Shown piece by piece: positions 1 to 64,000 of a stretch of 64,000 nt of DNA. Within the stretch, counting starts at the first letter, position 1. Every line of letters begins with the position of its first letter. The DNA is from Kiloniella majae (GTDB lineage: Bacteria > Pseudomonadota > Alphaproteobacteria > Kiloniellales > Kiloniellaceae): NCBI RefSeq assembly GCF_002118315.1, contig NZ_MTSZ01000003.1:372001-436000 (forward strand), written 5' to 3'. The position numbers and the translations under genes were made by a program. A model generated the notes under the pieces. It did not search any database. It saw nothing but the letters and a program-made list of their open reading frames with translations, and was not told the origin of the DNA.

Positions 1-786
1 TTGGATCATGCGATCAACCAGACTGGGGACAAAAGAAAGCTCTACTCTAGGGCGGCCGATGCCTTCAATCCGTGATCCCGAACTGGTCAGATTTTTGTCA
101 CCTGTTTTATAAAAATCGTAGAAGACTGAATTTTCAGGATCAACCACACATAGTTTTGTCTCGTGGGTACAGGATTGGTCATAACGTATAAAGCGACCCA
201 ATGTCGCCGATGTACCGCCAGTACCTGCGCTGGCTACAATCCATTCCGGACAAGGATGGGGTTCTCGTGACATTTGCGAGAACAGGGATTGGGCTATGTT
301 GTTGTTGCCGCGCCAATCGGTTGCACGCTCTGCATAGGTAAACTGATCCATATAATGTCCATTTAGTTCGCGTGCCAAACGTTCAGATTCAGTGTAAATA
401 TCTTTGGCCTCAACCAGATGGCACTCGCCGCCATAAAATTCTATTTGCGCAAGTTTTCTTCTAGCTGTGGTTTTAGGTACAACGGCTATAAACCTGAGAT
501 TTAGTAGCCTGGAAAAGTATGCTTCGGATATTGCTGTGCTACCGGATGAGGCTTCAATAATAGTTGTATCCGGCCCAATCCATCCGTTACAGAGACCATA
601 AAGGAAAAGCGATCTTGCCAGACGGTGTTTTAAACTCCCTGTCGGATGCGTGCTTTCATCTTTAAAATATAAATCCACGCCAAGGCAGCTTGGTAAATCC
701 AGCTTGATGAGATGGGTGTCTGAAGATCGGTTATAGTCCGCTTCAATTTTGTTAAGAGCTTGCTGAACCCAAAGTCTTTTATTCAT
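1..786 (-). CDS. PLP-dependent cysteine synthase/desulfhydrase-like protein (Cds1-like), C-terminus cut off
   Basis: The gene reads leftward from an ATG at 786 and runs off the left edge, giving 262 codons without a stop. The protein is a fold-type II PLP enzyme. The Schiff-base lysine lies in GSLKHRLA (about residue 54) and the phosphate/substrate loop in EASSGST (about residue 80), followed by [13 protein letters not shown], a glycine-rich PLP-phosphate loop. These motifs match cysteine synthase relatives, and the wording around the lysine is closest to the L-cysteine desulfhydrase Cds1 group, which releases sulfide, pyruvate and ammonia from cysteine. Cysteine synthase or another beta-substituting activity cannot be excluded. 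It stands alone, divergent from the next gene. Confidence 0.8.
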
Positions 787-1075
787 TATATGATCCCGAA
801 AAAATCTTTGTTCTTAAAAAATGACAGGATAGCATAAACTTTGATCCTGCTGATATCTTTGCGGGCGAAGATATATGAGCAAGGATGTTATTTTTTCTCA
901 AATATGAGCTTAATTTTAATTCTTATTGGGATAATTTCTCAAATTTGATTGTTTATGTGGTGAGGGGAGTTTGAGTTGGCACTTTTGGTGTTCGGACACC
1001 ATATAAAAGTCTGGATCAAAGTTTAGTTTTTTCAGATTAGACGACATTTCAGAGATGGCATGAAAGATCAACAGA
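787..1075. promoter_or_regulatory. Divergent intergenic region with an inverted repeat and a UUCG hairpin
   Basis: This gene-free stretch separates two divergent genes and must hold both promoters. It contains a perfect inverted repeat, ATATCTT (853-859) and AAGATAT (868-874), separated by 8 bases, which could be an operator or a hairpin. Further right is a stem GGTGT/ACACC (987-1000) closed by a TCGG loop, which would form a stable hairpin in the leader of the kinase gene. I could not pick a convincing -35/-10 pair. Confidence 0.4.
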
Positions 1076-2464
1076 ATGCAGGATGACGAAGATCTCCAAG
1101 ATATAAGCGATTCAGGATCACGTTTGTCTGGGCGCTTAAAGCGTTATGCAAAGGTTGGGAGCTCTGTTGGAGGGCTAGCAGCGCAGGTTGTCGGAAACCG
1201 TGTTTTGGGGACAGGCCTTAACTCTGCGAAACATTCTGCTGAGTTAAAAAAAGCTTTGGGAGGGTTGAAAGGTCCCTTGATGAAAGCTGCGCAAATTCTG
1301 GCAACTATTCCGGATGCATTACCCAAGGAATATGCAGAAGAGCTTCGCCAGCTCCAATCAAATGCACCGTCTATGGGATGGTTGTTTGTAAAACGTCGGA
1401 TGAAGACTGAACTTGGGGTGGGGTGGCAGAAGAAGTTTCAATCTTTTGAGCAAGAGGCAGCGGCGGCTGCATCACTTGGGCAAGTCCACCGAGCAATTGA
1501 CTTGGATGGGCAAGAGCTTGCCTGCAAACTACAATATCCTGACATGATTTCAGCCGTTGAGGCAGATCTGAAGCAGCTTGCTTTACTGTTTAGTATCTAT
1601 CGGCGGTATGACAAGGCGATTGATCCATCAAATATCTTACAGGAGCTAACAGACCGTTTGCGTGAAGAGCTGGATTATCAACGTGAAGCGCAGAACATGG
1701 GGCTTTACGGGGTGATGCTTGCTGATGAAAAGCATGTGTGTGTGCCGAGCGCTGTGCCTGAGTTGACGACCAATCGTTTGATTACAATGAACTGGCTGGA
1801 TGGTGTTCCGCTTTTGGATCACATCAGATCACATGGAAACAATCTGGAAATGCGTAATCAGGTTGCAATGAATATGTTTCGGGCTTGGTATGTTCCCTTC
1901 TATAAATATGGGGTTATTCATGGCGATCCTCATCTCGGCAACTATTCCATACGTGAAAATGGCGATGTCAATTTGTTGGATTTTGGCTGCATCCGTGTTT
2001 TCGATGCGTCTTTTGTTAAAGGTGTCATTGATCTCTATTTCGGGCTAGAGCGAGACGACGAAGATCTTGCTGTTCAGGCATATGAAAGCTGGGGCTTTCA
2101 AATTCAAAGCCGGGAAATGTTAGATACCTTGAACATCTGGGCACATTTCCTTTATGGTCCACTGCTTCAGGATCGAAAGAGAACAATTGTTGATGATTAT
2201 AAAGGTGGCGCTTATGGAGCTGAAGTCGCCAATAAGGTTCATCAGGAATTGCGTCGACTAGGTGGCGTTAAACCGCCGAGAGAATTTGTTTTGATGGACC
2301 GTGCCGCTGTTGGCCTGGGATCAGTTTTCATGCATTTGAAAGCCGAGATTAACTGGCATCAATTGTTCCATGAGCTGATTTCGGATTTTGATCATTTGAC
2401 TTTACATGAAAGACAAACATCGGCTCTGAATAAGTTTGATGTTTCAATTCCGACGACTGTTTAA
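1076..2464 (+). CDS. ABC1/AarF/UbiB-family atypical protein kinase-like protein
   Basis: The 462-residue protein belongs to the ABC1 (AarF/UbiB/COQ8) family of atypical kinase-like ATPases. Visible signatures are the KGPLMKAAQ segment (KxGQ-like, near residue 65), AAAASLGQVHRA, the ELDYQREAQN motif, the catalytic-loop sequence HGDPHLGNY and the metal-binding DFG of NLLDFGCIR. Family members support ubiquinone biosynthesis or other isoprenoid lipid processes. This copy lacks a C-terminal membrane anchor of the UbiB type and has no ubi neighbours, so it is probably one of the soluble alphaproteobacterial AarF-like paralogues rather than UbiB itself. It is the only gene before the pnt operon. 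Confidence 0.85.
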   Translation: MQDDEDLQDISDSGSRLSGRLKRYAKVGSSVGGLAAQVVGNRVLGTGLNSAKHSAELKKALGGLKGPLMKAAQILATIPDALPKEYAEELRQLQSNAPSMGWLFVKRRMKTELGVGWQKKFQSFEQEAAAAASLGQVHRAIDLDGQELACKLQYPDMISAVEADLKQLALLFSIYRRYDKAIDPSNILQELTDRLREELDYQREAQNMGLYGVMLADEKHVCVPSAVPELTTNRLITMNWLDGVPLLDHIRSHGNNLEMRNQVAMNMFRAWYVPFYKYGVIHGDPHLGNYSIRENGDVNLLDFGCIRVFDASFVKGVIDLYFGLERDDEDLAVQAYESWGFQIQSREMLDTLNIWAHFLYGPLLQDRKRTIVDDYKGGAYGAEVANKVHQELRRLGGVKPPREFVLMDRAAVGLGSVFMHLKAEINWHQLFHELISDFDHLTLHERQTSALNKFDVSIPTTV

Positions 2465-2672
2465 AGGAATTCAATTAAAGCGTCTTTAGGCACCTGTCTA
2501 TACAGACGAATCGACCTTTTATCTATATTACAGCAATATTTTGTAATTTTTGGTTGGTATTATTTCCCAGTTGGCACAGGTGTTTTCCTCTTTTTATGGC
2601 GGTTTTAGGACATTTTTGTGCAGCGCACACTTGCAGCTTTGATTTTAATCCCGCTTTAATAACAGCCATAAT

Positions 2673-2696
2673 TTGTTGGACATTCTGATCCAACGA
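2673..2696 (+). promoter_or_regulatory. Leader hairpin just upstream of pntAA
   Basis: TTGTTGGA (2673-2680) and TCCAACGA (2689-2696) pair with one G-U across an 8-base loop. The hairpin ends about 9 bases before the ribosome binding site GGGGAG (2707-2712) of pntAA. A TTG inside it could extend the pntAA frame by 15 codons, but the family N-terminus and the strong binding site both point to the ATG at 2718. Confidence 0.4.
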
Positions 2697-2717
2697 CAAT
2701 TCTTGTGGGGAGATAAT

Positions 2718-4103
2718 ATGAAAATTGCTATTCCCAAGGAGCGTCGCCCGAATGAAACACGGGTCGCTGCTTCTCCAGAGACAGTGAAGAAACTTGTTGC
2801 TTTGGGGTGTGATGTCTTTGTTGAAAAAGGGGCAGGTGTAGCTGCCAGTTTTACGGATACTGCTTTTAAAGATGCTGGAGCGACCATTGGGAAAGATGCG
2901 GCGACGACCTACAAGGATGCTAAAGCTGTTTTAAAGGTACAAAAGCCCATCGCGGGTGGCAAAGATGATGAGCTAAAGGTTTTGTCTCAAGGCACAGTGG
3001 TCATCGGAATTACAGATCCTTATCGCTCGGAAAAAGAACTGGATGCTTATTCCAAGGCCGGATTAACAGCTTTTGCGATGGACTTCGTGCCACGCATTAC
3101 CCGCGCACAATCGATGGATGTTCTGTCCAGTCAATCTAACTTGGCGGGATATAAATCTGTTCTGGATGGTGCGGGAGTATTCAACCGGGCTTTCCCAATG
3201 ATGATGACTGCCGCTGGAACTGTTGCTCCAGCCAAGGTTTTTGTTATGGGGGCCGGTGTTGCTGGGTTGCAAGCTATCGCAACGGCACGGCGTCTTGGTG
3301 CTGTGGTGTCCGCTACGGATGTCCGTCCGGCTTCTAAAGAACAGGTTGAATCTCTAGGCGCAAAGTTTGTTGCCGTTGAAGATGATGAGTTCAAGCAAGC
3401 AGAGACTGCTGGCGGTTATGCAAAAGAGATGTCAGATGCCTATAAGGCAAAACAAGCTGCCTTGATTGCAGAGACGATTGCCAAGGTTGATATGGTTATT
3501 ACCACTGCCTTGATACCGGGGCGTCCTGCGCCAGTTCTGGTGACGGCAGAAATGGTCAAATCAATGAAGCCGGGATCGGTGATTGTTGATCTTGCAGTTG
3601 AAACCGGTGGTAACTGTGAACTGTCTGTTGCCGGGAAAGTCGTTGAAAAAGACGGCATATCTATTGTTGGTTATAGCAATGTTCCCGGACGTTTGGCGAC
3701 GGATGCATCTTCGCTTTATGCGAAGAACGTATATAATTTCTTCGAACTTATGTTCGATAAAGAAGCCAAGGATTTAAAAATCGACTGGAATGACGAAATT
3801 ATCAAAGGGACTTGCGTGACACACGAAGGTTCAATCGTACATCCTGCATTGGCTCATTCTGAAAAGAAGCCGGTTTCAAAAACTGAGCCAAAGGTGTCCG
3901 CTGAGAGCGAGGCTGCTCCAGTGAAAACCACAGCGGCGAAAACGGCTACCGCGAAAAGAGCGCCTGCGAAGCGTGCCCCGGCAAAGAAAGTACCGGTCAA
4001 AACGGCTGCGGCGAACAAAGCTACTCCAAAGAAAACAACAACGAAATCAACGGCAAGTAAATCCGGGACTAAAGCGGAAGCTAAAGATGGGGGGAATGCC
4101 TGA
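2718..4103 (+). CDS. pntAA: Proton-translocating NAD(P) transhydrogenase subunit alpha-1, with Lys/Ala-rich tail
   Basis: This is the NAD(H)-binding domain I subunit of the membrane transhydrogenase that couples hydride transfer from NADH to NADP+ with proton entry. The start MKIAIPKERRPNETRVAASP is family-typical and is preceded by GGGGAG. The core (about residues 1-380) contains the RQSM-like loop (RAQSMDVLSS), the Rossmann GAGVAGLQA and the mobile-loop sequence ITTALIPGRPAP. Core length agrees with the roughly 384-residue subunit of Rhodospirillum rubrum. Beyond it, residues 381-461 form an unusual low-complexity tail rich in Lys, Ala, Pro and Thr, like bacterial histone-H1-like tails. The stop overlaps the start of pntAB (TGATG). 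Confidence 0.95.
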   Translation: MKIAIPKERRPNETRVAASPETVKKLVALGCDVFVEKGAGVAASFTDTAFKDAGATIGKDAATTYKDAKAVLKVQKPIAGGKDDELKVLSQGTVVIGITDPYRSEKELDAYSKAGLTAFAMDFVPRITRAQSMDVLSSQSNLAGYKSVLDGAGVFNRAFPMMMTAAGTVAPAKVFVMGAGVAGLQAIATARRLGAVVSATDVRPASKEQVESLGAKFVAVEDDEFKQAETAGGYAKEMSDAYKAKQAALIAETIAKVDMVITTALIPGRPAPVLVTAEMVKSMKPGSVIVDLAVETGGNCELSVAGKVVEKDGISIVGYSNVPGRLATDASSLYAKNVYNFFELMFDKEAKDLKIDWNDEIIKGTCVTHEGSIVHPALAHSEKKPVSKTEPKVSAESEAAPVKTTAAKTATAKRAPAKRAPAKKVPVKTAAANKATPKKTTTKSTASKSGTKAEAKDGGNA

Positions 4104-4513
4104 TGTCGAGTGAGGAATTTATCAACAAGGCAACTGATGTCGCTAACTCAGCCCGTGCCTTATCTGACGAAGTTGCATCCCTTGCATCTGAAGCCAGTCG
4201 TCTTGCTGTTGATACGGCAGGGCAGAGCGCGGGGTCCCCGTTCATTATGGGGCTTACTGTGTTGGTTTTGGCCGTGTTTGTCGGCTACTACGTGGTTTGG
4301 AATGTAACGCCTGCGTTGCACTCGCCCTTGATGGCGGTAACCAATGCCATTTCATCGGTGATTATTGTCGGTGCACTGATTGCTGCGGGACCTGCTGATG
4401 TTGGTTTTAGTGAAATCATGGGTTTCATCGCCATTGTTTTGGCCGCCGTGAATATCTTTGGTGGCTTTATCGTCGCGCAGCGTATGCTGCAAATGTTCAA
4501 GAAAAAGCAATAG
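4103..4513 (+). CDS. pntAB: Transhydrogenase subunit alpha-2 (membrane)
   Basis: The 136-residue protein is the small membrane subunit of the three-gene transhydrogenase. About 45 hydrophilic N-terminal residues, rich in Ser and Ala, are followed by three or four hydrophobic segments: FIMGLTVLVLAVFVGYYVVW, a segment around SSVIIVGALIAAG, and IMGFIAIVLAAVNIFGGFIV. The latter part matches the conserved end of alpha subunits. Its ATG overlaps the pntAA stop, which implies translational coupling. The hydrophilic N-terminus is longer than the minimum needed for the membrane part and, like the PntAA tail it abuts in the operon, is poorly conserved in character. Confidence 0.93.
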   Translation: MSSEEFINKATDVANSARALSDEVASLASEASRLAVDTAGQSAGSPFIMGLTVLVLAVFVGYYVVWNVTPALHSPLMAVTNAISSVIIVGALIAAGPADVGFSEIMGFIAIVLAAVNIFGGFIVAQRMLQMFKKKQ

Positions 4514-4525
4514 GGGGAGCTTACT

Positions 4526-5929
4526 ATGTCATCAGATCTTTCTGCTCTGTTATATCTGGCTGCTTCAGTCTGCTTTATTATGGCGCTTCGTGGGCTTTCT
4601 CACCCGACAACAAGTCGACAGGGGAATGTTTTTGGTATTGTAGGGATGGTTCTGGCGATTGGAACAACCCTTATGGCACCTGGCGTGATGAGCTTTGGAA
4701 CCATTCTTTTGGGGCTTCTCGTCGGCGGTGCGATCGGTACCGTTATCGCCTTACGTATTCAAATGACAGCCTTGCCGCAACTTGTTGCTGCTTTCCATAG
4801 TCTTGTCGGTCTTGCTGCTGTTTGTGTTGCCTTGGCAACATTCTATAAGCCCGAAGCCTATGGCATCGGACGGGTTGGCGATATTCAGATTTCGAGCCTG
4901 ATTGAATTGGCAATCGGTACTGCAGTTGGTGCCATTACCTTTACAGGGTCCGTGGTTGCGTTCGCCAAACTGCAGGGACTGGTTTCAGGCGCACCGCTGG
5001 TTTTCAAAATGCAGCACATGCTTAATGCTGCGCTTGGGGCATTGGTGGTTGTTCTGCTTGTCCTTCTCTGCACAACGCAGGAGCCTGTTTATCTCTGGAT
5101 CTTAATCGCAGTTACTTTGCTGCTTGGTTTCCTGTTGATTTTACCAATTGGCGGTGCCGATATGCCTGTTGTGGTGTCTATGCTGAATTCCTATTCGGGT
5201 TGGGCTGCGTGTGGCATCGGGTTTACCCTGCAAAACAACCTGTTGATTATTACCGGGGCTCTTGTTGGTTCTTCAGGTGCAATCCTAAGTTACATCATGT
5301 GTAAAGCCATGAACCGCTCGTTCATTAGCGTTATTCTTGGTGGTTTTGGTGCTGAGGGTGAAGATGGCCCAGCAGGAAGTGGTGGCGATGATGATCGGGT
5401 GGTGAAATCCGGGTCTGGTGATGATGCCGCCTTCCTTATGAAGAATGCAGGATCTGTCGTTATTGTGCCGGGATACGGCATGGCCGTTGCGCAGGCTCAG
5501 CATACTTTGCGGGAAATGGTTGATCTGCTCAAAGCAGATGGTGTTAATGTCCGCTATGCTATTCACCCTGTTGCAGGCCGTATGCCTGGGCATATGAATG
5601 TGTTGTTGGCTGAGGCATCTGTGCCCTATGACGAAGTGCTAGAGATGGATGAAATCAATCGTGATTTCAAATCGACGGACGTTGTTTTTGTTATTGGGGC
5701 GAACGATATCACAAATCCAGCAGCCAAGACTGATCCAAAGTCCCCAATTTACGGGATGCCTATTTTGGAAGTTGATCAGGCTCAGACTGTTCTTTTCGTT
5801 AAACGTGGTATGTCTGCGGGGTATGCAGGGGTACAGAACGAGCTTTTCTTCCGTGATAACACCATGATGCTTTTTGGTGATGCTAAACAGATGTGCGAAA
5901 AGATTGTTAAATCTTTGGAGCAGCTCTAA
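4526..5929 (+). CDS. pntB: Transhydrogenase subunit beta
   Basis: The 467-residue subunit carries the remaining membrane helices (about residues 5-265) of the proton channel and the cytosolic NADP(H)-binding domain III. Domain III is recognisable from SVVIVPGYGMAVAQAQH, HPVAGRMPGHMNVLLAEA, VFVIGANDITNPAA and VFVKRGMSAGYAG, all standard PntB motifs. It follows pntAB by 12 bases with a GGGGGAG binding site and ends just before a strong terminator, so pntAA-pntAB-pntB is a closed operon. The complex supplies NADPH using the proton gradient. Confidence 0.96.
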   Translation: MSSDLSALLYLAASVCFIMALRGLSHPTTSRQGNVFGIVGMVLAIGTTLMAPGVMSFGTILLGLLVGGAIGTVIALRIQMTALPQLVAAFHSLVGLAAVCVALATFYKPEAYGIGRVGDIQISSLIELAIGTAVGAITFTGSVVAFAKLQGLVSGAPLVFKMQHMLNAALGALVVVLLVLLCTTQEPVYLWILIAVTLLLGFLLILPIGGADMPVVVSMLNSYSGWAACGIGFTLQNNLLIITGALVGSSGAILSYIMCKAMNRSFISVILGGFGAEGEDGPAGSGGDDDRVVKSGSGDDAAFLMKNAGSVVIVPGYGMAVAQAQHTLREMVDLLKADGVNVRYAIHPVAGRMPGHMNVLLAEASVPYDEVLEMDEINRDFKSTDVVFVIGANDITNPAAKTDPKSPIYGMPILEVDQAQTVLFVKRGMSAGYAGVQNELFFRDNTMMLFGDAKQMCEKIVKSLEQL

Positions 5930-5954
5930 GAGCTTCTATTCCTTTATCTATTAG

Positions 5955-5985
5955 AAAAGGGCGCCCTTGTGGTGCCCTTTTTGTT
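5955..5985 (+). terminator. Rho-independent terminator of the pnt operon
   Basis: AAAAGGGCGCC (5955-5965) pairs with GGTGCCCTTTT (5971-5981), with one G-U pair and a 5-base loop, and runs into TTGTTTG. It lies 26 bases after the pntB stop. Confidence 0.9.
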
Positions 5986-6125
5986 TGTGAAAGGTGGAAG
6001 AACTCAGCAGAGATTAAGTAATAGCCCGCAGGATTTTTACAAATTATTGCTTGATAGTTGGCTTGAAAGGGATCATGTATCGCGTCCCCTTTTTCCAACT
6101 TATATATATATACGAGGATGAAGTC

Positions 6126-7424
6126 ATGAGCGATATCTCAATTGGTGTTGATTTCGGTACGACGAATACTGTGATTGCTTTGGCTGATCCAAAGGGAACT
6201 GTGACGTCCGTTAAATTCAAGCACGATGATATTCTGCATGATGTTTATCGTAGCCTGCTTTGTTACGAGAAGCATAGTCCGGCTAAAAATTCGAGAGTAG
6301 ATGTGGCTGGCGGACCTTGGGCATTGGAGCAATATCTAACGGCACGCGGTGAAGTACGTTTCTTGCAGTCTTTCAAAAGCCATATCGCAAGCAAGCTGTT
6401 TCAAGAAACACAGATTTTTTCTAAACGCTTCACCTTGCAAGATATTATGGCTGATTTTTTTAAACAGTTTGTCTCTGATGCTGGAGATCAGATCCCGGAA
6501 GATAAAACCACGGTTATTGCCGGACGTCCAATTATCTATGCCGGGCATTCTCCAGATGAAGACTTGGCCCGAGAGCGATACGATGCAGCCTATAAAAGCG
6601 TTGGTTTTTCCAATGTAAGTTATGTCTATGAGCCTGTAGGCGCAGCGTATTACTACGCAAAAAATATTGAGAAAGAGGCAACTATTCTTGTTGCTGACTT
6701 TGGTGGGGGGACAAGCGATTTCTCTCTCATCAAGTTTGAACGTTCCGGCTCAAACTTGCGATCAACGCCTTTGGGTTATGCGGGGGTTGGTATTGCGGGT
6801 GATACCTTTGATAGCAGATTGATTGATCATGTGGTTTCACCGTCCCTTGGAAAGGGGAGTGGGTACTATTCTTTGGATAGAAAAATTCTGGATATGCCCA
6901 ATAGCTTCTATAATCGGTTTTCCAAGTGGCACGAGCTCGGGGTTTTGAAAAGCCCGACAACCTTACGCGAACTACGTGAACTAAAGTCCGTGGCAGTTCA
7001 TCCGGAAATGATCGAAACTTTTATCGATGTTGTCGATAATGACTGGAGCATGGATATCTATGACGCTATTTCCAAAGCTAAAATGGCTTTAACTCACAGT
7101 AATGAGGCCGAATTTTCAGTTCATTTCAGTGACAAAAAAATTGAAAAAACGATTTGTCGACAAGATTTTGAAAGCTGGATTGCCAAGGATCTATCAGTGA
7201 TCGAAAAGAAGGTCGATAGCTTGTTGCAGGAAAGTAAAATTCCTCTATCCCAAATCGATAAGGTCTTTATGACGGGTGGAACATCATATGTTCCCGCTGT
7301 ACAGACGCTTTTTGCCAAATTGTTTGGTCAGGATAAATTGGCGAGTGGGAAACAGCTTGAATCCGTTGCCTATGGCCTTGCGCTGGTTGGGCAGGACCCT
7401 GATGCGCAAAGCTGGGCTGTGTAG
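6126..7424 (+). CDS. Hsp70-family protein, YegD-like
   Basis: The protein (432 residues from the ATG at 6126, preceded by an AGGATGAAG binding site) has an actin/Hsp70 ATPase fold. Phosphate-1 is GVDFGTTNTVIA near the N-terminus, phosphate-2 is VADFGGGTSDFS in the middle, and the adenosine motif MTGGTSYVPAV is near the C-terminus. There is no canonical DnaK peptide-binding domain or lid, and the length is close to E. coli YegD (about 450). YegD-type proteins are called putative chaperones but their clients are unknown. An in-frame upstream start would add 25 residues that do not fit the family. It is monocistronic between two terminators. Confidence 0.88.
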   Translation: MSDISIGVDFGTTNTVIALADPKGTVTSVKFKHDDILHDVYRSLLCYEKHSPAKNSRVDVAGGPWALEQYLTARGEVRFLQSFKSHIASKLFQETQIFSKRFTLQDIMADFFKQFVSDAGDQIPEDKTTVIAGRPIIYAGHSPDEDLARERYDAAYKSVGFSNVSYVYEPVGAAYYYAKNIEKEATILVADFGGGTSDFSLIKFERSGSNLRSTPLGYAGVGIAGDTFDSRLIDHVVSPSLGKGSGYYSLDRKILDMPNSFYNRFSKWHELGVLKSPTTLRELRELKSVAVHPEMIETFIDVVDNDWSMDIYDAISKAKMALTHSNEAEFSVHFSDKKIEKTICRQDFESWIAKDLSVIEKKVDSLLQESKIPLSQIDKVFMTGGTSYVPAVQTLFAKLFGQDKLASGKQLESVAYGLALVGQDPDAQSWAV

Positions 7425-7472
7425 TTGAAGAGATGTTCTGAGTGATGATCGGTTAGGTTTATTCTAGACGCA

Positions 7473-7508
7473 AAACGGGCCGCCGTCTGAGTTAGAGGGC
7501 AGCCCGTT
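7473..7508. terminator. Bidirectional terminator between the Hsp70-like gene and rpsU
   Basis: AACGGGC...GCC pairs with GGC...GCCCGTT, with one C/A mismatch. On the minus strand the stem is followed by TTTTGCG and ends rpsU; on the plus strand it is followed by a pyrimidine-rich run and serves the Hsp70-like gene. Confidence 0.8.
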
Positions 7509-7567
7509 CTTCTTCCTAGAGGAAGATATCTCGCCTTAAGCGACGTTCACAGAACGCCGATCAGACT

Positions 7568-7771
7568 TTAATAGCCTTCACGTTCCATACGCTTACGAAG
7601 AAGTTTGCGATAGCGACGAACTGCTTCGGCACCCTCGCGCTTTCTGCGCTCACATGGTTTTTCGAAGTGACGACGCAACTTCATTTCACGGAAGACACCT
7701 TCGCGTTGCAGCTTTTTCTTAAGCGCGCGAAGAGCCTGATCAACATTATTATCACGAACGTGTACTTGCAC
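7568..7771 (-). CDS. rpsU: 30S ribosomal protein S21
   Basis: The 67-residue, very basic protein matches S21 along its whole length ([20 protein letters not shown], then [15 protein letters not shown]). S21 sits on the small-subunit platform near the anti-Shine-Dalgarno region of 16S rRNA and helps initiation. The start is a GTG at 7771 with a strong AAGGAG site eight to ten bases upstream. It faces away from def and COQ9. A short hairpin CTCGG-ttac-CCGAG (7824-7837) lies in its leader. Confidence 0.97.
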
Positions 7772-8049
7772 GGGCGATCAGCTCCTTTCTAACGTCAGTC
7801 CATGATTGGTCTGACAGAGTTTTCTCGGTTACCCGAGTTGAACACATAAAGAACATCCGCTGAGCCAATGGCACAGCAGGTTCATGGCAGTACCTATCAC
7901 AGGCTTTTGTAAATGTGAAGGGAAGAATACTGACTACGGGAGATTCTTTTCTCCAGTATTCCTGAGCTTTAGCATGTTAATATGATAACTTTTGCCAAAG
8001 CGTAATGTTTTATTTTGACCCTGTGTAAACAGAGTTCCATAGTATAAAC

Positions 8050-8607
8050 ATGACCTTACTAAAGATATCAAAAATGGGACACCCTGTTTTACGACAGGTA
8101 GCAGCGCTTGTTCCAGATCCGACGATGCCAGAAATTCGCGAGCTTGTGGAAAACATGGTTGAGACCATGACTGAGGCTGGTGGCACAGGTATAGCAGCCC
8201 CGCAGGTTTTCGAGTCGAAACGTATTTTTACCTTCTTTGTTTCCGAAGAACGCGCCAAGGCGGAAGCTGAAAGATTGAGAATTTCGCCCGAAGACGAGAG
8301 TGGGGTGCCTTTGACTGTTCTTGTGAACCCGGAAATTGATTTTATTGGTGATCAAGTGGATGAAGGTTGGGAAGGGTGTTTGTCTATTCCCGGATTAATG
8401 GGAATAGTTCCTCGTCACCGATCAATTCGCTATCGTGGCTTCGGGCTTGATGGTAAGCTGATAGAGCGTGAAGCCTCGGGATTTCATGCACGTGTCGTTC
8501 AGCATGAATATGACCACTTGGATGGTGTTCTCTATACTGAAAGAATGACAGACATTAAGTCACTTATTTTCTCGTCAGAAGTCGGTTATCAAAAGCCTGA
8601 TGAATGA
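8050..8607 (+). CDS. def: Peptide deformylase
   Basis: The 185-residue metalloenzyme removes the N-formyl group from new proteins. All three family motifs are intact: GTGIAAPQ (residues 45-52), EGCLS (108-112, whose Cys binds the metal) and HEYDH (152-156, two His ligands and catalytic Glu). Residues 55-85 between motifs I and II include a charged insert (EERAKAEAERL) that is longer than in minimal deformylases. It is likely a secondary def, since such genes usually pair with fmt, which is absent here. The next gene follows closely and may be co-transcribed. Confidence 0.92.
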   Translation: MTLLKISKMGHPVLRQVAALVPDPTMPEIRELVENMVETMTEAGGTGIAAPQVFESKRIFTFFVSEERAKAEAERLRISPEDESGVPLTVLVNPEIDFIGDQVDEGWEGCLSIPGLMGIVPRHRSIRYRGFGLDGKLIEREASGFHARVVQHEYDHLDGVLYTERMTDIKSLIFSSEVGYQKPDE

Positions 8608-8708
8608 GGCTTTGACGTAGGACGAATGTGTCCGCTGAATATTCTTGGCAGAGTGAATTGGGCCAAAGTGAATTTGGATGTGAACTAGGAAGTTTAAAGG
8701 ATCGTGAT

Positions 8709-9347
8709 ATGAGCGAAGCAAAAAAAGCCCAACTGTTAAGAGCGCTGTTATCCATTGTTCCTTTTGAGGGGTGGAGTGAGGCTGCTCTGGCGGAAGCTGG
8801 AAGCAATTGTGATCCTTCATCTCAAGATATTTCCATTCTATTTCCAAGAGGCATAACAGACGTATTGCGGTTTTATAATCAGCAGCTTGACCATCAGGTT
8901 ATGGAAACACTGGAAAAGAATGACTTGGCCGGCATGAAAGTACGTGACCGGATTACCTTGGCGGTGCGAACCAAGCTGGAACTCATGACAGCGGATCGTG
9001 AAGCTATTCGAAAAGGTGTGAGTTTCTTCACAATGCCACTTAAAGCAACCGAGGGGATGCATAACGTATATGATACTGTTGATGCCATGTGGCTAGCTGC
9101 TGGAGATACATCTACGGATTATAACTTTTATAGCAAGCGGTTGTTGCTTGCTGGTGTCTATAGTTCGACCCTTTTATTCTGGCTGGATGATAGCTCTGAA
9201 GATTTTGAAAAAACCTGGGCTTTCCTCGATCGCCGTATTGCTGAAGTTCTCAAAATCGGGGGCACATTAGGAAAAACAATTGGCAAGATAGGCGCGTTGG
9301 CGGATAAATTCCAGGCCTGCTCGCCTTTTACCAAAAGAAATCTTTAG
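8709..9347 (+). CDS. COQ9-family ubiquinone biosynthesis accessory protein
   Basis: The 212-residue protein fits the COQ9 family: the amphipathic start ending in VPFEGWSEAAL, LFPRGITDVLRFY in the first half, and the DYNFYSKRLLLAGVYSSTLLFWL signature in the second. COQ9 binds lipid and presents ubiquinone intermediates to hydroxylases at the membrane. The family has also been named the rpsU-divergently transcribed protein, and here rpsU indeed lies divergently, with def between them. Two starts are possible: the ATG at 8709 (AAGGA upstream) fits the family, while a GTG at 8628 also has an AGGA site and would add 27 residues. Confidence 0.87.
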   Translation: MSEAKKAQLLRALLSIVPFEGWSEAALAEAGSNCDPSSQDISILFPRGITDVLRFYNQQLDHQVMETLEKNDLAGMKVRDRITLAVRTKLELMTADREAIRKGVSFFTMPLKATEGMHNVYDTVDAMWLAAGDTSTDYNFYSKRLLLAGVYSSTLLFWLDDSSEDFEKTWAFLDRRIAEVLKIGGTLGKTIGKIGALADKFQACSPFTKRNL

Positions 9348-9372
9348 AGCCGATCATTAGCTCTCAGCTATT

Positions 9373-10227
9373 TTACCCAGAAATTTGATCGTGAAATAGT
9401 TTCTTGAGCCAACGGTTGGCTGCTTGGTTGCGGCCCTGCGCATTGATGACGAATTCTTGTCCTTTAGGGGCTGATTTTACCTGCCATCCCTCAGGTGTTG
9501 GAGCCCATTTGTCAGTGTTTAAATGGTAAGATAGTGCAGGTGTTGGATGCGCAAACCATTTGGGCAAATTCCAGATGGACCGTGTGGCGCCCTCTGCAGT
9601 TAAAACTCTGTTCTGATTGATCTGCGGGAAAATACCTGCCCCAGGAATATTGAGCTCTTGCCTTCCGACTTTTAGCCTGTCTTTCGCAATATAAAGGGTG
9701 TTGTTTGTACCGAAAGAATGGGTGAGATGAGGATGCTCGGCATAGGCAGGAAACTGTTTAGCGACCAGATGTATATCAGTCCCGATATTGATTATTTTTT
9801 GAACCTGTAACCAGCCGTAGATAACATGTAAATCTGGCTGTTTGGGCAAAGGACGAAGATTTTCATCTACGCGCCTGAACCAGCCAAAAAAGAGAAAAAG
9901 ATCTCCGACCGTGACGCCTTGATTGGCAAGATGTTGCTGAGCCGCACTATATTGTCCAAAACAACATCTCCAATCGGGGTGACGAGGAAGGCTGTCGGGA
10001 TAAAGGTCTGGATCCAGATGGGCTCTGTCTTGAGGGGAAGCTGCTTTGGGCTTTAGCTGCTCAATGACAGTTCCTAGACACCCAATTGGCGAAGCAATAT
10101 CCTGATAAGTCTTTGGACCCATCGGGTGAGGGATGGGGAGAGAAAACATCTCCCCGTTTGGGAGGATCGGGCTCGGACCACCGCCATATTGGGCGTCAAA
10201 ACCTTTTCGGCTCAGGATAATGCGCAT
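9373..10227 (-). CDS. Probable Nmad3-family (nucleotide modification associated domain 3) protein
   Basis: The 284-residue protein opens with MRIILSRKGFDAQYGGGPSP followed by ILPNGEMFSLPIP, which I recognise as the hallmark of the Nmad3 family that comparative genomics linked to DNA or nucleotide modification. Other conserved-looking blocks are HLDPDLYP, DLFLFFGWFR and HVIYGWLQV. No biochemical role is established for the family to my knowledge. It begins 19 bases after the preceding solute-binding protein gene on the same strand and may be co-transcribed with it. There is no methylase or restriction gene beside it. Confidence 0.65.
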   Translation of the reverse strand: MRIILSRKGFDAQYGGGPSPILPNGEMFSLPIPHPMGPKTYQDIASPIGCLGTVIEQLKPKAASPQDRAHLDPDLYPDSLPRHPDWRCCFGQYSAAQQHLANQGVTVGDLFLFFGWFRRVDENLRPLPKQPDLHVIYGWLQVQKIINIGTDIHLVAKQFPAYAEHPHLTHSFGTNNTLYIAKDRLKVGRQELNIPGAGIFPQINQNRVLTAEGATRSIWNLPKWFAHPTPALSYHLNTDKWAPTPEGWQVKSAPKGQEFVINAQGRNQAANRWLKKLFHDQISG

Positions 10228-10246
10228 CTGGTAATCATTGTATAGA

Positions 10247-11086
10247 TTAATTATTTAAGACTGTCGTTGGTGCTGGTAGGTGGGAACAGTAGTCGCCTGG
10301 GGCCAATTGATCAATTGGCACTATTTTAGCACGATAATTTGCAAGTCTTGCGGCCCACCTTGGGCTACGCTGGAGCTTGTTTATCAGTTTGATCAGGCCT
10401 TTGTCATTTACTCCGGTAAGCATAACTTTACGGTCAAAACTATTATGCTCGGCCAGATTTATTTTCTCAAAGAGGTGATGTTTCTTTATTAAATTACAAG
10501 CATTTATTTCCAACATGATGGCAACATCAATTCTTCCCGAGAGAAGCATTTGTGTTAACTGCCAGTCGTTATCTGCGTCAGTTCTTCTGGCTTGGTTTTT
10601 TGTCAGAAGAACCTCGATATTATTGTATTTGTAATTTTTTATGCCACCAAAAGAGGCGCCGATAAGATCATTGGGGCTTTTATAACTTTTTGTGTTTGTT
10701 GCTTCCCATACATAAACGCTGGTATCCAACATAATTCGATCTGACCAGAAAGTTTGAGATGGCATAATCTCTTTAAACCATCTGGGGTTGGCCCAAAGAA
10801 CGATTATGTTTTCTGTTTTAATCAGTTCATTAAGGCGTTTTCGCGGAACAACTTGTATATTGAAGCTGTGTTGTCCTTTACTTAAGCTTTCGAGTTCTTG
10901 GACAAGTTCATATGTTAAGCCCTGATTTTCGCCAGTAATAAAAGGGGGGACAGGGTGGTAGCTATAAAGAGTATAGGTTTCTGCTTTGGCACTACTTATA
11001 AAGCTAATCAAGATGATACCAAATACGATACCCAAATAATTAGAGGATGATGTGTTGCGTAATTTGTTTGCGCTACTTTTCCACAA
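10247..11086 (-). CDS. Periplasmic solute-binding family 3-like protein
   Basis: The 279-residue protein has a charged start, a hydrophobic stretch (YLGIVFGIILISFISS) and an AKA-type signal-peptidase site near residue 36. The mature part resembles the amino-acid-binding family 3 fold (SBP_bac_3): TYELVQELESL, LIGASFGGIKN and MLLSGRIDVAIM correspond to standard positions. No permease or ATPase gene is adjacent, so it may work as an orphan sensor or with a distant transporter. Proteins like this in Proteobacteria often have no known ligand. It precedes the Nmad3-like gene by 19 bases. Confidence 0.7.
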   Translation of the reverse strand: MWKSSANKLRNTSSSNYLGIVFGIILISFISSAKAETYTLYSYHPVPPFITGENQGLTYELVQELESLSKGQHSFNIQVVPRKRLNELIKTENIIVLWANPRWFKEIMPSQTFWSDRIMLDTSVYVWEATNTKSYKSPNDLIGASFGGIKNYKYNNIEVLLTKNQARRTDADNDWQLTQMLLSGRIDVAIMLEINACNLIKKHHLFEKINLAEHNSFDRKVMLTGVNDKGLIKLINKLQRSPRWAARLANYRAKIVPIDQLAPGDYCSHLPAPTTVLNN

Positions 11087-11185
11087 AACACGCGCTCCAA
11101 GAGGTAACTGTAGCAGAAATACAGACTACCATGCTTCTTTTGCGAAAAAGTTAATGAGTGCGATTGTATGCAGGTGGCGACGCTT

Positions 11186-12286
11186 TTAATTTCGCGGAAT
11201 GATCCGGGTGAAGTGCCCCATTTTTCGTCCAGGTTTGGCTTGGTCCTTACCATAGAGATGAAGTTTACTCGCAGGGTCAGAAAGTATTTCTTCCCACTTT
11301 TCAACATCGTCCCCCAGAAGGTTTGTCATAACGGCATCTGAATGACGGAATACGGAACCTAGGTTCAGTCCTGCAATGGAGCGTATAAATTGCTCAAATT
11401 GGGATGTCACACAGGCATCCATGGACCAATGGCCGGAATTGTGCGGACGGGGAGCCATTTCGTTGATCAGAATTTCATCATCTGTAGTGACAAACATCTC
11501 TACGGCCATCATGCCGACAAGTTCCATTTCTTCAGCCATATGCCGTGCCAGAGCTTCAGCTCGGTCACTGATTTTCTGTGAGATGCGCGCAGGTACGATC
11601 GTTTGATCCAGAATATGGTTTTTGTGGCGGTTTTCTACAGGAATGTAAGCCTGACAGTCACCTTGAATACTACGGGCGACAATCACTGAAATTTCCATAC
11701 GGAAATCCACAAGAGCCTCAACAACAAGTTCTGCTTGATCCAGATTTGGCGCGACTGCATTCCATGCATCGGTTAAATTCGTTTCCGCAGAAATAAAAGT
11801 TTGCCCTTTGCCATCGTATCCCATTTCTGTGGTTTTCAGAATGCAGGGGCGTCCCATATCCCTGACAACACGATCAAGTGATTCCGGATTTGTGACTTCC
11901 ATATAGCGTGTTGTCGGCACATTGATGGAGTTACAAAAGTCCTTTTCACGTAACCGATTTTGGCAAATATGCAGAACGTTAGGGCCGGGATTAACCGGGA
12001 CCCGATCAATCAGAAAGGCGGCTGTTTTGGCAGGAACATTTTCAAATTCGTAGGTGACAACATCTACGTGCTCAGCAAAGGCAGCAAGGGCTTTTTCATC
12101 ATCATAAGCTGCTGTTGTTGAGTATTTTGAAACTTCACTGGCTGGGCTATCTGCTTCAGGACAGTAGATATGGCAATGAAAGCCCAACTCTGCAGCGGCT
12201 GAGGCAGCCATTCTTCCAAGTTGCCCACCTCCAAGAATGCCAATAATGGAACCTGGGGCGAGTGGGGCTGAAAGCGATTTGCTCAT
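11186..12286 (-). CDS. purK: N5-carboxyaminoimidazole ribonucleotide synthase
   Basis: This ATP-grasp enzyme carboxylates AIR to N5-CAIR in purine synthesis. The N-terminus has IIGILGGGQLGRM, then VTYEFENVP, and the ATP-grasp core has CILKTTEMGYDGKGQ and EMAPRPHNSGHWSMDAC. The ATG at 12286 (366 residues) is preceded by TGGAGAC. A GTG five codons upstream would start inside that site and is unlikely. It lies 55 bases after purE and forms a purEK operon with it. Confidence 0.95.
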   Translation of the reverse strand: MSKSLSAPLAPGSIIGILGGGQLGRMAASAAAELGFHCHIYCPEADSPASEVSKYSTTAAYDDEKALAAFAEHVDVVTYEFENVPAKTAAFLIDRVPVNPGPNVLHICQNRLREKDFCNSINVPTTRYMEVTNPESLDRVVRDMGRPCILKTTEMGYDGKGQTFISAETNLTDAWNAVAPNLDQAELVVEALVDFRMEISVIVARSIQGDCQAYIPVENRHKNHILDQTIVPARISQKISDRAEALARHMAEEMELVGMMAVEMFVTTDDEILINEMAPRPHNSGHWSMDACVTSQFEQFIRSIAGLNLGSVFRHSDAVMTNLLGDDVEKWEEILSDPASKLHLYGKDQAKPGRKMGHFTRIIPRN

Positions 12287-12341
12287 AATCGTTGTCTCCA
12301 CGGATGTCCGTAAAACGTTACCTGAATATTACGTGTCTTAA

Positions 12342-12839
12342 CTATGGGGTATCAACTGGTTCAATGGCGACTGCATCCGTTTGCTTCTGTCGCCATTTGT
12401 CCAAGGCTTTGGCAATCTCTTCGTTCTGCAGGGCAAGTACAGAGCCAGACAGGAGGGCGGCATTAATCGCCCCGGCCTTGCCAATTGCGAGTGTCCCGAC
12501 AGGTACACCACCTGGCATCTGAACAATAGAGAGCAGACTGTCTTGCCCTTTCAAGCTTTTGCTTTCGATCGGAATACCAAACACAGGCAATGGTGTCATG
12601 GCTGCTGCCATCCCCGGTAAATGCGCAGCACCACCAGCACCTGCAATAATAATGCTTAGACCTCTGTCTCGCGCAGTCGTGGCATATTCCACCAGACGCT
12701 GCGGTGTTCTATGTGCAGATACGATACGCTTTTCGTAAGATATACCAAGAGCTTCGAGGGTTTCGGCCGCATGCTTCATCGTGGGCCAGTCGGATTGGCT
12801 ACCCATGATTATACCAACTTGCGGAGACTTCTCGGACAT
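12342..12839 (-). CDS. purE: N5-carboxyaminoimidazole ribonucleotide mutase
   Basis: The 165-residue class I PurE converts N5-CAIR to CAIR. The phosphate loop [13 protein letters not shown], the active-site HRTP ([12 protein letters not shown]) and [12 protein letters not shown] are all present. The ATG at 12839 has AGGA eight bases upstream and gives the family length; a start 12 codons further up is less likely. purE is the first gene of the purEK pair, so the operon promoter lies in 12840-13097, a 220-base AT-rich stretch shared with the divergent GGDEF gene. Confidence 0.95.
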
Positions 12840-13097
12840 TGCTGAATCCTGATTTAGCTGTGTATTGGAGCGCATTATTAAGACGTGCGGGAAAAGAAGG
12901 CAAGTAAAGAGAACACTAAGTTTTGACCGTGAATTACTGTAAATTACAGTTTTTTTAGTAACCTTATGTAAAATGATTCTATATAAAGTGCATAAAGTAT
13001 TTATTTTTATGCCGTCTCGTTTATTGGGATTGCTCTAAATAACAGATGTTCTGGCAGGAAGCCGGAGTGAAAATAAAGCAAAGGGATTGCTTGTGGA

Positions 13098-13856
13098 ATG
13101 AAGGTCCAAAGACCAACTGGTGGAACTGGCTCTGTTAGCAGTGTCGGGCGTGTTTCAGCCGCACCTAGTGTAAAGCCTGCAAAAAAAGTTGAGGGAGTGT
13201 CCGATGCGACAGCTCCTGTGGATGTTGCCTCAATTGGCGGTATCCCCGAAGCCGAGTTCACACCAAAAGTTCGTGCCGCGATCGAGAAGCTGATGAAGGA
13301 GGTTCAAGACGTTCGTCAGGAGCTGGATCAGGCAAAAAAAAGGGTTGATTATCTCGAAAAACTTGCGGATCAGGATGTTTTGACGCCGGTTTTAAATCGT
13401 CGTGCCTTTGTACGTGAACTTGATCGAATGATGGCCTATAGCGAGCGCTATGAAGTTCCCGGCAGTGTCATTTATATTGATGTGAATGGCATGAAAGAAA
13501 TTAACGACGGATTAGGGCATGAAGCGGGGGATGAAGCGATTAAACATGTCGCGTCCACTTTGCTGAGGAATGTGCGTTCGTCAGATATTGTTGGACGATT
13601 GGGCGGGGATGAGTTTGGAGTTATTTTATTACAAGCTCCACCGGATATTGCCGCCGAAAAGGCACAATTTTTATCTACTGAAGTCGCCAAGACTGCTTTT
13701 GATTACGAAGGGAACTCGGTGAATGTTCATGTATCCCATGGCGTTCATAGCTTCCAAGGGGGAGATGCGGACGCAGCTCTCAAAGCGGCGGATATGGCAA
13801 TGTACGAGCAGAAAAAGGCCAAGCAAGAAGCTTCAGAAGAAACAGACGCTTCTTAA
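13098..13856 (+). CDS. Cytosolic GGDEF diguanylate cyclase with coiled-coil N-terminus
   Basis: The 252-residue protein makes cyclic di-GMP from two GTP. An Ala/Pro/Val-rich disordered start (1-45) leads to a short conserved segment GIPEAEFTPKVRAAI, a coiled coil (about 58-90) and a GGDEF domain. The active-site GGDEF is intact at 169-173, and the allosteric I-site RSSD (160-163) stands exactly five residues before it, so product inhibition should operate. There is no transmembrane or sensor domain. The layout resembles small soluble alphaproteobacterial cyclases such as DgcB of Caulobacter, in which the coiled coil drives dimerisation. Confidence 0.9.
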   Translation: MKVQRPTGGTGSVSSVGRVSAAPSVKPAKKVEGVSDATAPVDVASIGGIPEAEFTPKVRAAIEKLMKEVQDVRQELDQAKKRVDYLEKLADQDVLTPVLNRRAFVRELDRMMAYSERYEVPGSVIYIDVNGMKEINDGLGHEAGDEAIKHVASTLLRNVRSSDIVGRLGGDEFGVILLQAPPDIAAEKAQFLSTEVAKTAFDYEGNSVNVHVSHGVHSFQGGDADAALKAADMAMYEQKKAKQEASEETDAS

Positions 13857-13906
13857 CATCGAATAAAGCTAGCTAATGTTTTGAGATTTGTTGAGAGCGT
13901 AATGCT

Positions 13907-14122
13907 TTAGGCAATAATATCCGGGAGCAACTGACTTTCAATTCTGTTCATGCTGTCTTTGAGGTTAAGCTTTTTCTTTTTCAATCTTACGAGCTGTAAT
14001 TGATCAAAAGGCGCGTGTTCTTGCAGGCGGGCAATAACATCATCCATGTCTCGATGCTCTTGTTTGAGCCTTTCAAGTTCTTCGATTAGCTCTTTTCGAC
14101 TGCTACCTGTTGTATTTGCCAC
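13907..14122 (-). CDS. YdcH/DUF465 family small coiled-coil protein
   Basis: The 71-residue protein is mostly a charged helical hairpin (KELIEELERLKQEHRDMDDV, then LQLVRLKKKKLNLKDSMNRI). The LKKKKLNLKD motif near the C-terminal end is the DUF465 signature. Function is unknown. It converges on the GGDEF gene. A second, shorter member of the family is at 16023. Confidence 0.85.
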   Translation of the reverse strand: MANTTGSSRKELIEELERLKQEHRDMDDVIARLQEHAPFDQLQLVRLKKKKLNLKDSMNRIESQLLPDIIA

Positions 14123-14371
14123 GTGTTAGGGTCTCTTAAACTCACATTAACTGAAGGAGTTACTTATACTCTGACTTTAAAAATAAACATAGTTTTTGTG
14201 TAAGTTTTATTTCTAGAATGTCGAATTTTCAAGGAAGACACCAATATTGCCACCAATATTGTACTGTCAAAAGCGGAGCATTTGCTGTTTTGGGACCGTG
14301 ATCTTGAATACAAATAGAAGCGATTCGATAGTTTGTTCTTTATTCACAGTGCGCTATAAGCTGGTGGGACG
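14123..14371. promoter_or_regulatory. Intergenic region with tandem CACCAATATTG repeat
   Basis: CACCAATATTG occurs twice in tandem (14239-14249 and 14251-14261, 12-base period), and each copy contains the palindrome CAATATTG. It lies about 110 bases before the TIGR02444-family gene and on the far side of the DUF465 gene. The two divergent promoters must be here; the repeat could be a regulator site. Confidence 0.4.
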
Positions 14372-14917
14372 ATGTTTGATCAAAGCCAGTTACCTATAAA
14401 CCCTTTTTGGAATTTTTCGCTTGATGTCTATGGACAACAAGGGGTTGCACCTGCCTGTTTGGTTTTGCAGGAAAAATATGATCTGGACGTAAATTTGCTG
14501 CTCTTTTGTTGTTGGGCTGGCTTTTGCGGTAAGCAACTAAATTCAAAAGAACTGTCTGGTTTGATTTCCGGTATAGAAAAGTGGCGGGATCATGTCATTC
14601 AGCCTTTACGTGATATTCGAACCTGGATGAAGTCGGAAACGATTAACGGTTTTCGTCATACAGAAGGTTTGCGTGATCTGGTTAAAAATTCCGAATTATG
14701 GGCCGAAGCACTACAACAAAACTTTATGCACCTTCATATGACCCTTAGGCCAGCTCTTTTGCCTTCTTCAGAAATGGCGGCAAAGAATATGGTTTTGTAC
14801 CTGGAGCTCTGCGAGGTTGATGGGATTGGTACGGTGGATTGTGCCGACTTGGCCGCAATCGTTCGGGGCGGGTTCCCGGAGTTACCCCCCTTGGAAGCGG
14901 TTTGGCTTTTCCAGTAG
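14372..14917 (+). CDS. TIGR02444/DUF2390 family protein
   Basis: The 181-residue protein shows the family signature FWNFSLDVYGQQGVAPACL followed by the LDVNLLLFCCWAG segment and IEKWRDHVIQPLRDIR. Members are found across Alpha- and Gammaproteobacteria and have no known function. The N-terminal half is hydrophobic and helical but I see no clear membrane span. It is transcribed alone. Confidence 0.85.
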   Translation: MFDQSQLPINPFWNFSLDVYGQQGVAPACLVLQEKYDLDVNLLLFCCWAGFCGKQLNSKELSGLISGIEKWRDHVIQPLRDIRTWMKSETINGFRHTEGLRDLVKNSELWAEALQQNFMHLHMTLRPALLPSSEMAAKNMVLYLELCEVDGIGTVDCADLAAIVRGGFPELPPLEAVWLFQ

Positions 14918-15044
14918 GTAATTTGGGTAAATTTAGCCTTAGTTTTTTTGTATATTTTGTGGGTGTATATGTTGTGGGGCGAGGATCAGTTCTGCGGCAC
15001 TTATTTTATTAAAAAGCGCATCAGGAATGATGGTGCTTGAAAAA

Positions 15045-15632
15045 TTAAGACGCCGGGCGTTTCTTACTGTTTTCATCCCATCTGTTCATGCCCGGAAGTT
15101 CAATATCAAATAGATCAAGAATCCTGCCCAGGCTATAGTCCACCATCTCATCTAGGTTTTCTGGTCGGGCGTAAAACGCGGGAACGGGGGGCGCGATGAT
15201 TGCCCCTAGCTCGGAAAGGCTGGTCATGGTGCGAAGATGTCCAGTATGGAGCGGTGTTTCTCGCACCATGAGAACAAGTTTTCTGTGCTCTTTTAAAATA
15301 ACATCAGCTGAACGTGTTAAGAGACTCGAGGTTACACCGCTTGATATTTCAGACATGGTTCTGACAGAGCAAGGGGCGATAACCATCCCAAGGGTCCGGT
15401 AGGATCCACTGGAAAGACAGGCGGCAATGTCTTTAACGTTATGAGCAACGTCCGCAAGATTTTTGACATCCGCTACTTTGAGATCACTTTCGTAAGCTAA
15501 TGTAATTTCTGCAGAATTACTCATGATTAAGTGAGTTTCAATGTCGGTTGGTTGTAAGAGCTTAAGGAGCCGGATGCCATAGATAACACCGCTTGCACCG
15601 CTTATTCCGACAATGATTCTCTTCTTGGTCAT
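15045..15632 (-). CDS. ubiX: Flavin prenyltransferase UbiX
   Basis: The 195-residue enzyme makes prenylated FMN, the cofactor of the UbiD decarboxylase in ubiquinone synthesis. The flavoprotein start IIVGISGASGVIYGIRLL, the APCSVRTMSEISSG segment, VLMVRETPLH and the C-terminal GRILDLFDIE are all typical. ubiD is not in the window. The gene is monocistronic. Confidence 0.95.
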   Translation of the reverse strand: MTKKRIIVGISGASGVIYGIRLLKLLQPTDIETHLIMSNSAEITLAYESDLKVADVKNLADVAHNVKDIAACLSSGSYRTLGMVIAPCSVRTMSEISSGVTSSLLTRSADVILKEHRKLVLMVRETPLHTGHLRTMTSLSELGAIIAPPVPAFYARPENLDEMVDYSLGRILDLFDIELPGMNRWDENSKKRPAS

Positions 15633-16022
15633 GAGTAACTATCTTTCACATTTGTGATGAAAAAATGAAATATATGTTGGCTGACCCTTGGCAAGTTCAC
15701 CCGACAGGTCTACCATATACACACGCTGTCTTCTCAACAATGTTGTGGGTTTGGGTTGGTACGAAATATACAAGATAACTGCGGTTGGGACGCTTTGGAA
15801 ATATCCCATACACCAAAGCCGAATAAACGGCCAGCAGTCTTGGTTACGCCATCTCAAACATCATCAGTACTTCCCAAAAATTTTCTTAGGTATTGTAATG
15901 GAGATTTTTCATTAAAATTTCTGGTGCAGTAACGATTCCTGAGAAAGCTAGTTGAAGTCAATGTTCGCGACATTAAGTGTGATTGGTAGCAATTGAAACT
16001 TTGGTATTAGAGGGAGACGAAT
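15633..16022. other. Non-coding intergenic region
   Basis: This 390-base stretch separates ubiX from the small DUF465 gene. It should contain the ubiX promoter on the minus strand and the promoter of the small gene on the plus strand. A 72-codon minus-strand reading frame (15639-15857) has a composition unlike real proteins here and no binding site, so I treat it as chance. I see no repeat or strong hairpin. Confidence 0.5.
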
Positions 16023-16193
16023 ATGGCCACTGCTGAACGCATCGAGTCCTTGCGTACAAAACATGTTACATTAGAGAGCGCTATTGATCAGGAGAGTACG
16101 CGCCCGCATCCCGATGAATCCCTATTGATGTCACTTAAAAAGCAAAAGCTTCGCGTTAAAGACGAAATGCAAATGCTGAGTGAGCCGCATTAA
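16023..16193 (+). CDS. Short DUF465-like coiled-coil protein
   Basis: The 56-residue protein starts MATAERIESLRTKHVTLESA and ends with SLLMSLKKQKLRVKDEMQML. The closing LKKQKLRVKDEM mirrors the LKKKKLNLKDSM of the longer DUF465 protein at 13907-14122, so it is probably a second member of that family. GAGGGAGAC just before the ATG is a good ribosome binding site. A terminator follows 53 bases after the stop, supporting a real monocistronic gene. Confidence 0.8.
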   Translation: MATAERIESLRTKHVTLESAIDQESTRPHPDESLLMSLKKQKLRVKDEMQMLSEPH

Positions 16194-16245
16194 TAAATGC
16201 TGAGGTACTTTAGGTGCCCAATGCTTGCATTCGAATAAAACAAAG

Positions 16246-16279
16246 CACCCGTCTGGATGATAACTGGGCGGGTGTTTTT
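16246..16279 (+). terminator. Rho-independent terminator after the small DUF465 gene
   Basis: CACCCG (16246-16251) pairs with CGGGTG (16269-16274), followed by TTTTTG. Confidence 0.85.
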
Positions 16280-16431
16280 GTTATCTTAGCTGTAAAAAAT
16301 TTGTAAAATAATTATCTAATAGAGCTTTCTGTCTGTAGGGGAAATTGATCCTCTATCCAATATGCAGCAAGCTATTCGAACCGGTCGGGGAGGCTGGAGA
16401 TAAAAATTATATAATCATGTTGGGACACATC

Positions 16432-18333
16432 ATGGGTTCATTTGACGACGTGCAAGCACGTTCTTTGGCCAAACCAGAATCTTTCTGGGCCGAAGCCGCA
16501 TCAGAAATTGACTGGTATAAGCCGTATACCAAGGTGCTGGACGATACAGACGCACCTTTTTATCGATGGTTTAGCGGGGGAGAGTTAAATACTTGTTATA
16601 ACGCGCTAGATCGACACGTAGAGCAGGGGCGCGGTGGACAAACCGCATTGATTTATGATAGCCCGGTTACTGATACAAAAGAAAATATCACCTATTCTGA
16701 TCTCCTGAAGCGTGTTTCAAAGTTTGCGGGTTCTCTTGCTGGACTTGGTGTTTCAAAAGGTGATCGCGTTATCATCTATATGCCAATGATACCAGAAGCC
16801 GCAGTCGCAATGTTGGCTTGTGCACGGCTTGGTGCTGTTCATTCCGTTGTCTTCGGTGGCTTTGCTGCCAACGAATTAGCGACACGAATTGATGATTGTA
16901 GCCCGAAAGTTATTATCTCTGCTTCTTGTGGCATAGAGGTTAGCAAGGTCATTCCCTATAAGCCTTTGCTTGATGAGGCGGTTGACCTCTCAATTCACAA
17001 ACCTGATCACTGTGTTATCTGGCATCGTCCGCAGGCTGAGGCTTCAATGACGGTGGGCAGAGATATTGATTGGGCGGATGCAGAAGCAAAGGCATCCGGT
17101 GTTGATTGTGTTCCTGTTGCAGCAACAGACCCGCTTTATATTCTCTACACGTCTGGAACCACGGGACAGCCTAAAGGAATTGTTCGGGATAATGGCGGAC
17201 ATGCTGTTGCTCTGCATTGGTCCATGAAAAATATATATAATGTGGAGCCGGGAGAAGTCTTCTGGGGCGCATCTGATGTGGGATGGGTTGTGGGACATTC
17301 CTACATTGTCTATGGACCTTTGATCTATGGTGCGACCTCTGTCATGTACGAAGGAAAACCTGTTGGAACACCTGATCCCGGTGCTTTCTGGCGCGTTATA
17401 GCAGAACACAATGTTTCTGTTCTCTTTACAGCACCCACAGCTTTTCGTGCGATCCGCCAACAAGATCCCGAAGCCGCTTATCTGGATAAGTATGATTTAT
17501 CTCATTTCAGGACGTTATTTTTGGCAGGTGAGCGATGTGATCCCGATACGCTGAACTGGGCGTTGGAAAAATTAGAGGTTCCTGTTATCGATCACTGGTG
17601 GCAAACAGAGACTGGATGGCCGATTGCTTCTAACTGTCTGGGGATCGAAGAGCTACCTATTGTAGCAGGATCTCCTGCGCGATCTGTTCCGGGGTGGGAT
17701 GTTCGTATTCTTGATGCTGAAGATCATAGTGAAATGCCCGCGGGTGATATCGGCGCAATTGTTTGCAAACTTCCTCTGCCGCCAGGGACGTTTTCTACCC
17801 TTTGGAATGCTAAAGAGCGCCATCGCGAAGCATACTTAACCGGATTTCCCGGGTTTTATGAGACTGGGGATGCGGGGTATAAAGATGAAAATGGCTATAT
17901 CTATGTCATGTCCCGAACAGATGATATTATCAATGTTGCAGGTCATCGTTTGTCCACAGGTGCTATGGAAGAAGTTCTTGCAGCTCACGAAGATGTTGCG
18001 GAGTGTGCAGTCATTGGTGTGTCAGACAAACTTAAAGGGCAATTGCCACTGGGCTTTATGGTTCTAAAAGCCGGGGCGCAAAAATCACATAGTGATGTTG
18101 TTGCTGAAGTTGTGCAGAAAGTCAGGCATGACATTGGTCCTGTTGCTGCTTTCAAGCTTGCGGTAGTTGTTGGGCGCTTACCAAAGACGAGATCTGGGAA
18201 AATCCTTCGGGCGACTATGCGCAAAATTGCGGACAACGAAGATTATAAAGTTCCCGCAACTATTGATGATCCAGCCATTCTGGATGAGATTAGAACGGCT
18301 CTTCAAAGTATTGGATATGGAGTGAACTCATAG
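16432..18333 (+). CDS. prpE: Propionate--CoA ligase (AMP-forming)
   Basis: The enzyme activates propionate (or acetate or other short acyls) to its CoA ester through an acyl-AMP. It has the N-terminal ACAS region (ESFWAEAASEIDWYKPY), the P-loop YTSGTTGQPKGIVRDNGGH, the HWWQTETGWP motif, YETGDAGYKDENGYIYVMSR and the acetylatable lysine of RSGKILRATMRKIA at the C-terminus. GAFWRVIAEHNVSVLFTAPT is closer to PrpE/ACSS3 than to acetyl-CoA synthetase. The ATG at 16432 gives 633 residues and the usual family start; in-frame starts at 16417 and 16345 are possible but less typical. It is monocistronic. Confidence 0.88.
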   Translation: MGSFDDVQARSLAKPESFWAEAASEIDWYKPYTKVLDDTDAPFYRWFSGGELNTCYNALDRHVEQGRGGQTALIYDSPVTDTKENITYSDLLKRVSKFAGSLAGLGVSKGDRVIIYMPMIPEAAVAMLACARLGAVHSVVFGGFAANELATRIDDCSPKVIISASCGIEVSKVIPYKPLLDEAVDLSIHKPDHCVIWHRPQAEASMTVGRDIDWADAEAKASGVDCVPVAATDPLYILYTSGTTGQPKGIVRDNGGHAVALHWSMKNIYNVEPGEVFWGASDVGWVVGHSYIVYGPLIYGATSVMYEGKPVGTPDPGAFWRVIAEHNVSVLFTAPTAFRAIRQQDPEAAYLDKYDLSHFRTLFLAGERCDPDTLNWALEKLEVPVIDHWWQTETGWPIASNCLGIEELPIVAGSPARSVPGWDVRILDAEDHSEMPAGDIGAIVCKLPLPPGTFSTLWNAKERHREAYLTGFPGFYETGDAGYKDENGYIYVMSRTDDIINVAGHRLSTGAMEEVLAAHEDVAECAVIGVSDKLKGQLPLGFMVLKAGAQKSHSDVVAEVVQKVRHDIGPVAAFKLAVVVGRLPKTRSGKILRATMRKIADNEDYKVPATIDDPAILDEIRTALQSIGYGVNS

Positions 18334-18364
18334 TGTTGCTGTAAGAGTAGATGCTTTAGCTCAT

Positions 18365-18396
18365 AAAAAAGGCCTCTTCTTCAAGAGGCCTTTTTT
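18365..18396. terminator. Bidirectional terminator between prpE and trcR
   Basis: A perfect 14-base inverted repeat, AAAAAAGGCCTCTT and AAGAGGCCTTTTTT, surrounds a CTTC loop. Its A/T tails make it a terminator in both directions for the converging genes. Confidence 0.95.
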
Positions 18397-18417
18397 ATGT
18401 CTAGCTATAAACAGATA

Positions 18418-19074
18418 TTAATCTGTCTTTTTGAAAGCACGTGTAAAAGCTTCGTACGGATCTTCCGGCATTTCTTCTTTTACCGGCGCCGCTTCAACAA
18501 CTTCTTCTTCCATTGGCTCTGGCTTTGGAATGATACGGCCAGCTTTTTCAGCTTCTTTGATTGCTTTGTCGATTGTTGCATTCAAATCAACTTGTTTGCA
18601 GAGGCCAAGCAATACAGGATCGCGAGGGCGAATATTGCTGATGTTCCAGTGCGATCTGTCTCTAATCGCCTGAATGGTTTTCTTTGTTGTTCCAATCAGC
18701 TTTGAAACATGATTATCAGTAAGCTCGGGATGGTGACGAACCAACCATGCAATTCCGTCTGGTTTATCCTGACGTTTTGCAATTGGTGTGTACCGTGGAC
18801 CTTTTGTCCGTTTGGATGGTTGCGGCAAATCATCCTGCTGATAAAAACGCAGAGATTTTGATGAATCCTTTTCGCAGCGTTCTAATTCCGCGCGAGTGAT
18901 CTGAGAATTCGCAATGGGGTCCATACCCCGAATACCTACAGCGACTTCACCATCGGCAATACCTTGCACTTCTAGCGTGTGAAGTTGACAGAATTCAGCA
19001 ATCTGCTCAAAGGTGAGCGATGTGTTCTCGACCAACCAAACGGCGGTCGCTTTTGGCATTAGTGGTTGAGACAT
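18418..19074 (-). CDS. trcR: DUF1013 cell-cycle transcriptional regulator TrcR
   Basis: The 218-residue protein matches the alphaproteobacterial DUF1013/TrcR family, named for a cell-cycle transcriptional regulator in Caulobacter. Conserved segments are MPKATAVWLVENTSLTFEQI, FCQLHTLEVQGIADGEV, GIAWLVRHHPELTDNHVSKL and IGTTKKTIQAIRDRSHWN, the last with a helix-turn-helix look. The C-terminus is an acidic, proline-rich tail (EEEVVEAAPVKEEMPEDPYE). It is transcribed alone. Confidence 0.9.
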   Translation of the reverse strand: MSQPLMPKATAVWLVENTSLTFEQIAEFCQLHTLEVQGIADGEVAVGIRGMDPIANSQITRAELERCEKDSSKSLRFYQQDDLPQPSKRTKGPRYTPIAKRQDKPDGIAWLVRHHPELTDNHVSKLIGTTKKTIQAIRDRSHWNISNIRPRDPVLLGLCKQVDLNATIDKAIKEAEKAGRIIPKPEPMEEEVVEAAPVKEEMPEDPYEAFTRAFKKTD

Positions 19075-19219
19075 TGGTTCTCCTAATCGTGCCGTCGGCT
19101 AATGGTCCTTCGGCTACGGTAATACGTATCCAACGGGTGGCTTACCCCGAATATACCGCGAGGCCAAGCAGTAAATAAAGGATCGAGGTGTTTTTTTTGT
19201 TAATTAGCTGGCTTTGGGG

Positions 19220-20239
19220 TTATTTTTCAAGTTTTAAAACAATTTTACCAATGTGTTTGGATGATTCCATTAATTTATGAGCTTCGGCAGCCTCCTGTAG
19301 TGACAGGGTCTTGTAGATTAACGGCCCAAGCTTCCCGTCTTCAATTAACGGCCAGACTTTTTCTATCAAATTTTTACCTATCTGGGCTTTAAACTCTCTG
19401 GAGCGTGCACGGAGAGTTGAACCGGTGATCTTTAAGCGTTTCAACATTACGGGCATGAAATTGACATCCGCCTGAGATCCGGAAAGGAAGGCAATAAAAC
19501 ACAGACGCCCGTCCGTTCCCAGGCAGGAAATATCGCGTTGTATATAGTCGCCTCCGACCATATCAAGAACGACATCAACGCCCTTTTTCTTTGTGAATTT
19601 TTTAGATTCTTCGACAAAGTCTTGTGTTTTATAATTAATAGCCAGATCCGCACCGAGATCACGGCAAGCCTGACATTTTTCATCACTGCCTGCCGTGGTA
19701 ATAACGTTGGCCCCAAAAGCCTTTGCCAGTTGAATTGCTGTCGTGCCAATACCAGAGGTGCCGCCGTGGATCAGAATTGTCTCTCCGGATTTAAGTTCGC
19801 AACGATCAAAAATATTACTCCAAACTGTGAAGTAGGTTTCGGGTAAGGCAGCTGCTTGTTCAAGGGAAAGGCTTTTGGGAACGGGTAAACACTGGCCTAC
19901 CGGTGCTGTGCAATACTCTGCGTAGCCTCCGCCGCCTACCAGCGCGAGAACCTGATCTCCAAGTGCATATTGTGTAACTTGTGCACCCAATTTTACAATT
20001 GTTCCCGAAACTTCAAGGCCGGGAATATCGGATTCCCCCGGAGGTGGGGGGTAAAGACCTTTTCGCTGAATCACATCTGGTCGATTTACACCGGCGTAAC
20101 TGACTTTAATAAGGACTTCATCGCCAACTGGAGTCGGAACCGCACGATGTGCTGGTGCGAGTTGATCTGCATCTCCGTACTCTTTTATTTCTATCGCTGT
20201 CATTTGATCGGGAATTGGCCCGAGGTTATTTTGTGTCAC
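19220..20239 (-). CDS. NAD(P)H quinone oxidoreductase, zinc-free MDR family (PIG3-like)
   Basis: The 339-residue protein is a medium-chain dehydrogenase/reductase without the zinc-binding cysteines. It has the GroES-like start (VGDEVLIKVSYAGVNRPDVI, with the Tyr/Asn/Arg-Asp pattern of quinone reductases), the Rossmann motif GGTSGIGTTAIQLAKAFGA, and GVDVVLDMVGGDY. PIG3-like quinone oxidoreductases reduce quinones with NADPH; the natural substrate here is unknown. It is divergent from the DUF1192 gene. Confidence 0.87.
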   Translation of the reverse strand: MTQNNLGPIPDQMTAIEIKEYGDADQLAPAHRAVPTPVGDEVLIKVSYAGVNRPDVIQRKGLYPPPPGESDIPGLEVSGTIVKLGAQVTQYALGDQVLALVGGGGYAEYCTAPVGQCLPVPKSLSLEQAAALPETYFTVWSNIFDRCELKSGETILIHGGTSGIGTTAIQLAKAFGANVITTAGSDEKCQACRDLGADLAINYKTQDFVEESKKFTKKKGVDVVLDMVGGDYIQRDISCLGTDGRLCFIAFLSGSQADVNFMPVMLKRLKITGSTLRARSREFKAQIGKNLIEKVWPLIEDGKLGPLIYKTLSLQEAAEAHKLMESSKHIGKIVLKLEK

Positions 20240-20390
20240 GTGCTTGCCCTGCCAATTATTAATCTACTGTTTTTCTTCTTGATATTCAGTTTAGTATGCT
20301 GGGAAGACTTACGCCACTGGCAACAGTAGAATTATCCGAAATTAAAACGGGTAGGTCGTCACAGGCAATGAACTTACAAGGGGTAATGAT

Positions 20391-20573
20391 ATGGATCTTG
20401 ATGACCTTGAGCCCAAAAAAGGCAAACCTAAGTTAAAAAATCTGGAACCTATGGGGCTGGAAGAGTTACGGGAATATATTTCAACATTGGAAAGTGAGAT
20501 CGCTCGAACTCGCGTTGAAATAGATCGAAAAGAGAAACATCGCCAAGGGTTGGATGGTCTGTTTAAAAGCTGA
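20391..20573 (+). CDS. DUF1192 family small protein
   Basis: The 60-residue protein starts MDLDDLEPKKGKP and continues with LEPMGLEELREYISTLESEI, the DUF1192 signature, ending in a short coiled coil. A family of unknown function nearly confined to Alphaproteobacteria. AAGGGG precedes the ATG. The AEC transporter follows 61 bases later in the same direction. Confidence 0.88.
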   Translation: MDLDDLEPKKGKPKLKNLEPMGLEELREYISTLESEIARTRVEIDRKEKHRQGLDGLFKS

Positions 20574-20634
20574 ACTCAGCCATGAGAGTATTTGAGATGA
20601 GTAAAGTACTTGATAGAGGGGGTAAGGGACTTAT

Positions 20635-21594
20635 TTGTTTGTCAGTCTAGAAATCGTTATACCTGTGTTTCTCGTAATTTTATCCGGATATGTTACTGGT
20701 AAAAGACATTGGGTTTCTTCCTCTGCTTTGAAGGGGCTGTCTTTCTTTGTTTATTACCTGGCTATTCCTGCGCTTTTATTTCGCACAATGGCCCAGGGTA
20801 ATTTATCATCCGATATTGATTTCTCTCTGATTATTGCCTTTTATAGCGTTTCCTTGACCATCTTCATCTGTAGCGCCTTTCTGGGGTGTTTCCTGTATGG
20901 TCATGGGCTTAAAGAAGCGGCCGTCATGGCGATGGGGGCGACCTATGGAAATCTGTTATTGCTTGGCTTTCCTTTGGTCTATTCAGCTTTTGGCGACGAA
21001 GGAATGGTTCCCTTAACCATGTTGATCGCTTTTCAGGCACCAATCCTCATGGCCTTAACCTCTATGCTTACGGAATATGATCTTTTACGGGAAGGGGATG
21101 GTGGCCAAGGCGTCAAAGCAATTATGCTTTCCTTGGCAAAGGCTATCTGGAGCAACCCGATTATTCTCGGATTGATTGCAGGGGGGATCTTTCAACTCTC
21201 AAGTTTTGAATTTATTGCAATCCTGGATCGTTTTACCTCAATATTAAGTGGGGCTGTTGTTCCCTGTGCTCTTTTTTCATTGGGGGTCTCCTTAACTGAA
21301 TTCAAATTGGCTGGCGATTTAAAGCAAAGCTTTTTAATCGTGATAGTAAAAACCATTATTTACCCAAGCATTGTGGCTTTCCTCGTTTTTAACGTCATTG
21401 AGGTTCCACCCTTGTGGGCTGCCGTTGCCGTTATTCTGGCCGCGCAACCGACAGGGATGAACGTTTTTATCCTGGCGCAACAATATGGTGTTTTTACTGC
21501 GAGAGCAGCATCTGTCGTCTTATCTTCCACGATTCTATCGGTTGTCACGGTAACCCTGTTGATCGCATACTATGTAAACGTCTTACCTAAGTGA
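20635..21594 (+). CDS. AEC family transporter (auxin efflux carrier-like permease)
   Basis: The 319-residue integral membrane protein has about ten hydrophobic helices in two halves. The start (EIVIPVFLVILSGYVTGKRH) and the conserved ATYGNLLLLGFPLVYSAFG and AAQPTGMNVFILAQQYG segments are typical of AEC transporters, which export organic anions in bacteria. The start appears to be a TTG at 20635, with AAGGGA seven bases upstream; no in-frame ATG lies before the first helix. The substrate cannot be inferred. bdhA follows after 33 bases. Confidence 0.85.
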   Translation: MFVSLEIVIPVFLVILSGYVTGKRHWVSSSALKGLSFFVYYLAIPALLFRTMAQGNLSSDIDFSLIIAFYSVSLTIFICSAFLGCFLYGHGLKEAAVMAMGATYGNLLLLGFPLVYSAFGDEGMVPLTMLIAFQAPILMALTSMLTEYDLLREGDGGQGVKAIMLSLAKAIWSNPIILGLIAGGIFQLSSFEFIAILDRFTSILSGAVVPCALFSLGVSLTEFKLAGDLKQSFLIVIVKTIIYPSIVAFLVFNVIEVPPLWAAVAVILAAQPTGMNVFILAQQYGVFTARAASVVLSSTILSVVTVTLLIAYYVNVLPK

Positions 21595-21627
21595 TATTCC
21601 TCAACTATTGTTTTACAGGAGAAGTAA

Positions 21628-22416
21628 ATGCCCGGCCTCAAAGGGAAAGTGGCGGTTATTACAGGATCGACCAGCGGTATCGGTAAGGGGATTGCTGAAC
21701 GCTTGGCCGCGGAAGGTGCCGATATCATGTTGAACGGTTTCGGGGATCGCTCAGAAATAGCTGAACTTGAGAAAAAAATCGCCGATGATTACGGCGTAAA
21801 GGTTGCTTATTCAAATGCTGATATGAGCAAACCCGATGAAATCAAGGGCATGATCGCTGAGGCTCAAAAAAATCTTGGCGGGGTTGATATCCTTGTAAAT
21901 AACGCGGGCATTCAAAATGTTGCACCTGTTGATGAATTTCCTGAAGACCGTTGGGATGCCGTTATTGCCATTAACCTCTCATCTGCCTTTCATACGATAA
22001 AGGCGGCATTGCCTGGCATGAAAGAAAAAGGGTGGGGGCGAATTATCAACGTTGCTTCTGCACATGGCTTAACGGCTTCCCCAAATAAATCAGCTTATGT
22101 TGCCGCAAAACATGGTGTTGTGGGCTTGACCAAGGCTGTTGCCTTGGAAGTTGCAACACAGGGCATTACGGTAAATTCTATCTGCCCCGGCTGGGTTTTA
22201 ACTGATTTGGTTCGTGCACAAATTGAGGCAAGAGCAAAAGAGAGCGGCAGAACTTTTGAAGACGAAAAACGGGCCCTGGTTTCTGAAAAGACGCCTACTC
22301 AGGATTTTTCGACACCAGAGCAAATCGGAAAATTAGCGGCTTTCTTGTGTAGTGACGCTGCGGATCAAATGACAGGGGCTCCTTATTCAATTGATGGTGG
22401 TTGGATGGCGCAATAG
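21628..22416 (+). CDS. bdhA: 3-hydroxybutyrate dehydrogenase
   Basis: The 262-residue short-chain dehydrogenase interconverts D-3-hydroxybutyrate and acetoacetate in polyhydroxybutyrate turnover. The cofactor motif TGSTSGIGKGIA, NNAGIQNVAPVDEFP, the catalytic Ser (NVASAHGL), YVAAK (Tyr-Lys pair) and the C-terminal YSIDGGWMAQ agree with the bacterial HBDH group. AGGAGAAG precedes the ATG. It is followed by a terminator and may form a transcript with the AEC transporter. Confidence 0.93.
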   Translation: MPGLKGKVAVITGSTSGIGKGIAERLAAEGADIMLNGFGDRSEIAELEKKIADDYGVKVAYSNADMSKPDEIKGMIAEAQKNLGGVDILVNNAGIQNVAPVDEFPEDRWDAVIAINLSSAFHTIKAALPGMKEKGWGRIINVASAHGLTASPNKSAYVAAKHGVVGLTKAVALEVATQGITVNSICPGWVLTDLVRAQIEARAKESGRTFEDEKRALVSEKTPTQDFSTPEQIGKLAAFLCSDAADQMTGAPYSIDGGWMAQ

Positions 22417-22472
22417 TTCTACAAGCTATTATTATTGTTATTTATTTCAGTCCGAATAAATAAATATAAACA

Positions 22473-22506
22473 GGGGAGGCTTTTTATTATGCTTCCCTTT
22501 GTTTTT
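22473..22506 (+). terminator. Terminator of bdhA
   Basis: GGGGAGGC (22473-22480) pairs with GCTTCCC (22491-22497) with one G-U pair, followed by TTTGTTTTT. It closes bdhA, so the stronger terminator 200 bases downstream needs another transcript. Confidence 0.8.
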
Positions 22507-22567
22507 GCCTCTTGAAAACCAGAAATCACACCTTAAATCTTTAAGTGTAGAAGCAAGGATTATGCTG

Positions 22568-22597
22568 TTAACTCTTTTTTAGTTGATTTGTTATAAT
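22568..22597 (+). promoter_or_regulatory. Sigma-70-type promoter candidate for a small RNA
   Basis: TTAACT (22568-22573) and a perfect TATAAT (22592-22597) are separated by 18 bases. The predicted transcript would start near 22604 with no open reading frame before the next terminator. Confidence 0.5.
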
Positions 22598-22603
22598 CTT
22601 GTA

Positions 22604-22702
22604 ATGTCAAAAAGGGTTTTTTAGTTTCTTTATTACTATTTATCTTTTTTTTGATGCCTCCCTGTTGACTTGCCGCCGGTTTTTTACCGGCGGATTTTTT
22701 TT
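22604..22702 (+). ncRNA. Candidate small RNA ending in a strong terminator
   Basis: A transcript of about 100 bases would run from the promoter at 22568-22597 to the hairpin CCGCCGGT-ttttt-ACCGGCGG (22673-22693), which is followed by a long T run. No gene on the plus strand lies between this terminator and the separate bdhA terminator. The body is U-rich and unpaired around CCTCCC (22658-22663 region), which could pair with Shine-Dalgarno sequences, as anti-SD motifs do in known alphaproteobacterial sRNAs. No matching family is identified. Confidence 0.5.
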
Positions 22703-22807
22703 GCTTAATACTTTGATCTTATTTGGTTCTAGCCAAATTTAAACAAAGAAAAGTGCCTGAAAAAAGGCAAAATCTGTCGTAAAAATGTCAAAAAACAAAA
22801 CAAGGCC

Positions 22808-22836
22808 TTGACGAGAGGCTCGAGTCTTCATAACCT
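22808..22836 (+). promoter_or_regulatory. Second promoter candidate in the same gene-free region
   Basis: TTGACG (22808-22813), 17 bases, TAACCT (22831-22836). It points at the structured segment 22871-22959 and not at a coding gene. Confidence 0.4.
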
Positions 22837-22842
22837 CTTGCG

Positions 22843-22962
22843 TAACAAAGGCAAGTTGACAGGGTGGACAAACAGACCAAACGACATAGATCGTAATGTC
22901 TGTTAGATATATTGCCAAAAATAATAAAGGCCGAGCTTATGTAAATAAGCTCGGCCTTTGGC
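22843..22962 (+). ncRNA. Second candidate small RNA with an internal-loop stem
   Basis: Downstream of the promoter candidate is a two-part stem: AACAGAC (22871-22877) with GTCTGTT (22898-22904), a 3x3 internal loop, then ACGA with TCGT around a 6-base loop. The next hairpin is 22926-22959. The nested pairing is hard to explain by chance, but the plus-strand terminator has a poor T tail, so the direction is uncertain. Confidence 0.35.
22926..22959 (-). terminator. Terminator of hsp20
   Basis: AAAGGCCGAGCTTAT and ATAAGCTCGGCCTTT form a perfect 15-base stem around GTAA. On the minus strand it is followed by ATTATTTTTGG, which fits termination of hsp20, whose stop is 22 bases away. Confidence 0.85.
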
Positions 22963-22980
22963 GTTTCTAACTAATAGAGG

Positions 22981-23442
22981 TTATTGTTGATCTATTAGGT
23001 CAGGCTCATTTGAGGCCCCATTTGAAATGGGGATATTGCGCGGTTTCTTTGATTCAGGAATCTCACGCGTGAGCTCAATGATAAGAAGTCCGTTTTCAAG
23101 GTTAGCGCCGGTTACCTTAATGTGGTCTGCGAGATCGAAACTTCTTTCAAAAGATCTGTTTGCAATACCTCTGTGGAGATAAGTGACCTTATCTTCTTTT
23201 TCGCGCTCTTTTTTACCAGCAACGTGAAGAGAGTTTTCCTTGATTGTGATCTCAAGCTCTTCCTGGGTAAATCCCGCAACAGCCATTGTTATACGATAGT
23301 CGTGTTCGGCTGTTTTTTCTATATTGTAGGGGGGGTAGCTGGATGACGCAGTATCTGGACGAGCCGATGCATCAAGCATGTTCATCATGCGGTCAAAGCC
23401 GACAGTTGCGCGTAGTAATGGTGTTAAGTCACGATGGTGCAT
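22981..23442 (-). CDS. Small heat shock protein (Hsp20/IbpA family)
   Basis: The 153-residue chaperone has an alpha-crystallin domain (about residues 35-130) with YRITMAVAGFTQEELEITI and the end signature ENGLLIIELTREIPESKKP. The start MHHRDLTPLLR followed by FDRM fits the class A IbpA type, and AAAGGAG lies eight bases before the ATG at 23442. An in-frame TTG further up would include this site. Hsp20 proteins hold unfolded proteins in oligomers. The leader carries a ROSE-like thermometer and a heat-shock-like promoter. Confidence 0.93.
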   Translation of the reverse strand: MHHRDLTPLLRATVGFDRMMNMLDASARPDTASSSYPPYNIEKTAEHDYRITMAVAGFTQEELEITIKENSLHVAGKKEREKEDKVTYLHRGIANRSFERSFDLADHIKVTGANLENGLLIIELTREIPESKKPRNIPISNGASNEPDLIDQQ

Positions 23443-23538
23443 TGCGTGTTCTCCTTTGAGCAACAAGCTTAACAATTAGCCTACCGTCATGGTCAGGCCA
23501 GTGAATACATAGAAGCCCGAATGGCACTTCTTGTACTG
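23443..23538 (-). promoter_or_regulatory. ROSE-like RNA thermometer in the hsp20 leader
   Basis: Read as mRNA, the leader forms a hairpin at 23531-23511 (AGAAG/CTTCT arms), a hairpin at 23498-23479 (GCCT...AGGC with inner ACC/GGT), and next to the start UUGCU-CAA-AGGAG (23463-23451). In the last one the UUGCU pairs with the Shine-Dalgarno AGGAG with a G-G opposition in the middle, the known design of ROSE elements that repress rhizobial and other alphaproteobacterial small heat shock genes at low temperature. Confidence 0.7.
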
Positions 23539-23547
23539 ATTGAGTTA

Positions 23548-23571
23548 AGAAAGGCTCTATTTGTTTTCAAG
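23548..23571 (-). promoter_or_regulatory. Sigma-32-like heat-shock promoter candidate
   Basis: On the minus strand CTTGAAA (23571-23565) matches the -35 element of RpoH promoters; a weak C/T-rich -10-like segment follows around 23553-23548. Its position would give a leader of about 95 bases, the usual size for a ROSE leader. Confidence 0.45.
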
Positions 23572-23743
23572 GCATCGCCTGCAAAAAAAAATAATTTATT
23601 GGACGTGATGATCAATAGGAAGTGAATAATCCGGAGCTTTGTTTTCTTGACCAAGAATTTGTTAAGGCCCTTATGATAGATTGGAGAAAACTTTGCACAA
23701 TGCTGTGTTCCAAGTGCAAAGAGCGAAGATTATCAGGCGGCTT

Positions 23744-24151
23744 ATGGTTACGTATCTGGATTCGACTTATCAGGAAGCTTTGTCTCTGACAAAAGAGGCA
23801 AGAGACTATCTGGCGGATAGAACCCGTAACCGTCACCCATGGTTAAAACCCGAGGATCGCCTGCAAATTTGTTGTGAAAGTATGCGCCTGACAACGCGAC
23901 TGACACAGGTTATGGCCTGGTTATTGGTACAAAGAGCTGTTCTTGATGGAGAGATCAGCATGGATGACGCCAGAAACCCGGATAATAGAATATCTGGCCG
24001 GAATGTTTGTGAGCCACCGGATGAACTGCCGGATGGTGCTGATCCCAGGATGGCTGATCTAATGGGGCGCAGCCATCAACTCTATATGCGAGTTACCCGT
24101 TTGGATTCTCAGTTGGATCGGGTGGATCGGGCAAAAAAAAAGGCTCCGTAA
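23744..24151 (+). CDS. DUF1465 family protein
   Basis: The protein (135 residues from the ATG at 23744) has the DUF1465 core: ARDYLADRTRN, then CCESMRLTTRLTQVMAWLLV with the QRAVLDGEIS continuation. It is an alphaproteobacterial family without a known role. A TTG at 23681 would add 21 residues. The last codons lie inside the terminator shared with rpmE. Confidence 0.85.
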   Translation: MVTYLDSTYQEALSLTKEARDYLADRTRNRHPWLKPEDRLQICCESMRLTTRLTQVMAWLLVQRAVLDGEISMDDARNPDNRISGRNVCEPPDELPDGADPRMADLMGRSHQLYMRVTRLDSQLDRVDRAKKKAP

Positions 24152-24166
24152 AACGGAACCTTTTTT
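24135..24166. terminator. Bidirectional terminator overlapping the DUF1465 stop codon
   Basis: AAAAAAGG-c-TCCGT and ACGGA-a-CCTTTTTT pair around an AAA loop, with T tails in both directions. The DUF1465 stop (24149-24151) is within the hairpin loop, an economical arrangement between convergent genes. Confidence 0.9.
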
Positions 24167-24185
24167 AACATTTAAACAGTTTGGC

Positions 24186-24410
24186 TTAGTTCTTGATACC
24201 AAAAGCTGCAAAACGCTTGTTGAACTTGGCAACCTGACCACCGGTATCAACCAAGCGGTGCTCGCCAGTCCAAGCTGGATGACTCTTAGGGTCAATATCA
24301 AGACGCATAGTATCGCCTTCTTTGCCCCATGTAGAGCGTGTTTCGAATTCACTGCCATCAGTCATTACAACTTTGATGGTGTGGTATTCAGGATGAATAT
24401 CTTTTTTCAT
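24186..24410 (-). CDS. rpmE: 50S ribosomal protein L31
   Basis: The 74-residue protein matches L31 type A throughout ([19 protein letters not shown], then SHPAWTG and FNKRF near the end). It lacks the CxxC zinc ligands, so it is the C-minus form usual in Alphaproteobacteria. L31 bridges the two ribosomal subunits. It is monocistronic and its promoter lies in the 24411-24609 gap shared with the divergent ABC exporter gene. Confidence 0.96.
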
Positions 24411-24636
24411 AGTCCGTATCCCCTTAGGAAGCGGTGGCTATTTAACCGAACCTGCGCCAAGAGGCAAGTTAATTCCACGAATCGTAGAAATTTACCTGTC
24501 AGAGGCATAGGGTCGCATTGAAGCCGTTAATAAATTGTGGTTTCTCACACTGGAGTGGAAAGGTCAATTCCGTTATTAGGTAAGTAATTATTTTTTATGG
24601 GACCCAGAAATGGAGTCCTCACCAGGAAAGACAGGT

Positions 24637-26469
24637 ATGAGCCGCAACAGTGAAAAGAATTTAGCTGTAGCATCAAAAGAAGATGCACCTAAAAGCAAAG
24701 AGTTAAAACACCTGTTGCTGCTATGGCAATTTGTACGCCCTTACAAGCTTCAGATCTGTGGGGCTATGATTGCGCTTGTCATTGCGGCATGCACAGTTCT
24801 TGGTCTCGGAAGAGGGCTTAGAGCTTTGATTGATCAGGGATTTTCAAGTGGTAATAGTGCGCTTCTTGATCAAGCTGTCTTTGTTTTGTTCGGTGTAACA
24901 GTGCTTTTGGCCTTGGCGAGCTACTCGCGCTATTTCCTTGTTTCGTGGATTGGTGAGCGTGTTGTCGCTGATATCCGCTCAGCGGTATTCGGACATATTA
25001 TTAAAATGTCTCCTGCCTTTTTTGAAGTCACCAGAAGTGGTGAGGTTCTTTCAAGACTGACAACGGACACAACGCTTTTACAGGTTGTTGTTGGTTCTTC
25101 TTTTTCGATTGCTCTGCGCAATTTGTTGATGTTTTTCGGGGGCTTAGTTCTTCTTATTATTACATCACCTAAGTTAACGGGCTTTGTTGCGCTTGTTATA
25201 CCTTTCGTTTTGATACCGATTCTCTTTTTTGGACGCAAAGTTCGGACGCTGAGTAAAGACAGTCAGGACCGGATTGCGGATGTTGGCGTCTATGCAGATG
25301 AAACAATAGGTGCGATTCGTACGGTACAGGCCTTTAGTCATGAGGACCTGGATCGTCAGTATTTTTCTGGTCGAGTCGAAGATGCCTTTACAACTGCTGT
25401 AACACGAATCCGGTTTCGCGCGCTTTTGACTGCGATTGTTATCGTTCTGGTTTTTGGCTCTATCAGTGCAATTCTTTGGGTTGGTGGTCGTGACGTTCTC
25501 GAGGGGCGTATAACAGCGGGTGAGCTTTCTTCCTTTGTCTTTTATGCCATTGTTGTTGCGGGCTCTCTCGGGGCCTTTAGCGAGGTTATAGGCGATTTAC
25601 AACGTGCTGCAGGGGCAACAGAACGACTGTTAAGCCTTTTGGCTCTTAAAACTGATATTGCGGCACCAGAAACACCAACGCCGTTGCCTGCAAAAATCAA
25701 AGGCGCAGTCTCTTTTTCCAATGTGAGCTTCAATTATCCATCCAGACCAACTCAGTCGGCAATGACTGGTTTCTCTGCGGATATCAAAGCGGGGGAGAAG
25801 GTCGCAATTGTTGGCCCGTCCGGGGCGGGTAAGACTACTGTTTTCCAGCTATTACTTCGGTACTATGATGTGCAACAGGGTGTTGTGAAGATTGACGGTG
25901 TTGATATCCCGGACTTTGATCCTGTTGAAATGCGCAAGCATATCGGTTTGGTTTCTCAAGAGCCTGTCGTTTTCTCGGCCACTGCCTACGAAAACATTCG
26001 CTATGGCCGCCCAGATGCAAGCCGCGAAGAGATCATAAATGCAGCCAAAGCGGCTTCTGCGCATGAGTTCTTGGAGAAGCTTCCTGATGGATACGATACT
26101 TACCTTGGTGAGAAGGGCGTACGTCTTTCTGGGGGACAGAGGCAGCGTCTTGCCATTGCCCGGGCGATTTTGAGAGATCCGGAAATCTTACTGCTTGATG
26201 AAGCGACTTCTGCTTTGGATTCTCAAAGTGAAATGGCGGTCCAGAAAGCCTTGGACAATCTTCTGGATGGTCGAACAACATTGATGATTGCCCACCGCTT
26301 GGCGACAGTCCTGAAGGCGGATCGTATTCTGGTTATGGACGAGGGACGTATTGTGGCAAGTGGGACCCATGCTGAGCTTGTTAAGCAAGATGGCCTCTAT
26401 GCACGTCTGGCAGAGCTACAGTTTGGTCCGGATCTGGACGCAGAGTTATCCGTTCAGGCTGCAAGTTAG
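24637..26469 (+). CDS. ABC exporter, fused membrane and ATPase domains (MsbA-like)
   Basis: The 610-residue half-transporter has a six-helix membrane domain (about 25-315) followed by an ATPase domain. Walker A is GPSGAGKTT, the signature LSGGQRQRLAIARA, Walker B ILLLDEATSALD and the switch IAHRLAT. It is an exporter of the MsbA/lipid-drug type; homodimer formation is expected. The ATG at 24637 has AGGAAAG nine bases upstream; an ATG at 24610 would add nine residues. The substrate is unknown; its neighbourhood with rpmE and DUF1465 is a layout I associate with alphaproteobacterial genomes. Confidence 0.87.
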   Translation: MSRNSEKNLAVASKEDAPKSKELKHLLLLWQFVRPYKLQICGAMIALVIAACTVLGLGRGLRALIDQGFSSGNSALLDQAVFVLFGVTVLLALASYSRYFLVSWIGERVVADIRSAVFGHIIKMSPAFFEVTRSGEVLSRLTTDTTLLQVVVGSSFSIALRNLLMFFGGLVLLIITSPKLTGFVALVIPFVLIPILFFGRKVRTLSKDSQDRIADVGVYADETIGAIRTVQAFSHEDLDRQYFSGRVEDAFTTAVTRIRFRALLTAIVIVLVFGSISAILWVGGRDVLEGRITAGELSSFVFYAIVVAGSLGAFSEVIGDLQRAAGATERLLSLLALKTDIAAPETPTPLPAKIKGAVSFSNVSFNYPSRPTQSAMTGFSADIKAGEKVAIVGPSGAGKTTVFQLLLRYYDVQQGVVKIDGVDIPDFDPVEMRKHIGLVSQEPVVFSATAYENIRYGRPDASREEIINAAKAASAHEFLEKLPDGYDTYLGEKGVRLSGGQRQRLAIARAILRDPEILLLDEATSALDSQSEMAVQKALDNLLDGRTTLMIAHRLATVLKADRILVMDEGRIVASGTHAELVKQDGLYARLAELQFGPDLDAELSVQAAS

Positions 26470-26533
26470 ACTGCTTTTCTGATCGGTTTTGAGACAGCCC
26501 TTCGTGGTTTTATGAGTTTTCGAGCGTGAACCT

Positions 26534-26573
26534 AAAAGGCTATTGAGAAGATTATCTGTCTCGATAGCCTTTT
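26534..26573. terminator. Bidirectional terminator between the ABC exporter and the MotB-like gene
   Basis: AAAAGGCTAT-t-GAG pairs with CTC-g-ATAGCCTTTT. The right arm overlaps the stop codon of the MotB-like gene. Confidence 0.85.
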
Positions 26574-27894
26574 ATCGTTGTGTCAGTTTTAGCTCAATAC
26601 GGCGGTTACGTCTGAAGGCTATTTCATCACGGCTGCTATCCAGAGGTTGGAACTGGCCAAATCCGGTTGCTGCCAGTCTGGATGCAGGTATGCCTTGAGT
26701 GATCAGGTATTTAACAACCGAGATAGCTCTTGCTGTTGAAAGCTCCCAGTTGGAGGGGAATTCAGCTGTAGAGATCGGTTGCACATCAGTATGCCCATCA
26801 ACACGTAAAATCCAGTCGATGTCATCGGGGATGTTTGCTGAAAGCTCTCTGAGTGTTTTGGCTAGTTGCCCCAACTGTTCCTGTCCACCAGCTTCCAATG
26901 TTGCTGAGCCACTTGAAAAAAGAACTTCGGACTGAAAGACAAAACGATCCCCAACAATGCGGATGTCTTGTCGATTGCCAAGAACCTCACGAAGTTTACC
27001 AAAGAATTCTGATCTGTATTTTGCCAGCTGCTGAACTTTGGTGGCGAGAGCAACATTGAGACGCTTTCCGAGGTCAAGAATTTGGGTTTCCTGTGCCGCA
27101 TTGATAGCTTCGGTAATTTCGAGCGTAGCCGAGATATCCGAAAGCTGTTTGCGAAGCGCAGCAATTTGCTGGTTTAACAGCACCACTTCTGTCTGGGCTT
27201 CTTCTGTGAGGGCTTTTTGACCGGAGATATCAGTCTCTGCTGTTGCGAGCTTTTCTGTCAGATTGTCTCGGAGTTCTTTGAGTAAGGCTATTTCTGCAAG
27301 CTGGGTTTCTACCTTTTCCTTGTCGGCTTCAATAACCTTGTACGCATCTTCCAGTTCAGCATCTACCTTTGCTGATTCTGCGGATAATTTGGCAGCAGCT
27401 AGTTCCAGTGCGGAGAGTTGATCTTCAATACTTTTTTTATCATCCAGAAGCTTTTGTTTCTCGACTTCAAGCTGGTCATTGTTGTCCTGTAATAACGCCT
27501 GCGCACTGACAAGATCTTTTAGCTCTTTACTGACTGCCAGTAATTCACCTTCCAGATCTTCTTTGTCTTCTGAAAGCGAAGCTAATTGGTTTGCAAGACT
27601 GTCACGAGAGGATATCGAACTTTGCAACTCTGTCGTAAGTTGGGTAACGCTGGAGCGTAATCTGGTATTTGCAGATTTCTCTAGCGAGAGTAATTCAGCG
27701 AGTTCACTTATTTCCCTGTTCAGGTTTGATAGTGCTTTGTCTTTACCGCTTAGTGCATTGCTAAGGGTAAATTGAGCTACCATAAAGACCATGAGCACAA
27801 AAATGATCACAAGTAACAGCGTTGCCAGGGCGTCGACGAAACCAGGCCAGATGTTGATTGATCTTTTGCTGCTTCTGCGACTTGCCGAAAACAT
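26572..27894 (-). CDS. MotB/OmpA-like membrane protein with long coiled coil
   Basis: The 440-residue protein starts with a basic cytoplasmic tail and one membrane helix (about 18-42), in which WPGFVDALATLLLVIIF holds an Asp in the position of the proton-channel Asp of MotB and TolR. A very long coiled coil (about 45-295) leads to an OmpA/MotB peptidoglycan-binding domain (about 310-440; VDGHTDVQP, NWELSTARA, RRNRRIEL). It starts six bases after its partner, the MotA/ExbB-like gene. Automated annotations call such pairs flagellar motor or peptidoglycan-binding proteins, but no flagellar genes are near. The pair likely forms an ion-driven stator that reaches to the cell wall. Confidence 0.8.
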   Translation of the reverse strand: MFSASRRSSKRSINIWPGFVDALATLLLVIIFVLMVFMVAQFTLSNALSGKDKALSNLNREISELAELLSLEKSANTRLRSSVTQLTTELQSSISSRDSLANQLASLSEDKEDLEGELLAVSKELKDLVSAQALLQDNNDQLEVEKQKLLDDKKSIEDQLSALELAAAKLSAESAKVDAELEDAYKVIEADKEKVETQLAEIALLKELRDNLTEKLATAETDISGQKALTEEAQTEVVLLNQQIAALRKQLSDISATLEITEAINAAQETQILDLGKRLNVALATKVQQLAKYRSEFFGKLREVLGNRQDIRIVGDRFVFQSEVLFSSGSATLEAGGQEQLGQLAKTLRELSANIPDDIDWILRVDGHTDVQPISTAEFPSNWELSTARAISVVKYLITQGIPASRLAATGFGQFQPLDSSRDEIAFRRNRRIELKLTQR

Positions 27895-27900
27895 GCGGGG

Positions 27901-29061
27901 TTATTCCCCTTCTGCCATGGCTGCCAATGTACGTGTTAACAGACGGATTTCGCTTCTTATTTCCTGAACAGAGCTTTCCCTGCCATTGGCAATTTCCCCT
28001 GATAGCTGCTCCAGTCGGAGATCCATGTTTCTCAGATGGCCTTTGGAGGCTTCGTCGATACCTGTGTTTACAGGCGCAGTTTGTTTTTGCGCCAACTGGC
28101 TCAGTATAGGTTTTAGCTGTGCCTGTGTTTCGGCAATGCTGAGCATAACGCTTTGTTCCGCACGCATATGATCGGTCAGCGTGGACATACGTTCTGTTAA
28201 CGTGATTAAAGACTGGTTTGCACGGACCCGCTCTTCTTCGTCCCGCGCCATGGTTCTTTCCAGCTTCTCAAGACTCTCGGCTGTTTGTTCCAGTAATGCT
28301 GATATATAGGCGGGAACAGATTGATCTCCCTCAGCACCGGGACCGCCGCTGGAAAGTTTGGTGATGCCAGATAACCATTCTTCCAGATGATTAAGGAAGC
28401 GATTGTGGGCTTGTCCGGCTTGAAGCTCTAGAAAGCCGAGAACCAAAGAGCCGGCTAATCCAAATAACGAAGAACTAAAGGCTGTGCCCATGCCGGATAA
28501 TGGTGTCGCCAAGCCAGATTTTAACTCATCAAACATAGACGAAGGATCATCGGCTGTTGTGCTTAGGCCAGCGATGGTATCCCCTACAGCATTCACAGTT
28601 TCCAGCAGCCCCCAAAATGTTCCCAGAAGTCCCAGGAAAATAAGCAAGCCAATCAAGTATCTTGAAATGTCATGGCTTTCTTCTATACGGCTTTGGATAC
28701 CATCAAGAAGTGTCCGCATGGAAAGAGTAGACAGGCTCAGTTTGCCTTTTTTCTCTCCGATCATCGTTGCCATAGGACCAAGAAGTCTTGGTTCTCTGAT
28801 CTCATTCATAGAGCCAGCGAAGACCAAGCCACCTTCTGTTTCTCTTTTTAGATGCTCTAGCCAGGCAAGTTCCGGGTTAAGAGATAAGACCTGACGGAAT
28901 ATATAAATAATTCCCAGGAACAGAACGCCCAAAATCATGCCATTCATAACGGCATTGGCTACGAATGCTTCATGAAGACTTGGTGCAAGTGCTGCAACAG
29001 CGAGACTAACTATTCCTAAGAAAATCCCCATTCGGATTAGGTAGCGTGTTGGCCGTTTCAT
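27901..29061 (-). CDS. MotA/TolQ/ExbB-like membrane protein
   Basis: The 386-residue protein has two N-terminal helices (about 9-30 and 38-57), a cytoplasmic segment, and two further helices. The latter contain FLGLLGTFWGLLETV and GMGTAFSSSLFGLAGSLVLG, the hallmarks of the MotA/TolQ/ExbB proton-channel domain. The C-terminal 150 residues form a cytoplasmic helix-rich tail with coiled-coil character, which ordinary TolQ and ExbB lack. It precedes the MotB-like gene by six bases, so the two are coupled. Function is not known; see the finding on this cluster. Confidence 0.8.
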   Translation of the reverse strand: MKRPTRYLIRMGIFLGIVSLAVAALAPSLHEAFVANAVMNGMILGVLFLGIIYIFRQVLSLNPELAWLEHLKRETEGGLVFAGSMNEIREPRLLGPMATMIGEKKGKLSLSTLSMRTLLDGIQSRIEESHDISRYLIGLLIFLGLLGTFWGLLETVNAVGDTIAGLSTTADDPSSMFDELKSGLATPLSGMGTAFSSSLFGLAGSLVLGFLELQAGQAHNRFLNHLEEWLSGITKLSSGGPGAEGDQSVPAYISALLEQTAESLEKLERTMARDEEERVRANQSLITLTERMSTLTDHMRAEQSVMLSIAETQAQLKPILSQLAQKQTAPVNTGIDEASKGHLRNMDLRLEQLSGEIANGRESSVQEIRSEIRLLTRTLAAMAEGE

Positions 29062-29164
29062 GCGTTAAGCGCCCTCTGGTATTTAGAAACTCTCATGCAG
29101 GCTACAGCTTTTATTAGGCAAAACTAAGACAGCTATTTCCCGTGACAGAGAGCAGGTCGAAGAA

Positions 29165-30685
29165 TTAGTTCTGTACTGGAATAATCTCTACCCGATCCGG
29201 GTTGCCTTTTTTAGCTTTGTTCCCCAATGCACGGACATGCATTCTTGTGCTTGGAATTCCACGTTCCATTAAAACACCGCGAACGGCGAGTGCTCTGGAA
29301 AGGGATATGCGGCGCGCTTGGGCATTACTTTCACTATCACCAGCGTAGGCGAGGAGTTGAATAATTTTACTTTCATCTGCCAAAAGCTGATCAGCGAGCG
29401 TACTTAGTTGTGCTTTTGCTTCTGAACTCAAATCCGCTTCACTTGGTTCAAAGAGTAACTGAATCGGCCCAAGTTCACCCGGCGGTGTAATTGCAGCTGT
29501 TTCTTCTGTTGCGGGTAGAGCTTCTACAGGAGTTGCCTCAACTAGCGGCGCTTCCACTGGTGGAGGCGGTGGGGGGGCAAGCTCTTCAGTACTCTCTGTT
29601 AGCGCTGAATCAGCAATTGTTGGCGCTGTCGGGATGTCAGTGCCTGCTGTAGGTGTTGTGGGTTCTGGCACGGGTGGTGGGCTTAATACTGGCTCGGCAG
29701 TAACAGTTTCAATTGCGGGAGCAGGCGCTGTTACTGACGGTGGTGTTACCACTGGATCTGGTGCCGAGAATGTTGTTCCCTCAGTCGCTGTCGTCGTTGT
29801 TTCTTTAACAGTCTCTTCCACCGTTGGCGTTTTTGGCGCAACAGTTTGTGGTGTTGCAACTGGTTCAACCTTGGTTGGTTGGGTTTCTTCTACAACCGGT
29901 GCCGGGGGAATAATAGAGCTTGGAGCTTGCGCTTGGCTAACTGGCTCAGCTTTTTTGGGTGTAACCTTAGGCGCAGCAGGCGGTGTTATAGAAGCTGTCT
30001 GTGTGACCGGTGCTTGTGTCGCCGGGGTCGATCTCTTTATAACTGGTGCATTTTGTACAACACGGTTTCCGCCATTGGGGGGAGGAACCAGTAACTGTGA
30101 TTGAGGGGAAAAGGCAGGAACTTGAGATGGATATTGGGGTTGCTGCCCTGTACTTGCGACATGTGTACTGGATACTTGCGATAAGGGGACAAGTGGTTGT
30201 CCGTATGGATTATAGAGGCTTGAACCCGCCGTTTGCTGCGGATAACCGCCTTGTGCATAGGGATTTTGACCGTAGCGCTGTTGCCAGGAATTATAAGCCT
30301 GTGGATTATTCTGTGCTGTATAGGCTGTTGTTTGATTGTAGCCAGAGCCTTGAAAGTCAGCGAAGTTGTTTATCGTAACCTGACTATGAGGGAAGCTGGA
30401 AGGTGGAAAGAGCAAGTTGCCGGGTCTGCTGAGGTATTGGTTGTTTCCAGCTCCGGGATAGCCCGAGGGAACGCCTTGGGCTCCATAAGAATATCCGTTG
30501 GAATAGGCTGGAACTGAACCAATGAGTTGCTCATTAACGTAAACACCAGAACTACCCGATCCGCCAATGATCGTTGTATTCTGTGCAACGACGGCTGATG
30601 TGCTGCATAGAAGTGCTAGCGTGGCACAGCTTGCCTGTAGCATTGTTGAGCGATTTTGGTGTCTATTTTTATGCATATAGCTCAT
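29165..30685 (-). CDS. Secreted Pro/Thr/Gln-rich protein with C-terminal OmpA domain
   Basis: The 506-residue protein (ATG at 30685; a TTG four codons up is also possible) has a signal peptide ending near VVAQ, a Gly/Tyr/Gln/Ser-rich stretch (GYPQQ, NPYGQ repeats, about 35-190), a long Pro/Thr/Val/Glu linker (about 195-395, including PPPPPP) and an OmpA-type domain (about 400-506; AYAGDSESNAQARRISLSRA keeps Asp and Arg for peptidoglycan binding). It is 103 bases upstream of the MotA-like gene in the same direction. The linker is long enough to span the periplasm, so it probably ties an envelope structure to the cell wall. Confidence 0.75.
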   Translation of the reverse strand: MSYMHKNRHQNRSTMLQASCATLALLCSTSAVVAQNTTIIGGSGSSGVYVNEQLIGSVPAYSNGYSYGAQGVPSGYPGAGNNQYLSRPGNLLFPPSSFPHSQVTINNFADFQGSGYNQTTAYTAQNNPQAYNSWQQRYGQNPYAQGGYPQQTAGSSLYNPYGQPLVPLSQVSSTHVASTGQQPQYPSQVPAFSPQSQLLVPPPNGGNRVVQNAPVIKRSTPATQAPVTQTASITPPAAPKVTPKKAEPVSQAQAPSSIIPPAPVVEETQPTKVEPVATPQTVAPKTPTVEETVKETTTTATEGTTFSAPDPVVTPPSVTAPAPAIETVTAEPVLSPPPVPEPTTPTAGTDIPTAPTIADSALTESTEELAPPPPPPVEAPLVEATPVEALPATEETAAITPPGELGPIQLLFEPSEADLSSEAKAQLSTLADQLLADESKIIQLLAYAGDSESNAQARRISLSRALAVRGVLMERGIPSTRMHVRALGNKAKKGNPDRVEIIPVQN

Positions 30686-30788
30686 AGGCTTGAACAATTT
30701 CCATCCCCCAGGATGATTCCCATATGTGAATCTTTGTCCGTAGCTTAATGCTCATAGAGGGATACGACAATAGGGAAGGCTAAAAGAA

Positions 30789-30817
30789 ACAAAGGCTCAT
30801 CGATGATGAGCCTTTGT
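30789..30817 (-). terminator. Terminator of the tkt-to-suhB gene series
   Basis: ACAAAGGCTCATC and GATGAGCCTTTGT form a perfect 13-base stem around a 3-base loop, followed on the minus strand by TTCTTTT. It lies 38 bases after the suhB stop. Confidence 0.88.
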
Positions 30818-30854
30818 AAAATGGTCTAAATTAAGATTTTGAGAGTGCTGAAAG

Positions 30855-31655
30855 CTAGTATTTACCAGACTCTTTGAACAATTTTACCATCTTAGGATGC
30901 AGATCAATATTTGCGCAAAGAATGCTCTGGCTTTTAAGCTTGAATGCCCGTCCGTCAACTTCTGTGACAGAACCACCAGCTTCTTTCACAAGAAGTAAGC
31001 CTGCCGCCACATCCCATGGTGATAGATCTCTTTCCCAGAAAGCATCATAGCGTCCAGCTGCGACATAAGCCAGATCCAGAGCAGCTGCGCCCCATCTGCG
31101 AACACCTGCCGTCTGCGCCATTACAGCGTTAATTTCACGCAGGAACGGTCCTCTGTCTCCACGGCCAAGGAATGGTGTTCCTGTTGCAATGATAGTGCTG
31201 TCCAGGCTGACACGACCAGAAACCCGTAAACGACGATCATTCAGATATGCGCCATTGCCTTTTTCTGCAGTGTACATTTCATCCTTGATCGGATCATATA
31301 CAAGTGCAGCAACGATTTCACCGCGTACTTCCAGTGCAATAGAAATAGCGAAATGCGGCAAGCCATGTAGAAAGTTTGTTGTGCCATCAAGGGGATCAAT
31401 GATCCATCTCTCGTCGTTGCTTTCGCCTTTTTCGACCCCGGCTTCTTCGGTTAAAAATCCAAATTCAGGGCGGGCTTTTTTTAGCTCTTCCTTGAGGATC
31501 TTCTCAGCTTTAAGATCTGCCGTGGAAACGAAGTCAGCAGGTCCTTTTTTTGAAACCTGCAGGTTTTCTACCTCACCAAAATCGCGTTTCAGGCTACGGG
31601 CGGCTTTTTCAGCGGCGCGGATCATAACCGTAATACGGGGGGAGCGATATACCAT
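30855..31655 (-). CDS. suhB: Inositol-1-monophosphatase
   Basis: The 266-residue Mg-dependent phosphatase has the family motifs TEEAGVE, WIIDPLDGTTNFLHG (metal-binding Asp residues) and the C-terminal PWDVAAGLLLVKEAGG. In Escherichia coli SuhB also assists rRNA transcription antitermination; the same role here is only possible. It follows efp by 87 bases, a gap that holds a hairpin, and ends the minus-strand series. Confidence 0.93.
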   Translation of the reverse strand: MVYRSPRITVMIRAAEKAARSLKRDFGEVENLQVSKKGPADFVSTADLKAEKILKEELKKARPEFGFLTEEAGVEKGESNDERWIIDPLDGTTNFLHGLPHFAISIALEVRGEIVAALVYDPIKDEMYTAEKGNGAYLNDRRLRVSGRVSLDSTIIATGTPFLGRGDRGPFLREINAVMAQTAGVRRWGAAALDLAYVAAGRYDAFWERDLSPWDVAAGLLLVKEAGGSVTEVDGRAFKLKSQSILCANIDLHPKMVKLFKESGKY

Positions 31656-31705
31656 CGAAATTACTTTCCGTGTTCAGGAGGCCTTGTTTTCAGGGCCGAG
31701 TTGAG

Positions 31706-31730
31706 AGAGGGGCATCATAAAAACCCCTCT
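31706..31730 (-). promoter_or_regulatory. Intercistronic hairpin between efp and suhB
   Basis: AGAGGGG and CCCCTCT pair across an 11-base loop. There is no T tract after it on the minus strand, so it is more likely an mRNA stability or processing element than a terminator. Confidence 0.45.
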
Positions 31731-31742
31731 AGCATAAACGAG

Positions 31743-32309
31743 TTAGTCTTTAGCGCGTTCCACATAACTGCCGTCAGCAGTGTTAACAACAATGCGTGTA
31801 CCGGCAGCGATATGAGGTGGAACCAGAATACGAGCACCGTTGTCCAGTACCCCAGGCTTGTAGGAAGATGAAGCTGTTTGTCCTTTGACAACGGCATCTG
31901 CTTCGACAACTTCACAGATTACAGTGTCAGGCAGAACGACAGAGATTGGCTCTTCTTCATAAAGTTCAATAGAAACGGTCATGCCGTCCTGAAGAAACAT
32001 AACAGGTTCGCCAACCATGTCTTCGTGCAGAGAAATTTGTTCGTAAGTTTCATTGTTCATGAAGGTAAGCATGTCGTCTTCACGGAACAGGAACTGATAT
32101 TCGATTTGATCAAGGCGGACACGATCAACATCTTCACTGGCGCGAAAGCGCTCATTCATCTTTGTACCATCGCGGATATCTTTGAGTTCTACCTGCAGGT
32201 ACGCTCCACCTTTGCCCGGTTGCGTGTGTTGAGTTTTCATGGCGCGCATCAGGCGGCCTTTATGCTCAATAATATTGCCAGGGCGAATGGCATTACCGTT
32301 AATTTTCAT
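31743..32309 (-). CDS. efp: Translation elongation factor P
   Basis: The 188-residue protein rescues ribosomes stalled at polyproline stretches. The start [18 protein letters not shown] and the loop TQPGKGGAY are typical; the Lys of PGKGG is the modification site. Several proteins in this window have polyproline runs, including the OmpA-like protein at 29165 and TolA, and would depend on it. It sits between the ThiE-like gene and suhB. Confidence 0.97.
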
Positions 32310-32395
32310 GATCTGTGCCCGTCTTCAGTTGTCAAATAACATCAATTAGTGTGTGTACTTTTATTTCGCTGGGGAAACTATCAGGTCCTAAGCGT

Positions 32396-33049
32396 TCAGG
32401 CAATCGCCTCGTTTACTTCTGTGATTGCTGTTGTCGGATTATCTGTATGGTTCCATATGGCGGTTTGTATCGCTATGAAATCAGCCCCGGCATCCGCATG
32501 TGATTTTATGGCTTCAATCGGGATATCATCCATGGATACACAAGGGGGCGTCATCATTGTCTGCCACCAGGTTAGGAGTTCCAAGCCTTTTGGTCCTCCT
32601 TCTTCAAACTCACGAACGTCAGGATCTTCAATTTCCGGTAAAGGGCGCCTGTTGTTAAATGCAACGTAGTCAGCCCCGGCTTCACCAACTAGAATCGCGT
32701 CATGTCTGGATATACCGCAGTCAACGCCAACTATATAATCTGTTCCAAGATGCTCGCGTGCATCTTTATAGTTACCAGCATCGTTCAGGTGCACACCGTC
32801 ACACCCGAAGGCTTTAGCGTTTTGATAATCATCTTCTATGAGAAAGGCTATATCACGCTCTTGGGTTATGGGTTGAAGAATTTCAACAGCTTTCTTCAAT
32901 ACTTCTGTGTTATCAGCTGTCCCGCTAAGCAAAACACAGGAGATCCCGCCTCCATCCAAAGCCTGAATATATGAGGCTTTGAATTGCTCGACGTTCTTAT
33001 CAGCAGACAACAGGTCCGAAGGGGTAAGAAGATAGATTTCTGAATTCAT
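32396..33049 (-). CDS. Thiamine phosphate synthase-like (ThiE superfamily) protein
   Basis: The 217-residue protein has the ThiE-like barrel pattern: AFLIEDDYQNAKAFGCDGVH corresponds to the ThiE substrate-binding strand, and GEAGADYVAFNNRR to the GADY-containing strand. Overall identity to real ThiE looks low and the pyrophosphate-binding residues are only partly recognisable, so it may be a paralogue with a different role. It follows gap and precedes efp in a run of minus-strand genes, a place where such genes are often found in Alphaproteobacteria; no other thi gene is near. Confidence 0.65.
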   Translation of the reverse strand: MNSEIYLLTPSDLLSADKNVEQFKASYIQALDGGGISCVLLSGTADNTEVLKKAVEILQPITQERDIAFLIEDDYQNAKAFGCDGVHLNDAGNYKDAREHLGTDYIVGVDCGISRHDAILVGEAGADYVAFNNRRPLPEIEDPDVREFEEGGPKGLELLTWWQTMMTPPCVSMDDIPIEAIKSHADAGADFIAIQTAIWNHTDNPTTAITEVNEAIA

Positions 33050-33163
33050 GTCTTTTCATACCTAAGCAGGTGATTGCTGGCAATGGATAGAAAAGAATAG
33101 CTCATATCACAAAAGCGAATAGGTCGTGTCAGAAAAAGGGGAAATATAAGAAGGTAAAAAGAA

Positions 33164-33187
33164 AATGGGGTTCAGAAGAACCCCATT
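33164..33187 (-). terminator. Terminator after gap
   Basis: AATGGGGTTC and GAACCCCATT form a perfect 10-base stem around AGAA, followed on the minus strand by TTCTTTTT. It lies 23 bases after the gap stop and may reduce read-through into the ThiE-like gene. Confidence 0.85.
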
Positions 33188-33209
33188 CAAATCAAAAAAG
33201 GATCTGTTT

Positions 33210-34220
33210 TTACAGATGCTTTCCCATTGCAACAGCTGTGTCCAGCATACGGAGGCTGAAACCCCATTCATTGTCATACCAAGCCAGAACGCGAACAAAG
33301 TTGCCGCCGATGATCTGGGTTTGTGTGGTATCGAAAACAGACGATGATGGGTTGTGATTGAAATCACAGGAAACCAGTGGTAGCGCATTAATGCCAAGAA
33401 CACCTTTCAGGTATCCTTTAGAAGCATCAATCATAGCGTTGTTGATTTCTTCGACTGTCGTATCCCGTTCAGCCGTGAAGGTCAGGTCAATACAGCTGAC
33501 ATTGGCGGTTGGAACACGGATCGCGTTTCCTTCCAGCTTGCCTTCCAGTTCAGGAAGAACTTCACCGATTGCCCGGGCTGCACCTGTTGATGTCGGGATC
33601 ATTGAAACGGCAGCTGCGCGTGCTCGACGCAGGTCTTTATGTTTTGAATCAACCGTTGTCTGGTCACCTGTGTAGGCGTGGGTGGTTGTCATGAAGCCGT
33701 TCTTGATACCGATTTGGTTCTGCAGAACGTCGACAACCGGGGCCAGACAGTTTGTTGTGCAAGACGCGTTAGACACAATCTTGTGGTCTGCTTTAAGTTG
33801 CTTGTGATTGACACCGTACACTACTGTCAGATCACAGCCTTTTTTGGCAGGGGCCGAAATCAAAACTTTCTTTGCACCACCAACCATATGCAGTGAAGAG
33901 CCTTCTACATTGTTAAAGGCACCGGTACATTCCAGTACGATATCAACACCATAATCGCTCCACGGCAATTTAGCCGGGTCACGATCATGTAGCATTCTGA
34001 TTTTTTTGCCGTTGATAATGATGTTTTCTTCATCCGCATCGACCTCGGCATTGAGGGTACCGTGAACGGAATCAAACTTAAGCATATGGGCGTGGATAGA
34101 GGGATCGCCAGATGCGTTAATGGCAACGATTTCGATGTCGTCACGATTGGTTTCAATTGCTCCACGAAGTGTGAGGCGACCAATGCGACCAAAACCATTG
34201 ATTCCAACTTTGACTGTCAT
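33210..34220 (-). CDS. gap: Glyceraldehyde-3-phosphate dehydrogenase, type I
   Basis: The 336-residue enzyme has the N-terminal NAD-binding GINGFGRIGRLTLR, the catalytic Cys in SNASCTTNCLAP and the C-terminal WYDNEWGFSLRMLD. Residue 33-34 region reads INASGDPS, which differs from the strictly NAD-specific Asp pattern, so the cofactor preference cannot be settled by eye. Its place directly after fba with no pgk between them is unusual. Confidence 0.96.
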   Translation of the reverse strand: MTVKVGINGFGRIGRLTLRGAIETNRDDIEIVAINASGDPSIHAHMLKFDSVHGTLNAEVDADEENIIINGKKIRMLHDRDPAKLPWSDYGVDIVLECTGAFNNVEGSSLHMVGGAKKVLISAPAKKGCDLTVVYGVNHKQLKADHKIVSNASCTTNCLAPVVDVLQNQIGIKNGFMTTTHAYTGDQTTVDSKHKDLRRARAAAVSMIPTSTGAARAIGEVLPELEGKLEGNAIRVPTANVSCIDLTFTAERDTTVEEINNAMIDASKGYLKGVLGINALPLVSCDFNHNPSSSVFDTTQTQIIGGNFVRVLAWYDNEWGFSLRMLDTAVAMGKHL

Positions 34221-34281
34221 GATTTGGAACCTATTTTCTTTATTTAGTTACACGTGTTCGAGGCTTTTGCCTCTTAGTACA

Positions 34282-34307
34282 ACACCCCAACCTTTCGGAT
34301 GGGGTGT
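34282..34307 (-). promoter_or_regulatory. Hairpin between fba and gap
   Basis: ACACCCCA and TGGGGTGT pair (with an inner CC/GG) in the 102-base gap between the genes. No T run follows on the minus strand. A smaller GAGGC/GCCTC stem lies next to it at 34259-34273. Both may stabilise or divide the mRNA. Confidence 0.45.
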
Positions 34308-34322
34308 TTATTGGGATGAGGA

Positions 34323-35321
34323 TTAATCGAGGGTGCCTGTCGACGCCCTGCTGTTATCCTCGGCTCTTTTCAAAAATGCCTGTTGCATTGCATCGGCATT
34401 TTCTTTTTTACCAGCCCAAGCTTTGAGGGGGGCTGCTTGTAGGGCACGACCATAAGAGAAGCTGAGCTTCCATGGCAGATTACTACTGATTTTGTTCATG
34501 GCATTGAGATGATTTGTTGCCAGCTCATCACTTTGTCCACCAGAAAGGAAGACAATGCCCGGAACAGCTGCTGGTACACAACGCAAGAGGGTTGCGACAG
34601 TGCGTTCAGCTACTTCTTCAACAGAATTCTGTTCGGGGCAATCCTGCCCGGCAATCACCATGTTGGGTTTTAGAAGGATGCCTTCCAGCTCGACTTCCTG
34701 ATTCGCCAATTCTGCAAAAACGGAACGTAGAACTTCTTCGCTAATGGCCTGACAAACATTAATGTCGTGATCACCGTCCATGAGGATTTCAGGTTCAACG
34801 ATTGGAACCAAGCCTGCTTCCTGTGCGAGCGCTGCATAACGTGCCAAAGCATGAGCATTGGCGCTAATGGCTGCAAAGCTGGGCGTTTCTTCCGTGATTT
34901 TATAAACACCACGCCACTTGGTGAATTTAGCTCCAAGCTTTGCATATTCTTTCAAACGATCCCGTAGACCATCAAGGCCTTCGGTAATCGTTTCAATGTC
35001 ATGTCCTGCGAGTGGCTTGGCACCAAGATCAACTTTAATACCAGAAATGATCCCCTGATCTTGAAGTACTTTGCTTAATGGCGTGCCATCAGCTGCATTC
35101 TGACGAAGGGTTTCATCATACAGAATGACGCCGCTGATAAAGTCATTCCCGCCTTTTGCTCTGAACAAAAGTTCGCGGTAATCGCGCCGGGAGTCTTCGG
35201 TTGATTCAACACTTATAGAATCAAACCGTTTTTTTATGGTGCCTGTGCTCTCATCAGCGGCAAGAATACCCTTGCCGCTGGTTACAAGAGCCTGTGCAAT
35301 ATCTGCAAGTGATTCAGTCAT
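34323..35321 (-). CDS. Class I fructose-bisphosphate aldolase
   Basis: The 332-residue aldolase is the Schiff-base class: KGILAADESTGTIKKRFD at the start, KWRGVYKI with a conserved Lys, VPIVEPEILMDGDHD, and the Schiff-base lysine in ILLKPNMV. It cleaves fructose-1,6-bisphosphate into triose phosphates without a metal. It follows tkt by 29 bases and precedes gap. Confidence 0.95.
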   Translation of the reverse strand: MTESLADIAQALVTSGKGILAADESTGTIKKRFDSISVESTEDSRRDYRELLFRAKGGNDFISGVILYDETLRQNAADGTPLSKVLQDQGIISGIKVDLGAKPLAGHDIETITEGLDGLRDRLKEYAKLGAKFTKWRGVYKITEETPSFAAISANAHALARYAALAQEAGLVPIVEPEILMDGDHDINVCQAISEEVLRSVFAELANQEVELEGILLKPNMVIAGQDCPEQNSVEEVAERTVATLLRCVPAAVPGIVFLSGGQSDELATNHLNAMNKISSNLPWKLSFSYGRALQAAPLKAWAGKKENADAMQQAFLKRAEDNSRASTGTLD

Positions 35322-35350
35322 ATCTAAAATCCTTTAACAGATCCCAAGCT

Positions 35351-37366
35351 TTATAGACGCGCTTTAACCGCGTCTACGATGGCTTCAGGTGTGATTTTAA
35401 ACTTCTTGTAGAGTTGATCAATTGGGGCCGAAGCTCCGAAATCGGTCATCCCGACAAATGCACCTTGTGATCCAATCCACTCGTGCCATCCAAATGGAAG
35501 GGCAGCTTCAACGGCAACGGTCAGTGTACCGGGGGAGAGGACTTCATCACGGTAATGCTGTGGCTGTTGCTTGAACAGTTCCCAGCATGGCATGGAAACC
35601 ACGGCTGTACCAATGCCCATTTCTTCAAGAAGCTTCTGACCTGCAATTGCAATCTCTACTTCTGATCCGGTTGCCAACAGTGTGACCTGGCGATCAAGTA
35701 CAGAAGGATTAAGGATATAAGCACCGTAACTGGAATAGTTAACAGATATATCCTTACGCTGTGCGGGAAGTCCCTGGCGGGTCAAAGCGATCACAGAAGG
35801 TGTGCCTTCGCTTTCCAGCGCTAGCTCCCAGCACTCGGCAGTCTCAATAGCGTCCGCGGGACGGAAGACATTGAGGTTCGGGATAGCGCGAAGCGAGGCG
35901 ACGTGCTCTACAGGTTGGTGCGTAGGGCCATCTTCGCCCAAGCCAATAGAATCGTGCGTCATAACATAGACAACGCGTTGTTTCATAAGGGCAGAAAGAC
36001 GAATAGATGGGCGGCAGTAATCTGTGAAAACAAGGAATGTTCCGCCGTAAGGAACGAAGCCACCGTGAAGGGCAAGTCCGTTCATCGCAGCTGCCATACC
36101 ATGTTCACGTACACCGTAATATATGTAGCTACCACCGTAGTTATCTGCACTTACAGGGCCTTGAACACCGGATTTGGTGTTGTTGGAACCTGTGAGATCT
36201 GCAGAGCCACCAATCATTTGCGGGATGAGCGCTGTGAGCTCTTCAAGCGCGTTTTGGGAAGACTGACGGGTTGCCAGTTTTGGTGCTTCTTCGCTGACTT
36301 TGGTTTTGTAGGCCCGGAAAGTCTCTTTCCAACCATCTGGTAGTTTACCTGCCATCTGGTCTTCGAAAAGCTTGCGTTTGTCAGCTGGGATTTTAGCAAG
36401 TTCAGCATCCCAAGCAGCAGAGAATTCTGCGCCGCGTTCACCCGCTGATCTCCATGCCTTGAGAATGTTCTCAGGAATTTCGAACGGGGCGTGTGGCCAG
36501 CCGATTTTTTCTCTTGTACCAGCAATTTCTTCGTCACCGAGAGGGGCGCCGTGGGTTTTTGATGTTCCCGCTTTGGTTGGGGCACCAAAACCGATTACTG
36601 TTTTACAAGCAATCAAAGATGGTTTGTTACTGTTGCGCGCAGCTTCGATTGCTGTTGCAATTGCTTCGGGATCGTGACCATCGATTGCGACTGCATCCCA
36701 GCCACAAGCTTCAAAGCGTTTGATCTGGTTATCAGAAACGGACATATCCGTTGAACCATCAATGGTGATACCATTGTCATCAAAAAGGACAATCAGTTTA
36801 CTGAGCTTTAGATGACCAGCCATTGAAATTGCTTCGTGGCTGATACCTTCCATAAGGCACCCATCACCCGCAATTGCATAGGTGTAGTGATCAACAATTT
36901 CGTCGCCATAACGGGCGTTCATCATGCGCTCGCCCAAGGCCATGCCGACGGCTGTCGCAACGCCCTGACCAAGAGGGCCAGTGGTTGTTTCAATACCGGG
37001 CGCATGACCAAATTCAGGGTGACCAGCAGTGATGCTGTCCAACTGACGGAAGTTTTTGATCTGATCCATTGTCATGTCTGGATAGCCAGTCAGATGAAGC
37101 AAGGAATAGATCAGCATTGATCCATGACCAGCAGACAAAACAAAACGGTCGCGGTCTGCCCAGTCAGGGCGTAATGGATCAAATTTAAGAAAACGGCTGT
37201 AAAGTACGGTAGCTACATCAGCCATGCCCATTGGCATTCCTGGATGTCCAGAGTTCGCGCGTTGAACGGCATCCATGGAAAGAGCACGAATGGCATTTGC
37301 CATATCAGTGTGGTTGCTACCTGGCGCGGCGTCCGCAGCAGATACGGGAAGGCGCAGTGCAGTCAT
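35351..37366 (-). CDS. tkt: Transketolase
   Basis: The 671-residue TPP enzyme exchanges two-carbon units in the pentose phosphate pathway. Markers are the [12 protein letters not shown] start region, TTGPLGQG, the TPP motif [12 protein letters not shown] and the catalytic-site [12 protein letters not shown] and [13 protein letters not shown]. The ATG at 37366 follows GGGGACC; a TTG two codons upstream is less likely. It is the first gene of the tkt-fba-gap run. Its leader carries a CCTGTCT/AGACAGG hairpin (37397-37420). Confidence 0.96.
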
Positions 37367-37372
37367 ATTCAA

Positions 37373-37656
37373 GGTCCCCAGTTGGGTTCAGATTATCCTG
37401 TCTGTAGTGTTAAAGACAGGGGTCCATTAACGGCGGCAAAATGCCCCTTTGCACCGCCAAGGTCAACAGTGATCTGAGGAATGCCTGTTATGTTCAGAGA
37501 AATGACCCTATAAAGGACACAATGAAAAGACTTGTAAGACAGGCGGTTGACCTATGTAAGATGCGCATCTTATTCTGTTGAATATTGATATTACCCTGTA
37601 ATTGAGCTGGGTTACTGATCTGGGGATGAAATTTCAGCAAATGGCTGTTTCTTGAT
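37373..37656. promoter_or_regulatory. Divergent region between tkt and the cell-division genes
   Basis: About 280 bases with no gene. It must contain promoters for tkt (minus) and the DUF4164-zapA pair (plus). The only structure I see is the 7-base stem CCTGTCT/AGACAGG near tkt. Confidence 0.45.
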
Positions 37657-37881
37657 ATGACGAGATTACTGAAAGCTGTGGAGCGTCTTGCTCTTGCAGT
37701 GGATACAATTGAGAAAAACATTGCGGCAACTTCAAGCGAATCCGATGAAGCGCTTCAAGAGGTGCAAAAATCTCTCGATCAGAGCTTGAAAGAGAATGCT
37801 GAACTTAAAACGACAAAACAAGAAGTTGGTGATCGCCTTGATAAGGTGATCGGTCAACTTTCGGCCTCACTGGAGAATTAA
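37657..37881 (+). CDS. DUF4164-like coiled-coil protein next to zapA
   Basis: The 74-residue protein is one long predicted coiled coil (RLLKAVERLALAVDTIEKNI, then EELKTT-like heptads ending QLSASLEN). Genes like this precede zapA in many Alphaproteobacteria, and they are annotated as DUF4164 or ZapB-like, with an assumed role in cell division. It ends four bases before zapA, so the two are co-transcribed and probably interact. Confidence 0.75.
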   Translation: MTRLLKAVERLALAVDTIEKNIAATSSESDEALQEVQKSLDQSLKENAELKTTKQEVGDRLDKVIGQLSASLEN

Positions 37882-37885
37882 GAGT

Positions 37886-38227
37886 ATGGCGCAGGTAACA
37901 CTGAACGTGAACGGACGCCGCTATTCAGTTGGTTGTCAGGATGGGCAGGAAGATCATCTTTTGGGCTTAGCCAAGTATATCAATCAAAAGATTGATGAGC
38001 TTAAAGGATCAATGGGGCAAGTTAGTGAAGCACATTTAATGCTTATGGCAAGTTTGCTTCTTGCGGATGAGTTACACGAAGCCTATATCCAAATCGATGA
38101 TGGTAAATCAGGAAACGGCAAAAAAGATACCGCTGCTGACGAAGTTGAAGCAGAGAAAGTCGCAAGCGCGCTGGAAAGTTGTGCGGATCGCCTGGAATCT
38201 ATTGCCGCCCGATTGGAAAATCAGTAA
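37886..38227 (+). CDS. zapA: Cell division protein ZapA
   Basis: The 113-residue FtsZ-bundling protein starts with AQVTLNVNGRRYSVGCQDG, has the conserved LMLMASLLLADEL helix and ends in a coiled coil (ALESCADRLESIAARLE). It strengthens the Z ring. The order zapA, 6S RNA, folate cyclo-ligase gene is the classic proteobacterial arrangement. Confidence 0.95.
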   Translation: MAQVTLNVNGRRYSVGCQDGQEDHLLGLAKYINQKIDELKGSMGQVSEAHLMLMASLLLADELHEAYIQIDDGKSGNGKKDTAADEVEAEKVASALESCADRLESIAARLENQ

Positions 38228-38235
38228 AAGATCTC

Positions 38236-38395
38236 ACTGGTGCTGCGGGGCGCGTTAGGCTGGTAAAATCCCTGGGGCCAATAATCTTCTTTAGGGAGCT
38301 GTCCCTGTCGGGATCGTGGTCTCGGCATATGGCGCCCACCTGCTTATGCAGGCCGCAAGAGGACTTTGAGCCGACGGTTGCCGCGGCACCACGTT
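38236..38395 (+). ncRNA. ssrS: 6S RNA
   Basis: A region of about 155-160 bases lies exactly between zapA and the 5-formyltetrahydrofolate cyclo-ligase gene, the known location of 6S RNA. GGTGCTGCGG (38239-38248) pairs with CCGCGGCACC (38381-38390) with one G-U, forming the closing stem, and ACGTTTT follows. Inside are further complementary arms and the expected central unpaired bubble. 6S RNA binds RNA polymerase holoenzyme and lowers transcription in stationary phase. The exact 5' end is approximate. Confidence 0.85.
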
Positions 38396-38468
38396 TTCCT
38401 CTCTGGTTTATTAGGCCTTGGTCAGGGTGACCTGATCTGGGTAAATAGATATGGATTTGGAGGGGATG

Positions 38469-39059
38469 ATGACAACATCGAATATTGATGAGATCGATCA
38501 GCGCAAAAAAATGCTTCGTAAAGAAGCCAAGAAGAATCGTGCAGAAGCCTACAAGCACAACCCGGATGCTGCTGAACGGTTATGCAAACGTTTGTTTGAT
38601 ACGATTTCCCTTCCTGAACAGGCCGTCGTTTCTGCCTATTGGCCCTTGGGTGATGAACTTGACCCGATGCCTCTATTGCAAACTTTACATCATAAAAATT
38701 TCAAGCCCGTACTTCCTGTTATGTTGGGGGCTGGTAAGCCTTTGATCTTCAGAGGCTGGACACCTGGCGATACACTTGATGATGCCGGCTTTGGAACAAA
38801 AGAGCCTGGTGCCGATAAGGAAGAGCTGGAGCCTGACGTTCTTTTTGTGCCGCTCCTCGCTTTTGATCGCGCTGGATATCGTCTTGGTTATGGCGGCGGA
38901 TTTTATGATCGAACACTGGATAAGTTAAGGGCTAAAAAATCTGTTACGGCTATTGGTATTGCTTATGCCGGGCAGGAAATGCCGGCCGTTATTCGTGGGC
39001 CTTATGATCAACCGTTGGACTATATTGTGACGGAACAGGAAGTCATTAAACTTTCTTGA
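38469..39059 (+). CDS. 5-formyltetrahydrofolate cyclo-ligase
   Basis: The protein (196 residues from 38469) has the YgfA/MTHFS features: KKMLRKEAKKNRA near the start, the VVSAYWPLGDELD region, and the ATP/substrate loop RLGYGGGFYDRTL. It returns 5-formyl-THF to 5,10-methenyl-THF. GGAGGGG is directly upstream; ATGs at 38451 and 38466 are alternatives. The gene follows the 6S RNA, with which it is often co-transcribed. Confidence 0.92.
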   Translation: MTTSNIDEIDQRKKMLRKEAKKNRAEAYKHNPDAAERLCKRLFDTISLPEQAVVSAYWPLGDELDPMPLLQTLHHKNFKPVLPVMLGAGKPLIFRGWTPGDTLDDAGFGTKEPGADKEELEPDVLFVPLLAFDRAGYRLGYGGGFYDRTLDKLRAKKSVTAIGIAYAGQEMPAVIRGPYDQPLDYIVTEQEVIKLS

Positions 39060-39188
39060 TGCTTTTCTCGTTAACTTCAATCCATCTTTTAATAAGCCAT
39101 CTTTTAATCTGGATCAGATCCTTAGAGGTTGGTGTTTTCAAACCGATATCTTTGATATGTTATCGGGATCAAGGCTATTTCAGGTAAA

Positions 39189-39215
39189 CCCTTTGCCAAG
39201 CCGCTCAGCAAAGGG
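39189..39215 (+). promoter_or_regulatory. Hairpin in the gap before ymdB
   Basis: CCCTTTGC (39189-39196) and GCAAAGGG (39208-39215) form a perfect 8-base stem. No T tract follows. It sits 60 bases before ymdB and could be a leader element. Confidence 0.35.
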
Positions 39216-39278
39216 TAGTACGACACTGTATTGAAAGAGGGTTACCTTCCTCAGTAATTCGTAAATGAAGAGACTGTT

Positions 39279-40100
39279 ATGAGATTATTGTTCTGTGGTG
39301 ATGTTGTCGGGCGTTCCGGTCGTGATGCAATTGTTGCTCACTTGCCAGGACTTCGCCGGGATCTGAAACTGGATTTCGTTATTGTGAACGGCGAAAACGC
39401 GGCATCAGGTTTTGGGATCACAGAAAAAATCTGTAAGCAGTTTTTTGATCACGGCGCAGATGTGGTTTCCGGTGGTAATCATAGCTGGGATCAACGGGAT
39501 TGCATGGTTTATATTAACAATGAAAATCGTTTGTTGCGTCCCTTGAACTATCCCGAAGGTGCGCCGGGGCGCGGGGCTGCGCTCTATGAGGTTCCGGGCG
39601 GGCGCAAGATTATGGTGATGAACGCCATGGGGCGGGTCTTTATGGATCCATTGGATGACCCTTTTGCCGCGATCTCCAAAATACTGGATCGCTATAAAAT
39701 GGGACAACAGGGACTTTCCGCTGTTGTGGTTGATTTCCATGGGGAAGCAACCAGTGAGAAAATGGCTATGGGACATTTTCTGGATGGCAAGGTTAGCCTT
39801 GTCGTTGGAACTCATACTCACGTGCCAACTGCTGACCACACGGTGCTACCTAATGGGACAGCCTATCAAAGTGACGTTGGTATGACCGGAGATTATGATT
39901 CGGTTATTGGCATGAAAAAAGAAGTTCCTGTGGCCCGCTTCACAAAAAAGCTGCCAACAGAACGTATGAGCCCAGCGGTTGGTGAGGCGACTTTGTGTGC
40001 GTTGTATATCGAAACAGATGATGCCACAGGTTTAGCTACTCGCGTTGAACCCGTTCGTGTTGGTGGACGGTTGTCTCAAACGATTCCGCAGATTGACTAA
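39279..40100 (+). CDS. ymdB: YmdB-family metallophosphoesterase (TIGR00282)
   Basis: The 273-residue protein has the dinuclear metal site of the calcineurin-like fold: GDVVGRSGRDA, NGENAASGFGI, GGNHSWDQRD, VDFHGEATSEK and GTHTHVPTAD. The Bacillus member is a 2',3'-cyclic nucleotide phosphodiesterase involved in biofilm choice; the role in Alphaproteobacteria is unknown. It is converging with the hypothetical gene at 40112. Confidence 0.9.
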   Translation: MRLLFCGDVVGRSGRDAIVAHLPGLRRDLKLDFVIVNGENAASGFGITEKICKQFFDHGADVVSGGNHSWDQRDCMVYINNENRLLRPLNYPEGAPGRGAALYEVPGGRKIMVMNAMGRVFMDPLDDPFAAISKILDRYKMGQQGLSAVVVDFHGEATSEKMAMGHFLDGKVSLVVGTHTHVPTADHTVLPNGTAYQSDVGMTGDYDSVIGMKKEVPVARFTKKLPTERMSPAVGEATLCALYIETDDATGLATRVEPVRVGGRLSQTIPQID

Positions 40101-40111
40101 ACTGTATTGAG

Positions 40112-40417
40112 TTATGAGTGTTTAGCGATTTTTTCGGATAAAGATTTAAATCGCTGAACCTCGTCAATCATCATACCTGTTTGTTGAAGCGTATCTTTGG
40201 CGATAGAGGATGCCCTGGATGTCGTCTGTGAGGCCGCCTCTGATGTTTTGTCTGAAGAAGGGCTTGCGGTTTCAATAAGCGTGCTCAAGGCATCCAGATT
40301 TGAATAAAACGCGTAATCCTCTGTCAGATCAGCAGCTTGTTCTGCAAGTTTTGAGAACTCTTTTTCATTGAGTTGACTGTCCTCAGGGAAATCGAGGATA
40401 TGAAACTTCTCTGCCAT
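40112..40417 (-). CDS. Hypothetical protein, 101 residues
   Basis: The protein is acidic and helical with a Ser/Thr/Ala-rich centre (SSDKTSEAASQTTSRASS). It has no membrane helix, no signal peptide and no motif I recognise. The ribosome binding site is weak (GGGTACAC region). The frame is open for its full length between two plus-strand genes and the composition looks protein-like, so I regard it as probably real, but with no inferred function. Confidence 0.5.
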   Translation of the reverse strand: MAEKFHILDFPEDSQLNEKEFSKLAEQAADLTEDYAFYSNLDALSTLIETASPSSDKTSEAASQTTSRASSIAKDTLQQTGMMIDEVQRFKSLSEKIAKHS

Positions 40418-40667
40418 GATGTGTACCCGATCCAGATATCACGTTCTTCGGTTAACGATGGCCTATTCTAGGCATTTTAGCTTAAACTTTAGTTAATGAT
40501 TTTGGCTAGGTTTCTCAAATTTCAAGGCCATAATAGGCGATGATCATTTGGTGGGGGCGTGGTCGAAAAAAGAAAACAATTCTATTAGGGCTTCTTCTGG
40601 CCGCGAAATCCTGCTAGAAGGCAATTAAAAATACTGTTTAATAATACGAGAGCTAGGAATTCTGCTC
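40418..40667. promoter_or_regulatory. Promoter region before yebC-ruvCAB
   Basis: A 250-base gap between the divergent hypothetical gene and yebC. It should contain the promoter for the repair and Tol genes. I found no clear repeat, operator such as a LexA box, or terminator. Confidence 0.35.
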
Positions 40668-41420
40668 ATGGCAGGCCATTCACAATTTAAGAACATTATG
40701 CACCGCAAGGGTGCTCAAGATAAAAAACGTGCGAAAATCTTTGCACGCCATACACGCGAAATTATGGTTGCAGCCCGTTCTGGATTACCGGATCCAGAGC
40801 AAAACTCGACCTTGCGTAATGCCATCATGGCTGCACGTGCTGCGAACATGCCGAAAGACAACATTGATCGCGCTGTTAAACGTGTTGCTGGCGGGGAAGA
40901 CGTCGCAAACTACGAAGACGTCCGTTACGAAGGGTATGGTCCGGCTGGCGTAGCTGTGATTGTTGATGCATCAACCGATAATCGCAATCGGACAGCATCG
41001 GAAGTTCGGACTGCTTTTTCCAAGCTTGGTGGTAATTTGGGGGAAACAGGAAGCGTTTCTTTCATGTTTGATCGTGTTGGTTCTTTGACCTATCCCGCGG
41101 CTGTTGCGGATGCTGATGCAATGTTCGAAGCCGCGGTTGAAGCGGGTGCAGATAACGTCGAGAGCACGGATGATGATCACGAAATTATTTGTGATCCCGG
41201 CGATTTTGCAGATGTTCGTGATGCCTTGATTGAGAAATTTGGTCCTCCGACAGAGCTTGGTCTGCAATGGAAACCACAAAATACCATTAGCTTGAACGAA
41301 GATCAGGCCTCAACAATGTTGAAGTTGATTGATACACTCGATGATAACGACGATGTTCAAAATGTTAGTGCTAATTTTGAAATCGACGATGAAATTATGG
41401 CCAAGCTTACAGCTGGCTAA
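40668..41420 (+). CDS. yebC: YebC/PmpR family translational/transcriptional regulator
   Basis: The 250-residue protein matches YebC/TACO1 from [20 protein letters not shown] through [12 protein letters not shown] to the C-terminal [19 protein letters not shown]. Family members act in transcription regulation or, as found more recently, in helping ribosomes through difficult stretches such as polyproline. It precedes ruvCAB, the order common in bacteria. Confidence 0.95.
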
Positions 41421-41448
41421 GTCATAGAGGAGGCCGGGTCCAGAGATA

Positions 41449-42036
41449 ATGCGGATCATTGGAATCGATCCCGGCCTTCGTTTTACCGGGTGGGGAATTA
41501 TCGAATCAGAAGGCAGCAGTCTGCATCATATTGCCAATGGTGTTGTAAAAACGCTGTCAACGAACGAATTGCCCCGACGACTTGTGGAAATCCACGACGG
41601 TATTCAGGCGGTCCTTGCTGATTATCAACCCGACGAAGCGGCTGTCGAAATTACACTAGCCAACAAGAACCCAAGTTCAACGCTCAAACTTGGCATGGCG
41701 CGTGGTATTGCCCTTATCACCCCGGCATTAGCTGGCCTGCCTGTTGGTGAATACTTGCCAATGATTGTCAAGAAATCAGTCGTTGGAACAGGTCATGCAA
41801 CCAAGGATCAGGTTCAGATGATGGTTGAACGTCTGTTACCGGGATGTAAAATTACTTCCTCTGATGCTGCGGATGCCTTGGCTATTGCCATTTGTCATGC
41901 CCATAATGCTTCGACAGGCAGAAAATGGGCTGAGGGAACGGAAGATCCAATCAGTGCCGCTTTGAAAAAGGCAGGAATTGAAGACCCAAGAGCTGTGAAG
42001 AAAACAGGCAAAACGCGGGGGAAGAAATTTAGATGA
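41449..42036 (+). CDS. ruvC: Holliday junction resolvase RuvC
   Basis: The 195-residue endonuclease cuts Holliday junctions bound by RuvAB. The acidic active site is intact: IGIDPGLRFTGWG (first Asp), VEITLANKNPSSTLKLGMAR (Glu) and SSDAADALAIAICHAH (Asp and His). A basic C-terminal tail ([12 protein letters not shown]) extends beyond the core. The stop overlaps the ruvA start (ATGA). Confidence 0.97.
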   Translation: MRIIGIDPGLRFTGWGIIESEGSSLHHIANGVVKTLSTNELPRRLVEIHDGIQAVLADYQPDEAAVEITLANKNPSSTLKLGMARGIALITPALAGLPVGEYLPMIVKKSVVGTGHATKDQVQMMVERLLPGCKITSSDAADALAIAICHAHNASTGRKWAEGTEDPISAALKKAGIEDPRAVKKTGKTRGKKFR

Positions 42037-42659
42037 TCGGAAAGCTGACCGGAAAGGTTGATTCCACTGGGGATGACTGGGTTATGCTCGATGTTGGTGG
42101 CGTTGGATATATTGTTTTTTGTTCCAGTCGTACGCTCTCTGTTCTTCCTGGCGAAGGCGAAGTGACAAGTCTGTTAATCGAAACCCATGTCAGAGAAGAT
42201 CACATCCATCTGTTCGGGTTTGCAACGGCGGCTGAAAAAGAATGGTATCTCTTGCTTGGCACGGTTCAGGGGGTAGGGGCAAAGGTTGGTCTTGCGATTC
42301 TGTCTGCTATCTCCCCGGATGAGTTGTCTGTAGCCATTGCTGCTCAGGATAAAACCACGTTAACCCGGGCAAACGGTGTCGGACCCAAGCTGGCTATTCG
42401 CATCATGAACGAACTTAAAGACAAAATTGCCAAGCTTTCACTGGGAACGTCAGGCGAAATTGTTGATAGTTCTGCGGCAGAAGGAAAGCCTGCGGCAACG
42501 CCGATGGCGATTTCAGAAGATGCAATATCTGCATTAGTCAACCTGGGTTATCGACGGTCCGAAGCTTATAGCGCTGTTGCCAAAATATCCAGCGAGCAAG
42601 GGGCTGATACGCCGCTTGAAGAACTTATTCGCGGTGGTCTTGCGGAGTTAATGCGGTGA
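42033..42659 (+). CDS. ruvA: Holliday junction branch migration protein RuvA
   Basis: The 208-residue protein has the N-terminal OB fold ([20 protein letters not shown]), two helix-hairpin-helix motifs ([13 protein letters not shown] and [18 protein letters not shown]) and the C-terminal UBA-like domain that contacts RuvB ([17 protein letters not shown]). It starts within the last codons of ruvC and overlaps the ruvB start. Confidence 0.97.
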
Positions 42660-43744
42660 GCGACGACAGATTAGTATCCAATGAATTTTCCGAAGGAGAC
42701 GGCGCAGAGAAATCGCTCCGTCCCTTAAGTCTTGGGGAATTTATCGGGCAGCGCCAATTACGTGAAAATCTGCATATTTTTATCGAAGCTGCGAAACAGC
42801 GTGGTGACGCACTTGACCATGTGTTGTTCTTTGGTCCACCGGGTCTAGGGAAAACGACGCTGGCTCAGGTTGTCGCCCGCGAACTCGGCGTTGGCTTTCG
42901 GGCAACATCAGGTCCCGTTATTGCCAAAGCTGGCGACTTGGCAGCGATCTTAACAAATCTGCAGCCACATGATGTTCTTTTTATTGATGAAATTCATCGC
43001 TTGTCCCCTGTGGTCGAAGAAATTCTCTATCCAGCGATGGAAGATTTTAAGTTGGATTTGATTATTGGTGAAGGACCAGCCGCAAGATCTGTGCAAATCG
43101 ATCTGCCGCCCTTTACCTTAATCGGAGCAACGACACGGTCTGGATTGATTTCGACACCATTGCGCGAAAGGTTTGGAATTCCGCTAAGGCTTCAGTTCTA
43201 TGAGCCAGAGGAATTACAGCAAATTGTTGCTCGTGGAGCCAAAATTCTTGAAGCGCCTATGAGTGATGATGGGGCTTTTGAAATTGCGCGTCGGGCAAGA
43301 GGAACGCCCAGGGTCTCTGGTCGATTGTTACGACGGGTGAGAGATTTTGCGGCTGTCGCTGGTGTTGAGTTGATTGAAGCTGCTGATGCGGATGTGGCTT
43401 TGCGTCGCCTGGACGTTGACGAAAAGGGACTTGATGCCATGGACCGTAGATATCTGAAGGTTATTGCAGAAAACTATGGTGGCGGTCCTGTCGGTGCAGA
43501 AACCCTTGCGGCTGCTTTGTCCGAACAACGGGATGTCATCGAAGATGTCATTGAGCCCTATTTGATCCAACAGGGATTTTTACAGCGAACACCACGTGGT
43601 CGTTTGCTTAGTTCAACGGGATATAAATATCTGGGTTTGAACGAACCTGTTGAGATTAAGGCCCGGAGATCATCGCAAATGGATCTTCTTTCTGGTGCCA
43701 GGGCATCAGACGATAGCCCCGGCGATAACAATGAAATCGGGTGA
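42656..43744 (+). CDS. ruvB: Holliday junction DNA helicase RuvB
   Basis: The 362-residue AAA+ motor drives branch migration. It has Walker [13 protein letters not shown], Walker [10 protein letters not shown], sensor GATTRSG and the C-terminal winged helix [18 protein letters not shown]. The start is a GTG at 42656 overlapping the ruvA stop, so ruvCAB are translationally coupled. Confidence 0.97.
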
Positions 43745-43755
43745 TTGGGGCATAG

Positions 43756-44217
43756 GTGACTGAAACTGGCATGAAACAAATTTGTGATCTTCCCCTTACC
43801 GGAGTGTTCGAAAAGGGCAGTCATTACTATCCCGTACGTGTTTATTACGAAGACACGGATAATGCTAAAATTGTCTATCACGCCAATTACTTGAAGTTTG
43901 CAGAGCGAGCCCGGACAGAGATTTTAAGGCTCCTTGATTTTGAACAGACAGATCTAAGTAAGCGTTTTGGCCTTTTTTTTGCCGTAAAAGATTGCTTTCT
44001 TAAGTTCGCGCAGCCAGCGTATCTTGATGATTTACTGGTTGTTAAGTCCAGAATTACTCAAATGAAAGGCGCAAGCTTTGCGTTTGAACAGATTATTTAT
44101 CGGGACGATGTTCCACTAGTTCACTGCGATATTCGTATTGCTTGTGTGGATGAAAAGGGGGGACCCGCAAGGATCCCATCAGAAATAAGTCAGACTTTGG
44201 GTAAGTTCGGGGTGTAA
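43756..44217 (+). CDS. ybgC: Tol-Pal system acyl-CoA thioesterase YbgC
   Basis: The 153-residue hotdog-fold protein has the VYYEDTDNAKIVYHANYLKF motif with catalytic Asp and AERARTEIL. It is the first gene of the tol cluster and follows ruvB by 11 bases. The start used is a GTG at 43756; an ATG at 43771 would also fit. Family members hydrolyse short acyl-CoAs and are tied to phospholipid metabolism. Confidence 0.92.
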   Translation: MTETGMKQICDLPLTGVFEKGSHYYPVRVYYEDTDNAKIVYHANYLKFAERARTEILRLLDFEQTDLSKRFGLFFAVKDCFLKFAQPAYLDDLLVVKSRITQMKGASFAFEQIIYRDDVPLVHCDIRIACVDEKGGPARIPSEISQTLGKFGV

Positions 44218-44275
44218 TCCTGGGCCGTAAGTTTGGGGAATGAGTTTAGGGTGCTAAAAGGAGCTGTCAAAGCCG

Positions 44276-45046
44276 ATGGCAAATGAAGTTGTAGAAACAG
44301 TCGAGACAGTTGGTCTTGGTGGCGAAGTTGTTGATTCTGTTGCGTTGGGTGGGGCAGCAGCTGTTCATGATCTCAGTGTATGGGGATTATTTCTTCAAGC
44401 CGATCTGATTGTAAAAATCGTTATCTTTATCCTCATTATTGCCTCTATCTGGTCTTGGGCAATCATGATTGATAAAATCGTGAAATTGCGTAGCTTGCGT
44501 CGCCGAGCTGATCAGTTTGATGAAGCCTTCTGGTCTGGTGGCTCTTTGGATGATCTTTATGATCGTATTGAAAAGCGCCCCTCTGACCCGGTTTCCAGTA
44601 TCTTTATTTCTGCGATGCGTGAATGGCGTCGGGCAAGTAGTCGTGGCAATGGTAGCCGCAGCGATCATGCCCGTGTCAGTTTGCAACAGCGTATTGACCG
44701 CGTAATGGACATTAGCCTGAACCGCGAGATGGACATTCTGGAAAGAGGTATGGTCTTCCTTGCCTCTGTTGGATCCTCTGCGCCTTTCATCGGTCTTTTC
44801 GGGACAGTATGGGGCATTATGAATGCCTTCACCTCAATTGCGGCCTCTAAGAACACTAGCCTTGCTGTTGTTGCGCCAGGGATTGCAGAAGCTCTTTTTG
44901 CAACGGCTCTTGGTCTTGTTGCAGCTATTCCAGCAGTGCTTGCCTATAACAAACTGTCCAGTGATATCGGGCGTTATGGCGCGCGACTGGAAGTTTTTGC
45001 AGGTGAGTTCAGTGCGATTCTCTCTCGTCAGCTAGAGGAGCACTAG
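44276..45046 (+). CDS. tolQ: Tol-Pal system protein TolQ
   Basis: The 256-residue membrane protein forms the proton channel with TolR. Three helices are visible (about 40-62, 158-180, 195-217), with FIGLFGTVWGIMNAF and APGIAEALFATALGLVAAIP as family signatures. AAGGAG lies 12 bases before the ATG. The TolQRA complex uses the proton gradient for outer-membrane constriction during division. Confidence 0.97.
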   Translation: MANEVVETVETVGLGGEVVDSVALGGAAAVHDLSVWGLFLQADLIVKIVIFILIIASIWSWAIMIDKIVKLRSLRRRADQFDEAFWSGGSLDDLYDRIEKRPSDPVSSIFISAMREWRRASSRGNGSRSDHARVSLQQRIDRVMDISLNREMDILERGMVFLASVGSSAPFIGLFGTVWGIMNAFTSIAASKNTSLAVVAPGIAEALFATALGLVAAIPAVLAYNKLSSDIGRYGARLEVFAGEFSAILSRQLEEH

Positions 45047-45047
45047 A

Positions 45048-45503
45048 ATGGCAGCGCCGACACTTGGTGGTGGTTCATCCAAAGGAAGCGGTCGTTGGAA
45101 ACGTTCTAGCCGCAAACCGATGAGTGATATCAACGTAACGCCCTTTGTGGATGTTATGCTTGTGCTCCTGATTGTCTTTATGGTGACGGCACCCTTGTTG
45201 ACCGTCGGGGTGCCTGTCGATTTGCCCAAAGCGCAAGCTAAAACACTGAATGCATCGGAAGAACCGCTGGTTATTTCTGTAAACGCCACGGGTGAGCTTT
45301 TTCTGCAAGAAACCAAGGTTACAGAAGAGCAGCTGGTTCCTCGTCTGAATGCAATTACAGAGAATAAACCGGATACGCGTGTTTACGTGCGTGGTGATAA
45401 AGCTATCGATTACGGACGGGTCATGCAGGTGATGAGCCTTGTTAACAGTGCGGGTTATGACAGGGTCGCTTTGATTGCTGAATTACCCAAAGAAAAGAAG
45501 TAG
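45048..45503 (+). CDS. tolR: Tol-Pal system protein TolR
   Basis: The 151-residue protein has a Gly/Ser-rich start, one membrane helix with the proton-pathway Asp in [20 protein letters not shown], and a periplasmic domain ending VALIAELP. It begins one base after tolQ. Confidence 0.97.
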
Positions 45504-45514
45504 TCGCTAAGAAT

Positions 45515-46474
45515 ATGCGTACAGGCATTGCTGTTTCTTTATTAATGCACATGGCGTTGTTGGCGTTTGTAATTTTTGGATTACCACGCTTTAACAAGCC
45601 TTTTCTTGCTGAGCAGGTTGTCCCTGTTGAGTTTGTGGTACTTGCGGAGCTTGATTTAGAAAAGCCACCAGCACCAGAACAGGATATTCCTGAACCCGAG
45701 CCAGAAGAGCTTCCTGAGCCAGAACCCAAACCGGAACCAGAACCTCAGCCAAAACCAACACCAGAGCCTCAACCAGAACCCGAACCAGAGCCACAGCCAG
45801 AACCTGCTCCAGAACCTGAACCAACTCCGGAACCAATCCCAGATCCTATTCCTGAGCCTGAGCCCGCTCCAGAACCGGAACCTTTGAAAGTTGAAGCGCC
45901 AGAGCCGGAGCTTATTGAAAATATTGAACCAGAGCCTGAAGAAGTGAAGAAGGCTTTGCCGCCAAAACCAAAGGCGCGTCCGAAGCCACCTAAACGCCCA
46001 GAACCTAAACCGGAAGTCGTGAAGAAAGAGGAAGAGCCTAAGCCGAAAGTCGATGCACTAACTTCTATCTTGAAAAATGTGGATAAGCTGAAATCTGCAC
46101 CAAAGAAAACCACGACTAAAGGTAAGGCACCAACTACGCCGACACGACAACGTGCTTCCGCTGCACAGATCAATGATATTCAACGATCACTTCAACAACA
46201 GATGAAACGTTGCTGGCGGGTAGATGCTGGTGCATTACAAGCTGATGAAATGATCGTAGAGATCTCTATGCAAATGCGCCAGGACGGCAGTATTAATAGT
46301 GTAAAGATTGTTGATCAAAATAGGTTTAATAAAGATGCTTATTTCAGGACTGCGGCTGAAAATGCTCGGCGTGCTGTGATTAGCTGTGCACCTTATAAAC
46401 TTCCAACTGACCTATATAGTGATTGGCAAACAGTAAACTTGAAATTTGATCCGTCTAAGATGTTTGGGCAATGA
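45515..46474 (+). CDS. tolA: Tol-Pal system protein TolA
   Basis: The 319-residue protein has an N-terminal helix with the SLLMH motif (SxxxH, contacts TolQR), a rod of Pro-Glu/Pro-Gln/Pro-Lys repeats (about residues 48-185) in place of the Ala/Lys helical rod of enterobacteria, and the C-terminal TolA domain (about 220-319) with [23 protein letters not shown] and [11 protein letters not shown]...FDPSKMFGQ. It links TolQR to Pal and TolB. The stop overlaps the ATG of the following degenerate gene. Confidence 0.93.
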
Positions 46475-46870
46475 TTTCAAAGCTTCATTGTAAGCTTACT
46501 TTGGTGTGGTTGTTTTGCGGGTTTTGTTTGTGTTCGTAAAGTTTTTCGATTGCCGAGCCGATTACGCCTTTGGAAATAATTGGCGAATGCTGGAAAACAA
46601 ATTTTAGCCCCAATTCTTCGTTAGATACTATTGTTGAGTTATCAATGAAGTTGTCTCTTGATGGTAATGTTGAAGAGGTTATCGTTGTTGATCGTGAGAG
46701 ATTCGATCATGATGATGTCTTTAACCTAGCGTCTAGTGAACTTAGTAAAGCACTCGTGGAGTGCGGACCTTAATAAATTACCAGCCGATCTGTATGACGG
46801 TTGGAAAGTGATTAATATTCGATTTGATCCGTCAAAAATGTTCGGGCAAAGAACGGGAGAAGAACAGTGA
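46471..46870 (+). pseudogene. Degenerate gene for a secreted second TolA C-terminal domain
   Basis: An ATG overlaps the tolA stop and opens [20 protein letters not shown], which looks like a signal peptide. A TAA at 46537-46539 then interrupts the frame. After the stop the same frame continues with PLEIIGECWKTN, VELSMKLSLDGNVEEV and VVDRERF, matching the TolA C-terminal domain next door, up to CGP at 46770. There one extra A in TTAATAAA causes a frameshift, after which another frame reads NKLPADLYDGW and FDPSKMFGQ, the same ending as TolA. The frame closes at 46870, overlapping the tolB ATG. It was therefore a complete small gene in the operon, now broken twice. Confidence 0.85.
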
Positions 46871-48207
46871 TGTTAATAAAGGCAACGCGCGGGTTGCTGA
46901 TTGCCGCGGTCAGTGTGTTGGGAATGGCGATAGGTAGTTTTTCTGCCCAAGCTGAAATCAATGTAAATATTACTGAAGGTTTTGTTGAGCCTCTACCCGT
47001 TGCTGTTGCGGATTTTAACGGCGGACAGCCGGAAGAACAGCTAATCGGGCGCGATATTGCCGAGGTGATTTCTGCTAATCTTGAGCGTACAGGACTGTTT
47101 AAGCCAATTGATGACAAAGCGTTTATTCAGGATCAGAACTCTCTTCAGGTCGGCGTTCGTTTTGGGGATTGGCGCTTAATTAATGCGCAGGCATTGGTGA
47201 CAGGATCTGCACGGGTTCAAGGCGATGGTAAAGTCCGTGTCGAATTCCGTTTATGGGATGTTTATGCGGAAAACATGATGACCGGTTTTTCCTATACATC
47301 AACCAGAACCAACTGGAGACGTATTGCTCATCGTATTTCTGATGCGATCTACAAGCGTCTGACCGGGGAACAAGGATATTTTGATACCCGGGTTGTGTAT
47401 GTATCCGAAACGGGACCTCAGAATCGACGCCAAAGACGTTTGGCCATTATGGATCAGGATGGATTCAATCATAAATTCCTGACGAATGGCAGGTTTGATG
47501 TCTTTACTCCGCGTTTTTCACCAACGTCACAAGAGATCACATATTTGTCATTCGAGGGGAATGTTCCAAAGGTAAAGCTTCTTGATCTGCAAACTGGTCG
47601 CGAAGAAACTCTAGGGAACTTCAAGGGAATGAGCTTTGCGCCACGATTCTCACCCGATGGAAACTCTGTTGTGATGAGTTTGGCGGACCGCGGAAATACT
47701 GAAATTTATACTATGGATCTTCGGACCAGAAAGTTTTCCCGTCTGACAAATCACCCGGCTATTGATACGTCACCGTCCTATTCTCCTGATGGATCTAAGG
47801 TTGTATTCAACTCTGACCGAGGTGGTAGCCAGCAGCTTTATGTGATGGATGTTAACGGTGGCAACGTGAAAAGAATCTCTTTTAATAAAGGGCGTTACGC
47901 GACACCTGTGTGGTCTCCTCGTGGTGATTTGATCGCTTTCACACGTCTTTCCGGTAGAAAGTTCTATATCGGTGTGATGAAGCCGGATGGATCAGGTGAA
48001 CGCATGCTGGCCGAAGGCTATCATGCTGAAGGTCCAACCTGGTCTCCGAATGGTCGTGTCCTGTCCTATTACAAACAGGGCAAGTCCGATAGTCGTGGTA
48101 AGGTGAAAAGCAAAGTTTATACGGTTGATCTGTCAGGATATAACGAAAGAGAGGTGGTTACGCCTCTTGATGGAGTTGATCCGGCTTGGTCTCCACTATT
48201 GCAATAA
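46870..48207 (+). CDS. tolB: Tol-Pal system periplasmic protein TolB
   Basis: The 445-residue protein has a signal peptide ([20 protein letters not shown]), an N-terminal domain with [11 protein letters not shown] and a six-bladed WD40-like propeller with repeats such as [35 protein letters not shown] and [12 protein letters not shown]. It contacts Pal and TolA. The ATG at 46870 overlaps the TGA that ends the degenerate gene; a GTG one codon earlier is possible. Confidence 0.96.
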
Positions 48208-48301
48208 GCTGTATGCTTGATAAATAACAGTTATATCGTTATAGTCGGGGACGTTTCCCGATTTAATCGGTGTAACTGGGGGTTTATTGAGTTTCTTCGT
48301 T

Positions 48302-48323
48302 GATCTGTTGTTTCAGACAGATC
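48302..48323 (+). promoter_or_regulatory. Hairpin in the tolB-pal gap
   Basis: GATCTGT and ACAGATC pair around an 8-base loop. Together with TCGGG/CCCGA at 48244-48265 it lies in the 164-base space before pal, without a T tract. It may be a leader or processing structure that sets separate pal expression. Confidence 0.4.
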
Positions 48324-48371
48324 ACCTAACAATTTTAGTATTCGGGTATTACTCGAGAGGGCGAAAAAATT

Positions 48372-48893
48372 ATGCGCTTTAAGTTGCTCACCATGTTTGC
48401 AGCCGCACTGTTCCTAAGTGCTTGTGCCAGCAATTCTGATAACAATGCAGACGGATCAAACGACGGTTCATCTGCAACAACTGGTACAACTGACCAGTCC
48501 TCGTCTGTAAGTTCTTCTTCTATTCAGGGACCACAGCCTGGTACTCTGGAGCACCTCGTTGTAAACGTTGGTGACCGTGTTTTCTTTGGTTATGACCAAA
48601 GTGATCTTCAGGCTGAAGGTCAGAAAACAACTGAAGCTCTTGCAGTTTGGATGAACAGCTACCCAGCTGTAACATTGACTGTTGAAGGTCATGCTGATGA
48701 GCGTGGAACACGTGAATACAACTTGGCTCTTGGTGAGCGTCGTGCAAATTCTGTACGCGATTACCTTGTTGCTCTTGGTGTAAATCCAAACCGCGTTCAG
48801 GTCGTAAGCTACGGTAAAGAGCGTCCAGCAGTTCTCGGTTCTACCGAAGAAGCATGGGCTCAGAACCGTCGTGCAGTCTTCGTTGTAAACTAA
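48372..48893 (+). CDS. pal: Peptidoglycan-associated lipoprotein Pal
   Basis: The 173-residue lipoprotein has a signal with the lipobox LSAC (Cys at residue 19), a Ser/Asp/Asn-rich linker and an OmpA domain with VEGHADERGTREYNLALGER, including the Asp and Arg that bind diaminopimelate. It anchors the outer membrane to peptidoglycan. The linker and the gene body are rich in frequent codons, as expected of an abundant protein. Confidence 0.97.
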   Translation: MRFKLLTMFAAALFLSACASNSDNNADGSNDGSSATTGTTDQSSSVSSSSIQGPQPGTLEHLVVNVGDRVFFGYDQSDLQAEGQKTTEALAVWMNSYPAVTLTVEGHADERGTREYNLALGERRANSVRDYLVALGVNPNRVQVVSYGKERPAVLGSTEEAWAQNRRAVFVVN

Positions 48894-48912
48894 GCGCATA
48901 GACTGATCTTAT

Positions 48913-48950
48913 AAAAATCCCGTTTGGTTACACAACCAAACGGGATTTTT
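48913..48950 (+). terminator. Strong terminator after pal
   Basis: AAATCCCGTTTGGTT and AACCAAACGGGATTT pair perfectly around ACAC and are followed by further T residues. It separates pal from cpoB. Confidence 0.95.
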
Positions 48951-49056
48951 TTGTTAAATTATTGCTTCTGTGAGCTGGTTTTTGGTGTGCCACAATCTCA
49001 CCAATATAAGGCTATATAAGTTCAGGACCTACTACCGTTTAAGGGTGCAAGAAAAA

Positions 49057-50106
49057 ATGTCATTGATGGCTGTAAGTTTGAAAACGTTTCGTTTAGGGGC
49101 CGGGGCTGCGTTTGTTGTGATGGCAATGCAAGCAAGCGCTTGGGCGCAAAACTCACAAGTACAGGGGTTAGTTAATAAAATTGATCGCCTTCAACGTGAA
49201 TTGGTGACGCTACAACAACATGTTTATCAGGGCAAAACGCCATCTGCCGAAGAACTCGCCGCTGTTGGAACCAACACAGGTGGTGCCAATGCGGGACGGC
49301 TGGAACTTCGTCTTTCCCAAGTTGAAAGTCAGATGCGGAGTTTGACCGGGCAGTTTGAAGAGGTAAATTTCCGTCTCGATCAGCTTGGCAGAAGGCTGGA
49401 CAAGCTTGTTGCTGATACCGATCTGCGTTTGCAGAATTTGGAAAATGGCTCACAAGTTGGCGCCCAATCTGGAACTGGACAGCAGGGCACGAATCTTGCT
49501 GCGAATACTGCTTCACAAGCTCAGCAAGCAACGGGGCAACCGCCAGCATCCGGGCAACCCGGTGTTTTGGGAACGATACCCGCGGAAGACCTGAATAATT
49601 TCAACACACAACAACAGGCAGCAACGGCACCAAATACGGCTGTTGACAGTGCATCGCCACAGAGTTTGATCCAGGGCGGATTACGGTCTGACGAAGTTGC
49701 AAGCTATACTCTTCCGGGCGATACGCCTAAAGAACAGTATGACTATGCTTTTGGGTTGCTTCGGCAAGCTCGCTACGATGAAGCTGAGCAGGCTTTCTCT
49801 ACCTTTGTCGAAAGCCACCCTGAAGATTCACTGGCAGGTAATGCGACCTACTGGTTGGGCGAGACCTATTACGTGCGTGGTGATTATCAACAAGCTGCGA
49901 TCACCTTTGCAGATTCTTTCCAACGCTACCCCAATTCCTCTAAAGCACCGGACAACCTTTTGAAGCTTGGTCTATCCCTGTCTTCTCTTGGTAACACATC
50001 CGATGCCTGTGGTACGTTTGGTGAGTTGATCAATCGTTATCCAAATGCAAGTGCTATTGTTAAGCAGCGTGCAGGGCAGGAATCTCAACGTTTGAACTGC
50101 CCATAA
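49057..50106 (+). CDS. cpoB: Cell division coordinator CpoB (YbgF)
   Basis: The 349-residue periplasmic protein has a signal peptide (FRLGAGAAFVVMAMQASAWA), an N-terminal coiled coil that trimerises (about 25-130, QVQGLVNKIDRLQRELVTLQ), a Gln/Ala/Thr-rich linker and C-terminal TPR repeats (EQYDYAFGLLRQARYDEAEQ, YWLGETYYVRGDYQQA). It links peptidoglycan synthesis with Tol-Pal. The ATG at 49057 has AGGG 12 bases upstream; a longer frame beginning at 48970 would have no signal peptide. Confidence 0.92.
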   Translation: MSLMAVSLKTFRLGAGAAFVVMAMQASAWAQNSQVQGLVNKIDRLQRELVTLQQHVYQGKTPSAEELAAVGTNTGGANAGRLELRLSQVESQMRSLTGQFEEVNFRLDQLGRRLDKLVADTDLRLQNLENGSQVGAQSGTGQQGTNLAANTASQAQQATGQPPASGQPGVLGTIPAEDLNNFNTQQQAATAPNTAVDSASPQSLIQGGLRSDEVASYTLPGDTPKEQYDYAFGLLRQARYDEAEQAFSTFVESHPEDSLAGNATYWLGETYYVRGDYQQAAITFADSFQRYPNSSKAPDNLLKLGLSLSSLGNTSDACGTFGELINRYPNASAIVKQRAGQESQRLNCP

Positions 50107-50129
50107 ATTCCATAAGCAAAGAGTTTCCT

Positions 50130-51503
50130 GTGAGTGATAAGCCGCCTGAAAAGGTGCTTCAACCAAAGCCAGCTAACAAGTTATGGCCTATTGAAGAGGA
50201 AGAGTTTGCACAGTTGATGTCTGTGATAGCTCTTCCTCGCAATCCTTTTCGGATTGGGGTTGCTGTATCCGGTGGTGCCGACAGTATGGCGCTATGTCTG
50301 TTACTCAGGAATTGGGTGAAGACAAAAGGTGGTGAGCTCTTTGCTGTGACTGTAGACCATGGCCTACGTCCAGAATCAGGTATTGAAGCTCAATGGGTGC
50401 ATGCACGGCTTGTAGCAGAAGGAATTCAGCACGACGTTCTCACCCGATCTCTGTCTGATGAAGAGCAAGAAAAAGGCAGTTCGCAAGTTCGGGCGCGAAA
50501 GGCACGACGTGATCTGGTTGCTGGGTGGTGTAAAGAGAAAGAGATTTTTTTTCTAGCCCTTGGGCATCATCTTGATGATCAAATTGAAACCTTTCTGATG
50601 CGGCTTGTCCGTCAGAGTAAATCTGATGGTTTGGCTGGTATTTCCATGCAGCGGCAAGACGGAGCCATGACACTCATCCGCCCCTTACTCAGCTTTCCGA
50701 AAGAACGCTTGATCGAAACGCTCAAGTATTGCGGTTGGGGGTGGATCGAAGAGCCGAGTAATCAGCGGGCAGATTATCTAAGAAACCGGATCAGACATCA
50801 GCTTCCATCACTGGAGCGACAAGGGCTAAGAAAAAGCAGTTTAGAACGCATTACGCATAGTTTAGGGCGAATTCGCCGTTCACTGCAAAAGAAGACCGAT
50901 GCTTTTATTGATCAAAGAGTACGATTGAATCCGGTTGGGTACGTTGAAATTGATTTCCGCGAATCGGAAAAATTCCAGATGGAAATATTTCAACGGGTTT
51001 TACAGCGGACACTTCTGACAGTTGGTGGAGGAAATTATTCTCCTAAAACCAATAAGCTGGATCGTTTGGTTCAATCACTGATGGGCACTGAACCCGTTAA
51101 GGCGACCCTTGCGGGATGTGAAATAATAAAAAAAGATGATGTTCTCTTTGTTGTTCGAGAAAACAGATTGGTGCCAAAGCTGTCGTTAACCCCGGGACAG
51201 GAATACCTGTGGGATAACAGGTTCTTTGTGCAGGTTAATGACGAAATGGAAAGTGATAGTCTAATACTGCAAACATTAGGTGAAAGAGGGTGGCAGGATC
51301 TGTGCGCTTTACATCCGGCAGTTAAAAATGTCGGGGTTTCCCGCTTTGTCCGATATAGTCTGCCTGCTGTTTATCTTGGGGATAAAATCATAACCGTTCC
51401 CCATTTGGAGTACCTGAATCCGGACTGGATCGATAAAATTCGGATGAAAATGCGATTCGAACCAAAAAATATGCTGATTCAGTTGCCCTTTACGGTTGCT
51501 TAG
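50130..51503 (+). CDS. tilS: tRNA(Ile)-lysidine synthetase TilS
   Basis: The 457-residue N-type ATP pyrophosphatase places lysidine at C34 of tRNA-Ile (CAU). The PP-loop is AVSGGADSMALCLLL (near residue 48), with VDHGLRPES and ALGHHLDDQIETFLMRL typical of TilS. The C-terminal domain is more divergent. The start is GTG at 50130. It follows cpoB by 23 bases, a common pairing with ftsH in Proteobacteria. Confidence 0.94.
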   Translation: MSDKPPEKVLQPKPANKLWPIEEEEFAQLMSVIALPRNPFRIGVAVSGGADSMALCLLLRNWVKTKGGELFAVTVDHGLRPESGIEAQWVHARLVAEGIQHDVLTRSLSDEEQEKGSSQVRARKARRDLVAGWCKEKEIFFLALGHHLDDQIETFLMRLVRQSKSDGLAGISMQRQDGAMTLIRPLLSFPKERLIETLKYCGWGWIEEPSNQRADYLRNRIRHQLPSLERQGLRKSSLERITHSLGRIRRSLQKKTDAFIDQRVRLNPVGYVEIDFRESEKFQMEIFQRVLQRTLLTVGGGNYSPKTNKLDRLVQSLMGTEPVKATLAGCEIIKKDDVLFVVRENRLVPKLSLTPGQEYLWDNRFFVQVNDEMESDSLILQTLGERGWQDLCALHPAVKNVGVSRFVRYSLPAVYLGDKIITVPHLEYLNPDWIDKIRMKMRFEPKNMLIQLPFTVA

Positions 51504-51592
51504 GAGCGTAAGCGCATTATCTTCTAGGAAGAAGTGATTCATTTTGCTGCGCCTGTTTGGGTGCAGCCTAGATTTTTTGGAAGGTCGTTACC

Positions 51593-53533
51593 TTGAATTT
51601 CAGCCGTAATGCAGCCCTATGGATTGTAGTGGCCCTGCTTTTGTTTGCTTTGTTTAATTTGTTTCAGGGACCATCGTCTCAGAGCGGGCAACAACAGGTA
51701 GCTTATTCTGAGTTTCTAACCCAGGTCGAATCTGGACAAGTTTCTTCTGTCACTATTCAGGGACGCGAGATCAAAGGTGTTTCTAGTGATGGGCGTCAGT
51801 TCTCCAGCTATGCGCCTGATGATCCCAAACTGGTTGAAACGCTGCGTGATGCCGGTGTGACTGTGAAAGCCGTTCCATTGGAAGAAGGGTCAACTCTGAT
51901 ACAGATCCTGATCTCATGGTTCCCAATGATCCTTTTGATTGGTGTCTGGATTTTCCTTTTCCGTCAAATGCAGGGTAATAGCGGTAAAGCAATGGGCTTT
52001 GGTAAGTCCAAGGCTAAATTGCTGACTGAAAAACAAGGGCGTGTGACCTTTGATGATGTTGCCGGTATTGATGAAGCCAAGGAAGAGCTTCAGGAAATTG
52101 TCGAGTTTCTGAAAGATCCTCAGAAATTCCAGCGCTTGGGCGGTAAAATTCCAAAAGGGTGTTTGCTTGTTGGACCTCCGGGTACGGGTAAAACCTTGCT
52201 GGCACGGGCTATCGCTGGTGAAGCCAACGTTCCCTTCTTTACTATTTCTGGTTCTGATTTTGTTGAAATGTTTGTGGGGGTTGGTGCCAGCCGTGTCCGT
52301 GATATGTTTGAACAAGGTAAGAAGAATGCGCCATGTATTCTCTTTATTGACGAGATTGATGCTGTCGGTCGTCACCGTGGTGCCGGCATGGGCGGTGGTA
52401 ATGATGAGCGCGAACAGACCCTCAACCAGCTGCTGGTTGAGATGGATGGCTTTGAATCAAACGAAGGCGTGATCATTATTGCGGCGACTAACCGTCCTGA
52501 TGTTCTTGATGCGGCTCTTCTACGTCCTGGACGTTTTGATCGACAGGTTACAGTATCAAACCCGGATATTCTCGGACGTGAAAAAATCCTTAAGGTTCAC
52601 TTACGAAAAGTACCTCTGGCTCCTGATGTTGATGCGCGTGTTGTTGCGCGGGGAACACCAGGGTTTTCCGGTGCGGCCTTAGCTAATCTGGTTAACGAAG
52701 CTGCTCTACTTGCGGCAAGATCCGGTAAGCGCGTGGTCACCATGTCTGATTTTGAAGATGCAAAAGACAAAGTCATGATGGGGTCCGAGCGTCGTTCCAT
52801 GGTCATGACAGATGAAGAAAGAGAAATGACCGCCTATCATGAAGCTGGGCATGCTCTTGTTGGCATCCACGTCAAAGGTAATGATCCGCTTCATAAAGTG
52901 ACAATTATTCCTCGTGGTCAATCGCTGGGCGTAACAATGAACCTGCCAGAGCGTGATCGTCTTGGTTACAAGGTTATGGAAATGAAGGCTCGTCTTGCGA
53001 TGATGTTTGGTGGTCGTGAAGCAGAACAGCTAATTTACGGCGCTGATAATGTTACGACGGGTGCTGGAAATGATATTCAGCAGGCGACAAACATGGCTCG
53101 TTCCATGGTGATGGTATACGGCATGAGTGAGAAGCTAGGACGTTTGCGCTATGTATCTCGACAGGATGATCCATTTAGCTACGGTGGTGGTGGCGATAAT
53201 GGCCTGAGTGTTTCCAGTGAAACCCAGAAAATGATCGATGATGAAGTTCGCAGTATTATTGAAGCCGCTGAACAGCAAGCTCGGGACGTTTTGACAAATC
53301 ACCGTGATCAATTGGAGCTTATTACCAAAGCACTGTTGGAATACGAGTCTCTTTCTGGGGAAGATGTTGATCAGCTTCTTAAGACAGGCAAAATAGACCG
53401 CAGTGATGATAGTAATTCTGGACATGGTTCAGAAGTACCTCGTGCATCTGTGCCCAAGAGCGGTAAAGCTCATCGTGATGACGAAAAAGATGATAAGGGT
53501 GGCGCAACGCCGGAACCACAGCCAGAGAGCTGA
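51593..53533 (+). CDS. ftsH: ATP-dependent zinc metalloprotease FtsH
   Basis: The 646-residue membrane protease has two helices (about 8-26 and 104-124), an AAA+ domain with Walker A GPPGTGKT (194-201) and Walker [12 protein letters not shown], the SRH region [18 protein letters not shown], and the zinc site HEAGH (416-420). The C-terminal tail is charged and disordered. The start is TTG at 51593 with GGAAGG upstream. It degrades membrane and regulatory proteins. Confidence 0.97.
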
Positions 53534-53565
53534 TCGGTTTCTTTCTATTCTTATTAATTAATCAA

Positions 53566-53594
53566 CCAAGGCCTCGCATTCTGTGAGGCCTTGG
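53566..53594 (+). promoter_or_regulatory. Hairpin between ftsH and folP
   Basis: CCAAGGCCTC and GAGGCCTTGG form a perfect 10-base stem around a 9-base loop. The next bases are TGGTTTC, a poor T tract, so it may be a weak terminator or an mRNA end protector. Confidence 0.55.
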
Positions 53595-53622
53595 TGGTTT
53601 CACAGATATCCGCAGGTATCTC

Positions 53623-54696
53623 ATGTCCGATAAACTCTATATTCGTCCGGTTGGGGTATCACCCAGCCATAGTTCTGTTGGTAAGGCATTACCCTTTATG
53701 GGTAATGGTAACAGCTTTGGTGCTGCCGAAGTTACGATTCGATCGTTGTCTGGTGACATCAGGGAGCGGCACGTTCTTCCAACAACAGAAATTCTTCCGT
53801 GGTTAACGGACAATAAGCATACGGACCTAACTTCTGCTGCATCTGATCTTTTGGCAACTTTAGGACAGCCAAGGTCTTCTTTTGCCGGGCTGGATATGTC
53901 TCGCCCACATGTAATGGCGGTCATTAACGTAACGCCGGACTCCTTCTCTGATGGAGGGGATCGTTATTCTGCCAGTACAGCGGTTGATGATGGTTTGCGT
54001 ATGATCGACAAGGGAGCAACCATTCTTGATATTGGTGGTGAATCGACCCGTCCAGGTGCTGATCCAGTTTCGTTAGATGAAGAACTGAGGCGTGTTATTC
54101 CAGTTGTCGAGAAACTTACCCGGGCAGGTGCACTGGTTTCCATTGATACCAGACATGCAAAGGTAATGGCGGAGGCGGTTCAGGCGGGTGCAGCGATCAT
54201 CAATGATGTTACTGCTTTGGAAGGTGATGCGGAAAGCCTTGAAGCTGCGGCAAAAGCCAAAGTCCCTGTTATCCTGATGCATATGCAGGGTACACCCGAA
54301 ACCATGCAGGCTAATCCGCAATATCAAGATGCAGCATTGGATATATATGACTATTTGCAATCGCGCGTTCAGGCTTGCCTGGATGCAGGTATTCCAAAAG
54401 ATATGATTGCCGTTGATCCGGGTATTGGCTTTGGGAAAACTGTGGATCATAATCTCAGATTATTGGATAGCTTGTCCCTTTTACATGGCATCGGATGTCC
54501 GGTCTTGCTTGGGGTGAGCCGAAAGAGTTTTATTGGAAAGCTGTCACAAGGCGAAGAACCAAAAGATCGTGTTGCAGGATCACTTGCCTGTGCGTTAGTG
54601 GGGTTTGATCGTGGGGTACAGATGTTCAGGGTTCACGATGTGGCTGAAACAAGCCAGGCCTTTGCAATTGGGCGGGCTATAAAGCAAGCTGTGTAG
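53623..54696 (+). CDS. folP: Dihydropteroate synthase with N-terminal extension
   Basis: The enzyme joins p-aminobenzoate to dihydropterin pyrophosphate. Conserved signatures are VMAVINVTPDSFSDGG (about residues 98-113), GGESTRPGA, IDTRHAKVMAEA and GVSRKSFIG. The 357 residues exceed the usual 270-280 because of about 90 N-terminal residues (YIRPVGVSPS, LPFMGNGNSFG). Such extensions occur in related alphaproteobacterial proteins and their role is unknown. It is followed by glmM, the standard neighbour. Confidence 0.93.
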   Translation: MSDKLYIRPVGVSPSHSSVGKALPFMGNGNSFGAAEVTIRSLSGDIRERHVLPTTEILPWLTDNKHTDLTSAASDLLATLGQPRSSFAGLDMSRPHVMAVINVTPDSFSDGGDRYSASTAVDDGLRMIDKGATILDIGGESTRPGADPVSLDEELRRVIPVVEKLTRAGALVSIDTRHAKVMAEAVQAGAAIINDVTALEGDAESLEAAAKAKVPVILMHMQGTPETMQANPQYQDAALDIYDYLQSRVQACLDAGIPKDMIAVDPGIGFGKTVDHNLRLLDSLSLLHGIGCPVLLGVSRKSFIGKLSQGEEPKDRVAGSLACALVGFDRGVQMFRVHDVAETSQAFAIGRAIKQAV

Positions 54697-54745
54697 CAAA
54701 AATATAATTAAAATATTATCGCTGGTGTTGGAGTTATAGAATTAA

Positions 54746-56101
54746 ATGAGCCGTAAATACTTTGGAACAGATGGCATCCGAGGCAAAGCCAATGAAGAGC
54801 CGGTTACTGCAGAGATTGCATTAGCTGTCGCAAAGGCAGCGGGGGCACATTTCCTGCGGGGGAACCACCGTCATACTGTTGTTATTGGTAAAGATACGCG
54901 CTTGTCTGGTTATCTTCTGGAGCCCGCCTTGACCGCTGGTTTTATCTCGGTTGGTATGGATGTAGTTCTTTTGGGGCCGGTACCAACGCCGGCTGTCGGT
55001 ATGTTAACGCGTTCCATGCGGGCAGATATGGGGGTGATGATTTCCGCATCACATAACCCTTTTGAAGATAACGGAATTAAATTGTTTGGTCCTGATGGTT
55101 TTAAACTGTCAGATGATGTTGAAGCGAAAATTGAAGCACGCCTCCAGGACAACAGGTCAATTCCTCTTGCTTCCAGTACAAAGCTCGGGCGTGCTCGGCG
55201 ATTGGATGATGCATCTGGTCGGTATATCGAGTTTGTAAAAAATACCTTCCCTAAAGATTTACGACTGGATGGAATGAAGGTTGTTATCGATTGTGCAAAT
55301 GGGGCTGCGTACAAAGTTGCGCCGACGGTTCTTTATGAGTTGGGTGCCGAGGTCATTCCTGTGGCGGTAACGCCGGATGGATTTAATATCAACCGGGATT
55401 GTGGTGCGACGGCGACTAGTTTGATGCAGGAAGCGGTTGTTGCGCATGGTGCGGATATAGGTATTGCACTTGATGGAGACGCAGATCGCCTGATTTTGGC
55501 AGATGAACACGGTCAAATCGTCGATGGTGATCAGGTAATGGCGATTATTGCCAAAACGCTTCACGCCCGCGAACTTCTGAAGGGGGGCGGCGTTGTTGCA
55601 ACTGTCATGTCGAATATGGGGCTTGAGACCTATTTGAAGGATCTTGGGTTAGAGCTTATTCGTACACCTGTCGGAGACCGCTATGTGGTTCAGACCATGC
55701 GTGAACAGGGGTACAATCTTGGCGGTGAACAATCCGGTCATATGGTTATCAGTGATCATACCACAACCGGGGATGGGTTGATTGCGGCACTACAGGTATT
55801 GGCTGCCGTTATTAGAGCAGATCGTCCGGCTAGCGAAGTTGTGCGCGGGTTTACACCATTACCTCAGTTGTTAAAGAATGTTCGGATAACAAGCGGCGTG
55901 CCGTTGGATGATGTTTTGGGCATGGGCAAGGTGCAGGATGCGATAAAGGCAGGGGAAGCACAGCTGGATGGAACCGGACGTGTACTGATCAGAAAATCAG
56001 GTACTGAACCCTTGATCCGCGTCATGGCCGAAGGTGAAGACTCTGATCTTGTCAACACAGTTGTGTCCGAGATTTCGGATACAATCTCTAACGTAACGTA
56101 A
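54746..56101 (+). CDS. glmM: Phosphoglucosamine mutase
   Basis: The 451-residue enzyme converts glucosamine-6-phosphate to glucosamine-1-phosphate for cell wall and LPS. It has [11 protein letters not shown] at the start, the phosphoserine loop [12 protein letters not shown] (near residue 100), the metal loop [11 protein letters not shown], the sugar loop GGEQSGHM and the phosphate-binding [15 protein letters not shown]. Confidence 0.97.
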
Positions 56102-56124
56102 TCATTTTCTGATTTTTGTAACGC

Positions 56125-56168
56125 CAGTCTTTTAGGTAAGTAGCTTGTGCCCTTTACCTAAAAGACTG
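56125..56168. terminator. Long inverted repeat between glmM and the MocR gene
   Basis: CAGTCTTTTAGGTAA (56125-56139) and TTACCTAAAAGACTG (56154-56168) form a perfect 15-base stem around a 14-base loop. The right arm includes the stop codon of the minus-strand MocR gene. There is no long T tract, but its position between convergent genes suggests a transcript end. Confidence 0.6.
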
Positions 56169-57552
56169 AAGTACCCACGTCAGGGCCTTTTTTTAATATA
56201 TCGACGAGAATTTCGAGACCTCTGATCAGTTTCTCTTCTGAATCTGGTTGTCCCAAGCAGATTCTGACGGCATGGGGTGGTGCTTTCCTGCCAACAATAA
56301 ATGCTTCCGAGGCTGAAATCGTAACGCCTGCTCTGTTTGCAGCATGTGTGAACTGGCTGGATCTCCACGGGGCAGGCAGGTAGAGCCAGACATAGATGCC
56401 CAGTGTTTCACTTTCCATTTCATAGTCGGTGAAGATCTCTCTGGCGATTTGTACGCGACGACGTGCGCTCTTTTTTCTGCCGTCCAGAATTTTATCGGCT
56501 GAGCCGCCCATAATCCATCGTGTGGCAATTTCTGCAGTGATGGGCGAGGCCATCCAGCAGGTGGCACGTACGGCAGCGATCAAACTGGCAATACTGTGTT
56601 GAGGACCAGTAAGATAACCGACACGTAATCCAGGTGCGATGGTTTTTGCTAGAGAGCTGATATAGTAGCATCTTTCCGGTGCCAGATTGGTGATCGGTGG
56701 CAGTGCGTTCTCAGCCACAAGCCCAAATACATCATCTTCTATAATTGACACTCTGTGACGCCGCGCAATATCGGCAATGGCTTGGCGTCGTTCCATAGGA
56801 AGCAGGCGCGTAGTAGGGTTCTGAAAGTTAGGTACACAGTACAAAAATTTAACATCCCCGGCTTTGCACGCTTCTTCAAAAGCCTGAGGCACAATACCGT
56901 GTGCATCCATTTCTAGACCATCGAGACGCAGGCCAAGCATTCTACACACGGATTGTATGCCGGGATAGGTCATTTCTTCGCAAAGTACGCGGTCCCCGGG
57001 GCGTGCCAGTGCTGCCATGGTTACGGCTATGGCGTGATGCGCTCCTGCAGTAAGAATAACGTTGTCGGGATCAACGGTAAGGCCGTTCATATCAAACCAT
57101 TTAGCACCGGCTTCACGATGATGAGGCAGGCCGGAATGGGGTTGATAACTCAGAAGATTGGTTACTTCCGGATCTGTGGAAATGCTTTGAAGGGTCGAGG
57201 CCATTTCTTTTTCTTCGACGCCCCCCGGTGGTGGGTAGGCAAAGTCCATGAGGATCAGGTTCTGATCTTTAAACCTGGTTTGGCTCAGCATATGGCGTTC
57301 TGCAGCGGAGGGGCCGTGAACAAAAGTACCACGTCCGACTTCGCCAAATGTCAGCCCTCTACGTTCAGCTTCTGCATAGGCACGACTGACCGTGCCAACG
57401 GTGACGCCGAGATGCCAGGATAGATCACGGTGCGTTGGAAGACGGTCACCCTGTTGCAGAAAGCCGTTTCGAATATCTTCAGAAAGGGCATCAGCAATTG
57501 CCATATAACGGGGGCCTGCCCCGAATTTTACTTTTGGAAGCCAATTTGTCAT
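56158..57552 (-). CDS. MocR-type transcription regulator (GntR helix-turn-helix plus aminotransferase-like domain)
   Basis: The protein (464 residues from the ATG at 57552) has a GntR winged helix (about 15-80; LPTHRDLSWHLGVTVGTVSR, AEAERRGL) and a fold-type I aminotransferase-like domain. That domain keeps the PLP lysine region (YYISSLAKTIAPGLRVGYL) and EDDVFGL. MocR proteins use PLP to sense amines or amino acids and usually control a neighbouring divergent gene. Here that gene is the PLP decarboxylase at 57710. An upstream TTG at 57588 could add 12 residues; the ATG lies inside a TTGTCA/TGACAA palindrome. Confidence 0.9.
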   Translation of the reverse strand: MTNWLPKVKFGAGPRYMAIADALSEDIRNGFLQQGDRLPTHRDLSWHLGVTVGTVSRAYAEAERRGLTFGEVGRGTFVHGPSAAERHMLSQTRFKDQNLILMDFAYPPPGGVEEKEMASTLQSISTDPEVTNLLSYQPHSGLPHHREAGAKWFDMNGLTVDPDNVILTAGAHHAIAVTMAALARPGDRVLCEEMTYPGIQSVCRMLGLRLDGLEMDAHGIVPQAFEEACKAGDVKFLYCVPNFQNPTTRLLPMERRQAIADIARRHRVSIIEDDVFGLVAENALPPITNLAPERCYYISSLAKTIAPGLRVGYLTGPQHSIASLIAAVRATCWMASPITAEIATRWIMGGSADKILDGRKKSARRRVQIAREIFTDYEMESETLGIYVWLYLPAPWRSSQFTHAANRAGVTISASEAFIVGRKAPPHAVRICLGQPDSEEKLIRGLEILVDILKKGPDVGTSVF

Positions 57553-57605
57553 GGTGACAATGTAATCATTGACCCCCAAATAAATCAAGTTTTAACTGTG
57601 ACAAT
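57547..57605. promoter_or_regulatory. Putative MocR operator with repeated GTGACAAT
   Basis: GTGACAAT occurs at 57554-57561 and again at 57598-57605, 44 bases apart (about four helical turns, same face of the DNA). The first copy also forms a palindrome with TTGTCA at 57547-57552. Known MocR regulators bind direct repeats in the divergent region, and this one lies just there. Confidence 0.5.
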
Positions 57606-57709
57606 AATGATGTTTCAGGGAATTGTTTCCCTGATCCAGAGTGTAATTGTTTTATTTCAAGTGCTCGGTTGCTAGCAAGTTGGCACGTTCCGGGAAAAGG
57701 GTAAGGACA

Positions 57710-59068
57710 ATGACTAGTGAATTGTTGCGCAATGCTTACGAGAGAAGTGAACGATATCTTTCCGAGATTGATAGCCAAAGAGTTTTTCCAGCAACTTCTG
57801 ATCTTACGGCTCTCACTGGGTTTGAAGAACCGTTTCCTGAAACAGGGCATACGCCTGAGGATATCTTGAGGCAGTTGGATGAATTGGGGGCTTCTGCGAC
57901 GGTAGCATCCGCAGGAAGCAGATATTTCGGCTTTGTTGTGGGGGGCAGCTTGCCTGTTGCTGTTGGGGCAAACTGGATGGCCACGGCTTGGGATCAGGTT
58001 GCCTCTTCGTCAGTAACGTCACCTGTGGCCGATAAGATTGAAAAGGTAACATCACAATGGCTTCTGGACGTGTTGGACTTGCCACGTCAATCAGCTATTG
58101 GCTTTGTGACCGGGGCGACAATGGCTACCTTTACGGCCCTGGCAGCTGCACGTCACAAGATCCTGAAAAAACAAGGTTGGAACGTTGAAGAAGATGGGCT
58201 TTTCGGTGCACCCGAAATCAAAGTCATCGTGAGTGATGAGGTGCATGTAACTGTCTTGAAAGCGCTATCCATGCTTGGCTTTGGGAAAAGCAGAGTGATC
58301 AAAATTCCAACAGATACAAATGGAGCTATGGATATCAGTGCGTTGCCTGTACTGGATAGTCGAACCATTGTCTGCACACAGGCCGGGAATGTGAATAGTG
58401 GCGCTTTCGATCCTATCGATGAGATCTGTGATCACGCGCAGGTTGCTGATGCCTGGGTACATGTGGATGGGGCGTTTGGTCTTTGGGCGCGATCATCATC
58501 GTCTAAAGCCTATTTAGCCTGTGGAATTGAGAAGGCGGATTCCTGGGCCGCTGATGGACATAAATGGTTGAATACGCCCTATGATGGTGGGGTGGTTGTT
58601 TGTCGTGACGATGAAGCCCTTCATGGTGCAATGTCTGTATCTGCTGCTTATCTAAAGGATCGGGATAGAGCATCACAAAGTTATATTCCGGAATTTTCCA
58701 AACGTGCCCGTGGTATCGATATATGGGCCGCTCTTAAGTTTCTTGGTCGTGATGGTGTCGATGATCTTATTTCTGGCTGTTGCGATTTGGCTCAGTACTT
58801 TGCCAAAGGTCTGGAAGCTCTGGGATTGAATATTTTGAACGATGTTGTTCTTAATCAAATCGTGGTTTCCTGGGATAGCGCCGAGAAAACAGAAGCATTG
58901 ATTCATACTGTTCAACAAGATGGTACTTGCTGGTTTGGTCCAACGGTCTGGAAAGGGCACAATGCTTTTAGGCTGTCGGTTTCATCCTGGAAGATAACAC
59001 GCCAGGATATTGATCTATCTTTGAAAGCGATCGAAGATAGCATGCAAAAAATCGAGACATCAAAGTAA
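57710..59068 (+). CDS. PLP-dependent decarboxylase/aminotransferase-like protein
   Basis: The 452-residue group II decarboxylase-type protein starts at the ATG at 57710 with AAGGA upstream. It has GFVTGATMATFTALAAARH (PLP phosphate site), HVDGAFGLWA (Asp to the pyridine nitrogen) and the Schiff-base lysine in DGHKWLNTPYDGG. The family contains aromatic amino acid, glutamate and aspartate decarboxylases and related lyases; the substrate cannot be told. It is divergent from the MocR gene and followed by phzF-like and acetyltransferase genes, suggesting one small pathway. Confidence 0.82.
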   Translation: MTSELLRNAYERSERYLSEIDSQRVFPATSDLTALTGFEEPFPETGHTPEDILRQLDELGASATVASAGSRYFGFVVGGSLPVAVGANWMATAWDQVASSSVTSPVADKIEKVTSQWLLDVLDLPRQSAIGFVTGATMATFTALAAARHKILKKQGWNVEEDGLFGAPEIKVIVSDEVHVTVLKALSMLGFGKSRVIKIPTDTNGAMDISALPVLDSRTIVCTQAGNVNSGAFDPIDEICDHAQVADAWVHVDGAFGLWARSSSSKAYLACGIEKADSWAADGHKWLNTPYDGGVVVCRDDEALHGAMSVSAAYLKDRDRASQSYIPEFSKRARGIDIWAALKFLGRDGVDDLISGCCDLAQYFAKGLEALGLNILNDVVLNQIVVSWDSAEKTEALIHTVQQDGTCWFGPTVWKGHNAFRLSVSSWKITRQDIDLSLKAIEDSMQKIETSK

Positions 59069-59087
59069 AGAAGAAGTCCAGATTATG

Positions 59088-59867
59088 ATGGAAATACCCT
59101 TGTACCAGATTGATGCCTTTGCTGATCAGGTTTTTAGTGGAAACCCGGCGGCTGTGTGTCCTTTGACCGAATGGTTGCCGGATAACTTGCTGTACAAAAT
59201 CGCGGCAGAGAACAACCTTTCTGAAACGGCCTTTTTTGTGCCGACAGACAAGGGGTACCATCTACGTTGGTTTACACCAACGACAGAGGTTGATCTTTGT
59301 GGTCATGCGACTTTGGCAACAGCACACGTGATTGCGACTGAATTGGATAAAGCAACCAAAGAGATTTTATTTCAATCCAAAAGTGGGGTGTTAAAGGTTA
59401 CTTGTAGGGATGGACGATATACGCTTGATTTTCCGACCCGACTGCCGTCACCTTTTGATGGCGTGTCTATGGTGGAGGAGGCTATCGGAGTACGTCCACA
59501 GGCAACTTATAAATCAACTAAGTTGATGGCAGTGCTTGATGATGAAACAAGTGTGCTTGCCGTTGAACCCGACTTTGACAAGGTTGCGGCATTGCCGGGG
59601 GATGGCTTGATTATTACATCAACCAGCCGCGATTATGATTATGTTGCCAGATATTTTGGTCCTCATTGTGGAATTCCAGAAGACCCCGTGACAGGTTCAG
59701 CTCATGTTGTTTGTGCGCCCTATTGGAAAGAGCAGTTGGGCAAGACTAAGATGATTGCCAAACAAATCTCGAAACGCGGCGGTGTGCTTGAAATAGAGGA
59801 TTGTGGGGATCGAATTCTTTTAACTGGAACGGCAGTGCTTTATCTTAAGGGCACAATTTATCTATAG
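59088..59867 (+). CDS. PhzF-family isomerase/epimerase-like protein
   Basis: The protein (259 residues) has the PhzF/DapF-like fold with YQIDAFADQVFSGNPAAVCP at the start, the catalytic Glu in NNLSETAFF, LRWFTPTTEVDLCGHATLA and the second-domain EDPVTGSAH. PhzF in phenazine synthesis isomerises a dihydro-anthranilate; most relatives have unknown substrates. Two adjacent ATGs are possible (59085, 59088). It lies 19 bases after the decarboxylase gene. Confidence 0.88.
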   Translation: MEIPLYQIDAFADQVFSGNPAAVCPLTEWLPDNLLYKIAAENNLSETAFFVPTDKGYHLRWFTPTTEVDLCGHATLATAHVIATELDKATKEILFQSKSGVLKVTCRDGRYTLDFPTRLPSPFDGVSMVEEAIGVRPQATYKSTKLMAVLDDETSVLAVEPDFDKVAALPGDGLIITSTSRDYDYVARYFGPHCGIPEDPVTGSAHVVCAPYWKEQLGKTKMIAKQISKRGGVLEIEDCGDRILLTGTAVLYLKGTIYL

Positions 59868-59911
59868 TACCTTCTAAATACATTCAGCAGGTTCAAAGAG
59901 AGATCAGACGC

Positions 59912-60370
59912 ATGAACATTGAAACAGTGACTTCTCCTGAGGATTTTTCTTCTGCTGTAAAGCTTTTCAAAAACTATGAAGTGTGGGCACAAGCATGCCC
60001 TTGTTTTGAAGGCTTTGAGAAAGAGCTCGACGAGATTGATCAGCGTTACTCGCTACCCAATGGGCGTTTATGGCTTGTGAAATCTTCCGAGGGTGAAGCC
60101 GTTGGAGTGGTCGGGGTTCAGTTTAAAGGAGACGCTGGTTGTGAGCTAAAACGCTTGTGGATTGAGCCGCAAGGGCGAGGCCATAATACAGGGCAAGCTC
60201 TTATCAAAACTGTGCTTGATTTTGCCAAAGGGCAAAAGGCGCGTTCAATTTTGCTCGAAACCGTTCGCGGTCAGATGGATCATGCAATTACACTCTACGA
60301 AAATTTAGGTTTCCACCAGACCGAATTTGATGAAGACAGCCAAGTTCTGAAAATGGCCTATACTTTTTAA
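59912..60370 (+). CDS. GNAT-family N-acetyltransferase
   Basis: The 152-residue protein fits the GNAT fold, with acetyl-CoA-binding LWIEPQGRGHNTGQALIKTV and the late strand ILLETVRGQMDHAITLYENL, GFHQTEF. An acceptor cannot be assigned; if it works with the upstream pair it could acetylate the amine made by the decarboxylase. Its stop overlaps the convergent permease stop by four bases. Confidence 0.85.
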   Translation: MNIETVTSPEDFSSAVKLFKNYEVWAQACPCFEGFEKELDEIDQRYSLPNGRLWLVKSSEGEAVGVVGVQFKGDAGCELKRLWIEPQGRGHNTGQALIKTVLDFAKGQKARSILLETVRGQMDHAITLYENLGFHQTEFDEDSQVLKMAYTF

Positions 60371-62145
60371 AGGGGCCATATCCAGAGAATAAGTGGTACT
60401 GAAACCACGAGGATAATGAGATCCAGTGGCAGTCCCATACGCCAGTAATCACCAAACTTATACCCACCAGGTCCCATTACAAGCAAATTGGATTGATGTC
60501 CGATGGGCGTTAGATAAGTTGATGAACTGCCGATGGCAATTGCGATCAGGAAGGTATCGATATTCACGCCGAGACTATTTGCGATAGAGATACCAATCGG
60601 GGCCATGAGAACGGCTGTCGCGGCGTTATTCATGACGTCAGACAGGACCATGGTAATGAGAATCAAGAGCGCCAATATAGCCCAGACAGGAATATGTTCG
60701 CTGAGGGAGACAAGTGGATAGGCGATCATTGCCGTCCCGCCCGTTGTTTCCAGTGCCATCCCGACTGGGATCATCGCCGCCAAAAGCACAATAATCGACC
60801 AGTCCACAGATTCGTAAAGTTCCTTGAGGTTAAGTTCCCCAAGTAAAACCATTGTGCCAACGGCACCAAGGAAGGAAATTTGTGGTGGCAGAATACCGAA
60901 AACAACCAGAAAAATTGCGAGGGCAAAGAGAAGAGGGGCAACAATTGACCCGCGTTTCGGGGTTAAAGAAAGCTCTCTCTCTGCAAGTGGCAAAAGTCCA
61001 AGAGATGCAAGCGTTTCTGGCATTTCTTCTCTTATACCTTGGATGAGAAGGACATCCCCCGGCATAAAACGAACCCGTCCGATCCGTTCGTTGACGGGTT
61101 GGCCCTGTCTGGCAACACCAAGGGTATTAATGCCGTGATGGGTATGTAATTGCATGTTATGTGCAGTCCGGCCTTCCAGCCTGGATCCTGGGGTAACTAC
61201 AGCCTCTAATATACCCACTCGATCAGACTGAAGATCTTCAGAACTGTCATCTGCAGAGCCAACAAGCTCGAGATTGGCTTCATCAACAACCCGTTGGAGT
61301 GTATCTGTATCAGATTCGAGGGTAAGAATGTCCTCTGCTTTGAGACGCATATAACCCGATGGGGCGAGCATACGATCTTCGCGTCGAACCAAGGCTACAA
61401 CAGCGACGTTACCCTGAGCCAGTGTTTCCAAATCAACAAGACGGTGTCCCACATAAGGTGAATTTTCCGGAATTCGGACTTCGGCGATATAGTCTTCAAT
61501 TTGGAAAAGGCTTTCATTTTCACTGTTGTTTACAGCCCTTTTGGGCAACAGGCGCCAACCCACGACAGAGATAAAAAGAATGCCTGTTAAGGCCACACCA
61601 AGCCCAACGGGTAAAAAATCGAACATGGCAAAGCCTTGTCCTGTTTCAGCCTGTCGAAAACTTGAGATAATGATGTTAGGCGGCGTACCAATGAGCGTGG
61701 TGAGGCCGCCAAGCAATGAACCAAAGCTGAGGGGCATTAAGACTTCGCTTGTGGGTCTTTTGCTGTTGTAGGCGCTGCCAATCGCTATTGGTAACATAAG
61801 GGCGAGGGCGCCGACGTTGTTCATGAAAGCAGAGCAAACGGCAACGACAGCAGTAAGGGCCAGAATATGAAGCGTGGGGTGACCCGCGGCTGGTTCCAAG
61901 AAACGAGTCGCCAGTTCAACAATGCCCGAATTTCGCAATGCTTGCGAGATGATCAAAACGGCGGCAACGGTTATAACCGCGGGATGTCCGAATCCCTCAA
62001 AAGCAGTGTCAGCAGGGACAACACCAAGGATCACAGATCCAATAAGCGCCATCATTGCGACAACATCGTATCTTATACGGCCCCATATAAACAAAATTAA
62101 TGCGAGACCTATAACGGCAAAAACGATAAATTGATCGGTATTCAT
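60367..62145 (-). CDS. SLC13/DASS-type permease with two TrkA-C domains
   Basis: The 592-residue protein is an ion-transporter family permease: membrane helices at both ends (about 5-190 and 395-592) flank a hydrophilic centre (about 205-380) holding two TrkA_C regions (YIAEVRIPENSPYVGHRLVD and VTPGSRLEGRTAHN). Helical signatures include GVVPADTAFEGFGHPAVITV, GTPPNIIISS and SDVMNNAATAVLMAPIGISI. Relatives transport dicarboxylates, sulfate or other anions with sodium; the substrate is unknown. The ATG at 62145 follows a GGTGGG site. It may belong to the accessory island or stand alone. Confidence 0.85.
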   Translation of the reverse strand: MNTDQFIVFAVIGLALILFIWGRIRYDVVAMMALIGSVILGVVPADTAFEGFGHPAVITVAAVLIISQALRNSGIVELATRFLEPAAGHPTLHILALTAVVAVCSAFMNNVGALALMLPIAIGSAYNSKRPTSEVLMPLSFGSLLGGLTTLIGTPPNIIISSFRQAETGQGFAMFDFLPVGLGVALTGILFISVVGWRLLPKRAVNNSENESLFQIEDYIAEVRIPENSPYVGHRLVDLETLAQGNVAVVALVRREDRMLAPSGYMRLKAEDILTLESDTDTLQRVVDEANLELVGSADDSSEDLQSDRVGILEAVVTPGSRLEGRTAHNMQLHTHHGINTLGVARQGQPVNERIGRVRFMPGDVLLIQGIREEMPETLASLGLLPLAERELSLTPKRGSIVAPLLFALAIFLVVFGILPPQISFLGAVGTMVLLGELNLKELYESVDWSIIVLLAAMIPVGMALETTGGTAMIAYPLVSLSEHIPVWAILALLILITMVLSDVMNNAATAVLMAPIGISIANSLGVNIDTFLIAIAIGSSSTYLTPIGHQSNLLVMGPGGYKFGDYWRMGLPLDLIILVVSVPLILWIWPL

Positions 62146-62151
62146 TCCCAC

Positions 62152-62429
62152 CCTGCTTTGGCTTACCTAACTTTGCGGCTCACCTAACTTTGCGAAGTCA
62201 ATTCCTCTAACTATATAGAAATTATTCTGGAATAGCACTGACTAGAATGCTGTGCTTACGCAAAAATTTCATTTCTGTGAAAATCAGGCAAATTAAAGGG
62301 AGCATTTTGCGGTGCAATATGTTTATGATGCATCCGCGACCTGAAAAAGTCGGTTTGCGACCCTGGATTCAGGGTGGTTTGTGTCGGGCAGTTTAAGAAC
62401 ATAACTGCCATACTGGAGTAAAATGTCCA
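62152..62429 (+). promoter_or_regulatory. Structured leader of serC
   Basis: This region upstream of serC holds consecutive hairpins: CGAC/GTCG (62338-62353, weak), ACCCTG-gatt-CAGGGT (62361-62376) and GGCAGTT/AACTGCC (62388-62410), the last ending five bases before the GGAG binding site (62415-62418). A direct repeat GCGACC overlaps the first two. It also has a seven-codon reading frame at 62423-62446 overlapping the serC start out of frame. Alphaproteobacterial serC genes are known to carry a conserved RNA motif in this position, and this may be an example. Confidence 0.5.
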
Positions 62430-63590
62430 ATGAAAGAAAAACCTAGTGAACGTCCCTTAAATCCAAGATTCTCATCCGGGCCTTGTTCGAAGCGCCCTGG
62501 CTGGTCTCTGGATTCACTAGGCTCTTGCTGGCATGGTCGATCTCATCGCGCAAAAGGCGGAAAAGCTAAACTCGCGGAAGTGATTGAACTGTCTCGCAAA
62601 ATCCTTGGTATCCCCGAAGATTATCGTGTCGGAATTGTCCCAGCTTCTGACACTGGTGCTGTAGAAATGGCGCTGTGGTCTCTTCTTGGACCGCGGGGTG
62701 TTGATATGCTGTCATGGGAAAGTTTTGGTAAAGGTTGGGTCACAGATGTGATCAAGCAACTGAAACTCGATGACGTACGTACTTTTGAAGCGGATTACGG
62801 GAAATTACCTGATTTGTCTCAGGTTTCCTGGGATCGTGATGTGGTCTTTACCTGGAACGGTACGACCTCTGGTGTTCGTGTGCCTAATGGAGAGTGGATC
62901 AGTTCTGATCGTGCGGGACTTTCTATTTGCGATGCAACATCAGCGGCTTTTGCGATGCCGTTACCTTGGGATAAGCTGGATGTAACAACGTGGTCCTGGC
63001 AAAAGGTACTGGGGGGCGAAGGTGCCCACGGTATGATTGCCCTTAGTCCACGTGCCGTTGAGCGTTTGGAGAGCCACGAACCTGCTTGGCCAATGCCGAA
63101 AATTTTCCGCTTAACCAAAGGCGGAAAGCTTAACGAATCGATCTTTACCGGTGCCACCATTAATACGCCTTCGATGCTCTGTGTCGAAGATGCGCTGGAT
63201 TCTCTTAAATGGGCTGAAAGTGTCGGTGGTCTGGAAGGGCTAGTGGGGCGTTGTAATGCCAACTTCGCTGCAATTGCAGATTGGGTCGCTAAAAGCGATT
63301 GGGCTGCTTTCCTTGCAGAAGATGCATCGACGAGTTCAACAACATCCGTTTGTTTGAAAGTAACAGCAGACTGGTTCGCAGCTCTTTCCGATGATGCTCA
63401 GGCTAAAGCAGCAAAAAGACTTGCTGCGTTGTTGGAAGACGAAAACGCGGCGCTTGATATTGGCGCTTATCGGGATGCTCCTGCGGGATTACGCATCTGG
63501 GGTGGGGCCACAGTTGAAACGTCAGACATAGAGCTTCTTTTGCCTTGGTTGGACTGGGCAATTGAACAAGTGCGTACAGAATTCGAATAG
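62430..63590 (+). CDS. serC: Phosphoserine transaminase
   Basis: The 386-residue PLP enzyme converts 3-phosphohydroxypyruvate to phosphoserine. The alphaproteobacterial form is recognisable from [20 protein letters not shown] at the start, [24 protein letters not shown] and [15 protein letters not shown], which carries the PLP lysine. GGAG lies 11 bases before the ATG. serA follows after 12 bases, completing the phosphorylated serine pathway. Confidence 0.95.
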
Positions 63591-63602
63591 AGTGTTGGAA
63601 AA

Positions 63603-64000
63603 ATGGTTAAAGTACTCATAAGTGATAAGTTAAGTCCGAAAGCAGCGGACATATTTCGTGATCGTGGTGTCGAGGTTGATACCAAAGTTGGTCTTTCCGA
63701 AGAAGAATTAATCGCCATTATTGGTGACTATGATGGTCTGGCTATCCGGTCTGCAACAAAAGTGACGCCGCAGGTATTGGAAGCTGCGACTAATCTGAAA
63801 GTTGTCGGGCGTGCAGGTATTGGCGTCGATAACGTAAATATTGATGCGGCATCTGCCAAAGGTGTTGTTGTTATGAACACGCCACATGGTAATTCTATTA
63901 CAACTGCAGAGCACGCAATTGCGATGATGTTTGCTGCGGCACGGCAAATTCCGGAAGCAAACGAATCAACGCAGGCCGGAAAGTGGGAAAAATCTCGCTT
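63603..64000 (+). CDS. serA: D-3-phosphoglycerate dehydrogenase, 3' end missing
   Basis: The first 132 codons are present before the right edge. KVLISDKLSPKAADIF, then LAIRSATKVTPQVLEAATNL, VVGRAGIGVDNVNIDAA and NTPHGNSITTAEHAIA match SerA. It oxidises 3-phosphoglycerate at the start of serine synthesis. It is 12 bases after serC in one operon. Confidence 0.95.
   Translation, partial: MVKVLISDKLSPKAADIFRDRGVEVDTKVGLSEEELIAIIGDYDGLAIRSATKVTPQVLEAATNLKVVGRAGIGVDNVNIDAASAKGVVVMNTPHGNSITTAEHAIAMMFAAARQIPEANESTQAGKWEKSR

Follow-up and report, generated by a model that had tools for sequence, protein, structure and literature searches.

What occupies the gap between tolA and tolB in Kiloniella majae, and what did the gene that once stood there do? 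We analysed a window of 64,000 nucleotides from this genome (G000), a 4.38-Mb draft in 56 contigs. From knowledge of their families we take the genes on either side to be ruvC, ruvA, ruvB, ybgC, tolQ, tolR, tolA, tolB, pal and cpoB, and their relatives are arranged in this same succession in each of the nine genomes of Kiloniella species. The parent gene, tolA (45515-46474, plus strand, 319 aa), is assigned from its ORF and its position in the operon; its domain III (TolA-III; 46157-46471, 105 aa) served for the comparisons, and tolB, assigned from its ORF, follows at 46867-48207 on the same strand. The gap between the two holds a broken gene made of a signal peptide and a copy of TolA-III, the remnant of which spans 46471-46870 on the plus strand and carries three lesions. 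Its frame starts at ATG 46471, in an ATGA overlap with the tolA stop codon, and includes the residues ECWKTNF and, immediately ahead of a stop, ALVECGP. The former signal peptide (46471-46554, from translations) ends at an AXA-like cleavage point before Glu that was judged by eye (SIA↓EP, with AVA↓EP in the relatives G007 and G003). Within it, at codon 23, lies the first lesion, an in-frame TAA (46537-46539) in a TTCGTAA string that occupies the same alignment columns in G005. The second is a one-base frame change within TTAATAAA (46770-46777), at which the opening frame ends (TAA 46771-46773) and after which the TolA-like ending FDPSKMFGQ continues in the next frame. The third is the loss of the original stop codon (46850-46852), which extends the frame to TGA 46868-46870. 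Both conserved cysteines are still present in the former TolA-III-like domain (46585-46849). An initial annotation of this DNA had counted two lesions, and was right about the TAA and the frame change but incomplete, as the stop loss had escaped it.

When the window's own TolA is used as a tblastn query, the remnant is matched in two frames (31% identity over 64 residues and 68% over 25, E = 5e-18), and residues 1-102 are 81% identical to the intact copy of the nearest relative (E = 7.8e-53), a resemblance to TolA-III that, at the level of sequence, is far above chance. The disrupted frame, and the intact orthologues that relatives have in this position, identify 46471-46870 as a pseudogene; frame, tblastn and relatives agree with the earlier view that the tol operon once included a gene for a secreted TolA-III, now broken. 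Overlaps with the neighbours at both ends had further been taken to mean that it was translated as part of the operon. The 5' overlap with tolA is common to relatives, being ATGA in four of the six ORF-bearing species (the window counted) and GTGA in G007, with none in G006. At the 3' end, all five ORF-bearing relatives, intact or broken, have a TGA after the final GQ and then 14 nt to the tolB start, and because the third lesion removed the original stop codon, the TGATG shared with tolB arose through decay, was no part of the ancestral arrangement, and lends no support to operon translation.

Among the nine Kiloniella species genomes, the window's included, the ORF between tolA and tolB is intact in three, broken in three and absent from three, so that the intact gene which the initial annotation proposed to look for in related genomes does exist. 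The intact copies encode 126 residues in G007 (a Kiloniella MAG), 126 in G003 (K. litopenaei P1-1) and 131, counted from a chosen ATG, in G006. In the copy of K. spongiae (G008) one base is missing from the signal region and a stop removes the last ten residues; since only these ten are missing, a truncated exported domain might still be made, and we note a TTG in the continuing frame after the signal-region shift (L005, minus strand). The G005 copy has several stops and deletions. Two lesions are common to pairs of genomes, namely TTCGTAA in the window and G005, and a one-base gap column in G008 and G005; those of the window and K. spongiae have no overlap, and hence the gene has decayed separately at least twice. 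In the ORF-less G004, G001 and G002 the distance from the last tolA codon to the tolB start is 17-18 nt, stop included, the G002 gap having been taken directly from sequence. Beyond the genus, searches that could miss strongly diverged copies or copies at contig ends found a match to the G006 protein in 56 of 61 genomes of the order, with a second match directly behind tolA only in the six ORF-bearing Kiloniella and no TolA-III copy beside tolA in the 52 other genomes of the order. A sample of the class gave any match in 122 of 144 genomes and a second copy beside tolA only in the window's genome, the 143 others having none. Within the genomes examined, the putatively secreted TolA-III gene is found only in Kiloniella, and in the literature searched, which covered few subscription papers, no title refers to a gene for a secreted TolA-III in this position between tolA and tolB.

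Short stand-alone proteins resembling TolA-III are encoded away from tolA in the order, at four loci (L054, L055, L057 and L061). Three of these frames (L054:989-1432, L055:804-1280 and L057:1-648) come from family f2 of the order; of these, the L054 and L055 proteins have a putative lipobox, their export signals having been judged by eye, and lie next to a gene that we presume to encode phosphoglycerate kinase, and the L057 frame, cut at the contig start, holds two TolA-III-like domains. The fourth (L061:971-1411, minus strand; match E 0.009) is a protein of 146 aa whose start resembles a signal peptide and whose end, LPAEKYEIWKQITLKFD, resembles TolA-III; it belongs to G002, a Kiloniella without the tolA-tolB ORF. 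All four resemble the product of the ORF in having one TolA-III-like domain (two in L057) and putative export, but differ in not standing at tolA-tolB and in being more distant in sequence.

How closely does the product of the intact ORF follow TolA-III? It consists of a signal-peptide-like start and one domain (126-131 aa in all), without the membrane anchor of TolA and without its long domain II. The window's TolA retrieves the intact copies at E 9.7e-27 (G007) and 1.7e-24 (G003), and in the three species where it is intact the ORF is 39-42% identical to the TolA-III of its own genome, in line with the earlier judgement that the duplication is old. Alignment with TolA domain III, which had also been suggested, brings the two cysteines and the FDP..MFGQ end into register, and across the six sequences of our alignment A1 residues C40, C98, D110-W111, F118-D119-P120 and M123-Q126 are invariant. 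Conservation is uneven, with 18/27, 18/27 and 19/27 of the last 27 residues identical between ORF and own TolA vs 19/65, 18/65 and 21/68 of the remainder. The ORF stays below the cut-off of every curated Pfam and NCBIfam model, and no TolA model matches it at E <= 0.1; the window's true TolA is likewise unmatched in Pfam, and NCBIfam TIGR02794 (tolA_full) covers its residues 209-313 at 36.8 bits, below the cut-off of 59.45. A PDB sequence search with A1 gave chance-level matches only (best E 0.3, the fourth being a TonB). The structural model of the mature G007 protein, built from three sequences, is weak (pLDDT 62.5, pTM 0.54). The helix, strand, strand, helices, strand and helix that it predicts would be in the order of TolA-III, which accounts for eight of the nine top rows when this weak model is compared by VIA-align with 266 chains pre-selected by Foldseek (Z 6.1-7.8, all below 8); in Foldseek itself the first two matches are FusB, a TonB homologue, with TolA-III third and none at E <= 0.001.

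With MFGQ, TGA and AC-GGGAGAAGAA (or a close variant), the ORF's 3' end and the leader that follows match the tolA-tolB junction of the ORF-less species, and for that reason the simplest origin is that the 3' part of tolA was duplicated. For the signal peptide, comparison of the ORF with the N-termini of TolB, TolA, Pal and CpoB against shuffles revealed nothing convincing in 24 comparisons (p 0.046-0.97), the lowest values being alike for G006 with TolB (0.052) and for G006 with the control CpoB (0.046). The three intact ORFs are joined in the best tree at a support of only 52/53, in a part where long branches meet, and the G006 copy could be an independent duplication. We also observe that the G006 ORF has CAPYNLPI in common with its own TolA.

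The intact copies of G007 and G003 differ by 22 synonymous and 30 nonsynonymous changes (dS 0.35, dN 0.11, dN/dS 0.31; 0.24 for the domain alone), a departure from neutrality with a Fisher p of 0.0002 when site numbers are back-calculated. The same pair of genomes gives dN/dS of 0.09 for TolA-III and 0.025 for TolB, and these substitution patterns show the two intact copies to be under purifying selection that is weaker than on TolA-III. Comparison with the distant G006 copy, at high dS, yields ratios of 0.46 for G007 and 0.29 for G003. The window's broken copy still gives 0.29 against G007, which implies either that decay is recent relative to divergence or that the copy was recently exchanged.

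What would such a protein do? With its domain alone behind a signal peptide, lacking anchor and domain II, it differs from TolA in that TolQR could not drive it, and its mature form would be a soluble periplasmic TolA-III. It would retain the TolA-like C-terminal stretch formed by strand beta-3 and the tail FDPSKMFGQ, an edge expected to be the docking place on TolA for the N-terminus of TolB, for phage g3p and for colicin N. TolB and g3p are described as binding TolA-III through strand augmentation (PMC7391070), and the TolB site, which colicin N also uses, as including residues D418 and K420 in E. coli TolA (PMC4339652). The far better conservation of the C-terminal 27 residues, taken with these reports, leads us to infer that a soluble protein competed, or served as a decoy, at the docking edge: uncoupled from the TolQR motor, the ORF product would occupy these ligands and act as a brake on, or a decoy for, Tol-Pal and its parasites. 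Competition for Pal or TolB had been envisaged in the initial annotation; the Pal idea finds no support here, and TolB would be the likelier target. We further propose that a soluble TolA-III would be costly when unneeded, and that this cost would account for both the fast evolution of the gene and its loss by decay. An artificial precedent exists in E. coli, where a signal-sequence-TolAIII fusion serves to release periplasmic protein (PMC6195910); under weak induction release occurs only with the TolAIII fusion, under strong induction leakage also occurs without TolAIII, and the construct, which joins the signal sequence of ribose-binding protein to TolAIII, is credited to Wan and Baneyx (PMC6195910). 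As far as it is described there, that protein has the same architecture as the ORF product, a signal peptide followed by free TolA-III, but is expressed from a plasmid, whereas the Kiloniella ORF is natural and sits in the tol operon; unlike the artificial TolAIII, it has diverged from its parent and is broken in half of its carriers. On this comparison, the ORF presents a known domain in a new natural form. That it encodes a soluble periplasmic TolA-III which would hold the ligands of TolA without transmitting force, and which has been lost by decay at least twice, is a reading we consider evenly poised between right and wrong.

Several other explanations bear on the same observations. An error of sequencing or assembly in a gene that is really intact might be suspected in a draft of 56 contigs, and is scarcely credible where three lesions fall in a single gene while the surrounding operon genes are open, where one of them (TTCGTAA) is apparently common to G005, and where the copy of K. 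spongiae is broken by others. Recoding, by which read-through of the stop and a programmed frame change would give the full secreted protein and which the initial annotation had raised, could draw on a frame that is open between the lesions and a domain that is well kept; we regard it as highly improbable, and effectively set aside, given that the frames of G007, G003 and G006 are unbroken with no recoding site conserved, that the lesions of the other broken species partly differ, and that the original stop was lost too. More weight, though still on the unlikely side, goes to a by-product of duplication in which the 3' end of tolA, joined to a signal peptide, had little or no function, was tolerated at first and is now disappearing. 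It would fit a gene that is broken in three of six carrier species with at least two lesions each, missing from three more, and evolving at a dN/dS several times that of TolA-III, but it sits less well with the survival of intact copies in three species, the divergent G006 among them, with a dN/dS below 1 between intact copies, and with the retention of both cysteines, the export signal and the C-terminus.

It may also be the DNA that matters here and not the protein, with the 3' part of the remnant (and perhaps codons 39-76) either kept for a role in cis in the expression of tolB or made uniform by interspecies recombination. The case for this arises from a stretch before tolB (46801-46866) whose DNA is nearly constant in both the intact and the broken copies of the window's clade: across the window, G007, G003 and G008, none of the 11 informative codons among the last 16 of the ORF varies synonymously, and only 2 of 18 do so in codons 39-58, vs 225/409 in tolB, 158/275 in tolA and 38/162 in pal. 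On the remnant, blocks of low synonymous variation lie at 46585-46700 and 46801-46866, in intact and broken clade copies alike. Exchange tracts do exist at this locus, as window and G007 are 97-99% identical in TolA-III DNA (46151-46450), vs 83-88% for G008 to both, and their synonymous divergence is 0.08 in TolA-III vs 0.25-1.2 in the other genes compared, a pattern that marks the TolA-III of this pair as a recent exchange tract between species. Equally quiet 16-codon windows occur, however, in pal and tolR (18 of 2255), the conserved stretch has no Rfam match at E <= 1, no promoter-like site was found in 46300-46950, and the ORF-less species manage with their 17-18 nt; a search of the 64 kb for tRNAs was likewise negative. 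We therefore rate this explanation as distinctly unlikely overall, while allowing that the quiet stretch may reflect an influence in cis on tolB or past exchange, and that the conserved C-terminus of the ORF may come from DNA-level constraint before tolB or from gene conversion rather than from protein function.

Recombination around the remnant may extend to G005. Its TolA-III and a piece of its tolB stand out sharply as divergent (68-70% and 53-63% DNA identity with the window), with tolQ, tolR and pal normal. In a protein tree of RuvC, RuvA, RuvB, TolQ, TolR and Pal, the genomes G000, G007, G003, G008 and G005 form a clade with 100/100 support, and a grouping of G004 with G005 is rejected (p 6e-38). 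Trees of TolB residues 86-180 (47122-47406 of the window, plus strand) combined with TolA-III (46157-46471) instead place G005 with G004 (100/99) and reject G005 within its own clade (AU p 0.0007), the corresponding loci being L006 and L049 in G005 and L008 and L051 in G004. The TolB segment alone also rejects the own clade (p 0.002), and TolA-III alone does not (p 0.10). For the remainder of TolB the own clade stands (p 0.13), and it is the pairing of G004 with G005 that is rejected (p 0.019). All these p values are too favourable, as the segment was picked after its divergence had been seen. The pattern resembles a joint exchange, on either side of the remnant in G005, of two matched segments that interact, and this genome, with its seemingly swapped TolA-III/TolB pair, has the most decayed copy of the ORF. 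One could then imagine that TolA-III, secreted TolA-III and the N-terminal domain of TolB make up a matched recognition module in an arms race against bacteriocins or filamentous phages, in which TolA-III and TolB 86-180 would be exchanged together (in G005, with a G004-like lineage), the secreted domain would serve as a periplasmic decoy, and the latter would decay once the module is replaced; we offer this wider scheme as a long shot.

The shared grouping of TolA-III with the adjoining part of TolB points to selection on the docking site used by phages and bacteriocins, and may outweigh the pseudogene itself in worth. As for the soluble competitor or decoy, free periplasmic TolA-III is already used in the laboratory to disturb the outer membrane, and a natural exported TolA-III inside the tol operon would be the machine's built-in competitor or decoy, for which decay in sister species of Kiloniella offers ready comparison pairs.
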